The notes under the pieces were generated by a model. It worked only from the letters and a program-made list of their open reading frames with translations. It did no database searches and had not been told where the DNA came from. A stretch of DNA of 48,838 bases from Catenovulum agarivorans DS-2 (GTDB taxonomy: Bacteria > Pseudomonadota > Gammaproteobacteria > Enterobacterales > Alteromonadaceae). Position 1 is the stretch's first letter; each line of letters starts with the position of its first letter. The stretch is from assembly GCF_000568405.1 (NCBI RefSeq), contig NZ_ARZY01000033.1, forward strand, positions 1-48,838, in the 5' to 3' direction. The position numbers and the translations under genes were made by a program. Of the stretch, positions 1 to 48,838 are shown one piece after another.

Positions 1-336
1 GCAGCCGCCAATAAGCGTGTAAGCAATATATTGGCGAAGAACCCAGCGGATTTACCGGCTCAAATCAATACTGATTTATTAGTCGAAAGCCAAGAGCAGG
101 AACTTTACAAGTTAGTCGCTGCCAAACAAACTGAACTAGCACCTGTATTTGCACAACGTCAATATAGTCAAGCGTTAGCTGCACTTGCGACTTTACGTGA
201 GGCGGTGGATGCATTTTTTGATTCTGTGATGGTTATGGCAGAAGATGAACAAACTAAATTAAACCGTTTGTTATTATTGTCACAACTACGTGCACTATTT
301 TTACAGGTCGCTGATATTTCTGTGCTGCAAAAATAA
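1..336 (+). CDS. glyS: Glycine--tRNA ligase beta subunit, C-terminal end (partial)
   Basis: This is the last 111 codons of the beta subunit of the heterotetrameric bacterial glycyl-tRNA synthetase, which charges tRNA-Gly in the cytoplasm. The frame is open from base 1, so the gene begins outside the window. The visible part is the helical C-terminal domain; the stretch [19 protein letters not shown] followed by [19 protein letters not shown] is characteristic of the GlyS tail. The full protein is usually near 690 residues, so most of it is missing here. The stop codon lies in the loop of a small stem-loop. I am confident of the family from the tail sequence alone. Confidence 0.93.
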
Positions 337-344
337 TTGCAGCA
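323..344 (+). other. Stem-loop across the glyS stop codon
   Basis: TGCTGCAA and TTGCAGCA form a perfect 8-bp stem around a 6-base A-rich loop that holds the TAA stop. A second short hairpin (CACTG/CAGTG) follows at 343-355. There is no U-tract, so intrinsic termination is not well supported; RNA processing or a chance structure is equally possible. Confidence 0.3.
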
Positions 345-359
345 CTGTCACAGTGGTAA

Positions 360-851
360 ATGGATAGAGTTATGAATACTTTCGCAAAATGTTTGGTTGT
401 TGCTGGTGCGGCGGTCTTGGCCAGTTGTAGCATTACCCCATATCCAGAACAAGTTAAAGTGGATGACCGCTCACAATATTTATATTTGCGCGGCAACTTT
501 ACTTGGTGGGATATTGAAGAGCATGCCAAAGTTGAGCGAGTTGAAGGGCAAGTCTACAAAGCGAAAGTTGAGTTGATTGCCGACGGCCAACCATATGAGT
601 TTAAGTTTGCCGATGAAAATTGGAGCTTGGGCGCAAATTGTGGTTATTATGACAAAGCAGACCAGCAGGTCGTTATTGGACAAAAGTCCAATGCTAACTG
701 CAACGCTAAATTTGAGCCGTTTAAATTTACGCCTAAGGTAACAGCGCAATATAACTTCTTTATCGACTTTTCTGATGTAAATTTACCCAAAGTTTGGGTT
801 GAAAAAGCACCAGAAGAAAACCTTATTCAACAGTTAGTTCCTGATTTCTAA
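360..851 (+). CDS. Small outer-membrane-type lipoprotein, pullulanase-N/CBM-like fold
   Basis: A predicted lipoprotein of 163 residues. The N-terminus has a hydrophobic signal (LVVAGAAVLASC) ending in a clear lipobox, with the lipidated Cys near residue 22. The mature part is a single small domain. The segment YLRGNFTWWD, then VYKAKVELIADG, YEFKFADENWS and GANCGYY resembles the small beta-sandwich domains found at the N-terminus of pullulanases and in some CBM48-like carbohydrate-binding proteins. This similarity is from memory of motifs and gives no substrate. An internal ATG at 372 would also preserve the signal peptide; neither start has a good ribosome site. A strong hairpin follows the stop. 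Confidence 0.75.
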   Translation: MDRVMNTFAKCLVVAGAAVLASCSITPYPEQVKVDDRSQYLYLRGNFTWWDIEEHAKVERVEGQVYKAKVELIADGQPYEFKFADENWSLGANCGYYDKADQQVVIGQKSNANCNAKFEPFKFTPKVTAQYNFFIDFSDVNLPKVWVEKAPEENLIQQLVPDF

Positions 852-864
852 CCAAGCGTAACCA

Positions 865-896
865 CTACGCTTGTAAGTTTTTACTTGCAAGCGTAG
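865..896 (+). terminator. Strong hairpin downstream of the lipoprotein gene
   Basis: CTACGCTTGTAAGT and ACTTGCAAGCGTAG pair over 14 positions, with one G-U, around a TTTT loop, 13 bases after the stop at 851. The stem is long and GC-balanced, but only a weak T-rich stretch follows, so it may end transcription inefficiently or protect the 3' end. Confidence 0.5.
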
Positions 897-1017
897 CGGA
901 TTTCCTGCCTGCCTGACTTCACTCCAATTCAGTTTTGCTTGCTCCCTGATTAATTTGCAATCGTCGTATCCTAGACTAGTGTTATTAATAGACTAATTGA
1001 TTTGGATTTATAGATAA

Positions 1018-1908
1018 ATGACCTCTAGTAGCCTCAAGGTTTTGTTTTTAGTATCCGCGATGTGTATCTGTGCCAACTATCTGGCGATTGCACAGGTGCA
1101 GGCTGCAACCAAAACTATTGTGCATGCTAAAGCAAATGATCCGAAAGAAAACTTAGTTTCAAACATCTTGAAACTCGCTTTGTCGAAAAGCGGTTCACCA
1201 GATACTTATCGTTTTCAAGAGTATCCTGATGGCATCAACGAAGCGCGTCTAATTAGTTTGTTGAAAGATGGCGCAATCACAGTGGCGTGGGCTGGGACGA
1301 AAAAGGAGTATGAAGACGAGCTTTTCCCAATTCGAGTGCCAATTTTAAAAGGTTTACTTGGGCATAGAATTTTTATTATTCGTAAAGGCACTCAGCAGAT
1401 GTTTGACCAAGTTGAAACCTTGGATGATTTGCGCGCGATTAAGTTAGGTCAGGGCAAATTTTGGGGTGATACTACAGTGCTAAAGCACAACAGGATGTCA
1501 GTTGTCGATCCGGTCAAATACCCTAATTTGTTCTATATGTTAGAAGGCGGGCGCTTTGATTTTTTCCCCAGAGCTGTGCACGAACCTTGGAGTGAAGTTG
1601 CAGCTCGGCCAGAGCTCAATTTAACCGTTGAGAACAATATTCTGCTTATTTACCCGTATGCCATGTACTATTTTGTTGCACCTGAAAACGCTAAATTAGG
1701 CCGTTACATTGAGGTTGGTTTTCGTAACGCAATCGATGATGGGAGTTTTAACGAGATGTTTTTTTCTCACCCGCTTATTCGTGATGTCTTGGAAAAATCA
1801 GACTTACAAAGCCGCAAAGTGTTTCGTCTGAGCAACCCTAATATGAGCCCTCAAACGCCATTTGATGAAAAGAAACTTTGGTTAGATATTAATAATATTG
1901 AACTGTAA
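1018..1908 (+). CDS. Orphan periplasmic solute-binding protein (SBP_bac_3-like)
   Basis: A 296-residue exported protein with a signal peptide (residues 1 to about 30, ending near AQVQAAT). The rest resembles the two-lobed amino-acid-type solute-binding fold: an early strand followed by LVSNILKLAL, a middle segment with LKLGQG-like and FWGDTT residues, then GGRFDFFPRAVHEPW and a C-terminal DDGSFNEMFF. No permease or ATPase gene is adjacent, so it is unlikely to be a simple transporter component; such orphans in this order often feed or mimic sensor domains, which is inference. It is a distant paralogue of the protein at 15340-16191, sharing the FPRA/FPRS and DGSFN motifs. A good terminator follows. 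The ligand is unknown. Confidence 0.8.
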   Translation: MTSSSLKVLFLVSAMCICANYLAIAQVQAATKTIVHAKANDPKENLVSNILKLALSKSGSPDTYRFQEYPDGINEARLISLLKDGAITVAWAGTKKEYEDELFPIRVPILKGLLGHRIFIIRKGTQQMFDQVETLDDLRAIKLGQGKFWGDTTVLKHNRMSVVDPVKYPNLFYMLEGGRFDFFPRAVHEPWSEVAARPELNLTVENNILLIYPYAMYYFVAPENAKLGRYIEVGFRNAIDDGSFNEMFFSHPLIRDVLEKSDLQSRKVFRLSNPNMSPQTPFDEKKLWLDINNIEL

Positions 1909-1920
1909 CAGCAAGATAAG

Positions 1921-1961
1921 CAAAGCTGACGCGAAAAGCGTCAGCTTTGTTGTTTATTTTT
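1921..1961 (+). terminator. Rho-independent terminator after the binding-protein gene
   Basis: CAAAGCTGACGC and GCGTCAGCTTTG form a perfect 12-bp stem with a GAAAA loop at 1933-1937, followed by a T-rich tail (TGTTTATTTTTT). It ends the rightward transcript and overlaps the 3' end of the convergent dsbA gene. On the leftward strand the tail is not T-rich, so it is mainly one-directional. Confidence 0.9.
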
Positions 1962-2571
1962 TATTAAGTAAAAATTTGACTAGTGCGACGTACTCTTCTT
2001 CAGATTTTACGCTGCCTAATTCAATTTGATATTTACCGTTTACGATAAAAGTCGGCACGCTGCGAATATTAAAGCTACGTTGCTCTGTTTGCATTTGGTT
2101 AGCTCGGCCTGCAGCCATAAAGCTATTGTATGCAGAATCGTATTTAGTCGGCTCTACGCCAGCTTTGTTCACGACAACGTCGCGTACTTCAGCCATGCTC
2201 GCAAAGCGCTTTTTGTCTTTATGTAAATGATTAAAAATTGCAGCAACACCTGCGTCTTCCGCTTTTAACAACTCAAGTGCTGCTAAGCTTTTGCCTAAAC
2301 CTTGAGCAACAGGTTTGTTGTTTCGAGGCATAAAATCTACATGGCTTTTTTTGAAGCTTGCGTCTGCTGGTAAGTCTTGCTTTATTTTCGCAACGATAGG
2401 CTCAAACGAGTAGCAGTGAGGGCAGTAAAATGAGAAAAACTCTTTTACTTCAGGCTGTGCAGTCGCTGCTTTTGCTAAAACCGTGTAGTGGGTACCTTCT
2501 TTAAATTGCTCTGCACAAGCCGCTAGAGGGAATAGCACCAGTGCAAATAATAAAGATGTAAGTTTTTTCAT
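1954..2571 (-). CDS. dsbA: Thiol:disulfide interchange protein DsbA
   Basis: Periplasmic oxidoreductase that introduces disulfide bonds into exported proteins and is itself reoxidised by DsbB. The signal peptide covers about residues 1-20 (LLFALVLFPLAACA). The thioredoxin-like active site is C50-P-H-C53, the classical DsbA dipeptide, and the cis-proline loop is V172-P173. The length of 205 residues fits the family. The Cys before the signal cleavage site is not in a convincing lipobox. It lies 68 bases downstream of srkA on the same strand, the arrangement found in E. coli (yihE-dsbA), where dsbA can be co-transcribed with the kinase gene. Confidence 0.97.
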   Translation of the reverse strand: MKKLTSLLFALVLFPLAACAEQFKEGTHYTVLAKAATAQPEVKEFFSFYCPHCYSFEPIVAKIKQDLPADASFKKSHVDFMPRNNKPVAQGLGKSLAALELLKAEDAGVAAIFNHLHKDKKRFASMAEVRDVVVNKAGVEPTKYDSAYNSFMAAGRANQMQTEQRSFNIRSVPTFIVNGKYQIELGSVKSEEEYVALVKFLLNKK

Positions 2572-2639
2572 TATTTTTTCCTAGTTTGGACTAAATCTTG
2601 TTGATAAGTATAAAATAAATTTGCGTTCAAGTTACCGTA

Positions 2640-3626
2640 TCATAGACCAGACATCAAGCGTAAAGGTTCCTCTTCAAGCGCTGCCAGTTGTTCTTTGAAG
2701 GCCAAAATTTGTTGTTCCCAATATCTTTGTTCTGCAAACCAACTAAAGCTGTGCTGAAAAGCTGGATCGGCCCAGCGTTTGGCAATCCATCCCATATAGT
2801 GAACCATACGCATTGCGCGCAGTGGCTCAATTAGTTTCAGCTCACGAGGGTCGAAAGATGAAAACTCTTCGTATCCTTCAATCATAGTTTCTAGTTGCAG
2901 CAATTGTTGGTTACGTTCACCAGATAACATCATCCAAATATCTTGAATAGCTGGGCCCATACGTGAATCGTCTAAATCAACAAAAAATGGCCCATCGCGC
3001 CATAAAATATTGCCAGCATGGCAATCACCGTGAAGGCGCAATTGCGTGTAATCAGCTACTTGATAAGCTTGGCAGCAGCGTTCAACAAGTTGCTGCACAA
3101 TTGTTTTAAATGGGAGTTCAATACCTGAAGGCAGCATAGGGCACTCTAAAATGACTTTTTGCGCGTCCAATAAGTATTCTTTGGTGCTAATACTGGGGCG
3201 ATGGGTAAACGCTTGTTGATGACCCACTTGATGAATGCGGCCAATAAATCGACCCATCCACTCAAGGTGGTCTAAATTATCATTCTCAAACGCACGACCA
3301 CCGACACTCGGGTATAAGGTAAATCGATAGCCTTGGTGATGATGTAAGCTTTGTTGATTGATGATAAGTGGAGCCACCATTGGCACCTCAGCTTCAGCAA
3401 GTTGCTGAGCAAAAATATGTTCTTCAACAATCTGTTGGTCGGTCCAACGTTGGGGACGATAAAACTTCACAACATATCGCTTGTTGTCATCGCAGACAAA
3501 CTGATATACACGATTTTCGTAGCTGTTCAGCGCAATAAGACCAGATTGAGGGTAAATGGATAAAGATTCGATTGCATCTAAAATTAAATCGGGCGTTAAA
3601 CTGCTAAATGAAAAATCGTCTGACAT
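2640..3626 (-). CDS. srkA: Stress response kinase A (SrkA/YihE)
   Basis: Cytoplasmic Ser/Thr protein kinase with an aminoglycoside-phosphotransferase-like fold that in E. coli limits stress-induced death downstream of envelope stress. At 328 residues it matches the family. Key residues are visible: HGDCHAGN with catalytic D201 and N206, then VDLDD with D217, numbered the same as in the E. coli protein. The N-lobe lysine candidate is K54 in YVVKFYRP. It sits between the DUF72 gene (19 bases upstream) and dsbA (68 bases downstream), so the three probably form one leftward transcript; the srkA-dsbA link is conserved in enterobacteria. Confidence 0.95.
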   Translation of the reverse strand: MSDDFSFSSLTPDLILDAIESLSIYPQSGLIALNSYENRVYQFVCDDNKRYVVKFYRPQRWTDQQIVEEHIFAQQLAEAEVPMVAPLIINQQSLHHHQGYRFTLYPSVGGRAFENDNLDHLEWMGRFIGRIHQVGHQQAFTHRPSISTKEYLLDAQKVILECPMLPSGIELPFKTIVQQLVERCCQAYQVADYTQLRLHGDCHAGNILWRDGPFFVDLDDSRMGPAIQDIWMMLSGERNQQLLQLETMIEGYEEFSSFDPRELKLIEPLRAMRMVHYMGWIAKRWADPAFQHSFSWFAEQRYWEQQILAFKEQLAALEEEPLRLMSGL

Positions 3627-3645
3627 AGGTGTGATTCCGCTGTGA

Positions 3646-4527
3646 TTAAAACAAGCTAGATTGTTGACTTTGGTTGTCTTGTATCGTTTTTGTTAGTGTA
3701 TCTGGATACACAGAGTAGCCCAAATGCTTTTTCAGTTCATCTAACCAAATTTGTGCCAGTTGGTGCACTTGGGCATTGTCGGCCGTGTGGATAAATAGGT
3801 AAGGCGTTTTACCTTGCTCCAACCAGGTTTTGAAATGTTTGAGCCAAGGTTGAATAAATTTGAGGTTGTCTGCTAATTGACTGCAGCCAATATAACGAAC
3901 CATCGGCTGCTCAGCAGTCGCAATTAAATGTACTGGCACTTTAGGTTTTTTCTTTTGTGCATCTATGATGGCTTCGCTTGTCGGTGCTTGACTATGAACG
4001 GGCCGAGTGTCCATTAAAACTCGGTTTACTTTGCTTGTGATCAATAATTGATTTAGCGCTTTTTCTGTATGCGTTTTATTAAAAAAATCGGGGTGGCGAA
4101 CTTCTACTGCTAGGTCTAACTCGGCATATTGATGTAAAAAGTGGCGTAAGTTGGCTAAATCAGCATAAGCGAAGTAGGGAGGTAATTGCACAATTATTTG
4201 GCCAATTTTATTGCGTTTGAATAACGGGGCCAATGTTTGCAGAAAGGTCTCCATCTCCACATCACTGTGTTTGAGTTTATTTTGGTGAGTGATTTGCTGT
4301 GGCAGCTTAAAACAAAATTTAAATTGCTCATCGGTAGTATCAGCCCAGCGCTGCACAGTTTGTGCATTGGGTAGCGCATAAAACGTAGTATTGCCTTCAA
4401 CACTTGAATAAATTTGACTGTAGAAGGCTAGGTGGTTAGCACTGCTGGTGTTATCAGGGAAAAAATTTTGTTGCCATTGTGGGTGGGTCCACATGGCACA
4501 ACCTAGATGGATGCGTTTGTCTAACAA
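3646..4527 (-). CDS. DUF72 (YecE-like) family protein
   Basis: A 293-residue cytoplasmic protein of the DUF72 family, predicted to be a TIM-barrel fold; its biochemical role is unknown. The N-terminal motif LGCAMWTHPQW matches the usual GCSGWSYPxW start of the family, and the segments YSSVEGNTTFYALP, FCFKLPQQITH and LAVEVRHPDFF correspond to conserved family blocks. The start is a TTG (complement of 4525-4527), chosen because it places the family motif close to the N-terminus; no strong ribosome site is visible. It precedes srkA by 19 bases and is likely co-transcribed with srkA and dsbA. The C-terminus (QSQQSSLF) is a short polar tail. Confidence 0.88.
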   Translation of the reverse strand: MLDKRIHLGCAMWTHPQWQQNFFPDNTSSANHLAFYSQIYSSVEGNTTFYALPNAQTVQRWADTTDEQFKFCFKLPQQITHQNKLKHSDVEMETFLQTLAPLFKRNKIGQIIVQLPPYFAYADLANLRHFLHQYAELDLAVEVRHPDFFNKTHTEKALNQLLITSKVNRVLMDTRPVHSQAPTSEAIIDAQKKKPKVPVHLIATAEQPMVRYIGCSQLADNLKFIQPWLKHFKTWLEQGKTPYLFIHTADNAQVHQLAQIWLDELKKHLGYSVYPDTLTKTIQDNQSQQSSLF

Positions 4528-4609
4528 AATAATACGACCGTGTTACGCTTGATATCTGTTGCTTGATACATTGAGGTCACACTCTATGATGCAACCTCAA
4601 CAAAGTTTG

Positions 4610-4981
4610 TTATTGGTCCTGGTATACGCCTGATTCAACCAATACTCGAGCAAGTTCAACCATTTCAGCTTCGGTATTGTGCTGGTCGTCTTGCCAATCA
4701 GTACCGATACGAACGCCATCTTTACCTAGCTCTTCTAACCAAAAATCAAAGTACTCGGCAACTGGAATGCTGGTTGGTTTGTAGTCTGCCCATTCATCAG
4801 TGCATGTGGCTTGAGCTGCCTGTTGGCTGCTCCAGACTAATAGTACTTCGGTGTTTTCAAATTCTTGAGAGTCAACAACCACCCAATCTTCTTCTGCCTC
4901 ATCAGCGGTTAAGCCCCACATGGTTTGGCTTTGTTTTATTTTATTGGCAAATTCGAGTAATGCTTGATGTGTTTCATTCAT
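4610..4981 (-). CDS. DUF2750 domain protein
   Basis: A small acidic cytoplasmic protein of 123 residues matching the DUF2750 family, whose function is not known. The family pattern is visible as WGLTADEAEEDWVVVDSQ, LLVWSSQQAAQ and the central WADYKPTSIPVAEYFDFWL, followed by GTDW. It stands alone on the left strand, divergent from gmk; the 154 bases between them must hold both promoters. There is no signal peptide or membrane segment. Recognition rests on these motifs only. Confidence 0.85.
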   Translation of the reverse strand: MNETHQALLEFANKIKQSQTMWGLTADEAEEDWVVVDSQEFENTEVLLVWSSQQAAQATCTDEWADYKPTSIPVAEYFDFWLEELGKDGVRIGTDWQDDQHNTEAEMVELARVLVESGVYQDQ

Positions 4982-5135
4982 AATAATCTATACCTTTCAA
5001 CAGGTTTGTGGTCGTGAATATCCATAGCATAGCGGATAAAAGCTGGCATTTATATTTTTTCCTGCAGTCTGTTGGCTAATATCTTCTAGTTACTTGGTGA
5101 TTATTGTAAACTTCTGGTTTTTTACTTGGGGCTAA

Positions 5136-5759
5136 ATGATGGCGAGTTTAGGAACTTTATATGTGGTTTCTGCACCGAGTGGTGCGGGAAAATCGAGTTT
5201 AATTAAGGCTTATTTAGCTGACCATGGGGATAATGCAAGTGTTTCTGTGTCGCATACAACACGCGCTCCACGTCCGGGTGAAGAAAATGGTGTGCATTAT
5301 CATTTTGTTAACCACGCTGAGTTCGAAAAGCTAATTGCTCAGGATGCATTTTTTGAATGGGCCGAAGTGTTTGGTAATTATTATGGTACTTCTAAAGCTG
5401 CTATCCAGCAGCAGTTAGAGCAGGGGCTCGATGTATTTTTAGATATAGATTGGCAAGGCGCTCGCCAAGTTAAAAAACTTCAACCGAATGCAAAGACCAT
5501 TTTTATTGCGCCGCCATCGCAAGCTGAATTATTGTCACGTTTACAAAAGCGCGGACAAGATAGTGACGAAGTGATAGCGAAACGGATGCAAGAGGCTCAA
5601 AGCGAAATTTCTCATTACGATGAATTCGATTTTATTGTGGTTAATGATGATTTTGCCCAAGCGTTGGCTGATTTGACTGCGATTTTACGAGCGCAACGCT
5701 GTACTCAGCAAAAACAAGCGAAAAAACATCAGGCTTTATTTAGTGATCTCTTGGCTTAA
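5136..5759 (+). CDS. gmk: Guanylate kinase
   Basis: Phosphorylates GMP to GDP with ATP, an essential cytoplasmic step in GTP and dGTP synthesis that also recycles GMP. The P-loop is in [10 protein letters not shown] (residues 12-21), the GMP-binding region includes [18 protein letters not shown], and [11 protein letters not shown] is the conserved nucleotide-kinase block. The length of 207 residues is normal. Two consecutive ATG codons (5136 and 5139) can serve as start; the second fits the E. coli N-terminus equally well. It heads the gmk-rpoZ-spoT cluster, with 63 bases to rpoZ, the same order as in E. coli. Confidence 0.98.
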
Positions 5760-5822
5760 GCTTGATCATAAAGTAAACTGTTTGCCCTTTTTTAAATAAT
5801 TAGCATAAATAGCGGAGTAACT

Positions 5823-6098
5823 ATGGCTCGCGTAACGGTTGAAGATGCGGTTGAACAAGTAGGTAATCGCTTTGATTTAATTTTGGTTGCAGCGCGTCGC
5901 GCACGCCAAATTGCCTCAGAAGGTAAAGATCCTTTAGTTGATCCTGATAACGATAAAGCAACAGTGATTGCTTTACGTGAGATTGAAGAAGGTTTAATTA
6001 GCTCTGAGATTATGGACGAACAAGAACGTCGTGAAACTCAAGAGCAAGAAGCTGCTGAGATTGCAGCAGTTGCCGCGTTCGCTCAAAACAGAGAATAA
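5823..6098 (+). CDS. rpoZ: RNA polymerase omega subunit
   Basis: The smallest core subunit of RNA polymerase (91 residues); it helps fold the beta' subunit and in proteobacteria contributes to the ppGpp-binding site. The N-terminal sequence [19 protein letters not shown] and the following LVAARRARQ block are diagnostic. A GGAG ribosome site lies 5 bases before the ATG. It is located between gmk and spoT, the conserved order that links nucleotide metabolism with the stringent response. A long hairpin follows in the gap before spoT. Confidence 0.98.
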
Positions 6099-6123
6099 TC
6101 TCGCGCTAATCCCTAGCGTCTAA

Positions 6124-6161
6124 CCATCCCATTTATTACCCCTTGTAATAAATGGGAATGG
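6124..6161 (+). other. Long hairpin between rpoZ and spoT
   Basis: CCATCCCATTTATTAC (6124-6139) pairs with GTAATAAATGGGAATGG (6145-6161), leaving one bulged base and a 5-base loop. No U-tract follows on either strand (an A-run lies to the right), so it is more likely an RNA stability or processing element than a terminator. spoT begins 119 bases further on, which leaves room for its own promoter. Confidence 0.6.
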
Positions 6162-6280
6162 CTTCAAAAAAATAACTTGCCATTGACGTGTCCGTCGTTC
6201 AAATTTGTGGCTAAACTTAAAGTTCGTCTGTCATTTTTAGCGTTGTTTTTATTAAACTCTTTGTTTCGTGGGAAGATTAG

Positions 6281-8503
6281 GTGGATTTATATCAAGACTT
6301 AGGTGAGCTAGTTCGAAGTTATGTGTCACCAGAAGAAGCTGAATTGGTTGAAAAAGCATTTGTGGTTGCCAGAGATGCCCATGAAGGTCAATTTAGGTCA
6401 AGTGGTGAACCTTACATTACCCACCCTGTAGCAGTGACTCGTATTTTGGCGCATATGCATTTGGATTATGAAACCTTATGCGCGGCGTTATTGCACGATG
6501 TGATTGAAGATACTGATACCACTAAAGATGACCTTGCAGAAACTTTTGGTTCTGTAATCGCCGACTTGGTTGAAGGTGTCAGCAAGCTAGATAAAATTCA
6601 CTTTAACACTAAACAAGAAGCGCAGGCGGAGAACTTCCGCAAAATGATTATGGCTATGGTGCAAGATATTCGAGTTATCTTGATCAAACTGGCTGATCGC
6701 ACACATAACATGCGCACCCTCGACTCGTTGCGACCGGATAAGCGCCGGCGTATTGCCACTGAAACTTTAGAAATATATGCACCAATTGCTCATAGATTGG
6801 GTATCCACGATACAAAAAATGAGTTGGAGAACCTTGGTTTCAAAGCCATGTACCCAATGCGATACCGCGCATTAGGAGCTGCAGTCAAATCTGCGCGAGG
6901 CCATCGTAAAGACGTTATCGAAAAAATTGGTAATGAGATCCGTAAGCGCATTGGTGAAAGCAATATTGAATGTATTGTTAAAGGCCGTGAAAAGCACTTG
7001 TATAGCATCTATAAAAAGATGAAAAACAAGGAATTGATGTTCAATGATGTAATGGACATTTATGCGTTTCGAATCATAGTAAAAGACTTAGACACCTGTT
7101 ATCGCACCTTTGGTATTGTACATAATTTATACAAGCCGATTGAAGGTCGTTTTAAAGATTATATTGCCATTCCTCGTATTAACGGCTACCAGTCTTTGCA
7201 CACATCTTTAATCGGGCCACATGGTATTCCATTAGAAATTCAGATCCGGACGCATGATATGGAGCTTGCTGCTGATAAAGGTATCGCAGCACATTGGATG
7301 TACAAAACCACAGATGATGACGACGAAGATGGCAAGGCGCAGTCCAATATTAGCCAGTTCCAAAAAGAAGCGCAGCTGGTTGCGGGTAGCAAAGAAAAGG
7401 AAACTTGGTCATTTAAAGCTGGTGATGGTAGCACAACCGCACAGGTTCGTGCGCAACGTTGGATGAACAGCTTAGTTGAATTGCAACAAAGTGCGGGTAA
7501 CTCATTTGAGTTTATTGAGAATGTAAAATCAGATTTGTTCCCAGAAGAAATTTACCTGTTTACGCCGAAGGGGCGCATTATTGAGTTACCCAAAGGTGCA
7601 ACTCCTGTCGATTTTGCTTTTGCACTTCACACTGATATTGGCTTTACCTGTGTAGGCGCGACGGTTAATAATAAACCTATGCCATTAAATCAGCCTTTAG
7701 AAAGTGGCCAAACCGTGTATATCGTTACCTCAAAAGGAGCACGGCCCAATGCTAATTGGCTTAATTTTGTTATTACGCCACGAGCTCGGTTAAGAATTCG
7801 CAACTACCTGAAAAATCTTAAAGGCGAAGAGTCTGTTGATTTAGGCAAACGTTTATTGAAAGTGGCGTTAGGGGATGTCGATTTAAATGATATTCCTGAA
7901 GAAAATATTGCTACAGTTTTAAATGAAACCAAATTGCAAACTGTGCATCAGTTGTTAGCTGAAATTGGCTTAGGCAATTTAATGAGTATCGTAGTTGCAC
8001 GCAAGTTGCTAAAACGCGACGATGCAGCAACAGCGCAGGGTGGTGAGTCTTATCTCGATAAAAAAGTCTCTATTCGGGGCGCTGAGGGCATGTTGGTAAC
8101 GTTTGCTAAATGTTGCCGACCAATCCCTGGTGATAGTATTATAGGTCATGTCAGCCCGGGTAAGGGCATAGTGGTCCATATAGACAATTGTCACAATGTT
8201 CGAGATGCTGCTACTGAACCGTCTAAATATTTTGATGTGAGTTGGGATAATTCACCCAATGAAGAATTTGCTTGTGCGTTGCGCTTAGAATTACACAATG
8301 TTCATGGTGCGTTGGCACGTGTAACGACAGCCATTTCTAAAACAGGCTCAAATATTCAAAGCTTATACTCGGAAGAGAAAGATGACTACATCTATAACGT
8401 TGATTTGGTGCTAACAGTCACCGACCGAGTTCATTTAGCTCAAGTGATTAAGAAAGTGCGCCTTATTGAGGACGTACAAAAAGTTGAGCGTCATAAAAAG
8501 TAA
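6281..8503 (+). CDS. spoT: Bifunctional (p)ppGpp synthase/hydrolase SpoT
   Basis: Makes and degrades the alarmone (p)ppGpp, here probably mainly degrading it. Domains in order: HD hydrolase (residues about 20-200, with H72-D73 and E76-D77 in LLHDVIEDTD), RelA/SpoT synthetase (about 240-345, GRFKDYIAIPRINGYQSLHT and EIQIRT), TGS (about 425-490, IYLFTPKGRIIELPKGATP), a conserved-cysteine region (FAKCCRPIPGD) and a C-terminal ACT domain. The start is GTG. At 740 residues it is longer than E. coli SpoT (about 702); the excess is an acidic and Ser/Lys-rich insert at about residues 343-383 between synthetase and TGS. It follows rpoZ as in E. coli. Confidence 0.97.
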   Translation: MDLYQDLGELVRSYVSPEEAELVEKAFVVARDAHEGQFRSSGEPYITHPVAVTRILAHMHLDYETLCAALLHDVIEDTDTTKDDLAETFGSVIADLVEGVSKLDKIHFNTKQEAQAENFRKMIMAMVQDIRVILIKLADRTHNMRTLDSLRPDKRRRIATETLEIYAPIAHRLGIHDTKNELENLGFKAMYPMRYRALGAAVKSARGHRKDVIEKIGNEIRKRIGESNIECIVKGREKHLYSIYKKMKNKELMFNDVMDIYAFRIIVKDLDTCYRTFGIVHNLYKPIEGRFKDYIAIPRINGYQSLHTSLIGPHGIPLEIQIRTHDMELAADKGIAAHWMYKTTDDDDEDGKAQSNISQFQKEAQLVAGSKEKETWSFKAGDGSTTAQVRAQRWMNSLVELQQSAGNSFEFIENVKSDLFPEEIYLFTPKGRIIELPKGATPVDFAFALHTDIGFTCVGATVNNKPMPLNQPLESGQTVYIVTSKGARPNANWLNFVITPRARLRIRNYLKNLKGEESVDLGKRLLKVALGDVDLNDIPEENIATVLNETKLQTVHQLLAEIGLGNLMSIVVARKLLKRDDAATAQGGESYLDKKVSIRGAEGMLVTFAKCCRPIPGDSIIGHVSPGKGIVVHIDNCHNVRDAATEPSKYFDVSWDNSPNEEFACALRLELHNVHGALARVTTAISKTGSNIQSLYSEEKDDYIYNVDLVLTVTDRVHLAQVIKKVRLIEDVQKVERHKK

Positions 8504-8542
8504 CCCGCGTAGGGTTAGTTAACAGATAAGAGTAGAAAATTT

Positions 8543-8935
8543 ATGTCAAAACAAATTATTAGTACAGATAAAGCACCTTCAGCTATTGGAACTTATAGCC
8601 AAGCAGTAAAGGTAGGAACAACGGTTTATTTATCAGGGCAGATCCCATTGATCCCAGAAACTATGGAATTGGTTGATTCTGGGTTTGCAGATGAAGCGCA
8701 TCAAGTGTTTAAAAACTTAAGTGCAGTTTGTGAAGCTGCAGGTGGGTGTTTAAATGATATGGTTAAGGTCAACATCTTTTTATTAGACTTAGCGAACTTT
8801 GCTCAGGTAAACGAGATCATGGCTCAGTATTTTTCTAAGCCTTACCCAGCTCGAGCAGCTATTGGCATCGGTCAATTGCCAAAAGGTGCACAAATTGAAA
8901 TTGATGGTGTGTTGGAGTTGCCAAGCACTAATTAA
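8543..8935 (+). CDS. ridA: RidA family reactive intermediate deaminase
   Basis: Hydrolyses reactive enamine/imine intermediates such as 2-aminoacrylate made by PLP enzymes, protecting metabolism. The 130-residue length is typical of the trimeric RidA/YjgF family. Conserved blocks are [12 protein letters not shown] near the N-terminus, [12 protein letters not shown], and the active-site region [21 protein letters not shown], whose first Arg is the family's catalytic/binding arginine. It starts 39 bases after spoT, and in many gammaproteobacteria a ridA-type gene occupies this position between spoT and trmH or recG, so co-transcription is likely. Confidence 0.95.
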
Positions 8936-8945
8936 TCCAAACGCA

Positions 8946-9083
8946 GGATAACAACCTATTTTCTAAGGCAATTTTCCTTTGAACTTGTTGAATTCGCTAA
9001 CAGCAGCTGACTACGCTAATTCGCCTTGCGCTCAGAAAAATTGCCCTCTAGAAGAAGCACGCTTGTTATCCATAGTTCAGGTT
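8946..9083. repeat. Nested inverted repeats, probable dispersed intergenic element
   Basis: The ridA-trmH gap holds two nested inverted repeats: GGATAACAA (8946-8954) with TTGTTATCC (9063-9071), and inside it GGCAATTTT (8967-8975) with AAAATTGCC (9037-9045), each 9 bp and perfect. The right edge continues into ATCCATAGTTCAGGTT (9068-9083), which differs by one base from 16300-16315. This suggests a family of palindromic intergenic repeats; copy number in the rest of the genome cannot be seen here. Confidence 0.6.
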
Positions 9084-9155
9084 ATTTGACCTGTGATGCC
9101 AGCGGTTGATGCAGCTGATGGCAAAATGTTACTAGCTATAAAACCTGCAATAAAT

Positions 9156-9875
9156 ATGACGCCAGAAAGACTCGCCCGCATTCAAACCATGTTTAGTAAT
9201 CGTCAACCGGATTTGACGGTATGTTTAGAAAACGTTCATAAAACACATAATTTATCTGCTGTTGTGCGTACCGCTGACGCCGTGGGTATTCATGATGTAC
9301 ATGCGATTATGCACTTGGATAATCCACTCAAATCAGGGTTAAGAACGGGCACAGCTAAAGGGACTCAAAATTGGGTAAACGTGCATAAACACGATGAGTT
9401 AAGCCAAGCTTTAGCTATTTTTAAGCGCCAAGGCATGCAAATTGTTGCGACCAACTTATCTGACAGAGCAGTCAATTACACCGAAATTGATTACACCAAA
9501 CCAACGGCGTTGATTTTGGGGCAAGAAAAGTATGGTATCTCGCAACAAGCTTTAGCCGCGGCCGATCATCATGTGGTCGTGCCTATGTTGGGGATGGTGC
9601 AATCGTTGAATGTATCTGTTGCGGGGGCGCTAATCTTGTACCAAGCACAGCAGCAAAGGTTAGCGGCAGGTATGTATGGTGGTGAATGTAAATTGCCGAT
9701 TGCTGAGCAACAACGACTGTTATTTGAACGTGGGCATCCTATTTTTGCTGAGGCATGCCGACGCAAGGGGTTACCTTATCCTACAGTGAATCAACAAGGT
9801 GAAATTGAAGCTGATGAGCTGTGGTGGCAACAAATGCAAATGACGGACGAGGCTTGGCAGGCAAACCAAGCATAA
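9156..9875 (+). CDS. trmH: tRNA (guanosine(18)-2'-O)-methyltransferase TrmH
   Basis: SPOUT-class methyltransferase that methylates the 2'-O of G18 in the tRNA D-loop using S-adenosylmethionine. Motif 1 is NLSAVVRTADAVG with the catalytic Arg at residue 38; the knot motifs are LILGQEKYGIS and VPMLGMVQSLNVSVAGAL. The C-terminal RKGLPYPTVNQQGEIEAD block is TrmH-like. I chose the ATG at 9156 because MTPERLARIQTMFSNRQPDL aligns with the E. coli N-terminus; an upstream GTG at 9093 is in frame but overlaps the repeat element. No good ribosome site precedes either start. In E. coli recG follows directly; here the convergent sbcC gene does. Confidence 0.94.
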   Translation: MTPERLARIQTMFSNRQPDLTVCLENVHKTHNLSAVVRTADAVGIHDVHAIMHLDNPLKSGLRTGTAKGTQNWVNVHKHDELSQALAIFKRQGMQIVATNLSDRAVNYTEIDYTKPTALILGQEKYGISQQALAAADHHVVVPMLGMVQSLNVSVAGALILYQAQQQRLAAGMYGGECKLPIAEQQRLLFERGHPIFAEACRRKGLPYPTVNQQGEIEADELWWQQMQMTDEAWQANQA

Positions 9876-9887
9876 TCGTCCTTAGTG

Positions 9888-12800
9888 TTAGTTTGCCATA
9901 TATTGCCGTTCTAGCTGGCTATAACCCAAACCATTATGTTTATTGACGCGTATTTGCACTGGTATGCGTTCTTTTAAGCTGTCTATATGGCTAATGATGC
10001 CTATCATTTTGCCACTTGCATTCAGCCTATCTAACGCATCTAACGCCAAATCAAGCGTGTCCGAATCAAGCGTGCCAAACCCTTCATCTAAAAATAAAGA
10101 TTCAATATTAGTTTTGTGGCTGACCAAATCTGATAGAGCTAGTGCCAGCGCTAGGCTAACTAAAAAACTTTCTCCACCCGATAATGTTTGGGTGTCGCGC
10201 TCTACGTCATTTTGCCAAGTGTCGATAATAGCAAGATCTAACCCATCTTGTGATTTGCGAACCAGCTGATACCTGTCGTGGAGGTGTTGTAATTGTTGGT
10301 TGGCGAGGTACACCAATTGTTGCAGGGTTAAACCTTGTGCGAATTTGCGGAACTTATCACCTTCGGCAGAGCCTATCAGCTCGTTAAGCAACGCCCAGTT
10401 TTGATGTTGTATTTGTGCTTGCTCAATTTGTTTGTTTACCTCGGCAAAGTTTTGTTTTAGCTTTTCAGCATGTTGGTATTGCTGATTAATTTCGCCGAGT
10501 TGCTGCAAGCGGTTGGTATAGCTTAGCTCCAAGCTTTGTATCGCTTCAGCCAAAGTTTGTTGGTGATTGATTTGCTCAGTGTCACTGTGATCGAATTGAC
10601 TGAGCTGCTGGGCAATCGGCTGTTGCGCGAGTAATTGTATCTGCTGGTCTATATTGGCTTGTTGACTTTGATACTTGAGCACATTCTGTTCAATGTTTGT
10701 TAATTGATCGGATAACGCATTTAACTCATCTTCGTTTAACAAGGCTTGCTGCCAACTGGAATGATCGCTAAAGCCATGCTCTGCTAATTTTTCATCACGG
10801 CTGCTTTTAAGTTGTTTTAGCGTTTGCTCAATTTGAGCTGATGTTTGTTGTTGGTGATTCAACTGGCTGTGTAAGCGTGATAAGTCAATTTGTAATTGAC
10901 TTAGGTTTTGTTGTTGAGTTTGGAAATTTAACTCCGCTTGAGTTATTTGTGAATCAGATTTGTGCTGAATATTTACGATTGATTCGCCATCAAACCATTT
11001 TTGTCTGTCCGCTTTTTGTTGAGTGAGTTGAACTTCAAGCTCCTTAACTTGTTGCTGCAGTTGCTGTAAAACTTGTTCATCTGTTGTTCGCTGTTTAGAC
11101 AAGTAATCGATTTCAGTCGCGAGTGTTTGCCGTTGTTGCTCCAATGTTTGAAACCTTTGTTGCTGATTTTGGTATTCAGTGATTTGACTGGCTGCATCGG
11201 CAATTATTTGGCTTATTGTCGTAAATTCTAGTTCAGTTAACTGTTGTTGTACGCATAACTTGCTATCAACGAGTTGCTGGCGAAGTTGTTCGGTCAGTTG
11301 CTGCTGTTTATTATGGGTTTGAGTGTTGTGTTGTTGTAGCTCTTGCTGTTGTTGCGCTAAAGCACTTTGTTGTTGTGCGAGTGAGGCTAGCTCAGCAGAC
11401 AAATTATTGTTTTGTTGCAGGGTTAATTGGCATTGATGTTGAGCTTGCACAATTTGTTCATCTAGTTGCAGACTGGTGCTTAGTGAATTGAGGTGGTTTT
11501 GCAGCTGTTGTTTTACTGTTTCGAGTTGTGTTGTAGCATCCGCTGGCCATTGGTTAAATGCTTGAAGAACAAACTCGGGGCAAATAAGCTCATCAGGCCA
11601 ATTCGATTTAAGGTCGATGGCTAAGCGTTTGTGTTCAATGTCGTCAAAGTTCTGTTGTTCGTTAGCCAGCTGTTGTAGTAACCAATTTTGTTGATGTTGA
11701 TGTTTTTCTATTTGCGATTTTAATTCGCTCCCTTTTGCTTCTAATTCTGCTAGTTCGTGGGTTAATGTTTGCTGGCGTTGCTGCTGAGCTTTTAGTGGTT
11801 GCGCTATGTTTGGCAAATCTTTGGCAAATGGATGCTCAACCGAGCCACATAAAGGGCAAGGTTCATCTTCTTTGAGGTCATGCCTATGTGCCTCTAACGA
11901 CATTATGGTCTTTTGTTGCTCAATGATGGTCGTTACATCGGTAAGTTGTTGTTTGCAATTCTTGTACTGCTGACGCAATTCTTCCAACTCGGGGGTGAGC
12001 CGGCTAATATGGTGGTTACTGTCTTCTAGTTGCTTTTGTGTTTGGGTTATTTTTTGTTGTTGACTATGTAGTTGCTGGTAAAAAACAACAATTTGCTCAA
12101 GTTGGGTAAGCGTTGTTTGTCCTTGCTGCAATAACTGTTTTTTCTGCTCTGCGGTTAAGTCGCTAAATACTTGGATTTGCTGTGCGATTAATTTCTCAAT
12201 TTGTCTCTGTTGTTCACTCAAGTTATTGGTGAGTTGCTTTTGTTCGCTTTGCTTTTGTTGGTGTAGCTGGGCTAATTGTTGTTGCTGCTCGCTGATAGTT
12301 TGTATTTTATGGGTATCGCGGGCACAACTGTGTTTTAGTTCTTCAATCGTTTGTAGTTGGTTTTGCCAATATTCAAGTGTTTGTTGATTGAGGTTGTTCA
12401 AGCCAGAATTTTGTTCAAGCCAGCTTTTGCACTTGCTCAACGCTTGTTGGTTTTGTTGTTGTTTATTTTGGCTGTTTGCAAGTGCTTGCTTGTTTTGAGT
12501 GGCTGTTTGTTGGTGTTGCGTTAGTGAATGCTCGAGTTGCTGGTGTTGTTGCTCTGTCAATTGAAGCGCTTGTTCAAGTGGCCTGACATGGGTGTCGATA
12601 TCTTGGTTAATCTTTTGTTGTTGGGCTTTGCTTTCATTCAAGCTGTTTTGTGCTTGAGTGACTTGTTGATGCTGTCGATCAACTTGTGCCTGTGTTTGCT
12701 CAACAGCCTGCTTTGAATGGCCAATTTGTTGCTGTATTTGTTGCTGTTGCTCTTGCTGCTCGGCGAGCTTTTCTACCACAGGTTGGCACTGCCGTGCTGC

Positions 12801-13658
12801 TTGTGCTCGTTCGAGCTGTCGGCTCATATCGCTTGATTGTGCCTTGGCCAATTCAGCTTGCTGTAAATCACTTTGTGCTTGCGCCAGTTGCTGGTGCAGC
12901 GAGTGCTTTTGCTCTAGCCAGTGTTGTTTTTGCCTATATTGCGCTAGCGTCGTTTTGTCGTGGTTGCTTTGTTGTTGCAAGCTATGTTTTTGCGCCAACA
13001 GCTCAGCCATCTCTTCGTCTGACAGTAAATTTAGATTGCTTTGTTGGTCGGTTAGTTTTTGTAGAGCTTGCTGACTGCTTTTATAATTAGTGAAAACTTG
13101 CTTAGATATTTGGCTGTAAATTTCTGTACCAGTGAGCTCCTCTAGCAATTCGGCTTTTTCATTGCTTTTAGCATTTAAAAATTCAGCAAATCGCCCTTGT
13201 GACAGTAATATCGATTTAGTAAAGCGCGCAAAATTCAAACCACTTAGCTGCTCTACTTGAGCTTTAACTTCGGGCAGTTTGTCTGCAATCAGCTTTTGCG
13301 ATTCCAAATGATACAATTCAGCTTTGGGTGGTTGGAGTTTACCTTCGCTATCCCCCCGAGCTCTGCGCTGAAACCAACTAGCTTTATAACTATTATTTTT
13401 TATCGCAAATTCGACCTCAGCCAAACAATCTGAGGTATGCCGTGTCATAATCTGATTGTGGTTCGCTGAGACATTTAACCTAGGCGTTTGGTGGTAAAGT
13501 GCTAAACAGATGGCGTCTAACAATGTGCTTTTTCCTGCACCGGTTGCGCCGGTAATTACAAATAACCCATTGCTTGCAAAAGGCTCCTGGGTAAAGTCTA
13601 TTTTCCAATCACCTTTGAGGGCATTGAGGTTTTTTAAGCGCAGGCTAAGAATTTTCAT
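9888..13658 (-). CDS. sbcC: Nuclease SbcCD subunit C
   Basis: SMC-like ATPase partner of SbcD; the complex opens hairpins and trims double-strand ends in the cytoplasm. The Walker A motif is GATGAGKST at about residues 37-45. Long coiled coils, strikingly rich in glutamine, flank a zinc hook with the CPLC motif near residue 602. The ABC signature LSGGES lies near 1157 and Walker B, LFLDEGFGTLD, near 1190. At 1256 residues it is longer than the E. coli protein (1048), the difference being in the coiled coils. The ATG start overlaps the end of sbcD by 14 bases, showing translational coupling. It is convergent with trmH, 12 bases apart. Confidence 0.96.
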   Translation of the reverse strand: MKILSLRLKNLNALKGDWKIDFTQEPFASNGLFVITGATGAGKSTLLDAICLALYHQTPRLNVSANHNQIMTRHTSDCLAEVEFAIKNNSYKASWFQRRARGDSEGKLQPPKAELYHLESQKLIADKLPEVKAQVEQLSGLNFARFTKSILLSQGRFAEFLNAKSNEKAELLEELTGTEIYSQISKQVFTNYKSSQQALQKLTDQQSNLNLLSDEEMAELLAQKHSLQQQSNHDKTTLAQYRQKQHWLEQKHSLHQQLAQAQSDLQQAELAKAQSSDMSRQLERAQAARQCQPVVEKLAEQQEQQQQIQQQIGHSKQAVEQTQAQVDRQHQQVTQAQNSLNESKAQQQKINQDIDTHVRPLEQALQLTEQQHQQLEHSLTQHQQTATQNKQALANSQNKQQQNQQALSKCKSWLEQNSGLNNLNQQTLEYWQNQLQTIEELKHSCARDTHKIQTISEQQQQLAQLHQQKQSEQKQLTNNLSEQQRQIEKLIAQQIQVFSDLTAEQKKQLLQQGQTTLTQLEQIVVFYQQLHSQQQKITQTQKQLEDSNHHISRLTPELEELRQQYKNCKQQLTDVTTIIEQQKTIMSLEAHRHDLKEDEPCPLCGSVEHPFAKDLPNIAQPLKAQQQRQQTLTHELAELEAKGSELKSQIEKHQHQQNWLLQQLANEQQNFDDIEHKRLAIDLKSNWPDELICPEFVLQAFNQWPADATTQLETVKQQLQNHLNSLSTSLQLDEQIVQAQHQCQLTLQQNNNLSAELASLAQQQSALAQQQQELQQHNTQTHNKQQQLTEQLRQQLVDSKLCVQQQLTELEFTTISQIIADAASQITEYQNQQQRFQTLEQQRQTLATEIDYLSKQRTTDEQVLQQLQQQVKELEVQLTQQKADRQKWFDGESIVNIQHKSDSQITQAELNFQTQQQNLSQLQIDLSRLHSQLNHQQQTSAQIEQTLKQLKSSRDEKLAEHGFSDHSSWQQALLNEDELNALSDQLTNIEQNVLKYQSQQANIDQQIQLLAQQPIAQQLSQFDHSDTEQINHQQTLAEAIQSLELSYTNRLQQLGEINQQYQHAEKLKQNFAEVNKQIEQAQIQHQNWALLNELIGSAEGDKFRKFAQGLTLQQLVYLANQQLQHLHDRYQLVRKSQDGLDLAIIDTWQNDVERDTQTLSGGESFLVSLALALALSDLVSHKTNIESLFLDEGFGTLDSDTLDLALDALDRLNASGKMIGIISHIDSLKERIPVQIRVNKHNGLGYSQLERQYMAN

Positions 13659-14907
13659 TGTCTAAGGTCAAACTTTGTTGGTAGCTATGTTGAAATAATT
13701 CGCTAAGAGCTTGCTGTTGTGCTTCGTCTAGCTCTAGGTTTTCGAGGCGTTGTTTAAATACGTCGTGCGGAGTGAGCTCGTCTAAACTAACGTTTTTTTC
13801 TTGTACTTGGGTTTGTAAAACTTTTTTACTGCGACGTACCCTTAATATTTCTAATTGCGAGTCGGCAGTGAGCAGCAGTAGTTTTTGCTGGAGGTCGCTA
13901 TGGTAATCGTCACTACTGACTTCGATATCTAACCAGATGTTTTGTTGTTGAGTTGCTAGCTCAGTTAATTGCTGTTCTACCTGAGCGATATTTCCTTTTA
14001 TTTGCGCTATTGCTTGGCTACACGGGATATTGAGTGTGCTAATTTTCAGCTGAGCAGGTGCACCTGACTTTTGTTGGTTTATGTTGGTATCGACCAAAAC
14101 AACGGACTTTTGTTGGTTTGCTTCGTCAAAACTCATGGCAATCGGTGAACCAGAATAACGTATGTGTTGTTTATTACCGATGACTTGTGGTTGATGGATA
14201 TGTCCCATGGCCAAATAGTCAAAATCAGGTAGAGCTTCGACGGGGACTGCTTCTAAACTGCCAATATAAATATCGCGCACTGAGTCTGTTACCTTAGCAT
14301 TGACTATGGTTAAGTGTGCTGTGCCAATGATCGGCAGTTGTTGACCTGTTTGTTGATGTAACTGCTTTTGTTTGTCTAAGGCGATTTGGTATAACTGTTG
14401 GTAATGTTGTTGGATAGCAGGCAATAAGCGGTTTTGCGCTTGGTTGTATTCGTCTTTCGACAGCCCTAATAAATCTCTGGGACGTAAATAGGGCACAGCG
14501 ACCATTATCGCTGCTTCTTTTTTGTTTTTATCATGCAAAATTTGCACTTGCTGTTGGTAATCAGATATTTGTTCTGGCTGAATCGCTTGGCTAATTAACG
14601 TGGTATTGAGGGCTTGGTAGAGGTTTTTATTTTCATTAAGAACCGCAACCGAGTCATGATTGCCGCCGAGCAATATTAGCTGGCAACCTAGTTGATTGAC
14701 TTGAATGACCAATTGATTGAGCAAAGTGCGCGCGTAGCTAGGGGGCGCAGCTGTGTCAAAAATATCCCCAGCTACGATTAAGCCATCTACTTGTTGCTCT
14801 TCTATCGTATGCAATAGCCAATTAAAAAAAGCTTGGTGCTCTGCTGCACGGTTTTTGCCGTAAAAATTTTGGCCTAAATGCCAGTCAGAGGTATGAATAA
14901 AACGCAA
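13645..14907 (-). CDS. sbcD: Nuclease SbcCD subunit D
   Basis: Metallophosphoesterase subunit of the SbcCD nuclease, with Mn-dependent 3'-5' exonuclease and endonuclease activity. The phosphoesterase motifs are in order: D8-W-H10 in HTSDWHLGQ, GDIFD at 47-51, GGNHDS at 81-86, and the later MGHIHQP. The length of 420 residues is near the family norm. The start is a TTG with an AAGGAG ribosome site six bases upstream. sbcD comes first and sbcC follows with a 14-base overlap, the standard operon order. The last 60 residues are helical and Gln-rich. Confidence 0.96.
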   Translation of the reverse strand: MRFIHTSDWHLGQNFYGKNRAAEHQAFFNWLLHTIEEQQVDGLIVAGDIFDTAAPPSYARTLLNQLVIQVNQLGCQLILLGGNHDSVAVLNENKNLYQALNTTLISQAIQPEQISDYQQQVQILHDKNKKEAAIMVAVPYLRPRDLLGLSKDEYNQAQNRLLPAIQQHYQQLYQIALDKQKQLHQQTGQQLPIIGTAHLTIVNAKVTDSVRDIYIGSLEAVPVEALPDFDYLAMGHIHQPQVIGNKQHIRYSGSPIAMSFDEANQQKSVVLVDTNINQQKSGAPAQLKISTLNIPCSQAIAQIKGNIAQVEQQLTELATQQQNIWLDIEVSSDDYHSDLQQKLLLLTADSQLEILRVRRSKKVLQTQVQEKNVSLDELTPHDVFKQRLENLELDEAQQQALSELFQHSYQQSLTLDNENS

Positions 14908-14936
14908 ACCAAGCTCCTTGTGTATCGGCCAGAATA

Positions 14937-15269
14937 TTATTTATTTTTTGGGTTAGGTGTGTAAATTGGGTTTGGGAATTGGGTTACTTTGTCACCTAAC
15001 GAACTTATTTTTGCTGTACCTTGTTTTTTTACTTGGTCGATGCGCAATACATTGTGCATTGGCAAGTAGGTGCTTTCAACTTGCTCAAACTCAGACTTGA
15101 GTTTTTCTTCACTGGTATCAACCACTAAAGTACCGTGGTTGTTCCAAACGAAGTCGCCAATTTCAATGAAACCAAACAAATTGCTGGTGGTTAAACGGCG
15201 AACATACAGCTCATACTTCTCACCGTTGTTGATAAATTGCACTCGGTAAATTGGATTCTTGTCAGACAT
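14937..15269 (-). CDS. DUF1820 family protein
   Basis: A 110-residue cytoplasmic protein of the DUF1820 family, whose role is not established. The conserved pattern is clear: PIYRVQFINNGEKYELYVRR, then LFGFIEIGDFVW, TLVVDTSEEKLKSEF and YLPMHNVLRIDQV. The tail is Pro/Asn-rich and looks disordered. It stands 29 bases upstream of sbcD on the same strand and could share its transcript, although no functional link is known. It has neither signal peptide nor membrane segments. Confidence 0.88.
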   Translation of the reverse strand: MSDKNPIYRVQFINNGEKYELYVRRLTTSNLFGFIEIGDFVWNNHGTLVVDTSEEKLKSEFEQVESTYLPMHNVLRIDQVKKQGTAKISSLGDKVTQFPNPIYTPNPKNK

Positions 15270-15339
15270 AACAACTTAAAGGTTAACTACAAAGGCGGCT
15301 ATTTTAATCATAGCCATGGCTAATGTCATCTTGCTCAGC

Positions 15340-16191
15340 TTATCGCCGCGCTTTTTCTAGTAAATCACAATGCATTTGGTAATTCATGTCTAGGTTCAGC
15401 CATTTACGTTTATTCAGTTGGGCCTTTTTAAGCACATCACCGTGAAACTTTTCAAATAGCTTGTTAAAGCTGCCATCTGCCAATGTTTGATTTAATCCCT
15501 TCAAAATTGCTTGTCCGTAGCTTTCATATGCTTGTTTACTGAGAATAAAGCGCATTTCAGCTTTATAGACAATCATCCAGTTTGGCTCAACAACAAAAGG
15601 CTCGTTGGTGTGGTGCTCTAGTTCGATGAAAATTTCAGAGACAGAGCGAGGAAAATAATCCCCATGTCCTTTGAGCAGCATATTGAATAAAGATTCATAA
15701 CTAGAGGAAGTGGTGATAGGCAAGCCGTGATGCAAATAAAAACGTGTATCAGGCCAATCATGACCCATAATGGCTGTGTACTTATAAAAATCACATGGAT
15801 GTTCAATTTTACTGAATTCCGCCAGTTGATCTTGGTGGATCAGAATTAGACGGTTGCCAAAAATGCCTTGGTAAATGTCAAAAGGGACCGAGTAGGGATA
15901 AGATTCACGTGTTTGATTCATCATGGTCCACATAATATCCACTAAGCCATTTTCAACAGCCCACAGTGCTCGTTGTTGCTGCATGGGGGTATTAGCGGTA
16001 ACTATCTCAATTTTTTGTTCAGAACGTTCTAATGCTAGTTTGAGTAGTTCAATTGGGTAGTCGTCGCGCATATCTCTTTCATGGCGAGGTTTTGGGTAAA
16101 TTAGCACTTTATCTGCATAGCTAATGATTGGCGTGAAAGAAATGACTAGAAAAATAGATAATGTCCATCTAGCTACAAACGCTTTTAGCAT
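15340..16191 (-). CDS. Orphan periplasmic solute-binding protein, second copy
   Basis: A 283-residue exported protein with a signal peptide (MLKAFVARWTLSIFLVISF, cleavage near SYA). It belongs to the same amino-acid-type binding-protein group as 1018-1908: matching features are an early LLKLALERSEQKIEI, the central LLKGHGDYFPRSVSEIF and the C-terminal LADGSFNKLFEKF. No ABC permease genes are near. The ATG at 16191 is preferred because GGA lies six bases upstream and the signal begins immediately; a GTG at 16215 would add eight residues. It lies upstream of the DUF1820 gene on the same strand, 70 bases away. The ligand is unknown. Confidence 0.8.
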   Translation of the reverse strand: MLKAFVARWTLSIFLVISFTPIISYADKVLIYPKPRHERDMRDDYPIELLKLALERSEQKIEIVTANTPMQQQRALWAVENGLVDIMWTMMNQTRESYPYSVPFDIYQGIFGNRLILIHQDQLAEFSKIEHPCDFYKYTAIMGHDWPDTRFYLHHGLPITTSSSYESLFNMLLKGHGDYFPRSVSEIFIELEHHTNEPFVVEPNWMIVYKAEMRFILSKQAYESYGQAILKGLNQTLADGSFNKLFEKFHGDVLKKAQLNKRKWLNLDMNYQMHCDLLEKARR

Positions 16192-16255
16192 ATCGTTTCC
16201 GAACGTGGCCAACACGGTAACTTAAGTTTAGGACAAACTATTCGGCTTTGCTAAA

Positions 16256-16315
16256 AACCTGAGCTCTGGATTAAAATTTGCTGGTAAGGGCAGAGATTTA
16301 TCCAGAGTTCAGGTT
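16256..16315. repeat. 16-bp inverted repeat, dispersed-element candidate
   Basis: AACCTGAGCTCTGGAT (16256-16271) and ATCCAGAGTTCAGGTT (16300-16315) are inverted copies with one mismatch, separated by 28 bases, between the tetR-type gene and the binding-protein gene. The right arm is 15/16 identical to 9068-9083. It may also act as a transcript end for the TetR gene, although no U-tract follows the stem on the left strand. Confidence 0.6.
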
Positions 16316-16347
16316 AAACAGCATAAGCAGCATAAAAACAGCTGTGG

Positions 16348-17055
16348 TTAATCCGCTTTGGCAAACAAATTACCAATTTTCCAAAAACGACCACTCGATT
16401 TATTGCCTTTTTGGTCAACATAACCATGCCATAGTTGAGCTAATGCGTCTCTAGCTTCTAAGCCAAACTCAGGTTGGAGCAAAGCTAAACGAGATTGCTC
16501 TACTGATGTGGCGAGTTTTTCTGGTGGATGGCTGATTTGCCATAGCCCCAGCAGCATTGCATAACTGCGCATCAGCAGCTGAGCACAAGTTTCATGCTCT
16601 TCCAATTGTAAACGACTGGCTAAGTCTTTTGCTGTGGTGGTTAATGTTTCAAGCAAGCGGTTTTTAAAGTCGAGCAATATTTTTAAGTCAACATTTTGTT
16701 CGATAATTGAACTGCTTAAACTTGCCAATTGGAAAAATTGCGGTTGTGTTTCAATGTAGTGACACAAAGCATTGATGATTTCGTCAGCATCTGGCTTTTC
16801 TGCGCCGATGGCGCTGCGAATGTCACTAAACCAAGCGGTATAGTGTTTCTCGAGCAGTGCTAAAAATATCTCTTCTTTACTTTTAAAATATAAATAAACA
16901 GTGCCTTTGGCGATCCCCGATTGATTCGCGATGGCAGCAGCGGTTGGTAATGCTTCTGGACTTTCATCAAATAGTTCAGCGGCAGTTTGTAAAATAAGAT
17001 CGCGCTTAAGAGATTTATCTTCGGCAGAGCGGGCTCGTTTTGCTGATTTGATCAT
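16348..17055 (-). CDS. TetR/AcrR family transcriptional regulator
   Basis: A DNA-binding repressor-type protein of 235 residues. The N-terminal helix-turn-helix domain is recognisable: RDLILQTAAELFDES, then PTAAAIANQSGIAKGTVYLYFKSKEEIFLALLEKHY. The C-terminal ligand/dimerisation part is not assignable. The ATG at 17055 is strongly preferred because AAGGAG lies six bases upstream; a longer in-frame start at 17127 falls upstream of the predicted transcription start. A good sigma-70 promoter is at 17126-17155. No efflux pump or enzyme gene is divergent from it, so its target cannot be inferred; recG lies upstream on the same strand. Confidence 0.92.
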   Translation of the reverse strand: MIKSAKRARSAEDKSLKRDLILQTAAELFDESPEALPTAAAIANQSGIAKGTVYLYFKSKEEIFLALLEKHYTAWFSDIRSAIGAEKPDADEIINALCHYIETQPQFFQLASLSSSIIEQNVDLKILLDFKNRLLETLTTTAKDLASRLQLEEHETCAQLLMRSYAMLLGLWQISHPPEKLATSVEQSRLALLQPEFGLEARDALAQLWHGYVDQKGNKSSGRFWKIGNLFAKAD

Positions 17056-17125
17056 GGGTAACTCCTTTCCTTGGTTATGACTTAGTGTCATCGAGAGTGG
17101 TGAATTTAACAAATCATTTGATTTC

Positions 17126-17155
17126 ATTGTAGAACTGTAAATTACACTTGGTCAA
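17126..17155 (-). promoter_or_regulatory. Sigma-70 promoter of the TetR-family gene
   Basis: On the left strand, TTGACC (-35, complement of 17150-17155) and TACAAT (-10, complement of 17126-17131) are separated by 18 bases. Both hexamers match consensus at five of six positions. The predicted start near 17119 gives a leader of about 65 bases before the ATG at 17055. Confidence 0.65.
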
Positions 17156-17234
17156 TTAATAAACTAAAACAAGATGCTATACTAAACATACTTTTGGTTA
17201 TTAAGATAATTAGACATCAAGTAATTGTTCAGAC

Positions 17235-19313
17235 TTATGCTTGCGAGTATTTATCTTTGTCTCCTAACCAGCGCTTGATTAATTGTTCGGTCACTTGATG
17301 CTGCTGTAATAGCTTACGCGCGCACTTTCTTGCTGGGCTAATGAGCTGGCTATCACGCAATAGGTCTGCAACTTTAAACGACATTTCGCCTGTTTGTCTG
17401 GTGCCTAATAATTCACCTGGACCACGTATTTCTAAATCTTTTTGCGCAATATAAAACCCATCGGTACTTTCTCGCATGACCGCAAGACGCTTTTGACCCG
17501 TTTTTGATAATGGTGATTTGTACATTAATAAACAATGGCTTGCAATGGCACCACGACCAACTCGCCCCCTTAGTTGGTGAAGCTGAGCCAGTCCTAAACG
17601 TTCAGGGTTTTCGATTATCATAAGACTAGCATTGGGGACATCAACTCCAACTTCTATCACTGTCGTAGCAACGAGCAAGTCGGTATCACCTTGTTTAAAA
17701 CCTTGCATGACTTGCTGTTTTTCGCCAGCTTTCATTCGGCCATGCACCAAGCCTATACTTAAATCAGGCAAAGCTTGTTGTAATTGGGTGGCGGTATCTT
17801 CTGCTGCTTGGCATTGTAGCGCTTCAGATTCTTCAATTAAGGTACATACCCAATAGGCTTGGCGTTGTTCTTGTTTACAAGCTTGATAAACTCGTTGAAT
17901 GACCTCGTCTCGGCGGCTGTCCGGCAACACGACAGTTTTGACTGGCGTCCGTCCTGGTGGTAACTCGTCAATAACGGATGTGGTTAAATCAGCGTACGCT
18001 GTCATTGCTAGTGTACGTGGAATTGGTGTTGCTGTCATAATAAGTTGATGTGGATACAATCCACTATTAATTCCTTTATCTCGCAAACTCATGCGCTGGT
18101 GAACACCGAATCTATGTTGCTCATCAATTATCACTAAGGCCAACTTGGCAAATTCAACATCTTGTTGAAACAATGCGTGTGTACCAACAACCATTTGGCT
18201 GTCGCCGTTCGCTATGCGCTCTTGAGCTTCGCGCTTTTGTTTGCCTGTAAGTTTGCCAGCCAGCCAATCGACTTTAAAACCGAGAGGTGAAAGCCAATTG
18301 GCAAAGTTTATCGCGTGTTGTTCTGCCAAAATCTCGGTTGGTGCCATTAGTGCAACTTGCAAACCCTGCTCTAGTGCTGATAGCGCTGCAAGTGCGGCAA
18401 CGAGTGTTTTACCCGAGCCAACATCGCCTTGCACTAGCCGCATCATAGGATGTGGCTGTTGCATATCTTGTTGTATTTCGTGAACAACTCTTGTTTGCGC
18501 ATTTGTAGGCTGAAACGGCAAACTAGCAATAAAGTTATTTAACAATGTCTGTGCGGGGGCAATTGCTACTGAAGGGTATTGTTGAGTTTGTTGACGCAGC
18601 TTTTGCATACTTAAATTATGTGCAACCAGTTCTTCAAAAGCCAACCTTTGTTGAGCAGGGTGGGTACCTGCTTCTAGTTCTGCAAGAGATACATCTGGCG
18701 CGGGTCTGTGCAGTGTTTGGATGGCCTTGGCTAACGTGTATTGTGTGGCAATGTCTGCAAGTGGAATTAGTTCGGCAATTTCGGCGGTTTTTAGTCGCTC
18801 GAGCGCTTGGTCGGTTAAGCTACGCAACGTATTTTGTTTTAAACCTTCAGTGGTCGGATAGATTGGTGTAAAGGCTTCTTCTACGTGTTGCAAGCTATCG
18901 AGATCTCCTACCTTATATTCAGGGTGGACAATTTCATAGCCGTATTTTCCACGCTTAATTTCACCGAAAGCTTTAACGTGTTTGCCAACCGAGAATTGAT
19001 TCTTTTGCGCTGCAGAAAAATTAAAAAACCTTAAGGTTAAACTCTGCTGTCCGTCGGTAATTTTACAGATCAGCATGCGTTTACGACCAAACACAATCTG
19101 ACAATTTTCGACTTCACCGATTACAGTCGCTGTGATTTCAGGTAATAAATCATTGATGGCATAAATTCGCGTGCGATCTTGATAGCGAAGTGGAAAGTGA
19201 AACAGCAGATCTTCAACTGAATGAACGTGTATTTGGGTTAACTTTTGCGCGACTTTGGCACCCACGCCTTTAAGTGTTGTTACCGATTGTGATGCGAGCC
19301 GCGATAAAGACAT
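17235..19313 (-). CDS. recG: ATP-dependent DNA helicase RecG
   Basis: Branched-DNA translocase that regresses stalled forks and processes D-loops and R-loops. The N-terminal wedge (about residues 1-180, with an OB-fold: GRKRMLICKITDGQQSLTLRFF) precedes the helicase core: Walker A GDVGSGKT near 297-304, DEQH near 394-397 with HRFGVHQR, MTATPIPRTLAMTAY, and RGRVGRG. The C-terminal DLEIRGPGELLGTRQTG is RecG-typical. The length of 692 residues is normal. In E. coli recG lies in the spoT-trmH operon; here it is about 7.4 kb away from trmH on the other strand and has its own promoter region with a LexA box directly before the ATG. Confidence 0.97.
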   Translation of the reverse strand: MSLSRLASQSVTTLKGVGAKVAQKLTQIHVHSVEDLLFHFPLRYQDRTRIYAINDLLPEITATVIGEVENCQIVFGRKRMLICKITDGQQSLTLRFFNFSAAQKNQFSVGKHVKAFGEIKRGKYGYEIVHPEYKVGDLDSLQHVEEAFTPIYPTTEGLKQNTLRSLTDQALERLKTAEIAELIPLADIATQYTLAKAIQTLHRPAPDVSLAELEAGTHPAQQRLAFEELVAHNLSMQKLRQQTQQYPSVAIAPAQTLLNNFIASLPFQPTNAQTRVVHEIQQDMQQPHPMMRLVQGDVGSGKTLVAALAALSALEQGLQVALMAPTEILAEQHAINFANWLSPLGFKVDWLAGKLTGKQKREAQERIANGDSQMVVGTHALFQQDVEFAKLALVIIDEQHRFGVHQRMSLRDKGINSGLYPHQLIMTATPIPRTLAMTAYADLTTSVIDELPPGRTPVKTVVLPDSRRDEVIQRVYQACKQEQRQAYWVCTLIEESEALQCQAAEDTATQLQQALPDLSIGLVHGRMKAGEKQQVMQGFKQGDTDLLVATTVIEVGVDVPNASLMIIENPERLGLAQLHQLRGRVGRGAIASHCLLMYKSPLSKTGQKRLAVMRESTDGFYIAQKDLEIRGPGELLGTRQTGEMSFKVADLLRDSQLISPARKCARKLLQQHQVTEQLIKRWLGDKDKYSQA

Positions 19314-19318
19314 ACAAA

Positions 19319-19350
19319 TTAATATACTGTTGAAATTAACAGTATATTAA
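19319..19350 (-). promoter_or_regulatory. Consensus LexA (SOS) box before recG
   Basis: A perfect 13-bp inverted repeat (TTAATATACTGTT/AACAGTATATTAA, 6-base spacer) lies 5 bases upstream of the recG ATG. Its core, TACTGTTGAAATTAACAGTA at 19325-19344, matches the gammaproteobacterial LexA pattern TACTGT-N8-ACAGTA at every fixed position. Left-strand -10-like hexamers TATACT and TATATT lie inside the repeat, so a bound repressor would block transcription. No Shine-Dalgarno sequence is visible between the box and the ATG. Confidence 0.75.
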
Positions 19351-19419
19351 GTCGACACTTTTGCTAATTGCAAGTACTTTTCAGTTTAACGGTTAAATGC
19401 TGAAAAATCAGGCTCTAGA

Positions 19420-21642
19420 TTATGACGCGCAGAGGTATCGACTGATGGTTAGGATCAGCTTGTTTTTATCTAGAGGCTTACTGACATAGTCTGTCATGCC
19501 TGCTTGCAGGCATTTTTCTTTATCGCCAGACATTGCATTGGCGGTTAAAGCGATAATTGGGAGGTTTTTGTGTTTATCGCCGACTGCGCCTTGGCGAATC
19601 TTTTCTGTGGTTTGGTATCCGTCTAATTCAGGCATTTGGCAATCCATTAAAATTAAGTCGAATGAAACCTCTTCATCTGTTAATTGATTCAGCGCAACTA
19701 AGCCGTTGCTTGCTATGGTAAATTTTAGATCTAATTGTGAGAGTATTTCGGCGATGACCAGTTGGTTAATTTCGTTATCTTCAACCACTAAGATGTGTTG
19801 GAAAGAAAACTTTTGTGGCAATTGGGATTGTTTCGAGCGATTAGCAGAACCATTGGCATTGGGGCTAAAGACATTGTGTAAGCTGTTGAGCAGGTCGCTC
19901 GCCAACAAGGGTTTATTTAAATAAGCACTATATCCAACTTGTTGTGCTTGATGGCGAATTTCTGCTGAAGAAAGAGAAGACGACATGATAAATTGTGTCT
20001 TGTGAGCTGGATATGCTTGTTTAAATTGTCTCAAAAACTCGATGCCGTCCATTTCTGGCATTTGCATGTCTACAATTGCCAAATCAAATACTGTCTGGCT
20101 ATTTCTGACGATTTCTAGCGCAACTATTGGGCTAAGCGCCTGCTGGCTGTTTATTTCCCAGATAGCCAGCTGGTTGCGCAGTATCTCTAGGTTGGTTGCA
20201 TTATCATCAACTAATAGTGCTTTTAACCCTGCCAACCTTTTATGTTGAGCGAGTGTTGGCTCGGTTGAACGAACACTTAAAGGGTATTCGAATTTAAAAC
20301 TACTTCCATAGCCATATTGGCTGGTAAACCATATGTTGCCCCCCATTATTTGACATAACTTTTTACAAATAGTTAGGCCCAAACCCGTACCTCCAAATTT
20401 TCGAGTCGTGGAGGTGTCGGCTTGACTGAATGATTGAAACAAAGTTTCCTTTTGTTCTTCTTTTATCCCAATGCCAGTATCGGTGACAGCGCACTCTATC
20501 CACCATTGTTGTTGCCTTTTAATTTGTTTCACGCTGACAACGATTTCGCCCTTGGCGGTAAATTTTATTGCATTTCCGACTAAATTAAGCAGAATTTGCC
20601 GAAAACGGGTAGGATCGCCAGTAACTAATGGGTGTTTTATGCCAGTTGTATCAACGATAAACTCTAGCTGTTTTTGTGCAGCTTGCGGTTGTAATGCATT
20701 GGCGCTCTCTTCAACAATAGCTTGTAGGTTAAATGCGATCTTTTCTATGTTGAGTTTGTTGGCCTCTATTTTTGAAAAGTCGAGTATGTCGTTAATAATC
20801 GCCAATAAACCTTGAGCTGAACTATAGGCTATATTGAGTTTGTGAGTTTGCTCTTTACTGAGCTCGGTTGTTTTTAATAACTCTAACATGCCTAATATGC
20901 CATTCATCGGCGTGCGAATTTCATGCGACATATTTGCTAAAAACTCGCTTTTTGCTTTGCTGGCAGCAATCGCTTTGTGAGCTAAATCAAGAGCAGATTG
21001 TTCTGCATTAATTAGTCTAGCTTCAAAACGGTTTAGCGCTATGGCGGCCAGTGTCAAATACAATATTAGATTGAGGATGTTGCCAACGAAAAAACCAATG
21101 TTTAACCAAGTTGGATAGTTAAGCGCAATTGGAAAGGTTGACCAGTGAATTACAAAAATAATGCAGGTAGACATCAACAACAAAGACCAGCAGTGGTGTA
21201 GGCTTTTTTTGTTTCGCCAAATCACCATTGCGCTTAAACATAAGCAAGCGCATTGCACACAGGTGAGCAAAACAGCGTTATAAGTTGCAGATAAACTTGC
21301 CTGATAAACTATAAAATAGCCCAAGCAAAAAACACCACAGGTCAGCAACATATGTTTTTTGTATATTTGCCAATTGTCGTTGAAAAATAAGCATAAACCT
21401 ACAACCACAAATGTTTTTTCTGCTGTTAATAAAGCCGCATAGATAACAGGTGCTGAGCCAGTGGGCAAATAATCAGGTAGCAGATAAAGCGTTACTCGCC
21501 CCATCAATGTGCCAATATTGGCGGCCAACCACCATATCGCCCCCGTACGCGCTTTTGCAACCAGTACCACCCAACTAAATAATAACAGCAGCAGAATGTA
21601 CGCGGTTAAGCCAACAATGTGCACAACATCGGCTTGATGCAT
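19420..21642 (-). CDS. Hybrid sensor histidine kinase, 7TM-HisKA-HATPase-REC-REC
   Basis: A 740-residue inner-membrane hybrid kinase. Seven hydrophobic segments occupy about residues 5-205, with no sizeable periplasmic domain, so it probably senses within the membrane or a membrane-associated ligand. HisKA follows, with phospho-acceptor H240 in [11 protein letters not shown]; then HATPase with [10 protein letters not shown] and [10 protein letters not shown]; then two receivers with Asp525 ([13 protein letters not shown]) and Asp667 ([13 protein letters not shown]). No HPt domain is present and no response regulator with an output domain is adjacent, so the phosphorelay partner is elsewhere. 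It starts immediately after the stop of the TonB receptor gene (TAAATG), so the two are translationally coupled. Confidence 0.93.
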
Positions 21643-23895
21643 TTAGAAACCCCAACTCAAAGTTAAGCCATATCGTCGGGGTGGGCTCCATATGCCGATA
21701 ATACCTGGGCCAATCACATAAGAATGGCTGACATATCGGTTATTTGTGAGGTTTTTTCCCCAAAACGAGATCTGCCAATTATTGTTAGCGCTGTGCCAGG
21801 TTACATTCGCATTCCAGTATTTCTGTTGGTCAATAATTGTATTTTGGTTAAGGTAGTCACTAATTTGCTCATCTATAAATTGCCAGCTTATGTGGCCATC
21901 TAAATGACCGCGACCTTCAGATAACGCGAATTGGTAATGCGCGATCACATTGGCAGAGTGCTTGGGTGATTGGCGTAATTCGGAGCCGGTCAGGTCGACT
22001 TCTCCGGCAAAAGCCGCCAGTTTAAATGCTTTTATTTCGCTATCTAGGTAGGCGTAGTGTCCAGACAATTCGAAATGATTATTGATGATCCAATTCGCTT
22101 CAAGCTCCACTCCTGAAATAACAGATTGGTCAATATTTGTTGTTAAAAAGGTACCAAAATCACTGTCTTGCGGCGAAGGGCCAAAGCGGGTAATTTGTAG
22201 GTTTTGATAGTCAGTGTAAAACAGACTGGTATTGAGTCTGAGTTTGTCTGCAATTTGCAGTTTGTGACCCAGTTCATAGCTTGTTGCTGTTTCGGGTTTA
22301 ATTGGTGTCGTTGCGACACTTTCAACGCCTGGGGCGCCTGCAAACCCACCACTCTTAAATCCTTTACTAATGCTGATATAGATCATGCTTGAATCACTTA
22401 GGTATTGCAGCGCTATTTTAGGTGATAAATTGTTCCAGCTATGTTGGCCTGTCGCCTGAAAAGACTTTTGCATAATCGACAGACTTGCATTGCCAACGTC
22501 ACACAAAGGGTTGTTGTTGACTAGGGCATTTTCCTGTTGTCCACAGTTTAAGCTGGTTGACTGAGTTTGTTTGTTGTCTTTGGTGTAACGAATGCCAGTC
22601 ACTAGGTTCCAGCGTTTATCAATCGCCCACTCACTTTGGATATAACTGGCATAACTTTTGGTTGTATTATGTTGGTCGGCAACTTCGTTACCTACTGTTT
22701 GCTGGCCATTGGTGGTTGAGTTATTGTCGAGCTTAAATTGCTCGACACGTTCGGTTTGTTCATTTAGGTAATATAGGCCAACAACATACTTAAAGTTTTC
22801 ACTCGGAGTACTCAACCAACGAAGCTCGGCTGAATGTTGTTGTATATCTTCCAATATATCGTCGTTAACGTCTAAACCTAAGTTGCCTGCAGATAGGTCA
22901 TAATTGCCGCCTAATGGCGCTCCAACACTCGCCATTTCCCAATCGGTAGATGCCTGCCGGTAAGCAAAAATGCTTTGTAGTTGGCCTCCCCAAAGTTTAT
23001 GTTTGTTGGATAGGCTAATGCCCATATTGTCTCGCTTGGAGAAGCCATCAATCGGCGAAGTTGAAACACCCGTTTTTCCTCCAAGATCTTGCCAAACTTG
23101 AATATAGTCGAAGTTGCCATTCTGATAAGGAAAGCGACCCATATCCGCTCTGTCATCTGCGGAATAGTCTGCGGTTAACAGCCAATGACCGTTACTGTTG
23201 TCGAACAATAGTTGCGCTCTTATCGCATGAGAGGTGAGATCTTGCTGCTGGGTATTCAACAATGCGTTGTGCACATAGCCGTCATGAGCACGGTAATTAT
23301 AGCTAACTCTTGCTGCGATGCTGTCCGACAACTCGCGGTTGACCACAGCTTTTAGTTGTTGGTTTTGATAGTTGCCAAATGATGTTTTAATTAAATTGGT
23401 TTGACTAAACTGAGGTAACTCACTGGTTAAGCTGATTGCACCGCCAATGGTATTTCGGCCAAACAAAGTACCTTGTGGACCCCTTAATACCTCAACTCTA
23501 GACAAGTCGAGTAGGTCAAAGTTTATGTTGGCTTGTCGGCCGATGTAGACGCCATCTAAAAATACTGCAACAGAATTGTCCATCCCAGCACCGTCGTCAG
23601 CTGAAATTATCCCTCTTATTGATGTCAAACTTTGCCCAGGTGCAAATTCAGCATAGCTCATACCAGGTGTTGCCAGAGCAATGTCGTATTGGTCGATTAT
23701 GCGCTGTTGCTCTAATGCTTCGAACGAAATAACCGTAGCAGAAACGGGTACTTGTTGTAGGTTTTGTTCAAAGTATTGGCTGGTTACTTTGATAACTTCA
23801 AGCTCTGTCGCTTTAGTGGCAGCGGAGGTGAATAAAGCAGCTAACACAATTGTATAATATGGTCGTAAATTGGTTGAAGCTCGCATAATCTGCAT
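21643..23895 (-). CDS. TonB-dependent outer-membrane receptor
   Basis: A 750-residue outer-membrane active transporter energised by TonB. The signal peptide ends near SAATKA. The plug domain (about 40-155) has QVPVSATVISFEALEQQ, PGQSLTSIRG and RVEVLRGPQGTLFGRNTIGGAI; the rest is a beta-barrel ending in aromatic GLTLSWGF, the usual C-terminal sorting signal. The sequence resembles the large IPR-type group used for siderophores, vitamins or plant-derived compounds, and I cannot name the substrate. It is the third gene of a leftward operon, between two hybrid kinases, 44 bases after the first and abutting the second. This placement suggests uptake and sensing of the same compound. Confidence 0.94.
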   Translation of the reverse strand: MQIMRASTNLRPYYTIVLAALFTSAATKATELEVIKVTSQYFEQNLQQVPVSATVISFEALEQQRIIDQYDIALATPGMSYAEFAPGQSLTSIRGIISADDGAGMDNSVAVFLDGVYIGRQANINFDLLDLSRVEVLRGPQGTLFGRNTIGGAISLTSELPQFSQTNLIKTSFGNYQNQQLKAVVNRELSDSIAARVSYNYRAHDGYVHNALLNTQQQDLTSHAIRAQLLFDNSNGHWLLTADYSADDRADMGRFPYQNGNFDYIQVWQDLGGKTGVSTSPIDGFSKRDNMGISLSNKHKLWGGQLQSIFAYRQASTDWEMASVGAPLGGNYDLSAGNLGLDVNDDILEDIQQHSAELRWLSTPSENFKYVVGLYYLNEQTERVEQFKLDNNSTTNGQQTVGNEVADQHNTTKSYASYIQSEWAIDKRWNLVTGIRYTKDNKQTQSTSLNCGQQENALVNNNPLCDVGNASLSIMQKSFQATGQHSWNNLSPKIALQYLSDSSMIYISISKGFKSGGFAGAPGVESVATTPIKPETATSYELGHKLQIADKLRLNTSLFYTDYQNLQITRFGPSPQDSDFGTFLTTNIDQSVISGVELEANWIINNHFELSGHYAYLDSEIKAFKLAAFAGEVDLTGSELRQSPKHSANVIAHYQFALSEGRGHLDGHISWQFIDEQISDYLNQNTIIDQQKYWNANVTWHSANNNWQISFWGKNLTNNRYVSHSYVIGPGIIGIWSPPRRYGLTLSWGF

Positions 23896-23939
23896 AAATT
23901 GCTCACTGAAGCTATTAAATTAATAGTGTTAAGTCTTGC

Positions 23940-26900
23940 CTAGTTTGTCGATTTTTCAAGCAAATTGGCTGATTGATACCAATGTTTAAGAGTTTGCTCT
24001 AACAGTTGTTTATTGATGGGTTTGACCAAATAATCGTCCATGCCGGCTGCCAAACATTTTTCTTTATCACCTTTCATTGCATTGGCTGTCATTGCTATGA
24101 TTGGAATATTTTTATTGTGTTCACCACAGTCGCCTTGCCTGACTCTTTGCGTTGTTTGATAGCCATCTAGATGTGGCATTTGACAGTCCATTAATATTAA
24201 ATCATAGCGCATGCCAGATTGTGCTGAAGCCACTAGTATATCGAGCGCTTCTAAGCCATCATTAGCTGTGTCTAACTGCTCGGTGTAAGGGGCTAACAAG
24301 GTTTGCGCCACTAATTGGTTTATCTCGTTGTCTTCTACTAACAGCACGCGGTTAAATTTGATATTTAGTTGAGTATCTGTAGTAGATAAAGCGTGTTTGT
24401 TTTGAGCATGATGTGTAGATAAGTTGGTAAAGGTGTGGATTAGCTCTAACGTGGTAATTGGATAAGACAACAGTTTTATATTCGGTGCAATCAGTTCTTT
24501 TAGTTCTTCGTTTGAATAGTTGACCGGATGTATAACCAAACAGGCACACTGTTTGGCGTACTGGTCTATTTCGCTTTCAAGGTTCGCGGCGCTAATAGCT
24601 GCGGTCATTAAATCGGTGAATACAATTGCCTCTACATCTTCAAACTTCGCCGTTGCTAGCTCAACTGTGGTGTGCAGGTTATGGGTTACCCGAACCAAAG
24701 GGCGCAGCTGCTTTTCTAGGTAGTGTTTATAAGCGTTTTCTTCACCGATTAAAATAACTGACTGTTGCAGTGATTGTTTTGCCTCTAAAGGAAAGTTTTG
24801 CGCCACTGGTACGGGCCCGCAGTCTATATTTATGCTAAATGTACTGCCTTTGTTATATTCGCTTGTTACAGCAATATCGCCATGTAATAGATTGGCCAGT
24901 TGTTTGCTAATGGCCAAGCCGAGTCCAGTGCCACCAAATTTTCGAGTGGTTGAGGTGTCTACTTGCGTAAACGCGGAAAACAGAGAATCAAATTTGTTTG
25001 AGTCTATGCCAATACCAGTATCTTGCACATTGACTTGCAAGCGTATTTGTTGTGTTGTTGGCAACAACTGGCTATTTGCACTGATAGTGACTGAGCCTTG
25101 TTCAGTAAATTTGATTGCATTGCCAACCAAATTGGTGAGAATTTGTCGGAAACGAGTTGGGTCAGTTAATATTTGAATTTGCTCCAACTCAGTCGTGTCG
25201 ACTAAGAGCGCTAAGCCTTTTTCAAAGGCTTTTATAGAATAGGTCTGGGCAACATTTTCTATTAACTCCTGAATATTGGTTGGCACTGTTTCTATATCTA
25301 TTTTGCCCGCTTCAATTTTGGAAAAGTCTAGTATGTCGTTAATTAACACTAATAAAGAATTGGCACTGTGTTGTGCGAGTTTGGCATAGTGTTGTTGGCG
25401 TGAACTTAAATCTGTGCTTTGGAGAATGTTTAACATCCCAAGCACACCATTCATCGGCGTTCTAATTTCATGCGACATACTGGCTAAAAATGCCGATTTT
25501 AGTCGTGCTGATTCTTGTGCTTTTTCTAACGCTTGTTCTCGTTGTTTAACAGCTGTTTTAAGTTTATTTTCAGCTAGAATTTGATTGGTGACATCATTTT
25601 GTATGCCAAGAAAGTGTGTGAGTTTATTGTGGCTGTCAAAAACAGGTGTAATAGAGAGTTGATTGTAAAACTCTTTACCCTGCTTGGTGTAATTTATAAT
25701 TGTGGTTGAAATAGCTTGCTCAGAACGGATCGCTTGGCTGATTTGTTGAATGATGCGTTTATCAGATTTTTCACCTTGCAAGAACTTGCAGTTTTTACCC
25801 AGCACCTCATTTTTTCCGTAGCCTGTAATATGTTCAAAAGCTGGGTTAACGTAAATAATGGGTTGATGCACAATGCTCGCGTCTACAATTATTATACCTG
25901 AGGGGGCCGTTTCGATTGCGCGGTCGCGTATACGAAGTTCTCGGTCGATACTTTTTTGCAGGGTGATATCTATTCCCACCAAAACAATACCAGCTAATTG
26001 ACCATCAGAGGTTAAGTAGCGCGTTCGATGCCAATGAATGAAAGTTTGCTGATAATTGTTATATTCGTCAGGTAAGTGGTACAAACTTTCGAATTCGTAT
26101 TGGTCACTTTCTAGATTAAATACCGCTGCTCTATGCTCTTTTTCTATGATATTGATTGTCGGTATGCCGTTATCAAGTACTTTATTTTTAAATTCGTCAA
26201 AAGTGTTGTTGTGCAATAAACAACGGCCGTTCAGGTCAAATACCGCTAAAGACTCTGCTATTGAGTTGATAACACTCTGGAATTGTTCTTTAGATACATT
26301 GGTTGCAAATAATTCTTCAAGTAAGCCATCAAATTGATTACGCAATTGCGTCATTTCGTATAATTGTGGGCCTTGGTGTAAGTTAGTTGATGGTGTGTTT
26401 TTTCGGTCGTGGCCTTCAATTGCGTTAACAAACTGGTGCAAAGTTTGTGACGCAAAGTTTGCGGCTAAACTGATGCTATAAGTGGTGGCAATAACGAGCC
26501 CAACAAGTGCAACAATTAATACGATAATGAACATAATAACTTGTTGATAGGCATATTCAGTTTTTTGCAAAATATAGATTGTGCTGAGGTCATCAAATGG
26601 TTGTAGTAAATACTTGTATTCTTCTAGTTGTGCTAGCTTAAATTGGTTGTTTGATTGGGGAATAGAGGCTGATTTAAACAAGATGTTATTTTGTTGGTCG
26701 GTGTAAACTATCTCTGTTTTGAGCAAGTTGATTTCAAGCAAAGGTTGCACTTGTTGCAATGGAATATGCGCATAAATTGCGCCTTCAGGTAGCTGCCCAT
26801 ATCGAATTGGCGCAACGAATATCCAGCCTTGGCTGGTCAGTTGCTGATACGTTTTGCCGTTTTGTAAAACTTTGTCAAACCATTGTGCACGGTTAAGCAA

Positions 26901-27293
26901 TGGACGTGTAGCTTGGTTGTTGGTAATTATTTGCCCTTCAAAATCTAACAGGCTTAACTGACTGTTCTGGATCCCTGCAAATACGAAAGAATTAAATAGC
27001 AATTCAATATACTGCCGCCGTCCTTCGACATCGATTAAACTGTTAATGATTAAGTCATTTTGCGCGAGATTCTCGACTTCAGCTTTCAGAGTATTGGTGG
27101 TTTTTGTCAATATGTGGCTAAATTGTTCGGCTATTTCTTGCTGATGGTCCTGAATTTCGTGTTCAACTAACCTTTGGGCGTAAACAACGACCAAAAAACT
27201 GACAACAACTAACATTGTCAAAACCTTAGGTAGGGTTTTACGGGTTATGTATTGGTGTAGGGTCGGCGTATTATTTTGGTCCATGCTAGTCAA
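23940..27293 (-). CDS. LOV-containing hybrid histidine kinase (Cache-PAS-LOV-HisKA-REC)
   Basis: A 1117-residue membrane hybrid kinase. TM1 is about 20-40, a periplasmic Cache-like region about 45-250, TM2 about 252-275, then a PAS domain (about 335-445) and a second PAS (about 459-570) with a complete LOV signature: GKNCKFLQG with photoactive-type Cys502 and Gln506, then Asn534, Asn544 and Gln565. The spacing equals that of oat phototropin LOV2 (Cys450, Gln454, Asn482, Asn492, Gln513). HisKA has H608 ([11 protein letters not shown]); HATPase has DTGIGIDSNK. The first receiver-like region is degenerate; the last is intact with Asp1036. The start is TTG, eight bases after the binding-protein gene. 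LOV function is inferred from residues only. Confidence 0.92.
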   Translation of the reverse strand: MTSMDQNNTPTLHQYITRKTLPKVLTMLVVVSFLVVVYAQRLVEHEIQDHQQEIAEQFSHILTKTTNTLKAEVENLAQNDLIINSLIDVEGRRQYIELLFNSFVFAGIQNSQLSLLDFEGQIITNNQATRPLLNRAQWFDKVLQNGKTYQQLTSQGWIFVAPIRYGQLPEGAIYAHIPLQQVQPLLEINLLKTEIVYTDQQNNILFKSASIPQSNNQFKLAQLEEYKYLLQPFDDLSTIYILQKTEYAYQQVIMFIIVLIVALVGLVIATTYSISLAANFASQTLHQFVNAIEGHDRKNTPSTNLHQGPQLYEMTQLRNQFDGLLEELFATNVSKEQFQSVINSIAESLAVFDLNGRCLLHNNTFDEFKNKVLDNGIPTINIIEKEHRAAVFNLESDQYEFESLYHLPDEYNNYQQTFIHWHRTRYLTSDGQLAGIVLVGIDITLQKSIDRELRIRDRAIETAPSGIIIVDASIVHQPIIYVNPAFEHITGYGKNEVLGKNCKFLQGEKSDKRIIQQISQAIRSEQAISTTIINYTKQGKEFYNQLSITPVFDSHNKLTHFLGIQNDVTNQILAENKLKTAVKQREQALEKAQESARLKSAFLASMSHEIRTPMNGVLGMLNILQSTDLSSRQQHYAKLAQHSANSLLVLINDILDFSKIEAGKIDIETVPTNIQELIENVAQTYSIKAFEKGLALLVDTTELEQIQILTDPTRFRQILTNLVGNAIKFTEQGSVTISANSQLLPTTQQIRLQVNVQDTGIGIDSNKFDSLFSAFTQVDTSTTRKFGGTGLGLAISKQLANLLHGDIAVTSEYNKGSTFSINIDCGPVPVAQNFPLEAKQSLQQSVILIGEENAYKHYLEKQLRPLVRVTHNLHTTVELATAKFEDVEAIVFTDLMTAAISAANLESEIDQYAKQCACLVIHPVNYSNEELKELIAPNIKLLSYPITTLELIHTFTNLSTHHAQNKHALSTTDTQLNIKFNRVLLVEDNEINQLVAQTLLAPYTEQLDTANDGLEALDILVASAQSGMRYDLILMDCQMPHLDGYQTTQRVRQGDCGEHNKNIPIIAMTANAMKGDKEKCLAAGMDDYLVKPINKQLLEQTLKHWYQSANLLEKSTN

Positions 27294-27301
27294 TTCACAC
27301 C

Positions 27302-28498
27302 TTACTCGATAAGTTTAGCAGCGTGCACTGAACTGGGAATATTTGTTAAGTTACCCAACATATCAAAGGTTAACATTCGGTAATCTTCTGGTGTTAGCGC
27401 GTCATGCCGAGTTGGAGTAAAAGCGCGCTGATAATTTTTAACCAGTCCATGATATTCAGGGAGTTTTTCAAGTGCATCTCGAATGACCGCTCTGTCGGTC
27501 GATTGTGCTTGTTTGACCGCTGTGGCTAACAAGTGTACTAAGTCATACGCATGGGCTACCCCAACAGCCGATGGTATAGCGTGGGCTGTATAGTTTGTTT
27601 GATATTTCTGGTTATATTGTTGGAGCACTTGTTTTGCCAATTGCTGGTTGTGTGCGTTAAAAAATGAAAAAGTTTGAATGACGCGAATATCTGCTTGGCG
27701 CAATATTTCTAATCCAACTGATTCTACAAAATGACCAGACGTAATACCCCAATGGGAAATAATGGGTTTATGCATACTCTTTGGCAGGCGATGCATGGCT
27801 TTTACTATTTCAGCCCCTTCTGGTGCGTTGGAAACTAAAATCATTGCTTGTGGCTGCGTAGCTAATGCATTCGCGACCTTGTTGTGTAGTTCCGAATCGC
27901 GCCAGTTGAACCACTCGATATGCGTGATGTGAATGTCGAGCGCTCTGGCGGCTTGTTCTAACGACAACTTATTCGAACGTCCCCAACTTGTATGTTCCAG
28001 CATCAAAGCGACTTGAGTTAGCTTGTGTTGTTTTGCATGTTTCAACAACACTATTGCGGCATCTTGATCACGCAGTGAAACTCGAAAAACGTAATTGGGT
28101 GAATAACCGTTGTCAACAATGGGCGTGCCAGCAGCCCAAGGCGCTAAATAAATCACTTTATGTTTGTGAATGACAGGCAGTTCTGTCATGGCAACTGGGG
28201 TGTGAATGCCTCCAAGAACTGCTAGTAGGTTGTTTATTTTTGCGAACTGCTCAATATTGCGTTTTCCTCGCGCAGGGTTTCCACGATGGTCTTTAGAAAT
28301 TAACTTGAGTGATTTACCTAATAGACCGCCTTGTTGGTTGATTTCATCAATTGCAAGCTCTGCGCCGCGTTGAATTGCGATACCACCTTCTGCTGAAACG
28401 GCGGATAAGTCAGCGTCTAGGCCAATAAAAAGTTCGTCAGCATTAACTGGTGACAGATAAAAAGTGAGCCCTAGCAAGCCCATAACAAATTTTTGCAT
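27302..28498 (-). CDS. Periplasmic binding protein, branched-chain amino acid type (Peripla_BP_6)
   Basis: A 398-residue exported protein with signal peptide MQKFVMGLLGLTFYLSPVNA. It has the Leu/Ile/Val-binding fold: GIAIQRGAELAIDEINQQGG, then LISKDHRGNPARGKRNIEQF, AVLGGIHTPVAMTELPVIH and FRVSLRDQDAAIVLLKHA. No permease or ATPase genes are present, so import by a standard ABC system is unlikely. It is the first gene of a leftward operon, with the LOV/Cache kinase eight bases downstream; the simplest inference is that it presents a ligand to that kinase's periplasmic domain, and the TonB receptor brings the ligand across the outer membrane. A promoter lies at 28537-28565. Confidence 0.9.
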   Translation of the reverse strand: MQKFVMGLLGLTFYLSPVNADELFIGLDADLSAVSAEGGIAIQRGAELAIDEINQQGGLLGKSLKLISKDHRGNPARGKRNIEQFAKINNLLAVLGGIHTPVAMTELPVIHKHKVIYLAPWAAGTPIVDNGYSPNYVFRVSLRDQDAAIVLLKHAKQHKLTQVALMLEHTSWGRSNKLSLEQAARALDIHITHIEWFNWRDSELHNKVANALATQPQAMILVSNAPEGAEIVKAMHRLPKSMHKPIISHWGITSGHFVESVGLEILRQADIRVIQTFSFFNAHNQQLAKQVLQQYNQKYQTNYTAHAIPSAVGVAHAYDLVHLLATAVKQAQSTDRAVIRDALEKLPEYHGLVKNYQRAFTPTRHDALTPEDYRMLTFDMLGNLTNIPSSVHAAKLIE

Positions 28499-28536
28499 TT
28501 AGGATAGTTTATTTGCTAACAGGTTCGATGTGACTA

Positions 28537-28565
28537 AGTATAGTCTACCGTTTAACGATTGACAG
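28537..28565 (-). promoter_or_regulatory. Candidate promoter of the sensory operon
   Basis: On the left strand CTGTCA (-35, complement of 28560-28565) and TATACT (-10, complement of 28537-28542) are 17 bases apart, matching consensus at four and five positions. The predicted start near 28531 gives a leader of about 33 bases. No other good promoter was seen in the operon; the gaps after 28498 are 8, 44 and 0 bases. Confidence 0.5.
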
Positions 28566-28647
28566 GTGAGGAGATGAAAATAACAAATTCTTTTATACGG
28601 CAAAGCGAAGTCATCCAATGACGACTTCGTCGGTCTTGATGACTTGA

Positions 28648-29898
28648 TTAAGGAAGGAGTTGTTCGCCTTTCCACAAATCGGTTAATTGTTCGCGCTCGC
28701 GCACCACATAAGGTTTGTTGCCATCTACCATAATTTCAACGGCACGTACTCGCGAGTTGTAGTTTGAGGCCATAGTAAACCCATAAGCACCGCTAGATCG
28801 TACGGCAAGTAGGTCGCCTGCGGCTATTGGGAGTTTTCGGTCTTTACCCAAGAAGTCGCCTGTTTCGCAGATCGGCCCAACCACATCATAAACCGCAGCT
28901 TCGCGCGTTAAGCTTGCATCGACAGGCACAATATTTTGCCAAGCTGAATATAAACTCGGGCGGATTAAATCATTCATTGCCGCATCAACAATCGCGAAAT
29001 TTTTCTCTTCGCCATTTTTGATAAATTCTACTTTGGTGATCAAAATCCCAGCATTGGCCATTATTGAACGGCCCGGCTCAAAAATGAGTTTTAAATCAGC
29101 TCGGTCGGTCAATTTAGCTTTTAATGCTGCAACATACTCTTCAGTTGCAGGTGGTTTTTCATCGGCATAAGTTACACCTAAACCACCACCGACATCTAAG
29201 TGGCTAATTGCAATACCTGCTGCTTTTAACTCATCAATTAGGGCTAAAACTTTATCAAGTGCATCGATAAACGGTTGAATTTCGGTTAATTGAGAGCCGA
29301 TATGGCAGTCGATCCCTTGTACATTGAGGTGCGACAACGAAGCTGCATATTTGTACACTTCGAGGGCACGCTCTCGTTCAATACCAAACTTATTCGCTTT
29401 TAAACCAGTTGAAATATACGGATGAGTTTTGGCATCTACATCTGGATTTACCCGAATCGAAATTGGCGCTTGTTTATCCAGCTCGGCGGCTACTTTGTTG
29501 ATGCGATCAAGCTCGGGTTCAGATTCAACATTGAAACAATAGATGCCAGCCTCTAATGCGTATTCTATTTCAGCTTCTGTTTTACCAACACCAGAAAAAA
29601 CAACTTTGGCAGGATCACCGCCAGCTTCGATAACACGGGCCAGTTCACCGCCTGAAACAATGTCGAAACCTGAGCCTAAGCGTGCCATAACATTGAGCAC
29701 ACCTAAGTTTGAGTTTGCTTTTACCGCATAACAGACTAAGTGAGGGTGTTCACCTGCTGCTGTGTCAAAAGCTTGCCAATGGCGTTCAATTGCCGCGCGC
29801 GAGTATATGTATGCCGGAGTGTTAAACTGGGCAGCTATGTCGGCAACATTTACATCTTCTGCAAATAATTGGTCTTGTTTGTAATTAAAAAAATCCAC
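28648..29898 (-). CDS. lysA: Diaminopimelate decarboxylase
   Basis: PLP enzyme that decarboxylates meso-diaminopimelate to L-lysine, the last step of lysine synthesis. The PLP lysine is K60 in YAVKANSN; other marks are HIGSQL, LDVGGGLGVTY, EPGRSI, GPICETGDFLG and GAYGFTMASNYNSR. The length of 416 residues is normal. The start is GTG (complement of 29896-29898), 11 bases after the lptM stop, so the two are an operon. The lptM-lysA arrangement divergent from cyaY is common in gammaproteobacteria; dapF usually follows lysA but is absent here, where the next gene belongs to an unrelated operon. Confidence 0.97.
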   Translation of the reverse strand: MDFFNYKQDQLFAEDVNVADIAAQFNTPAYIYSRAAIERHWQAFDTAAGEHPHLVCYAVKANSNLGVLNVMARLGSGFDIVSGGELARVIEAGGDPAKVVFSGVGKTEAEIEYALEAGIYCFNVESEPELDRINKVAAELDKQAPISIRVNPDVDAKTHPYISTGLKANKFGIERERALEVYKYAASLSHLNVQGIDCHIGSQLTEIQPFIDALDKVLALIDELKAAGIAISHLDVGGGLGVTYADEKPPATEEYVAALKAKLTDRADLKLIFEPGRSIMANAGILITKVEFIKNGEEKNFAIVDAAMNDLIRPSLYSAWQNIVPVDASLTREAAVYDVVGPICETGDFLGKDRKLPIAAGDLLAVRSSGAYGFTMASNYNSRVRAVEIMVDGNKPYVVREREQLTDLWKGEQLLP

Positions 29899-29909
29899 GC
29901 TGATTCAAC

Positions 29910-30053
29910 CTATTGTTTTGTAGCATTTTGTTGGGTATTGTGTGTTTGAGCATTTTTATCTGCAGGCTTTGGCATTGTTAGTGGACCTCGCTGCCCACAG
30001 GCAGTTACAAGGAAAATACAGCAAACTAGCGCAGAAAAAGTTTTAAATCTCAT
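29910..30053 (-). CDS. lptM: LPS translocon maturation chaperone LptM (small lipoprotein)
   Basis: A 47-residue lipoprotein of the LptM (YifL) family, which assists disulfide maturation of the LptD-LptE translocon at the outer membrane. A short N-terminal signal (FSALVCCIFLVTAC) ends in a lipobox with Cys19, immediately followed by GQRGPL, the family's defining motif (CGQxGPL). The tail (PKPADKNAQTHNTQQNATKQ) is polar and disordered. It precedes lysA by 11 bases and is divergent from cyaY, the conserved context for this small gene, which is often missed in annotation because of its size. Confidence 0.93.
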   Translation of the reverse strand: MRFKTFSALVCCIFLVTACGQRGPLTMPKPADKNAQTHNTQQNATKQ

Positions 30054-30076
30054 CACAATTCTTAAATTCTTTGTTC

Positions 30077-30098
30077 GAATGCGGGTATAATCGCATTC
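30077..30098 (+). promoter_or_regulatory. cyaY -10 element flanked by a 7-bp inverted repeat
   Basis: TATAAT at 30086-30091 is a perfect -10 hexamer 33 bases before the cyaY ATG; the -35 region is weak. It lies between GAATGCG (30077-30083) and CGCATTC (30092-30098), a perfect inverted repeat. A protein bound there would cover the -10 and could affect both cyaY and the divergent lptM-lysA. Confidence 0.5.
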
Positions 30099-30123
30099 AT
30101 TGTTAGAAAATCAAGTGAAAGAC

Positions 30124-30456
30124 ATGAGCCAATTAACTGAAACTCAATATCACCAACTCGTTGACGACATTCTACTGCAAATTGAGCAAAAGCTCGAAGA
30201 AATCGAAGATGATCTCGATATAGATTATGAAAATTTTGGTGGCAAGTTAGATATAGAATTTGCCGATCGCAGTAAAATTATTTTGAATACACAAGAGCCT
30301 TTGTTGCAATTGTGGGTTGCCACTAAATATAACGGTTATCATTTTAACTACCAAGATGGACAATGGATTGATGAACGTTTTGGCGACGAGTTCTGGCACT
30401 TTATTGAAGAAGCTGTTTCAAAACAAGCCGGAACAAAAGTTACTTTTAACCGTTAA
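30124..30456 (+). CDS. cyaY: Iron-sulfur cluster assembly protein CyaY (bacterial frataxin)
   Basis: Bacterial frataxin of 110 residues that binds iron and modulates IscS activity in Fe-S cluster assembly. The first helix is acidic (EQKLEEIEDDLDIDYE), followed by GGKLDIEFADRSKIILNTQEP and LLQLWVATKYNGYHF, the frataxin beta-sheet signature, and the final WIDERFGDEFWHFI. I chose the ATG at 30124 because the sequence MSQLTETQYHQLVDDIL aligns with the family start; an in-frame TTG at 30100 is poorer. A rho-independent terminator follows at 30514. It is divergent from lptM-lysA, as in E. coli. Confidence 0.96.
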   Translation: MSQLTETQYHQLVDDILLQIEQKLEEIEDDLDIDYENFGGKLDIEFADRSKIILNTQEPLLQLWVATKYNGYHFNYQDGQWIDERFGDEFWHFIEEAVSKQAGTKVTFNR

Positions 30457-30513
30457 ATTGCTGGTTTATTAAACAAAATAATGTTAGAAAATAGACCTAG
30501 CCAAATTTAACCC

Positions 30514-30545
30514 AAGGGTGAAGATGTATCTTCGCCCTTTTTGTT
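30514..30545 (+). terminator. Rho-independent terminator after cyaY
   Basis: AAGGGTGAAGAT (30514-30525) and ATCTTCGCCCTT (30528-30539) form a 12-bp stem with one G-U pair and a 2-base loop, followed by TTT and G. It ends the cyaY transcript 58 bases after the stop and separates it from the esterase gene. Confidence 0.88.
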
Positions 30546-30578
30546 AGCGGGCAAAACGAGAAAGACAACGGAGAATTT

Positions 30579-31265
30579 ATGACAGAGCAGCTCTCGTACA
30601 TTGATGTAAACCCACAAGGGGAAGTAAAATCATTAGTTGTATGGATGCATGGCCTAGGTGACTCGGGTCACGGTTTTGCCCCATTGGTACCGGAACTTAA
30701 CTTGCCTGACAACCTTGGAATTCGGTTTGTATTTCCACATGCGCCTGTTAGGCCAATTACCATTAATAATGGTTTGCCGATGCGTGGTTGGTACGACATA
30801 GTTTCATTTGATATGAATAATCGCGCCGATGAAAAAGGTGTGCTTACGTCGGCAGAGCAACTACAAGCGCTGATTGATAGTGAATTAGCTAAACACAATT
30901 TAACCCATGATAAACTGGTAATTGCTGGTTTTTCACAAGGTGGGGTAATGGCTTATCATTTGGGCTGCCGACAGCCTGAAGCGCCTGCTGGTATTTTATC
31001 TTTGTCAGCGTATTTATCTATGCCAACTAAATTAGCAGCAGAGGCAACTGAAGCTGCCAAGACAGCGCCGGTGTTGGCTATGCATGGTGTTAATGACGAA
31101 ATTATTCCTGTGGCGCTTGGTAAACAATCAGCTGAAGTTATTAAGCAAGCAGGCTTTGAGGTAACTTGGCAAGATTACCCGATGCAGCACAATGTATGTG
31201 CTGAACAAATAGGGGAAATTTCTAAATGGTTGCAAGCGGTATTAACCAGCAAGTCGCCTGCTTAA
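30579..31265 (+). CDS. Alpha/beta-hydrolase carboxylesterase
   Basis: A 228-residue cytoplasmic esterase of the small carboxylesterase/phospholipase group (Abhydrolase_2). The oxyanion region is [12 protein letters not shown] (about 22-33), the nucleophile S119 is in AGFSQGG, and the remaining triad candidates are D173 (HGVNDEIIP) and H204 (PMQHNVC). The sequence [23 protein letters not shown] is also typical of the family. Natural substrate is unknown; the group often hydrolyses short-chain esters. It begins after the cyaY terminator with its own promoter region and converges with dtd, overlapping it by four bases. Confidence 0.93.
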
Positions 31266-31699
31266 ATTTCTAGCCTAAATGTCATCGGACCATCGTTAGT
31301 TAGGCTGACTTTCATGTCAGCCTGGAATTGGCCAGTTTGCACCCTGATTCCCTGTAGCTCGATTTGTTGGGCAAAATATAAATATAACTGGTTAGCCAAA
31401 TCAGGCGCCGCTGCATTGGAAAAACTTGGACGCATACCTTTTTTGGTATCTGCCGCCAAAGTAAATTGCGACACCACCAAAATTTCACCAGCCACATCTT
31501 TAACACTTAAATTGGTTTTACCATTTTCATCTTCAAATATTCGATAACCGGCAACTCGTTCAGCTAAACGTTTGGCTTTGGCTTCGTCATCCCCTTTTTC
31601 AACGCCAAGTAAGACTAAAATACCTTGGTTGATGTTGGATATAACTTGGTTGTTAACTGTTACGCTAGCTTGGCTAACTCTTTGTAATAATGCGATCAT
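31262..31699 (-). CDS. dtd: D-aminoacyl-tRNA deacylase
   Basis: Removes D-amino acids (and mis-charged glycine) wrongly attached to tRNA, a proofreading function. The full-length 145-residue protein begins [18 protein letters not shown] and has the catalytic-site SQFTL at 77-81 and the cross-subunit NDGPMTF block with the Gly-cisPro pair at 137-138. It converges with the esterase gene with a four-base overlap of coding ends. Structured repeat DNA, not a clear promoter, lies upstream towards pip. Confidence 0.96.
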
Positions 31700-31730
31700 T
31701 TGTGGTTAACTCATGTATTGCGACTGCGTC

Positions 31731-31825
31731 GGAGTGATAATTTTCACAAAGACGCTGTAAATACATCCTTATACGCTTCGCTTTTTCATCCCTGAAAAAG
31801 AGACTTTGCGCTAAATTATCACTCC
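31731..31825. repeat. Palindromic intergenic element between pip and dtd
   Basis: The outer arms GGAGTGATAATTT (31731-31743) and AAATTATCACTCC (31813-31825) are perfect 13-bp inverted repeats. Inside are CAAAG/CTTTG (31746-31750, 31804-31808) and a hairpin CTTTTTC/GAAAAAG (31781-31787, 31794-31800). The middle has ATACATCCTTATACG, of the form X-ATCC-X' also seen at 36781-36818. It may be a non-autonomous repeat; only one copy with these arms is in the window. Confidence 0.6.
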
Positions 31826-31859
31826 AACACTGCCAGGTATATTGGTCGTTGGAACTATC

Positions 31860-32831
31860 TTAGTTGGTGTTTTCTTGTAAAAAACGCGCAATTTTATTGG
31901 CTGCGTTTAAAAATGCTTCAGCCATAAAAGGTTCACCTAAAGAGTGACCTGAGTTTGGCACTATATATAGGCGGCTATTTTGCCATTTTTCAGCTAATTG
32001 CCAAGCTTGGCTTACATCACAAACAGCATCGTAGCGCCCATGAATTATGGTAGCGGGGATGTTTTGTAACTTATCCATGTTTTGCAAAATTTGATTTTCT
32101 TCAATAAAACTGGCTTGGGTAAAATAATGGCATTCCATAAGTGCCATGGTCTTATTGGCGTGCATATCATCCACGTTTTCGCGCGATTCTAAATGATGTA
32201 ATACTGATATCCTATTTTCCCAATTGCACCAATGTTTAGCTGCGGCTATTTGGCTAAATTGATTGCTGCTTGTAAGCTGCGCCAAATAACTTGCCGCTAA
32301 TTGTTGGTGAGTTATCGGTTCATCATCTGCTAAATTGGCCGCACGAATAAATTCTTGGTAATAATCTGGGAAGAGACGGGCTGCGCCATCAGGTTCGTAC
32401 AACCATTTTAAATCTTGCTCACGTGCTAAAAAAATGCCTCGCAACAACATAGCCGACACATGTTGTGGATACTGTTGTGCATACAATAGCGCCAGTGTTG
32501 TCCCCCAACTGCCGCCGGCTAATACCATTTTTTTTATACTTAGGTGTTTACGAATGTGTTCGATATCCGCCAACAAATGGGCCGTGGTGTTGTTTGTTAA
32601 CGATAAACTAGGGGTCGACTGACCACAGCCGCGTTGGTCAAATAACACGATACGATAATAATTTGGATCAAAAAAACGGCGGAAAAAGCCACTAGTGCTT
32701 CCACCTGGGCCGCCATGGCAATAAACAACGGGGTAACCCGTTGGGTTGCCTGATTCTTCTATATAAATTGAGTGACCATCGCCTACATCGAGTTGGTAGG
32801 TTTGATTTGGTTGAATGTCAGGATAAAGCAT
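31860..32831 (-). CDS. pip: Proline iminopeptidase (prolyl aminopeptidase)
   Basis: Serine peptidase of family S33 that releases N-terminal proline from peptides in the cytoplasm. HGGPGG (39-44) is the oxyanion-hole block; nucleophile S108 lies in GGSWGTTLAL; further triad residues are likely D in GRYDAVCD and H in PNSGHSLG. FDQRGCGQS is characteristic of the family. The length of 323 residues is normal. Its start overlaps the end of the YihY/BrkB gene by 14 bases, so the pair is translationally coupled on the left strand, although no functional relation is known. Confidence 0.95.
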   Translation of the reverse strand: MLYPDIQPNQTYQLDVGDGHSIYIEESGNPTGYPVVYCHGGPGGSTSGFFRRFFDPNYYRIVLFDQRGCGQSTPSLSLTNNTTAHLLADIEHIRKHLSIKKMVLAGGSWGTTLALLYAQQYPQHVSAMLLRGIFLAREQDLKWLYEPDGAARLFPDYYQEFIRAANLADDEPITHQQLAASYLAQLTSSNQFSQIAAAKHWCNWENRISVLHHLESRENVDDMHANKTMALMECHYFTQASFIEENQILQNMDKLQNIPATIIHGRYDAVCDVSQAWQLAEKWQNSRLYIVPNSGHSLGEPFMAEAFLNAANKIARFLQENTN

Positions 32832-33639
32832 GTTGTTCGGCCTTTAATTCGTCTAGTACGCAGGTAAATTCTGCGCCAAGTAATACTACCAACCAATTAA
32901 AATACACCCAAACACAAAAAATTGGGATGGCCGCAAGTGAACCATAAATAAATTGATAGGTTGGAAAAGCGCTAATATACCAGCTAAATACATACTTACA
33001 GATTTCAAATAGCACTGCAGTCACCCCAGCGCCTAACATGGCTACTTGGCTACTTGGCCGTTTTGCTGGAACTAGTCGGTACAATAACAAAAAATATAAG
33101 AATGAAAAAACCAGTGGGATCCCCGCGTTTAGCATGTTACCAGGAAACCAGCTCGCAACTTGTTGAATCCACTCTATGGCTAAAAATGCACTAGTTGCCA
33201 ATAAGCTGATACCAATTAACACCGGGCCTAAGATAATCACCATTAGGTAGATAATTAAATCTTGCCAAAATGGGCGCTTTTTATTGGTGACAAAAATTCG
33301 ATTAAGCTCTTTGTCTATATTTTTTAGCAACATCACCGCGACGACAAATAATGCGGCTGTGCTCAATCCAGTGGCATCGCCTAAGTTATTGATAAATTTT
33401 ACTAGGTGCTTTTGCACTTCGGCACTGGCTTCTGGAACAAAGTGGTGTAGTAGGTAGCTTTCAATGCTAGCCTGTGCCTGTTCAAAAATGCCAAAATTAC
33501 TCATGACACTCATTATCACAGTGACAAAAGGCACAAAACTGAGCAATGTCACAAAAGCTAAATTGCCAGAGATGATCGTGACTTCATCTTGTTGGCATTT
33601 TTTTATATATCTAACGACGAATAGACCGAGTGTTTGCAT
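32818..33639 (-). CDS. YihY/BrkB family inner-membrane protein
   Basis: A polytopic inner-membrane protein of 273 residues, of the YihY/BrkB (UPF0761) family once annotated as ribonuclease BN; its actual role is not settled. About six hydrophobic segments are visible, among them LAFVTLLSFVPFVTVIMSV, LSTAALFVVAVMLL, IIYLMVIILGPVLIGISLL and a C-terminal IFCVWVYFNWLVVLLGAEFT, a family hallmark. I chose the ATG at 33639 because AGGA lies eight bases upstream; a GTG at 33663 would add eight residues. It overlaps pip by 14 bases and is divergent from fadH. Confidence 0.92.
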   Translation of the reverse strand: MQTLGLFVVRYIKKCQQDEVTIISGNLAFVTLLSFVPFVTVIMSVMSNFGIFEQAQASIESYLLHHFVPEASAEVQKHLVKFINNLGDATGLSTAALFVVAVMLLKNIDKELNRIFVTNKKRPFWQDLIIYLMVIILGPVLIGISLLATSAFLAIEWIQQVASWFPGNMLNAGIPLVFSFLYFLLLYRLVPAKRPSSQVAMLGAGVTAVLFEICKYVFSWYISAFPTYQFIYGSLAAIPIFCVWVYFNWLVVLLGAEFTCVLDELKAEQHALS

Positions 33640-33739
33640 TATGTTTTTCCTTGCAGTAAACACATGGTTTTAGGTTGACCATATCACACTTACATGTGCT
33701 ATAACTATTTGAGATTAATATAAATGACAGGCTAAGCCA

Positions 33740-35767
33740 ATGACACAATTTCCGCAATTATTTCAGCCGCTCAAATTAAAACATCATACATTAAAAAACC
33801 GTATTATTATGGGTTCGATGCACACTAATCTTGAGGAGTCGGCTGATGGATTTGATGCGTTAGCTGAGTTTTACCGGCATAGAGCGGAAAATGACGTCGC
33901 ACTGATTGTTACCGGCGGTATATCACCTAACGCCTCTGGTGTATTAGCGCCAAAACAAGCCATGATGACAAGCCAAGCGGATGTTGAGCAGCATAAACAA
34001 ATAACCCAAGTTGTGCACAAGGCAGGTGGCAAAGTCTGTATGCAGTTGTTACATGCGGGTCGATATGGTTTTCACCCTGATGTTGTTGCACCTTCTGCTA
34101 TTCAAGCGCCAATTAGCCCATTTAAACCTAAAGCGCTAACCGATAAAGAAATTAATCAACAGATTAAAGATTTTATCAACGCGGCGGTTTTAGCTGAACA
34201 AGCCGGTTATGATGGTGTGGAAATCATGGGCTCGGAAGGTTATTTAATCAATCAGTTTATTGCCAAGCGCACTAACCATAGGTCGGATAGATGGGGTGGC
34301 AGCCTCGAAAACCGTTGTCGCTTTGCGCTTGAGGTTGTAAAAGGCATTCGCGCCAAATTAGCTGAAAACTTTGTAATTTTGTTTAGATTATCAGTGCTTG
34401 ACTTGGTTGAGCAGGGCAGCGATAAAACGGAAGTTTTACAACTGGCTAAATGGTTAGAAGATGCAGGTGTAGATATTATTAACACTGGCATTGGTTGGCA
34501 TGAAGCGCGAGTGCCAACCATAGCTGCTATGGTGCCAAATGCGGTGTTTAGCCAAGCGAGCCAGTTAATCAAACAGCATGTAGATATTCCTGTGGTGGCG
34601 GTTAACCGCATTAATATGCCAGATACCGCAGAACAAATACTGCAAGACGGCCATGCTGATTTAATCTCCATGGCGCGGCCATTTTTAGCCGACAGTGCTT
34701 GGGTGAACAAAGCGCAAAATGGCAAAGTAGATGAAATTAATACCTGCATTGCCTGTAACCAAGCTTGTTTAGATAAAGTATTTTTAGGCCACACCGCCAG
34801 TTGTTTAGTTAACCCTGTGGCTTGCCGTGAAACTGAACTTAAATTTAACCCAGCTGCGGTTGTTAAAAATGTTGCTGTGATTGGTGCGGGTGTCGCTGGT
34901 ATGGCTGCTGCTGTTTATTGTTCACTGCGTGGCCACAAGGTCAGTCTATTTGAAAAGCGCAGCGAAATTGGCGGCCAAGTTAACTTCGCTAAAAATATTC
35001 CGGGTAAAAGTGAGTTTTCTCAACTGCTTAGATATTTTAAAACTATGTTGGCGAAGCACAATGTTGATATTCATTTGCATACCGATGTCGCAGCGGAACA
35101 TTTAACGCATTTTGATGAAGTCATTGTTGCTTCTGGTGTACAACCAAGGTACCCAGATATTCCAGGTTTAGAGGATTTTATTGGCTCTAAAGTATTTGAT
35201 TACCAACAGGTGTTGTCTGGTAACGTGAGTTTAATGGGGCCAAGTGCGATTGTTGGTGCGGGTGGCATTGGTGTTGATGTGGCAGTGTTTTTAACTGAGC
35301 AATTGAGTTTGGAAGATAGCTGCAGCAAAAGTGATGCCGAGCTTTATTGCCAGCAGTGGGGCATAGATCTTACCTTGGAACATACAGCCGGATTAACTCA
35401 ACCCAAGGTTAGTGCAAATTCGGATATTTATTTGTTGCAGCGCAAAGCTGAGCCTATTGGTAAAAACTTGGCGAAAACCACGGGGTGGATCCATAAGGCG
35501 CATTTGCAGCAACATAAAGTGCATATGTTGTCGGGTGTGAGTTACCAAGAGATTAATCAGCAAGGTTTAGTAATTGAGCAGTATGGGCAAACTAGGCTGC
35601 TTGAGGTGAATAATATTGTGATTTGCAGTGGTCAGGAGTCGGTTATCCCTTCATGGATAGTGCAGTTAAAGCAGAAAGTGCATTTTATTGGTGGCGCAGC
35701 TAAAGCGGCGGAGTTAGATGCTGAAAGAGCGATTTATCAAGCTGCAAAAATAGCCAATGTTATTTAA
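33740..35767 (+). CDS. fadH: 2,4-dienoyl-CoA reductase (NADPH) FadH
   Basis: Reduces 2,4-dienoyl-CoA so that unsaturated fatty acids can pass through beta-oxidation; a flavo/iron-sulfur enzyme with FMN, FAD and one 4Fe-4S cluster. The N-terminal barrel (to about residue 330) follows the Old Yellow Enzyme pattern (LKNRIIMGSMHTNLEE, HAGRYGFHPD, GYDGVEIMGSEGYLINQF). Cluster cysteines are C336, C339, C343 and C355. The C-terminal part has a dinucleotide site, VAVIGAGVAGMAAA, and GPSAIVGAGGIGVDVAVF. The 675-residue length and overall sequence match E. coli FadH closely. It stands alone, divergent from the BrkB gene. Confidence 0.96.
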   Translation: MTQFPQLFQPLKLKHHTLKNRIIMGSMHTNLEESADGFDALAEFYRHRAENDVALIVTGGISPNASGVLAPKQAMMTSQADVEQHKQITQVVHKAGGKVCMQLLHAGRYGFHPDVVAPSAIQAPISPFKPKALTDKEINQQIKDFINAAVLAEQAGYDGVEIMGSEGYLINQFIAKRTNHRSDRWGGSLENRCRFALEVVKGIRAKLAENFVILFRLSVLDLVEQGSDKTEVLQLAKWLEDAGVDIINTGIGWHEARVPTIAAMVPNAVFSQASQLIKQHVDIPVVAVNRINMPDTAEQILQDGHADLISMARPFLADSAWVNKAQNGKVDEINTCIACNQACLDKVFLGHTASCLVNPVACRETELKFNPAAVVKNVAVIGAGVAGMAAAVYCSLRGHKVSLFEKRSEIGGQVNFAKNIPGKSEFSQLLRYFKTMLAKHNVDIHLHTDVAAEHLTHFDEVIVASGVQPRYPDIPGLEDFIGSKVFDYQQVLSGNVSLMGPSAIVGAGGIGVDVAVFLTEQLSLEDSCSKSDAELYCQQWGIDLTLEHTAGLTQPKVSANSDIYLLQRKAEPIGKNLAKTTGWIHKAHLQQHKVHMLSGVSYQEINQQGLVIEQYGQTRLLEVNNIVICSGQESVIPSWIVQLKQKVHFIGGAAKAAELDAERAIYQAAKIANVI

Positions 35768-36034
35768 GTTGTTTATTGAAGAGAGTCGCTGGTGAATGTG
35801 TCGCTGCTCGAACAGTGCATTCAAGCCTATTCGAAGCTTAATTTGTATTTTCAAATAAAACCACCAAGGGTTAGCAAACGAGTGATTACAGTAGGCTGGT
35901 ATTAGGGGCTTGTGATTTACACGGGCAATGATATTAACGAAGAGCCGGATGCGGTGTTATTTTTAACATTAGGGCACGTCCAGAGCTGTATGAGGCGGCT
36001 CAGTAATAGGCCGTTCTACCATGACTATTTTTAG
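35768..36034. other. Intergenic stretch, possible decayed short reading frame
   Basis: About 300 bases separate fadH from higB. The only notable coding potential is a 39-codon frame from GTG 35912 to TAG 36031 (it begins VIYTGNDINEEPDAVLFLTL). It has a weak GGGG upstream and I do not recognise it. It may be the end of a decayed gene left by insertion of the higBA module, or chance. The region otherwise shows no terminator for fadH. Confidence 0.3.
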
Positions 36035-36063
36035 TGGACACTTGTTGCGCAACGCGCTACACT
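36035..36063 (+). promoter_or_regulatory. Candidate higBA promoter with a palindromic operator
   Basis: TGGACA (36035-36040) and TACACT (36058-36063) are separated by exactly 17 bases. The spacer holds the perfect 10-bp palindrome GTTGCGCAAC (36044-36053), a good site for autorepression by HigA. The predicted start is at or next to the higB ATG (36070), so the message would be nearly leaderless, consistent with the lack of a ribosome site. Confidence 0.55.
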
Positions 36064-36069
36064 TTGCTA

Positions 36070-36348
36070 ATGATCAAAACATTTAAACATAAAGGCTTGA
36101 AAAAGTTCTTCGAGACTGGAAGTAAAGTCGGAATTCAAGCTAAACATGAACGCCGTTTGAGAATGCAACTGGCCGCTATTGATACCGCTTCAGTTATTGA
36201 AGATATCGATTTACCCGGATTTAAGTTGCACCAATTAAAAGGTAATCGAGATGGTATTTGGTCAATAACTGTAAATGGTAATTGGCGAGTAACATTTGAA
36301 TTCAAAGATGGTAACGCCTACATATTAAACTACGAGGATTATCACTAA
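36070..36348 (+). CDS. higB: HigB-type toxin (RelE/ParE superfamily)
   Basis: A 92-residue toxin of the HigB group, expected to cleave mRNA in ribosomes as RelE-family enzymes do. The sequence MIKTFKHKGLKKFFETGSK, the central IDLPGFKLHQLKGNRDGIWSITVNGNWRVTFEF and terminal NYEDYH match the chromosomal HigB family; the ending WRVTFEF-x-DGNAYILNYEDYH is a strong match. It precedes the antitoxin, the reversed order typical of hig modules. The start at 36070 is chosen by family alignment; no Shine-Dalgarno sequence precedes it. The TAA overlaps the higA ATG by one base. Confidence 0.93.
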   Translation: MIKTFKHKGLKKFFETGSKVGIQAKHERRLRMQLAAIDTASVIEDIDLPGFKLHQLKGNRDGIWSITVNGNWRVTFEFKDGNAYILNYEDYH

Positions 36349-36641
36349 TGGCTATGCATAATCCACCGCATCCGGGTGAATTTATTTCCGATGTATATAT
36401 GGAACCTTTTGGTTACAGCTGTAGATTTGTCGCAAAACAATTGGATGTCTCAGCCTCGACTCTTAACAGAGTCCTTAAAGGGCAGAGTTCTATTACTCCG
36501 GAAATGGCATTGAGATTGTCTAAGGCTTTGGGTAGAAGTCCGGAAAGTTGGCTATCTATGCAGGACAATTACAATCTTTGGCAAGCTAAAAAAAACGTTA
36601 ATTTGACCAAAGTTCACCCTATAAATTTCGCCGCAGCGTAA
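36348..36641 (+). CDS. higA: HigA-type antitoxin (helix-turn-helix)
   Basis: A 97-residue XRE-type DNA-binding antitoxin that neutralises HigB and represses the promoter with it. The family signature is visible: NPPHPGEFISDVYMEPFGYS, then VAKQLDVSASTLNRVLKGQSSITPEMALRLSKALG, containing the helix-turn-helix, and SPESWLSMQDNYNLWQA. The A of its ATG is the last base of the higB stop, a one-base overlap that couples translation. The module sits between housekeeping genes fadH and uvrD, a usual place for a mobile or recently acquired addiction module. No transposase is adjacent. Confidence 0.95.
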   Translation: MAMHNPPHPGEFISDVYMEPFGYSCRFVAKQLDVSASTLNRVLKGQSSITPEMALRLSKALGRSPESWLSMQDNYNLWQAKKNVNLTKVHPINFAAA

Positions 36642-36737
36642 TGTGTATATGCAGTACCAGAAGATGGACCACCATCTCATTTATTACCAAAAAACTATAA
36701 GTTTATGGTGATTTGAAAATATAATAAATAAGGGTAT

Positions 36738-36755
36738 GTTGCGCGAAGCCGCAAC
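36738..36755 (+). other. Stem-loop downstream of higA
   Basis: GTTGCG (36738-36743) and CGCAAC (36750-36755) pair around CGAAGC. The arms equal the half-sites of the palindrome GTTGCGCAAC in the higBA promoter. It may be a second HigA site or a weak terminator; no U-tract follows. Confidence 0.35.
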
Positions 36756-36780
36756 TTAATCTTATTGTTGGGTCGTTCTT

Positions 36781-36844
36781 CTGCATCCTGCAGTCACGGC
36801 ATTAGTGCATCCTTGCACGTCACAAGCCCGGTGCAGAGTTCTGC
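36781..36844. repeat. Cluster of three mini-palindromes upstream of uvrD
   Basis: CTGCA-TCC-TGCAG (36781-36793), GTGCA-TCCT-TGCAC (36805-36818) and GCAGA-GT-TCTGC (36833-36844) follow each other within 64 bases of the higA-uvrD gap. The first two share the loop core TCC and look like degenerate copies. The segment 36642-37048 contains no convincing gene; a left-strand frame there lacks family resemblance. I interpret it as repeat-element DNA plus the uvrD promoter region. Confidence 0.5.
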
Positions 36845-36985
36845 TCCTTTCAATTTGTTTAGTATTTTGGCGGCCCATCATCCATGCAGCAAGCCAATAT
36901 TGCGACAGCGACGAAACCCTTTGGTAAGGTGTGTTTGATAACTTGAATATAATGCACCATGCTATCAGCGGCAATGAATCCAAAC

Positions 36986-37014
36986 TTGGGAACTGTCCGT
37001 TTATCCAGTATACT
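36986..37014 (+). promoter_or_regulatory. uvrD promoter overlapped by a LexA-like box
   Basis: TTGGGA (36986-36991) and TATACT (37009-37014) lie exactly 17 bases apart. The spacer is almost completely the sequence CTGTCCGTTTATCCAG (36993-37008), i.e. CTGT-N8-CCAG, one base off the LexA core CTGT-N8-ACAG and with CTG-N10-CAG intact; it continues into TA as in consensus. uvrD is an established SOS gene in E. coli, so this site is expected. Predicted transcription start is near 37021, 28 bases before the ATG. Confidence 0.7.
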
Positions 37015-37048
37015 GCGCGCAGTTTTAAAAAATGCGAAGGTCGAATGC

Positions 37049-39214
37049 ATGGATATTCATGGTTTAATTGATGGGTTAAATGACAAACAGCGTGAGGCAG
37101 TTGCCGCGCCTCAACAATCAATGTTGTTACTTGCAGGTGCCGGCAGTGGTAAAACACGTGTACTAGTGCAACGGATAGCATGGCTAATACAAGCCGAAAA
37201 TATCTCGCCCCATTCAATTTTAGCGGTAACTTTTACCAATAAAGCGGCGGCAGAAATGCGCCACAGGGTGGAAGACTTATTGCAAACCTCAGTGCAAAGC
37301 ATGTGGATAGGCACATTCCATGGATTGGCCCACCGCATGTTGCGCTTGCATTATGCTGATGCTGGTTTGCCAGAGGGTTTTCAAATACTCGATGCAGACG
37401 ACCAATTACGTTTAATAAAACGCGTAGTCCGCGCACTCGATTTAGACGAAAAAAAATGGCCACCAAAACAAGCTATGTGGTACATCAATGGGCAAAAGGA
37501 TGAAGGTTTACGCCCGCATCACATTGAAACTTGGGGCAATCAACAAGACGAAATTTACAAACGCATTTATCAAGCTTATCAAGAAACTTGCGACCGCTCA
37601 GGGCTAGTCGATTTTGCTGAGCTATTATTACGTGCGCACGAACTATGGCTAAAACATCCACACTTGTTGCGCCATTACCAACAAAGATTTAAACATGTTT
37701 TAGTCGACGAATTTCAAGATACCAACAGCATTCAATATGCATGGTTAAGATTATTGGCCGATGCCGATAATTTTATCAGTATAGTGGGTGATGATGACCA
37801 ATCTATCTACGGTTGGCGTGGTGCAAAAGTGGAAAATATCCAACGCTTTTTAGACGATTTTCCAGACGCGCACATGATCCGCCTAGAACAAAACTATCGT
37901 TCAAGCGGTACTATTTTGAAAGCCGCCAATGCGGTTATTGCGCATAATTCAGGTCGATTAGGCAAAAACTTATGGACACAAGCTGGTGATGGTGAGCCAA
38001 TCAAACTTTATTCGGCTTTTAATGAACTTGATGAAGCAAGATTTATTGTTGGTCGCATTAAAGAGTGGTTAGAACAAGGCAATGCGTTAAAAGACAGTGC
38101 CATTTTGTATCGAAGTAACGCGCAATCACGTGTGCTGGAAGAAGCATTAATTACCGAACAAATACCTTATCGAATTTATGGCGGTTTGCGTTTCTTCGAA
38201 CGCCAAGAAATTAAAGATGCATTGGCCTATTTACGTTTGTTGAACAACCGTCAAGACGATGCCGCATTTGAACGTATTATCAATACACCAACGCGTGGGA
38301 TAGGTGAAAAATCATTACAGCAAATTCGCCAATATGCGCGTGAACACCAACAAACCATGTGGCAGGCAGCCGAGAATTTAATTGCAGAAAAATTATTAGC
38401 TGGGCGTGCGGCCAATTCTGTTCGTAGCTTTGTAAACAAAATAAATGAACTCGAACACGAAATTGAAGACTTAGTTTTATACCGTCAGTGTGATGTGGTA
38501 ATTAAATCTTCTGGTTTACACTTTATGTATCAATCAGAAAAAGGCGAAAAAGCACAAGCGCGTATTGAAAACTTAGAAGAATTGGTAACAGCTTGCCGCC
38601 AGTTTGAAAATACTGAACCCGAGTTATCTGATTTAAGTGCGTTTTTATCGCATGCAGCGCTGGAATCGGGCGAAAATCAAGCTGAGCGCAATCAAGATGC
38701 AGTGCAAATGATGACCTTACACAGTGCCAAAGGTTTGGAGTTTCCACTAGTGTTTATTGGTGGTGTTGAAGAGGGCATGTTTCCGAGTTTACAAACCACC
38801 GAAGAATCAGGCCGCATGGAAGAAGAACGAAGATTGTGTTATGTCGGCATGACAAGGGCAAAACAGCAGCTATATTTAACTTATGCAGAATCGCGTCGCA
38901 TTTATGGTAAAGATCAATATCATGCGCCCAGCCGGTTTATTCGTGAAATACCGGCCGGTTGTGTCAGCGAAATTCGGTTAAATAGCCAAATTAGTCGACC
39001 AGCCGCAGTAGGTCGCTTTAGTGCCAGCGTAGTGGAAGATAGTTTTAACCAAACTGGTTTACAGCTTGGCCAACGAGTGATGCATGCAAAATTTGGTGAA
39101 GGGACTATTCTTAATTACGAAGGCAGTGGGCAGAATAGCCGCGTTCAAGTGAACTTTGACCAAGTAGGCAGTAAATGGTTGGTGGTGGCTTTTGCGCGCT
39201 TAGAAGTTATTTGA
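37049..39214 (+). CDS. uvrD: DNA helicase II UvrD
   Basis: Superfamily 1A 3'-5' helicase for nucleotide-excision and mismatch repair and for clearing RecA filaments. The Walker A motif is GAGSGKT (about residues 30-36), motif Ia SILAVTFTNKAAAEMR, Walker B DEFQDTN, GDDDQSIYGWRGA, EQNYRSS, LHSAKGLEF and YVGMTRAKQQLYL. With the ATG at 37049 the protein has 721 residues, matching E. coli (720), and starts MDIHGLIDGLNDKQREAV. A longer in-frame start at 36959 would run through the promoter and LexA-like box, so it is rejected. The C-terminal VMHAKFGEGTILNYEG is the UvrD Tudor-like region. Confidence 0.97.
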   Translation: MDIHGLIDGLNDKQREAVAAPQQSMLLLAGAGSGKTRVLVQRIAWLIQAENISPHSILAVTFTNKAAAEMRHRVEDLLQTSVQSMWIGTFHGLAHRMLRLHYADAGLPEGFQILDADDQLRLIKRVVRALDLDEKKWPPKQAMWYINGQKDEGLRPHHIETWGNQQDEIYKRIYQAYQETCDRSGLVDFAELLLRAHELWLKHPHLLRHYQQRFKHVLVDEFQDTNSIQYAWLRLLADADNFISIVGDDDQSIYGWRGAKVENIQRFLDDFPDAHMIRLEQNYRSSGTILKAANAVIAHNSGRLGKNLWTQAGDGEPIKLYSAFNELDEARFIVGRIKEWLEQGNALKDSAILYRSNAQSRVLEEALITEQIPYRIYGGLRFFERQEIKDALAYLRLLNNRQDDAAFERIINTPTRGIGEKSLQQIRQYAREHQQTMWQAAENLIAEKLLAGRAANSVRSFVNKINELEHEIEDLVLYRQCDVVIKSSGLHFMYQSEKGEKAQARIENLEELVTACRQFENTEPELSDLSAFLSHAALESGENQAERNQDAVQMMTLHSAKGLEFPLVFIGGVEEGMFPSLQTTEESGRMEEERRLCYVGMTRAKQQLYLTYAESRRIYGKDQYHAPSRFIREIPAGCVSEIRLNSQISRPAAVGRFSASVVEDSFNQTGLQLGQRVMHAKFGEGTILNYEGSGQNSRVQVNFDQVGSKWLVVAFARLEVI

Positions 39215-39222
39215 GGTAAGAG

Positions 39223-40473
39223 TTGGAACAATACAAGCTGTTAATTGTTGAAGACAGTCGGCCGATATCAACATTGGTTGAATATGTCGCAAAAGAAGCT
39301 GGTTATCAAAGCGTTATTGTTGAAACACTTGCTGAATGCAAACAAGTGTTGGCGCAAGAAGATAACTTTTATCTAGCCTCGGTTGATTACAGCTTACCGG
39401 ATGGTCCAGATGGTGAAGCCATTGATGAAGTTATAAAAAAGGGCATTCCAGCCATTGTAATGACAGGCCATTTAGATAGCGAAATTCGCGATCACATCCT
39501 CAGCAAAGCTGTTTCTGATTATATCCCCAAAGAAAGTTCTGAAGCTTTTGCTTACTTAGCTAAGCAATTTCATCGATTTAAACACAACCCTAATTTTAAG
39601 GTATTGGTGGTCGATGATTCTGCTTCAACTCGCTCCTATGTACGAAATTTGCTCGAGCGTAACCTTTATGAAGTCATTGAAGCTGAAAATGGGCAACAAG
39701 GGTTAGCTTTATTGGCCGCCAACCCTGATACTCAACTCATTATTACCGATTACGAAATGCCTGTTATGAATGGGGTGCGTTTTGTCAGCGAGGTTCGTAA
39801 AACGTATGCAAAAGAATCGGTGTGTATTATCGGACTATCGGGTGGAGGGGCAACTTCGTTGTCAGCTCGTTTTATTCATAACGGTGCCAATGACTTTTTA
39901 CAAAAACCTTTCTGTTTAGAAGAGTTTTATTGTCGAATTTATCAGAGTATTGAACACCTTGAGCATATGGCTAAGCTAAAGCAGCTAGCCGATGTAGATT
40001 CGATGACTGGGTTGTATAACCGTTATGCCTTTTTTAATAAAGCAAACCAGTTAGGCGGCAAAATTGAAAGTAGTCAATACGCAGTTGCAATGATTGATAT
40101 CGATCACTTTAAAAAGATTAATGATGAATTTGGACATGACATGGGTGATGAAGTTATTCAGAACTTAGCACTGTCATTACAACAAGAGTTCGATCGAGAG
40201 ATATTGTGCCGTATGGGAGGCGAAGAGTTTGTGGTTTGGTTTATAGATGGCAGTGCGCAAAGCCATTGTCATTTATTGGATGCTTTTCGTGAGCGGGTCG
40301 GCGAACAGCTAGTGCGCTGTGGGAATTATGAGACGCATTATAGTATCAGTATTGGTTATGCCTGTGCCCCAGACAATATCGAACAAGTGATTCAATATGC
40401 CGACCAAGCCTTATATCAAAGTAAAACCCAAGGAAGAAATCAGCTTACCCTGTATTCAACCCAAGGCGTATAA
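39223..40473 (+). CDS. REC-REC-GGDEF response regulator / diguanylate cyclase, copy 1
   Basis: A 416-residue cytoplasmic regulator with two receivers and a diguanylate cyclase domain that would make c-di-GMP upon phosphorylation. Receiver 1 (about 5-105) has acceptor D55 in ASVDYSLPDG, receiver 2 (about 125-245) has D176 in ITDYEMP with K228. GGDEF domain: DVDSMTGLYNR, IDIDHFKKINDEFGHDMGD and an intact GGEEF at 332-336. The upstream inhibitory-site position reads FDRE, not RxxD, so canonical product inhibition is probably missing. The start is TTG eight bases after the uvrD stop. It is a tandem paralogue of the next gene, 12 bases away. Confidence 0.93.
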   Translation: MEQYKLLIVEDSRPISTLVEYVAKEAGYQSVIVETLAECKQVLAQEDNFYLASVDYSLPDGPDGEAIDEVIKKGIPAIVMTGHLDSEIRDHILSKAVSDYIPKESSEAFAYLAKQFHRFKHNPNFKVLVVDDSASTRSYVRNLLERNLYEVIEAENGQQGLALLAANPDTQLIITDYEMPVMNGVRFVSEVRKTYAKESVCIIGLSGGGATSLSARFIHNGANDFLQKPFCLEEFYCRIYQSIEHLEHMAKLKQLADVDSMTGLYNRYAFFNKANQLGGKIESSQYAVAMIDIDHFKKINDEFGHDMGDEVIQNLALSLQQEFDREILCRMGGEEFVVWFIDGSAQSHCHLLDAFRERVGEQLVRCGNYETHYSISIGYACAPDNIEQVIQYADQALYQSKTQGRNQLTLYSTQGV

Positions 40474-40485
40474 ATAGGATAGTGC

Positions 40486-41730
40486 ATGAATAACCGAGTA
40501 TTGATTGTTGAAGACCACAAAACAACAGCAGAAATTCTGACTAAAATAGCCCAGAAACTTGGTTTTGAAGTCGAGGTAATGTCTAGTTTGGCTGATTTAA
40601 CCGCAAGCCTGATTGAAGACAAAGCATACTTTTGTGCTTGTGTTGATTTTCATTTGCCCGATGCACACCACGGGGAAGCGATTGACCAAACGGTTGCGGC
40701 GAAAATTCCTACTTTTGTGTTAACAGGCCGCCTTGATGAGCAAGTCCGTCAAAAAGTGATGACCAAGGCAGTTGTCGACTTTATTTTAAAAGAAACGGTG
40801 CATTCCTTTGATTATGTTGGAAAATTACTCACTCGACTAAAACGAAATATGCAAGTCAACATATTGGTTGTTGACGACTCATTGTCTGTGCGCAAGTATT
40901 TACGTACTTTGTTAGAGCGACAAAATTTTACCGTAATTGAGGCAGTAGATGGATTAGATGCTCTGGCGCTATTGGCTGAAACCCCACAAATTAAGGTTGT
41001 GATAACCGACTATGAAATGCCAAATATGTCGGGCGTGGAACTTACCTCAAAAATCCGGCGGAAGCACCCGCATGAAAAAATAGCGATAGTTGCGATTTCG
41101 AGCAGCAACAATGCAATGTTAACTGCCCGATTCTTAAAAAATGGGGCGAATGACGCCTTGAATAAACCTTTTGACGCTGAGGAGTTTTACACGCGGATTT
41201 TTCGAAATCTTGAGTATATCGAGCAAATTGAAGAAATTGAATTTGCGGCAAATCACGATTATTTAACTAAAATTAAGAATCGTCGCTGTTTTTTTGAATT
41301 ATCCAACCAAGCGCTTAAAACCGCAAACAAACCTAGTGCATTAGCGTTGCTCGATTTAGACCATTTTAAAGCAATTAACGATACTTACGGGCATGAAGCC
41401 GGTGATATCATTTTGGTTCAGGCCGCTCAGCGTATGGCTGCTCATTTTAAAGATGGTATAGTCGCACGATTAGGTGGCGAAGAGTTTTGTGTATTGTTGC
41501 CTGAAACATCCATTGATGAAGCATTGGGGCGTTTTGAATTTTTGTGCCACCACTTTGATAGTTTTGAGTTTAAAGTGTTAACTCAATCACTCAATGTCAC
41601 AACAAGTATAGGCTTGGTTGAAATTAGCCAACAAGATTTATCGACTGCGTTAAAACAAGCTGACGAAGCGCTATACGCTGCAAAAGAGCATGGCCGTAAT
41701 CAAGTTGTCCAGTATGGTCAATCAATCTAA
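40486..41730 (+). CDS. REC-REC-GGDEF response regulator / diguanylate cyclase, copy 2
   Basis: A 414-residue paralogue of the preceding gene with the same three-domain order. Receiver 1 acceptor is D54 (CVDFHLPDAHHGEAID), receiver 2 acceptor D175 (ITDYEMPNMSG) with NKPF lysine. The GGDEF domain has HDYLTKIKNRR, LLDLDHFKAINDTYGHEAGD and an intact GGEEF at 330-334. The inhibitory-site position reads FKDG, again not RxxD. Both copies are full length and intact, which indicates selection for two enzymes, not a decaying duplicate. No cognate kinase is adjacent; the hybrid kinases at 19-27 kb are too far to link. Confidence 0.93.
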   Translation: MNNRVLIVEDHKTTAEILTKIAQKLGFEVEVMSSLADLTASLIEDKAYFCACVDFHLPDAHHGEAIDQTVAAKIPTFVLTGRLDEQVRQKVMTKAVVDFILKETVHSFDYVGKLLTRLKRNMQVNILVVDDSLSVRKYLRTLLERQNFTVIEAVDGLDALALLAETPQIKVVITDYEMPNMSGVELTSKIRRKHPHEKIAIVAISSSNNAMLTARFLKNGANDALNKPFDAEEFYTRIFRNLEYIEQIEEIEFAANHDYLTKIKNRRCFFELSNQALKTANKPSALALLDLDHFKAINDTYGHEAGDIILVQAAQRMAAHFKDGIVARLGGEEFCVLLPETSIDEALGRFEFLCHHFDSFEFKVLTQSLNVTTSIGLVEISQQDLSTALKQADEALYAAKEHGRNQVVQYGQSI

Positions 41731-41827
41731 CTTGTCAGTTAGCTATTAATCATTATAATACCGCCTCTTTTTTGAGCAAATCAGCTCATGTCTAATCTTC
41801 AACGCTGGTTGTATAAGGTGTAGCAAG

Positions 41828-43039
41828 TTGTTACCTGCGGTTAAAAACTCTCCTTGGTTGTTTATTTCTTTAAGTGTATTAACTGGATTGATCGGTTCGT
41901 TCGTATATCCGCTGATGAGCTTGTTTCTAGTACAAGATCTCGATGTTCAGCCTATATTTATTGGTGTGTATACTGTTAGTGTAACTGTATCAGGTTTGCT
42001 GATAAGCCAGTGGTTAGGTAAAAAAGCCGACACAGGTGTGAGTGCACGCAAGATGTATATTTTTTCAGTTGTGGCCATGGCGATAGGCTTGTTTATTTAT
42101 GCGAATGCTGCTTCATTTTGGTTGGTGTTGGCCGCGGGCATTGCGTTTGTCGCTGTGGGTAATGCGGCAATACCACAAATGTTGACGGTTTCTAGGCAGT
42201 GGGCAAATCAGACTAATAAAGTTGATATTGCACAGTTTAACGCCAAGCTACGTGCTGCTATTTCATTGGCATGGATGGCCGGCCCTGCGATCGGGTTTGC
42301 ACTTGCATCAGCATTAGGTTTTTTTGCCTCCTTTTATATGTCTGCTGTTTGTGCCCTTATTGCTGCTATATTTGCTTTTAAATTTATTCCAGATATTCGT
42401 GCAAATAATGCAAGTTTAAACGCAGATAAATCCCAAACGGCAGGCTGGCCGTTTTGGTTATTAACTGCTTCTGTCACTTTAGGCTCGGTTGCTAATACCT
42501 TGTATTCATCATCAATGCCGCTATACACCATCCGAGAGCTTGGGTTCGAGCAATATACCCCAGGTTTGTTTATGGGTTTGGTTGCCTGTTTAGAGATCCC
42601 CGTGATGCTATTGTCGAGCCGGCTTAGTCGGCGTGTGAGTAAAACTACCTTGGTTGCGATAGCCTATGTTTTTGCCATGGTATTTTATGTTGGGATTTAT
42701 TTCGCAGAGCAGGTTTGGCAATTCATAGGTTTGCAATTTATCAATGCTATTTTTTATGGGTTATTTGCAGGGCTAACGCTTACTTTACTGCAGCAAGAAT
42801 TACCGCAGCGTGTCGGTTTTACCTCAGCATGCTATTCGAATGCGATAAAAACTGGTGTAATGTTAGGCAGTACATTAACTGGTTTTATTGGTCAATTTTT
42901 GTCATTTAGGTTGGCTAATTTAGGCGCATTTGTTGCCATTTTTTCAGCGCTATTATGCTTGTGCGCTTTTGTTTGGCTTAATACTAAACGTACTCGTGCT
43001 ACAACAGCGGAATTGACTTTGTCGACTCAGGCTATTTAA
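41828..43039 (+). CDS. MFS transporter, sugar efflux (SetA/SetB) type
   Basis: A 403-residue inner-membrane transporter with about twelve hydrophobic segments in the order expected for the major facilitator superfamily. Features similar to the Set family of sugar efflux proteins are LTGLIGSFVYPLMSLFLV, the loop SQWLGKKADTGVSARKM between TM2 and TM3 (a variant of the MFS motif A), and MAGPAIGFALAS in TM5. The start is TTG with AAGG about eight bases upstream. It follows the cyclase genes on the same strand after 97 bases and precedes the phosphatase-like gene by 33 bases; the latter pair may share a transcript. Substrate cannot be assigned. Confidence 0.88.
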   Translation: MLPAVKNSPWLFISLSVLTGLIGSFVYPLMSLFLVQDLDVQPIFIGVYTVSVTVSGLLISQWLGKKADTGVSARKMYIFSVVAMAIGLFIYANAASFWLVLAAGIAFVAVGNAAIPQMLTVSRQWANQTNKVDIAQFNAKLRAAISLAWMAGPAIGFALASALGFFASFYMSAVCALIAAIFAFKFIPDIRANNASLNADKSQTAGWPFWLLTASVTLGSVANTLYSSSMPLYTIRELGFEQYTPGLFMGLVACLEIPVMLLSSRLSRRVSKTTLVAIAYVFAMVFYVGIYFAEQVWQFIGLQFINAIFYGLFAGLTLTLLQQELPQRVGFTSACYSNAIKTGVMLGSTLTGFIGQFLSFRLANLGAFVAIFSALLCLCAFVWLNTKRTRATTAELTLSTQAI

Positions 43040-43072
43040 GTTTACTCATTATTTTAAGAGGTCAAAAGAACA

Positions 43073-43585
43073 ATGACACACCCAACTTTTCCATTAGCTT
43101 TAAATGATCAAGGTGCCGCGATTATTATAACGCCATGCCCAGGCACCAAAGGTTTACCGTTAGCTGAATCAATCGCACAATTAAAAGCTGAAGGCGCCAG
43201 TGCTGTGCTCACTTTTATGCAGCAATATGAACTCGAAAAAAATGATGTCACCGCAATTAAAGACTTGTGCGAGCAAAACGATATTTTATGGTTTCACCTA
43301 CCTATTCACGATGACCAAGCACCAGAACAAGCATTTCAATCCGCTTGGCAACAAGCAAGAGATACTGTGCATAAGCTATTAGACGATAACAAAAAAATAG
43401 CCGTGCATTGTAAAGGCGGCACCGGCCGTACGGGGTTGGTATCAGCACAAATACTGTTAGAGCGCGGTTGGTCACTGGCAGATGCAAGTGTGGCAATTAA
43501 AGCCCTTAGACCGAATAGTTTAACCTTGCCACCGCATGTGGCGTATTTGAATGAGTTGGAGAAGTCGCTGGCCAAAAAAAGCTGA
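43073..43585 (+). CDS. Tyrosine/dual-specificity phosphatase-like protein
   Basis: A 170-residue cytoplasmic protein with the cysteine-phosphatase signature H112-C113-K-G-G-T-G-R119-T-G; C113 is the predicted nucleophile and R119 the phosphate-binding Arg. The overall pattern, with the early SIAQLKAEGASAVLTFM and the WFHLPIHDDQAPEQ loop that could supply the general acid, resembles the CDKN3-like branch of dual-specificity phosphatases. Protein substrates are rare to predict for bacterial members; phospholipid or nucleotide substrates are possible. It lies 33 bases after the MFS gene. Confidence 0.9.
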   Translation: MTHPTFPLALNDQGAAIIITPCPGTKGLPLAESIAQLKAEGASAVLTFMQQYELEKNDVTAIKDLCEQNDILWFHLPIHDDQAPEQAFQSAWQQARDTVHKLLDDNKKIAVHCKGGTGRTGLVSAQILLERGWSLADASVAIKALRPNSLTLPPHVAYLNELEKSLAKKS

Positions 43586-43625
43586 TCGTGATTTTTAGTT
43601 GAGCGACCAAGTGTAATAGTAGACG

Positions 43626-43697
43626 AAGGGCGTTTTAATTTTGACTAGTGTAAAGTGTGTTGTTTGGGGAGATTGAAAATATAGTCTCCTCGCCCTT
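43626..43697. repeat. Nested inverted repeat after the phosphatase gene
   Basis: AAGGGCG (43626-43632) and CGCCCTT (43691-43697) enclose GGAGA (43668-43672) and TCTCC (43685-43689). The stem-loops are in the gap between convergent genes and may serve as a bidirectional transcript end; no U-tract adjoins. Confidence 0.4.
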
Positions 43698-43751
43698 GCT
43701 GATAGAGTTCAACTGAATATTTATCATTGGTTTGTTTGCGTATCGACACTG

Positions 43752-44402
43752 CTATTTATAATAGTTGGGAATTTTTCCAGATTTTATTCTGTTTAAATCT
43801 TCAAATACCTTAACCAACCCTTTTTTAGTTTGTTCTGATTCGAAAGAATCTCGACGAATTGTCCACATTAAAGTAAGCCATGTAAAATTTTTATAAATGT
43901 CTGGGTTGTTCCGTTGAGTTTGAACTGTTGATATTAGTGTTCGGAATTGCAAACCTATTTCCAACACCATAGATTTGTATACTTCGTATAGATATTTTTC
44001 ATTATAAATGCCATGCAAAATAGCATTACCTGCACGTTCCCAGGTGTTTAAAACGTACATTATATGTTTTCTTTCTTTAGAGCCGTTAAAGCGAGGATCC
44101 ATGTATGAATGAATTGGAGTATTGTGACGATTGTTTATTATTTTGAAAACAGTGCTTATGGCTTCTTTGTACTCCTCATCATCTTGTAGTGATTTTTGGA
44201 AATTAAGAGAGTTTGTGTCAGTAAAAGCGTGCTTGTTTGATTTTATAGTGATGGTTGCAGCAGTTAGGGCTGCAATGGTTGAAATTAGAACGCACATGGG
44301 TGCATAAAAATCTTTACCTAACTTGTAAGCAAAGAAAGATAGTAGAGATATAGTGGAGCAAGATATTAGGAGTATATAACGATAGCGAATTTTTGTAATC
44401 AT
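43752..44402 (-). CDS. DUF4760-type membrane protein
   Basis: A 216-residue protein with two N-terminal membrane segments (YILLISCSTISLLSFFAY and MCVLISTIAALTAATITI) and a cytoplasmic helical domain containing YMDPRFNGSKERKHIMYVLNTWERAGNAILHGIYNE, which fits the DUF4760 pattern of unknown function. I chose the ATG at 44402 with AGGA seven bases upstream; an upstream ATG at 44438 would begin inside a terminator stem. There is hardly room for a promoter of its own between the terminator and the ATG, so expression may depend on read-through. Codon use is AT-rich, as in the following cassette. Confidence 0.8.
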   Translation of the reverse strand: MITKIRYRYILLISCSTISLLSFFAYKLGKDFYAPMCVLISTIAALTAATITIKSNKHAFTDTNSLNFQKSLQDDEEYKEAISTVFKIINNRHNTPIHSYMDPRFNGSKERKHIMYVLNTWERAGNAILHGIYNEKYLYEVYKSMVLEIGLQFRTLISTVQTQRNNPDIYKNFTWLTLMWTIRRDSFESEQTKKGLVKVFEDLNRIKSGKIPNYYK

Positions 44403-44424
44403 CCTTAAATCCTTGAGTATAAAC

Positions 44425-44450
44425 AAAAAAAGAGCCATAAGGCTCTTTAA
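44425..44450 (-). terminator. Intrinsic terminator between the micro-ORF and the DUF4760 gene
   Basis: On the left strand AAAGAGCC/GGCTCTTT (8 bp, loop TTAT) is followed directly by a run of seven T. It lies 21 bases after the micro-ORF stop and about 22 bases before the DUF4760 start, the layout of a transcription attenuator. Confidence 0.85.
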
Positions 44451-44469
44451 TTATAAAAACTAATGCTGG

Positions 44470-44517
44470 TTAAAATCCCCAGTCTTCTTCGCTTATTAGA
44501 AAATTAAAAATAATCAT
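44470..44517 (-). CDS. Micro-ORF of 15 codons, leader peptide or small peptide gene
   Basis: A very short frame encodes MIIFNFLISEEDWGF and ends in TAA. It is preceded by a near-perfect Shine-Dalgarno sequence (AGAAGGAG) with six bases before the ATG; a second ATG one codon earlier (44520) could also be used. The peptide is hydrophobic then acidic with a terminal WGF. A TATAAT-like -10 (complement of 44562-44567) lies about 45 bases upstream, and an intrinsic terminator follows. Coding is plausible because of the ribosome site, but the frame is too short for composition to help. I do not recognise the peptide. Confidence 0.5.
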   Translation of the reverse strand: MIIFNFLISEEDWGF

Positions 44518-44520
44518 CAT

Positions 44521-44990
44521 TAGCTCCTTCTCGTTGTAGCCATTTAGCTAATTGCTACGTAATTATATTAATTCAGAAGTTGGGGAAGTTCTAATAACTT
44601 TTAGTTATAGGTGCAACAATGAATAAAAATAAATAACATAAATGTAACATTGTAATGGGCGTTTAAGTATTTTAACCACAAAAAGTACCTTAGCTATTAC
44701 TTTACAGTTGCCTTAAATTGCGAATATCACTCAAATTTCTGCTCGCGTCCTAACAAAGCTGATGTGATACCAATGGTCTAGTTGATATCAACGTCTATTC
44801 TTCCTACTAGATTAACATTACTGAAATAGGTTATATTCCATCCGATAAGCGCTACTGTAAAGCTATAATAACTTGGTTATGCCTATGTTTTAATGATTTG
44901 TGTATATTGTTAACTGTTGAGTGTTGTTTTTGGTTGTGTGAAAATTGCCAGTCGTTCAACTATAAAATCAAACAATTCAAGGAATTGAAC
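44521..44990. other. Intergenic region between the micro-ORF and the secreted cassette
   Basis: About 470 AT-rich bases with divergent promoters. On the left: TATAAT (44562-44567) and a leader with overlapping stems GTAGC/GCTAC (44536-44540, 44554-44558) and TAGCTA. On the right: TATAAT at 44864-44869 without a clear -35. A perfect 12-bp palindrome GTTGATATCAAC lies at 44781-44792, part of a looser GATACCAA...TTGATATC repeat. No convincing gene was seen. Confidence 0.45.
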
Positions 44991-45434
44991 GTGAATAATG
45001 TACTTAAACCTGTAGTGCTAGCTCTATCTTTAGCTTCACTAGATATATACGCAGTTTCTGCCCCTACGGCTCCATCATCAGATGATGATGGAAATTTCAC
45101 AGTGTCGTGGTCAACATCTGAATCAGGACTAATAATATTTGAAGAATACAACTCAAACCAAGGAACTTGGGTTTATCCTCTTGGCGGATACCCTGTGAGT
45201 GCATCAGGAACTTATAATGCTGTAAGTTATCCACAAGGCCAATACAAGTATCGCCTTAGGCATGTATATTGGGATCCAATGGGTAATACCCATAATGAAT
45301 TAAGCGATGAAGCTATTGTTACAGTGGGAAATCCAGTCCCCGCCCCCGAGCCTGCACCTTCTCCTGAACCTGAAAGACAAACTGTATACATTTATACAGA
45401 CATATTAGGCAGTGCGGTTGCTGAATCTAAATAG
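44991..45434 (+). CDS. Secreted Fn3-like protein ending in an RHS-junction motif
   Basis: A 147-residue exported protein. The GTG at 44991 has AGGA eight bases upstream and opens a signal peptide (LKPVVLALSLASLDIYA). The mature domain, from APTAPSSDDDGNFTVSWSTS to SDEAIVTVG, follows the fibronectin-III-like pattern with a Tyr-Lys-Tyr-Arg strand (GQYKYRLRHVYWD). A Pro/Glu linker (PAPEPAPSPEPE) leads to TVYIYTDILGSAVAES and the stop. That last motif resembles the YIHTDxLGSPVAET segment that begins many RHS repeat-associated cores, so the protein looks like the front end of an RHS core without the core. It is the first gene of a three-gene cassette, 12 bases before the next. Confidence 0.8.
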   Translation: MNNVLKPVVLALSLASLDIYAVSAPTAPSSDDDGNFTVSWSTSESGLIIFEEYNSNQGTWVYPLGGYPVSASGTYNAVSYPQGQYKYRLRHVYWDPMGNTHNELSDEAIVTVGNPVPAPEPAPSPEPERQTVYIYTDILGSAVAESK

Positions 45435-45446
45435 GATTTTTAAATA

Positions 45447-45827
45447 ATGAACAACGTAAACATAAAAAATGTAACTTTCGCAATGCTATTTATATTGCCT
45501 TGTTTGGCCGGTGCGTCTTTTGCCAAAGATTCATTCAAAAAAACACCTTTTCACAATGAAATGTTGGCAGATTTAGACAATATTCATTCAAAGTTGAAAG
45601 ATAAAGATGATCAATCCACCAAACAAAAAAAAGCAGACAAATCAGACAAATCAGACAAAGTTGCAGCTAAAAGGCTTTTTGCTGAATACGAAAAATACCA
45701 AAAAAAACAAATGAACAAAGTGGGTAATGGCAAAGCTCGTAAACATAAACGTGAGCTTAAAATTGCTAACGGCAAGGAGCTTAAGCGTAAAATTGTTGAG
45801 TTTAAGGGGAAAAAACATGCTCAATAG
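45447..45827 (+). CDS. Secreted lysine-rich small protein
   Basis: A 126-residue protein with a signal peptide (FAMLFILPCLAGASFA, cleavage before KDS). The mature part is extremely basic, with KKADKSDKSDK and KARKHKRELK stretches, and is predicted helical or disordered; no known domain is recognised. A nine-base tandem repeat encodes the SDK units. The 3' end overlaps the start of the following YD-repeat gene by 11 bases in another frame, so translation of the two is coupled. It could be an accessory or chaperone of the large protein, which is inference. Confidence 0.75.
   Translation: MNNVNIKNVTFAMLFILPCLAGASFAKDSFKKTPFHNEMLADLDNIHSKLKDKDDQSTKQKKADKSDKSDKVAAKRLFAEYEKYQKKQMNKVGNGKARKHKRELKIANGKELKRKIVEFKGKKHAQ
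45634..45660 (+). repeat. 9-bp tandem repeat in the Lys-rich gene
   Basis: Three copies of CAGACAAAT (the last ends G) encode successive Asp-Lys-Ser units. Because the unit is a multiple of three, copy changes would lengthen or shorten the protein without shifting frame. Confidence 0.7.
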
Positions 45828-48800
45828 TATATTAAAATTTAGTAAGTTAATCACGTTTTTATGTTTATCTTCAATATCATTTTTTGTGTACTCATTGGAG
45901 CGAGAAGAAGTTAAATCTGAAAAGTACATTGAACTAGACCTATCTAATGGTGAAAGTATTAGTACGTGGGATCGTACTTTGTCATGGCATACCCAAGATC
46001 TATACATACCAGGAAATGGTTTGTCGATTTCATTAGGGCGGACTTATTCACCCCGTGTGCATAGTGCATATGTTAAAAAAATGGTAGGAGAAAAATGGCA
46101 TTTAGACGTTCCTCGTATACGAGTTGACTTAAAATGGCGAACCATTGGGGTTTTAGACCATACAACTCTCAATGCACCAGCTTACGCAGTAAATGCTATG
46201 CGAGAACGCAAGCTAGATTGGTATAGTGGTCAAGTTTACAATGAACAAAACCCAACTTGTAATTTTAATTTTGGTAGTCCAGCACTGTATTCTTTTATCC
46301 AAAGTATAAATATTCCCGGTGTAAGTGGATTTAAGCAGGTGGCTGCAGATCCATCGATACCTTATCCGGACTATTTTATTGCGGCATTTGAAAATAACTG
46401 GGTTTTATTGTGTAAAGAAGTTGTTTCTACAGCAAAGGTTGACGGTTTAGAGCAGAGTGTTGAATATCCCCAAGGCTATTTATCTCCTGTTCTTGTGTCA
46501 CCTTCAGGCACTCAATATATTTTTGGTGTAAGCAGTGGCAGCAGTCCATTGTGGGTAGATGGTGAAAGTAACTTACTCTATGGAAATTCACCGCACGGCG
46601 AACTGACCTATTTACTCATGGATTATTATGTTACTGATATTATTGATATTCATGGCAATAAAATTAACTATGATTATAAAAGATTAGCGCGCCATAATTA
46701 CGCTACGTTAAAAAATAGTGGTTCATCAATTCATCCCAAATTTTTTGATATAGACCGAAGCTACCCCTACGATCGCTATTGGTTGTCCAATAATTTTATT
46801 GAATGGGAAACTGGTTTATTACTTGAACGTATTCACGCAAGTGACAACAGAGAGGTTGAGCTTTCATATATCAACAATAAGCTTGACTATATTGAATATA
46901 CTGGCGACAGCACATCCACTGAAGCAAAAAGAAGAATTAACTATATTTATGACCCAGACAACCCTAAAGCATTAAAGCAAGTTAAGCTTCCAAATGGACA
47001 GTACTGGGAATACAGCTACTATGGTATTTGGTCTAATGGCTATGGTGAATATGAGCCAGGTTATTCAGAAGAGCTTAAAAGTGTTACAACGCCTACAGGT
47101 ACAGTAATAACTTACGATTATGAAGTAAACGGAACAAAAAACCCAGTTTGCCAAAGCCAATTTACAAACCTAAAAAATGAGCAAATCGAAGGTTACATAG
47201 GGCTCTATCAATGGGTTGCAAGTGGGGCTGTGGAACACTACAGGCCTATGAATGAAATTGAGTCTTCAAACAATGAATATTTAAATGAAATTGCGAATCA
47301 TTCATCAGGCGGAGCATATTACCCTTATACACCCCCTATTAAAAGTGCTTATATAAAACAGCGAACTGTTGCAAATGCTGATAAAAATTACACGCAAAAT
47401 TTTTATTCATCATACGATGATTTCAAGCCGTATGACGGGTACAAAGACACGTATCAGTGGGTGTATACATATGTTGACGATTCTGAATCAGTAAGAGAAT
47501 ATCGTTCGTTGTGTGTACCACCGTCGAATCTTTATGCATACATTGACGGTTATCACCCAGGGTTCGATTATATAGTTGACTTAAATGGCCAGTTAATGAG
47601 CACTAGTGTTTACGATAGAGCTGATTTTTGGGCTGGTGGCGAGCCGTCATATCATGAAGAATATGAGTATGCATTGGTAAGCGACAATATTAGCTACCTA
47701 AGTTCAATTACTGAACCCAGAACCATGTTCAAATATGATGGCTTCAATGTTACGTGGTATCCATTTTTGCAAACTGCAAATAGTCGAGTCATTCGGGCAA
47801 AAACAACAATCACTACTAACGAGCAAGATGAATATGGTAATGCTGGATTGAAAAACAAGTTTTACAGTTTTGTGTCTGAAACCGACCCGTTAGGTAATCC
47901 CGTCGAAATATTAGATTCAAATGACGCCACAGGTATGATTAAGCAAACCATTAAAAATTATGAATATATAAGTGGCCCATCTCTGTGGCTAGTCAGTTTG
48001 CCGAGCCGAACTTTAATCCGAGATGATTTATCTAAACCTTTAGAGGCTATCAGTTCAACTGTATACCATAGCGATATTGACGGAAACCCAGCTTACGATT
48101 TAAAAGGTTTAGTTTACGAGCAGAAAAAATTTGGTGTTTGGCAGAGTCGAAATACTGAATACCACTCCGACGGAACGCTGAAAAAAGTTTTGTTTAACAA
48201 GACAGCATCAAATGACTCTAGTTATTTGTTTGAAAAGTATGAAAATTATAAATTGGGCACAGCGCAATCCATTTCAAAATATGACGTCAATTCAACAAAT
48301 ATCATAGGCGCCAGCAAAGTAGTTGATTCGTTTGGTCAAATTAAACAAATAACTGATTTCAAAGGCAATACAATTAACTTCGGCTATGATAATGCAGGAA
48401 GACAGCTTTATGTTGATTACCTTGATAGTTTTTGGGAAGACACTTTAATTTCGTACATTGATTCCAGCGATGGAACGACTATCAAGCAGCAAAAATGTAA
48501 ATTATCATCAGATAAAACTTATTGTGCTACGCCCCCCAAACTAACAATTGAAACAACCAAAGATACCTTAGGTAATACGTTGTTAAACCAATTGACAGAT
48601 GAAACTGGTTTGTTAGACCCAATCTATACTGTTTATGATTACGACAAATTCGGGCGAATAAATTTTGAATCTTACCCATCATTTAATGAGTTTGAGCAAA
48701 ATGGTCAGCACTTAGATTACGATGAGCTCGGTCGGGTAATAAGCATTTCAGAAAATCGTAAAGGTGGGCTCGAGACAATTACAATTGAATATCTTAACAA

Positions 48801-48838
48801 CAACCGCAAGAAAACTACCGATGCCAAAAATAATCAGA
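45817..48838 (+). CDS. Large secreted YD-repeat (RHS-like) protein, 5' part
   Basis: The frame is open from ATG 45817 to the end of the window (1007 codons plus one base), so the C-terminus is unseen. AAGGGG lies seven bases before the ATG. A signal peptide (ITFLCLSSISFFVYS) begins it. Residues to about 270 form a non-repetitive domain (ISLGRTYSPRVHSAYV, KWHLDVPRIRVDLKW); later YD-type repeats appear: IDIHGNKINYDY, YIYDPDNPKALKQVKLPNG, ITDFKGNTINFGYDNAGRQ, YDYDKFGRINFE and YDELGRVISISENRKGG. Such proteins make a beta-cocoon shell, and the polymorphic C-terminal toxin or core would lie beyond the window. It is AT-rich, an accessory gene sign. Confidence 0.88.
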   Translation, partial: MLNSILKFSKLITFLCLSSISFFVYSLEREEVKSEKYIELDLSNGESISTWDRTLSWHTQDLYIPGNGLSISLGRTYSPRVHSAYVKKMVGEKWHLDVPRIRVDLKWRTIGVLDHTTLNAPAYAVNAMRERKLDWYSGQVYNEQNPTCNFNFGSPALYSFIQSINIPGVSGFKQVAADPSIPYPDYFIAAFENNWVLLCKEVVSTAKVDGLEQSVEYPQGYLSPVLVSPSGTQYIFGVSSGSSPLWVDGESNLLYGNSPHGELTYLLMDYYVTDIIDIHGNKINYDYKRLARHNYATLKNSGSSIHPKFFDIDRSYPYDRYWLSNNFIEWETGLLLERIHASDNREVELSYINNKLDYIEYTGDSTSTEAKRRINYIYDPDNPKALKQVKLPNGQYWEYSYYGIWSNGYGEYEPGYSEELKSVTTPTGTVITYDYEVNGTKNPVCQSQFTNLKNEQIEGYIGLYQWVASGAVEHYRPMNEIESSNNEYLNEIANHSSGGAYYPYTPPIKSAYIKQRTVANADKNYTQNFYSSYDDFKPYDGYKDTYQWVYTYVDDSESVREYRSLCVPPSNLYAYIDGYHPGFDYIVDLNGQLMSTSVYDRADFWAGGEPSYHEEYEYALVSDNISYLSSITEPRTMFKYDGFNVTWYPFLQTANSRVIRAKTTITTNEQDEYGNAGLKNKFYSFVSETDPLGNPVEILDSNDATGMIKQTIKNYEYISGPSLWLVSLPSRTLIRDDLSKPLEAISSTVYHSDIDGNPAYDLKGLVYEQKKFGVWQSRNTEYHSDGTLKKVLFNKTASNDSSYLFEKYENYKLGTAQSISKYDVNSTNIIGASKVVDSFGQIKQITDFKGNTINFGYDNAGRQLYVDYLDSFWEDTLISYIDSSDGTTIKQQKCKLSSDKTYCATPPKLTIETTKDTLGNTLLNQLTDETGLLDPIYTVYDYDKFGRINFESYPSFNEFEQNGQHLDYDELGRVISISENRKGGLETITIEYLNNNRKKTTDAKNNQ

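Follow-up and report, generated by a model that had tools for sequence, protein, structure and literature searches.

A transmembrane LOV histidine kinase encoded beside a periplasmic binding protein in Catenovulum agarivorans: a predicted sensor of ligand and light

Can one membrane kinase respond both to a dissolved compound and to blue light? The question is raised by a minus-strand ORF (23940-27293) in the window, a 48,838-nt stretch of contig NZ_ARZY01000033.1 of Catenovulum agarivorans DS-2, which a sequence-only reading had described, with the right coordinates and no strand, as a hybrid histidine kinase combining a complete LOV signature with a periplasmic Cache-like domain. The product of the ORF is indeed a membrane-bound hybrid histidine kinase that contains a LOV domain: HisKA, HATPase_c and a single receiver exceed the Pfam cut-offs, and the hallmarks of such kinases, namely the H-box, the HATPase and a receiver with its Asp and Lys, are all present (Table 1). 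From the N-terminus, the order is hydrophobic helix, periplasmic domain, hydrophobic helix, PAS, LOV, HisKA, HATPase_c, a degenerate receiver-like stretch (missing in the related loci L017 and L018) and an intact receiver. Residues are numbered here from the TTG taken as the start by the ORF finder; because a C. agarivorans relative (L015) begins, with MDQNN, at the ATG equivalent to codon 4 of this ORF, the true numbers are probably 3 lower, with Cys502 becoming Cys499. No HPt domain was detected by Pfam after the receiver, and the 13 HPt matches in the same genome include 2 that occupy separate short frames of 117 and 129 aa. The downstream TonB receptor and second hybrid kinase were rejected as conserved parts of the system, because in the C. 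agarivorans relative RecG lies directly downstream and the TonB receptor had no match at E 1e-100 in the other 7 Catenovulum genomes. Scans for promoter-like (19 versus a shuffle mean of 24.0) and terminator-like sites (15 versus 11.5) were set aside.

Table 1. Coordinates of the kinase, its domains and the neighbouring binding protein gene in the window.
Feature	Position	Strand	Basis and remarks
LOV hybrid histidine kinase	23940..27293	-	Counted from TTG, 1117 aa; the ATG at 27284 is the probable start
Periplasmic dCache_1-related domain, residues 41-252	26538..27173	-	dCache_1 E 4e-6, below gathering; 3by9 E 0.046; hydropathy; model
First cytoplasmic PAS, about residues 335-450	25944..26291	-	Model; no Pfam match
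LOV domain, about residues 455-572	25578..25931	-	Pfam, PDB matches, signature residues, profile, model superposition
Presumed photoactive Cys502 codon (Cys499 from ATG)	25788..25790	-	Signature alignment
HisKA, residues 599-663, phospho-acceptor His608	25305..25499	-	Pfam and motif
HATPase_c, residues 711-824	24822..25163	-	Pfam
Degenerate receiver-like region, about residues 850-960	24414..24746	-	No Pfam match; inferred from its alignment to L019's first receiver
Receiver, residues 983-1102, Asp1036 and Lys1091	23988..24347	-	Pfam and motif
Orphan periplasmic binding protein, Peripla_BP_6, 398 aa	27302..28498	-	Pfam, model; signal-peptide-like N-terminus by eye

The LOV motif reads GKNCKFLQG, with Cys502 and with Lys in place of Arg, and the equivalents of Gln454, Asn482, Asn492 and Gln513 are Gln506, Asn534, Asn544 and Gln565, so that the five residues previously aligned with oat phototropin LOV2 are all found as named. 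In a phmmer search against the PDB, the domain matched 150 sequences, led by 9vf7 (E 3e-29) and 6rhg (8.5e-29); the 60 matches listed presumably are all LOV proteins, to judge from the names that we recognise. A search with a LOV profile, in line with a check proposed in the sequence-only reading, separates the domain from other PAS domains: the profile, built from 11 relatives, gave 12 matches in the same genome, with 193.9 bits at the window's domain and 72.7 bits at the next, and among the 10 of these 12 matches that were inspected, the adduct Cys occurs only in the window's domain. A structure model was built from a 29-row alignment for residues 1-585, counted from the ATG (mean pLDDT 77); its LOV part, with pLDDT of at least 90 in ten-residue blocks, can be superposed on Meiothermus MrLOV (9vf8) with 103 columns aligned at 0.5 A (TM 0.97 by target). 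The PDB matches, profile scores, superposition and restriction of the Cys to this domain among the inspected matches rule out both a generic PAS domain and the chance occurrence of the five signature residues; the match is far beyond chance, and the domain is, judged by sequence and model, a genuine LOV domain for which photochemistry is predicted. A viral fold search was set aside, because TM-scores were low even for its top rows, which were PAS proteins and kinases.

The two phosphate-binding Arg residues (451 and 467) are replaced by Lys503 and Ser519. These substitutions had been noted in the sequence-only reading together with the concern that FMN binding might differ; the residues are as described, and the concern is weakened by the occurrence of both in Cys-bearing relatives. 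Across 38 distinct Cys-bearing domains, including the window's, position 451 is R in 28, K in 3, N in 3, A in 2, G in 1 and D in 1; the residues at position 467 are R (24), S (8), K (3), and V, Q and A (1 each). Because Arg is present in only 28 and 24 of the 38 domains, respectively, we do not treat the pair as defining LOV. The LOV fold, the Cys and the flavin-contact residues are as in Brucella LOV-HK, the YtvA-FixL chimera and the Meiothermus MrLOV kinase, and the solved chimeras 4gcz and 8a3u likewise have LOV fused to a histidine kinase. Photoreceptor kinases, LOV kinases among them, are described in the accessible part of one account as mostly soluble and hence tractable for work on signalling (PMC6798134), whereas the protein from the window is transmembrane, has a periplasmic domain and is encoded beside a binding protein.

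A hydrophobic helix lies on either side of the periplasmic domain (residues 19-45 and 245-281 are covered by 19-residue windows with hydropathy over 1.6). Its Cache-like nature, as previously proposed, holds to the extent of a suggested relationship to dCache_1, which scores 26.9 bits (E 4.2e-6) against a gathering cut-off of 45 and matches 21 of the 29 members of the periplasmic-domain alignment (A8) at E 0.1; the sensor structure 3by9 (E 0.046) is the sole PDB match below E 1. A motif, LAxNDLxINSLID...YLPxFF, is common to the rows of this alignment from Alteromonadaceae, Desulfobacterota and Alphaproteobacteria and, being conserved alongside the binding protein discussed below, is a candidate contact site. 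The first cytoplasmic PAS is visible in the model only. The structure-match list for the kinase model also includes DosP, MmoS and FixL, which match both PAS domains together.

Only 8 nt upstream of the kinase ORF and on the same strand lies a gene for a periplasmic solute-binding protein (SBP), which the sequence-only reading did not mention. Its model (mean pLDDT 93.9) resembles LIV- and aromatic-acid-binding proteins (4q6w, TM 0.87 by target). Since proteins that bind branched-chain amino acids, aromatic acids and urea are all among its closest folds, a ligand guess from the model was dropped. Because the SBP gene is adjacent to the kinase gene and conserved with it, the ligand is probably caught by this separate protein and not solely by the Cache domain.

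The extent of this pairing was assessed in 246 genomes of the family, with at most 5 candidates scored per genome. The sensor module of the kinase was matched in 36 of them, with 20 full-length matches (at least 599.8 bits; 2 with in-frame stops, G238 and G123) and 16 partial ones confined to the PAS/LOV part (at most 207.5 bits). All 20 full-length modules are adjoined by the SBP on the same strand with no more than 63 nt between hit ends, a figure that partly reflects the choice of profile, because the profile (A6) came from SBP-adjacent kinases; in the 16 genomes with a partial match only, the SBP was not found at E 1e-80. The SBP itself was matched in 47 of the 246 genomes, 27 of which have no counterpart of the sensor module. 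Five of these 27 were inspected and proved to contain a LOV kinase of the second SBP clade described below (G025), a LOV-free kinase (G032), an ABC operon (G006 and G001) and an SBP on its own (G020); a LOV-free kinase was also found in G050, from another family. Within Catenovulum, the sensor module is present in only 3 of 8 genomes and is thus dispensable.

A broader sample was obtained by scanning named genomes with the SBP alignment and keeping the best 80 of 119 loci, to which all locus counts below refer. Some of the 246 family genomes are also among these loci. A downstream same-strand ORF of at least 160 aa follows the SBP in 79 of the 80 loci (L075 ends at a contig edge), and 70 of these 79 ORFs match the kinase core of the window. 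The other nine comprise ORFs with HATPase_c (L052, L067, L084 and L089) or GGDEF (L050), one with the kinase in the next ORF (L037), one cut by a contig end (L061) and two with HAMP and no output domain seen (L063, which also has dCache_1, and L069); a kinase or GGDEF output is thereby present in 75/79. The gap between the SBP and the downstream ORF is 30 nt or less in 69 of the 79 cases, and the genes overlap by 1 or 4 nt in 40; split or late-starting partners (L037, L030 and L101) were kept as found. Of 35 partners with neither a Cys-type nor a decayed LOV, 27 were scanned together, yielding HATPase_c in 24, HAMP in 14, dCache_1 in 6 and GGDEF in one. The adjacency that characterises an SBP-coupled kinase, conserved outside a transporter operon, is thus found here.

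We consider it probable that the two genes constitute a two-input phosphorelay sensor, in which a ligand signal from the SBP enters through the Cache domain and the LOV domain acts as a blue-light gate in series. The exported SBP would bind a small ligand of the kind that LIV/HAAT-type proteins take and dock on the kinase's periplasmic Cache domain; the signal would then travel through the membrane helices and the first PAS to the LOV domain, directly ahead of the kinase dimerisation helices. Blue light would generate a Cys-FMN adduct in the LOV domain and move the same linker, gating or tuning the ligand signal, and phosphate would pass from His608 to Asp1036 and on to a separate HPt protein and a regulator. 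The order of genes and domains, the conserved residues, the joint conservation of the two genes and the pattern of loss are seen directly; flavin binding, photochemistry, SBP-Cache docking, gating and the phosphorelay path are inferred. Since the LOV domain lies between the ligand arm and the kinase, the two signals would share one linker, and the arrangement is consistent with integration of light with a chemical signal by the kinase. The sequence-only reading had suggested a nutrient as that signal, which is a guess. Many SBP-kinase pairs have no LOV domain, and several in which LOV has decayed retain everything else, which suggests a core formed by the ligand arm, with light added as a gate.

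How the LOV domain came to occupy this position was approached through its distribution. An aligned Cys-bearing LOV is present at 36 of the 80 loci, with one further case in a separate downstream ORF (L037), and a Cys-less, LOV-derived domain at 7 (L027, L033, L034, L035, L040, L049 and L055). At eight Vibrio loci, Gly or Ser takes the place of the Cys in a related PAS, three loci (L044, L050 and L079) have a weakly matching PAS without Cys, and the remaining loci of the 80 gave no LOV-profile match. In trees of the SBP (a quick one with 87 rows and a careful one with 82), the SBPs of LOV kinases form two clades: clade A (38 rows), which comprises Alteromonadaceae, Oleiphilaceae and a few others and includes the window, and clade B (9 rows), which comprises Pseudoalteromonas and G025. 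Both trees need five state changes, most simply two gains and three losses, a count that by itself does not distinguish gain from loss.

A single gain of LOV behind both clades, followed by exchange between SBP lineages, is unlikely and would in any case be compatible with the proposed sensor. It draws on the LOV tree, in which one clade uniting the LOV domains of A and B is not rejected (p 0.326); with 127 columns and several long branches, this tree resolves little and was discarded as a guide to LOV origin. It groups 5 of the 7 Cys-less domains in one clade and does not recover clade A alone, although that clade is not rejected either (p 0.101). The SBP tree, by contrast, rejects one clade of all LOV-kinase SBPs (46 rows, dlnL 184, p 2e-75) as well as one clade of the 7 SBPs paired with Cys-less domains (p 0.0039). 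Moreover, phmmer at E 1e-3 matched the window's periplasmic domain to many non-LOV kinases and to none of the 8 clade B kinases compared, and the clade B member L019 differs in having a PAS_3 domain and two receivers. Because the LOV tree leaves one LOV clade possible, we claim no more than that the SBPs of LOV kinases fall into two separate clades and that the Cys was lost at least twice. Beyond this, we would tentatively suggest, with slightly more doubt than confidence, that a lineage of SBP-coupled kinases in marine bacteria twice acquired a LOV domain between ligand arm and kinase, which would detect the coincidence of blue light with a dissolved compound, and that some Alteromonas lineages have become blind with the ligand arm retained.

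The losses bear on whether light is the natural input. In the 38 distinct Cys-bearing domains, N482 is conserved in all, and Q454 and N492 in 37 each; Q513, usually held to relay the LOV signal, is replaced by L or I in 7. Among the 7 domains without Cys, N482 and Q454 are conserved in none, N492 in 3 and Q513 in 2, and all 7 corresponding kinases retain the H-box, N-box and receiver Asp and Lys motifs. The adduct Cys was lost at least twice, together with flavin-contact residues and with the kinase motifs retained, and the light chemistry appears to be under selection. A flavin-bound LOV domain that serves as a redox or oxygen sensor, or as a mere structural relay, with no natural light sensing, would fit the retention of the kinase motifs through these losses and the departure of Lys503 and Ser519 from the usual Arg pair. 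It would also fit two reports, as far as their accessible portions go: RprR of Ralstonia, with Cache and LOV, shows little light-dependent effect on transcription (PMC12802281), and the Cys-less LOV-like PAS of RmcA has been linked to phenazines, perhaps through flavin redox (PMC8846402). A pure redox role, however, should need no Cys, whereas the Cys and the flavin-contact set are retained together in the 38 domains, and we judge this explanation improbable.

Least probable among these explanations is that the SBP works in transport, with a permease encoded elsewhere, and makes no contact with the kinase, their adjacency reflecting co-expression only. According to the accessible part of PMC11113362, SBP and kinase genes are neighbours in 10/11 characterised couples, but the SBPs encoded beside the kinases AgtS and AruS of P. 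aeruginosa did not bind them. SBP homologues in two Catenovulum genomes (G006 and G001; loci L020 and L021) belong to an ABC operon, where BPD_transp_2 permease and ATPase genes adjoin them, and the SBP of G020 (38% identical) has no adjoining kinase. Against this, LivH was matched at 1e-5 at none of the best 80 of 119 named loci; a fused permease/ATPase query matched 16 ORFs in 13 of these loci, and the two that were scanned (L078 and L031) are other, unrelated ABC ATPases. An ABC operon is thus rejected as the setting of the SBP in this lineage at these 80 loci, and the SBP-kinase pairing, often with overlapping genes, extends from Alteromonadaceae to Alphaproteobacteria, Desulfobacterota and Nitrospinia.

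The proposed two-input sensor combines features known separately. TorT/TorS, LuxP/LuxQ and AioX are SBP-coupled kinase systems, to our knowledge without LOV, in which, as in the window, the gene for a periplasmic binding protein adjoins that for a membrane sensor kinase; the window's SBP belongs to Peripla_BP_6, with LivJ-like proteins as the nearest solved structures, and TorT and LuxP are not named among its 38 PDB matches. RmcA of Pseudomonas aeruginosa has a periplasmic SBP-type sensor. The accessible text on RmcA (PMC8846402) places a light-linked, LOV-like PAS in the same protein, which is a phosphodiesterase with no Cys in that PAS, unlike the kinase of the window. In RprR (Rsp0254) of Ralstonia pseudosolanacearum, as excerpted, a single membrane protein contains a periplasmic Cache domain and three PAS-type domains, one with the LOV motif GRNCRFLH, its output being GGDEF/EAL rather than a kinase; that excerpt names no SBP partner, in contrast to the adjoining SBP here (PMC12802281). 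Cache plus LOV in one membrane protein and SBP-kinase adjacency were therefore already known, and the window places LOV in a transmembrane kinase with a neighbouring SBP. A literature search of titles and abstract openings, with most subscription journals outside its reach, returned no earlier description of a LOV kinase/SBP pair, and one may exist.

The LOV domain here stands in series with a transmembrane ligand arm, and the same pair has Cys-bearing, Cys-less and LOV-free relatives; the weighing of two signals by one kinase is therefore testable, with light as the switch. The relatives form a natural series of losses that could show which residues are really needed for photosensing, and the system suggests that marine Alteromonadales respond in a light-dependent way to one particular dissolved compound.

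Six of the 8 Pseudoalteromonas LOV domains (L097 to L101 and L103 among the fetched loci of relatives) carry Leu or Ile at the position of Gln513 (oat phototropin LOV2 numbering), the residue usually credited with relaying the LOV light signal, while retaining the adduct cysteine and both asparagines; the other 2 (L080 and L083) retain Gln513. The Leu/Ile substitution is a naturally occurring variant at the presumed signal-relay residue. A LOV-related PAS domain is also present in 8 Vibrio pairs of a solute-binding protein (SBP) gene and an adjoining kinase gene (L090 to L096 and L102), where it has 1 added residue and Gly or Ser in place of the expected cysteine, with the LQG motif and Asn482 retained.

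Two periplasmic-PAS-LOV sensor modules in the searched genomes contain in-frame stops, each adjoining an SBP frame, and that of L037, likewise next to an SBP frame, is divided over 2 ORFs. The SBP frame itself reaches approximately 650 to 720 aa in 4 distant loci, which suggests either an added N-terminal part or a start placed far upstream.

In another C. agarivorans locus, L015, recG directly follows the LOV kinase gene, without the genes that intervene in the window. The TonB-dependent receptor among these had no match at E 1e-100 in any of the 7 other Catenovulum genomes (8 in all). Elsewhere in the window, 2 receiver-GGDEF genes of nearly equal length lie in tandem.

Coordinates of the features discussed
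Feature	Location
TonB-dependent receptor and second hybrid kinase, between LOV kinase and recG	window 19420-23895
Tandem receiver-GGDEF genes	window 39223-41730
Long SBP frames, distant loci	L068:6966-9107, L073:5192-7351, L075:5825-7774, L079:6951-9023
Sensor modules with in-frame stops	G238:C146:2407-4131, G123:C13:33465-35192
Catenovulum SBP homologue in ABC operon	L020:5246-11268, L021:2877-8768
SBP homologue without adjoining kinase gene (genome G020)	L023:3835-5097

Homologues of the SBP also occur in other gene settings, one (38% identical) without an adjoining kinase gene and another (36% identical) within an ABC operon. In L020, Pfam matches place the SBP homologue of this operon together with genes for a BPD_transp_2 permease, for a permease fused to an ATPase and for an amidohydrolase; the L021 operon resembles it, as judged by ORF starts. 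This gene content may give a clue to the class of ligand.
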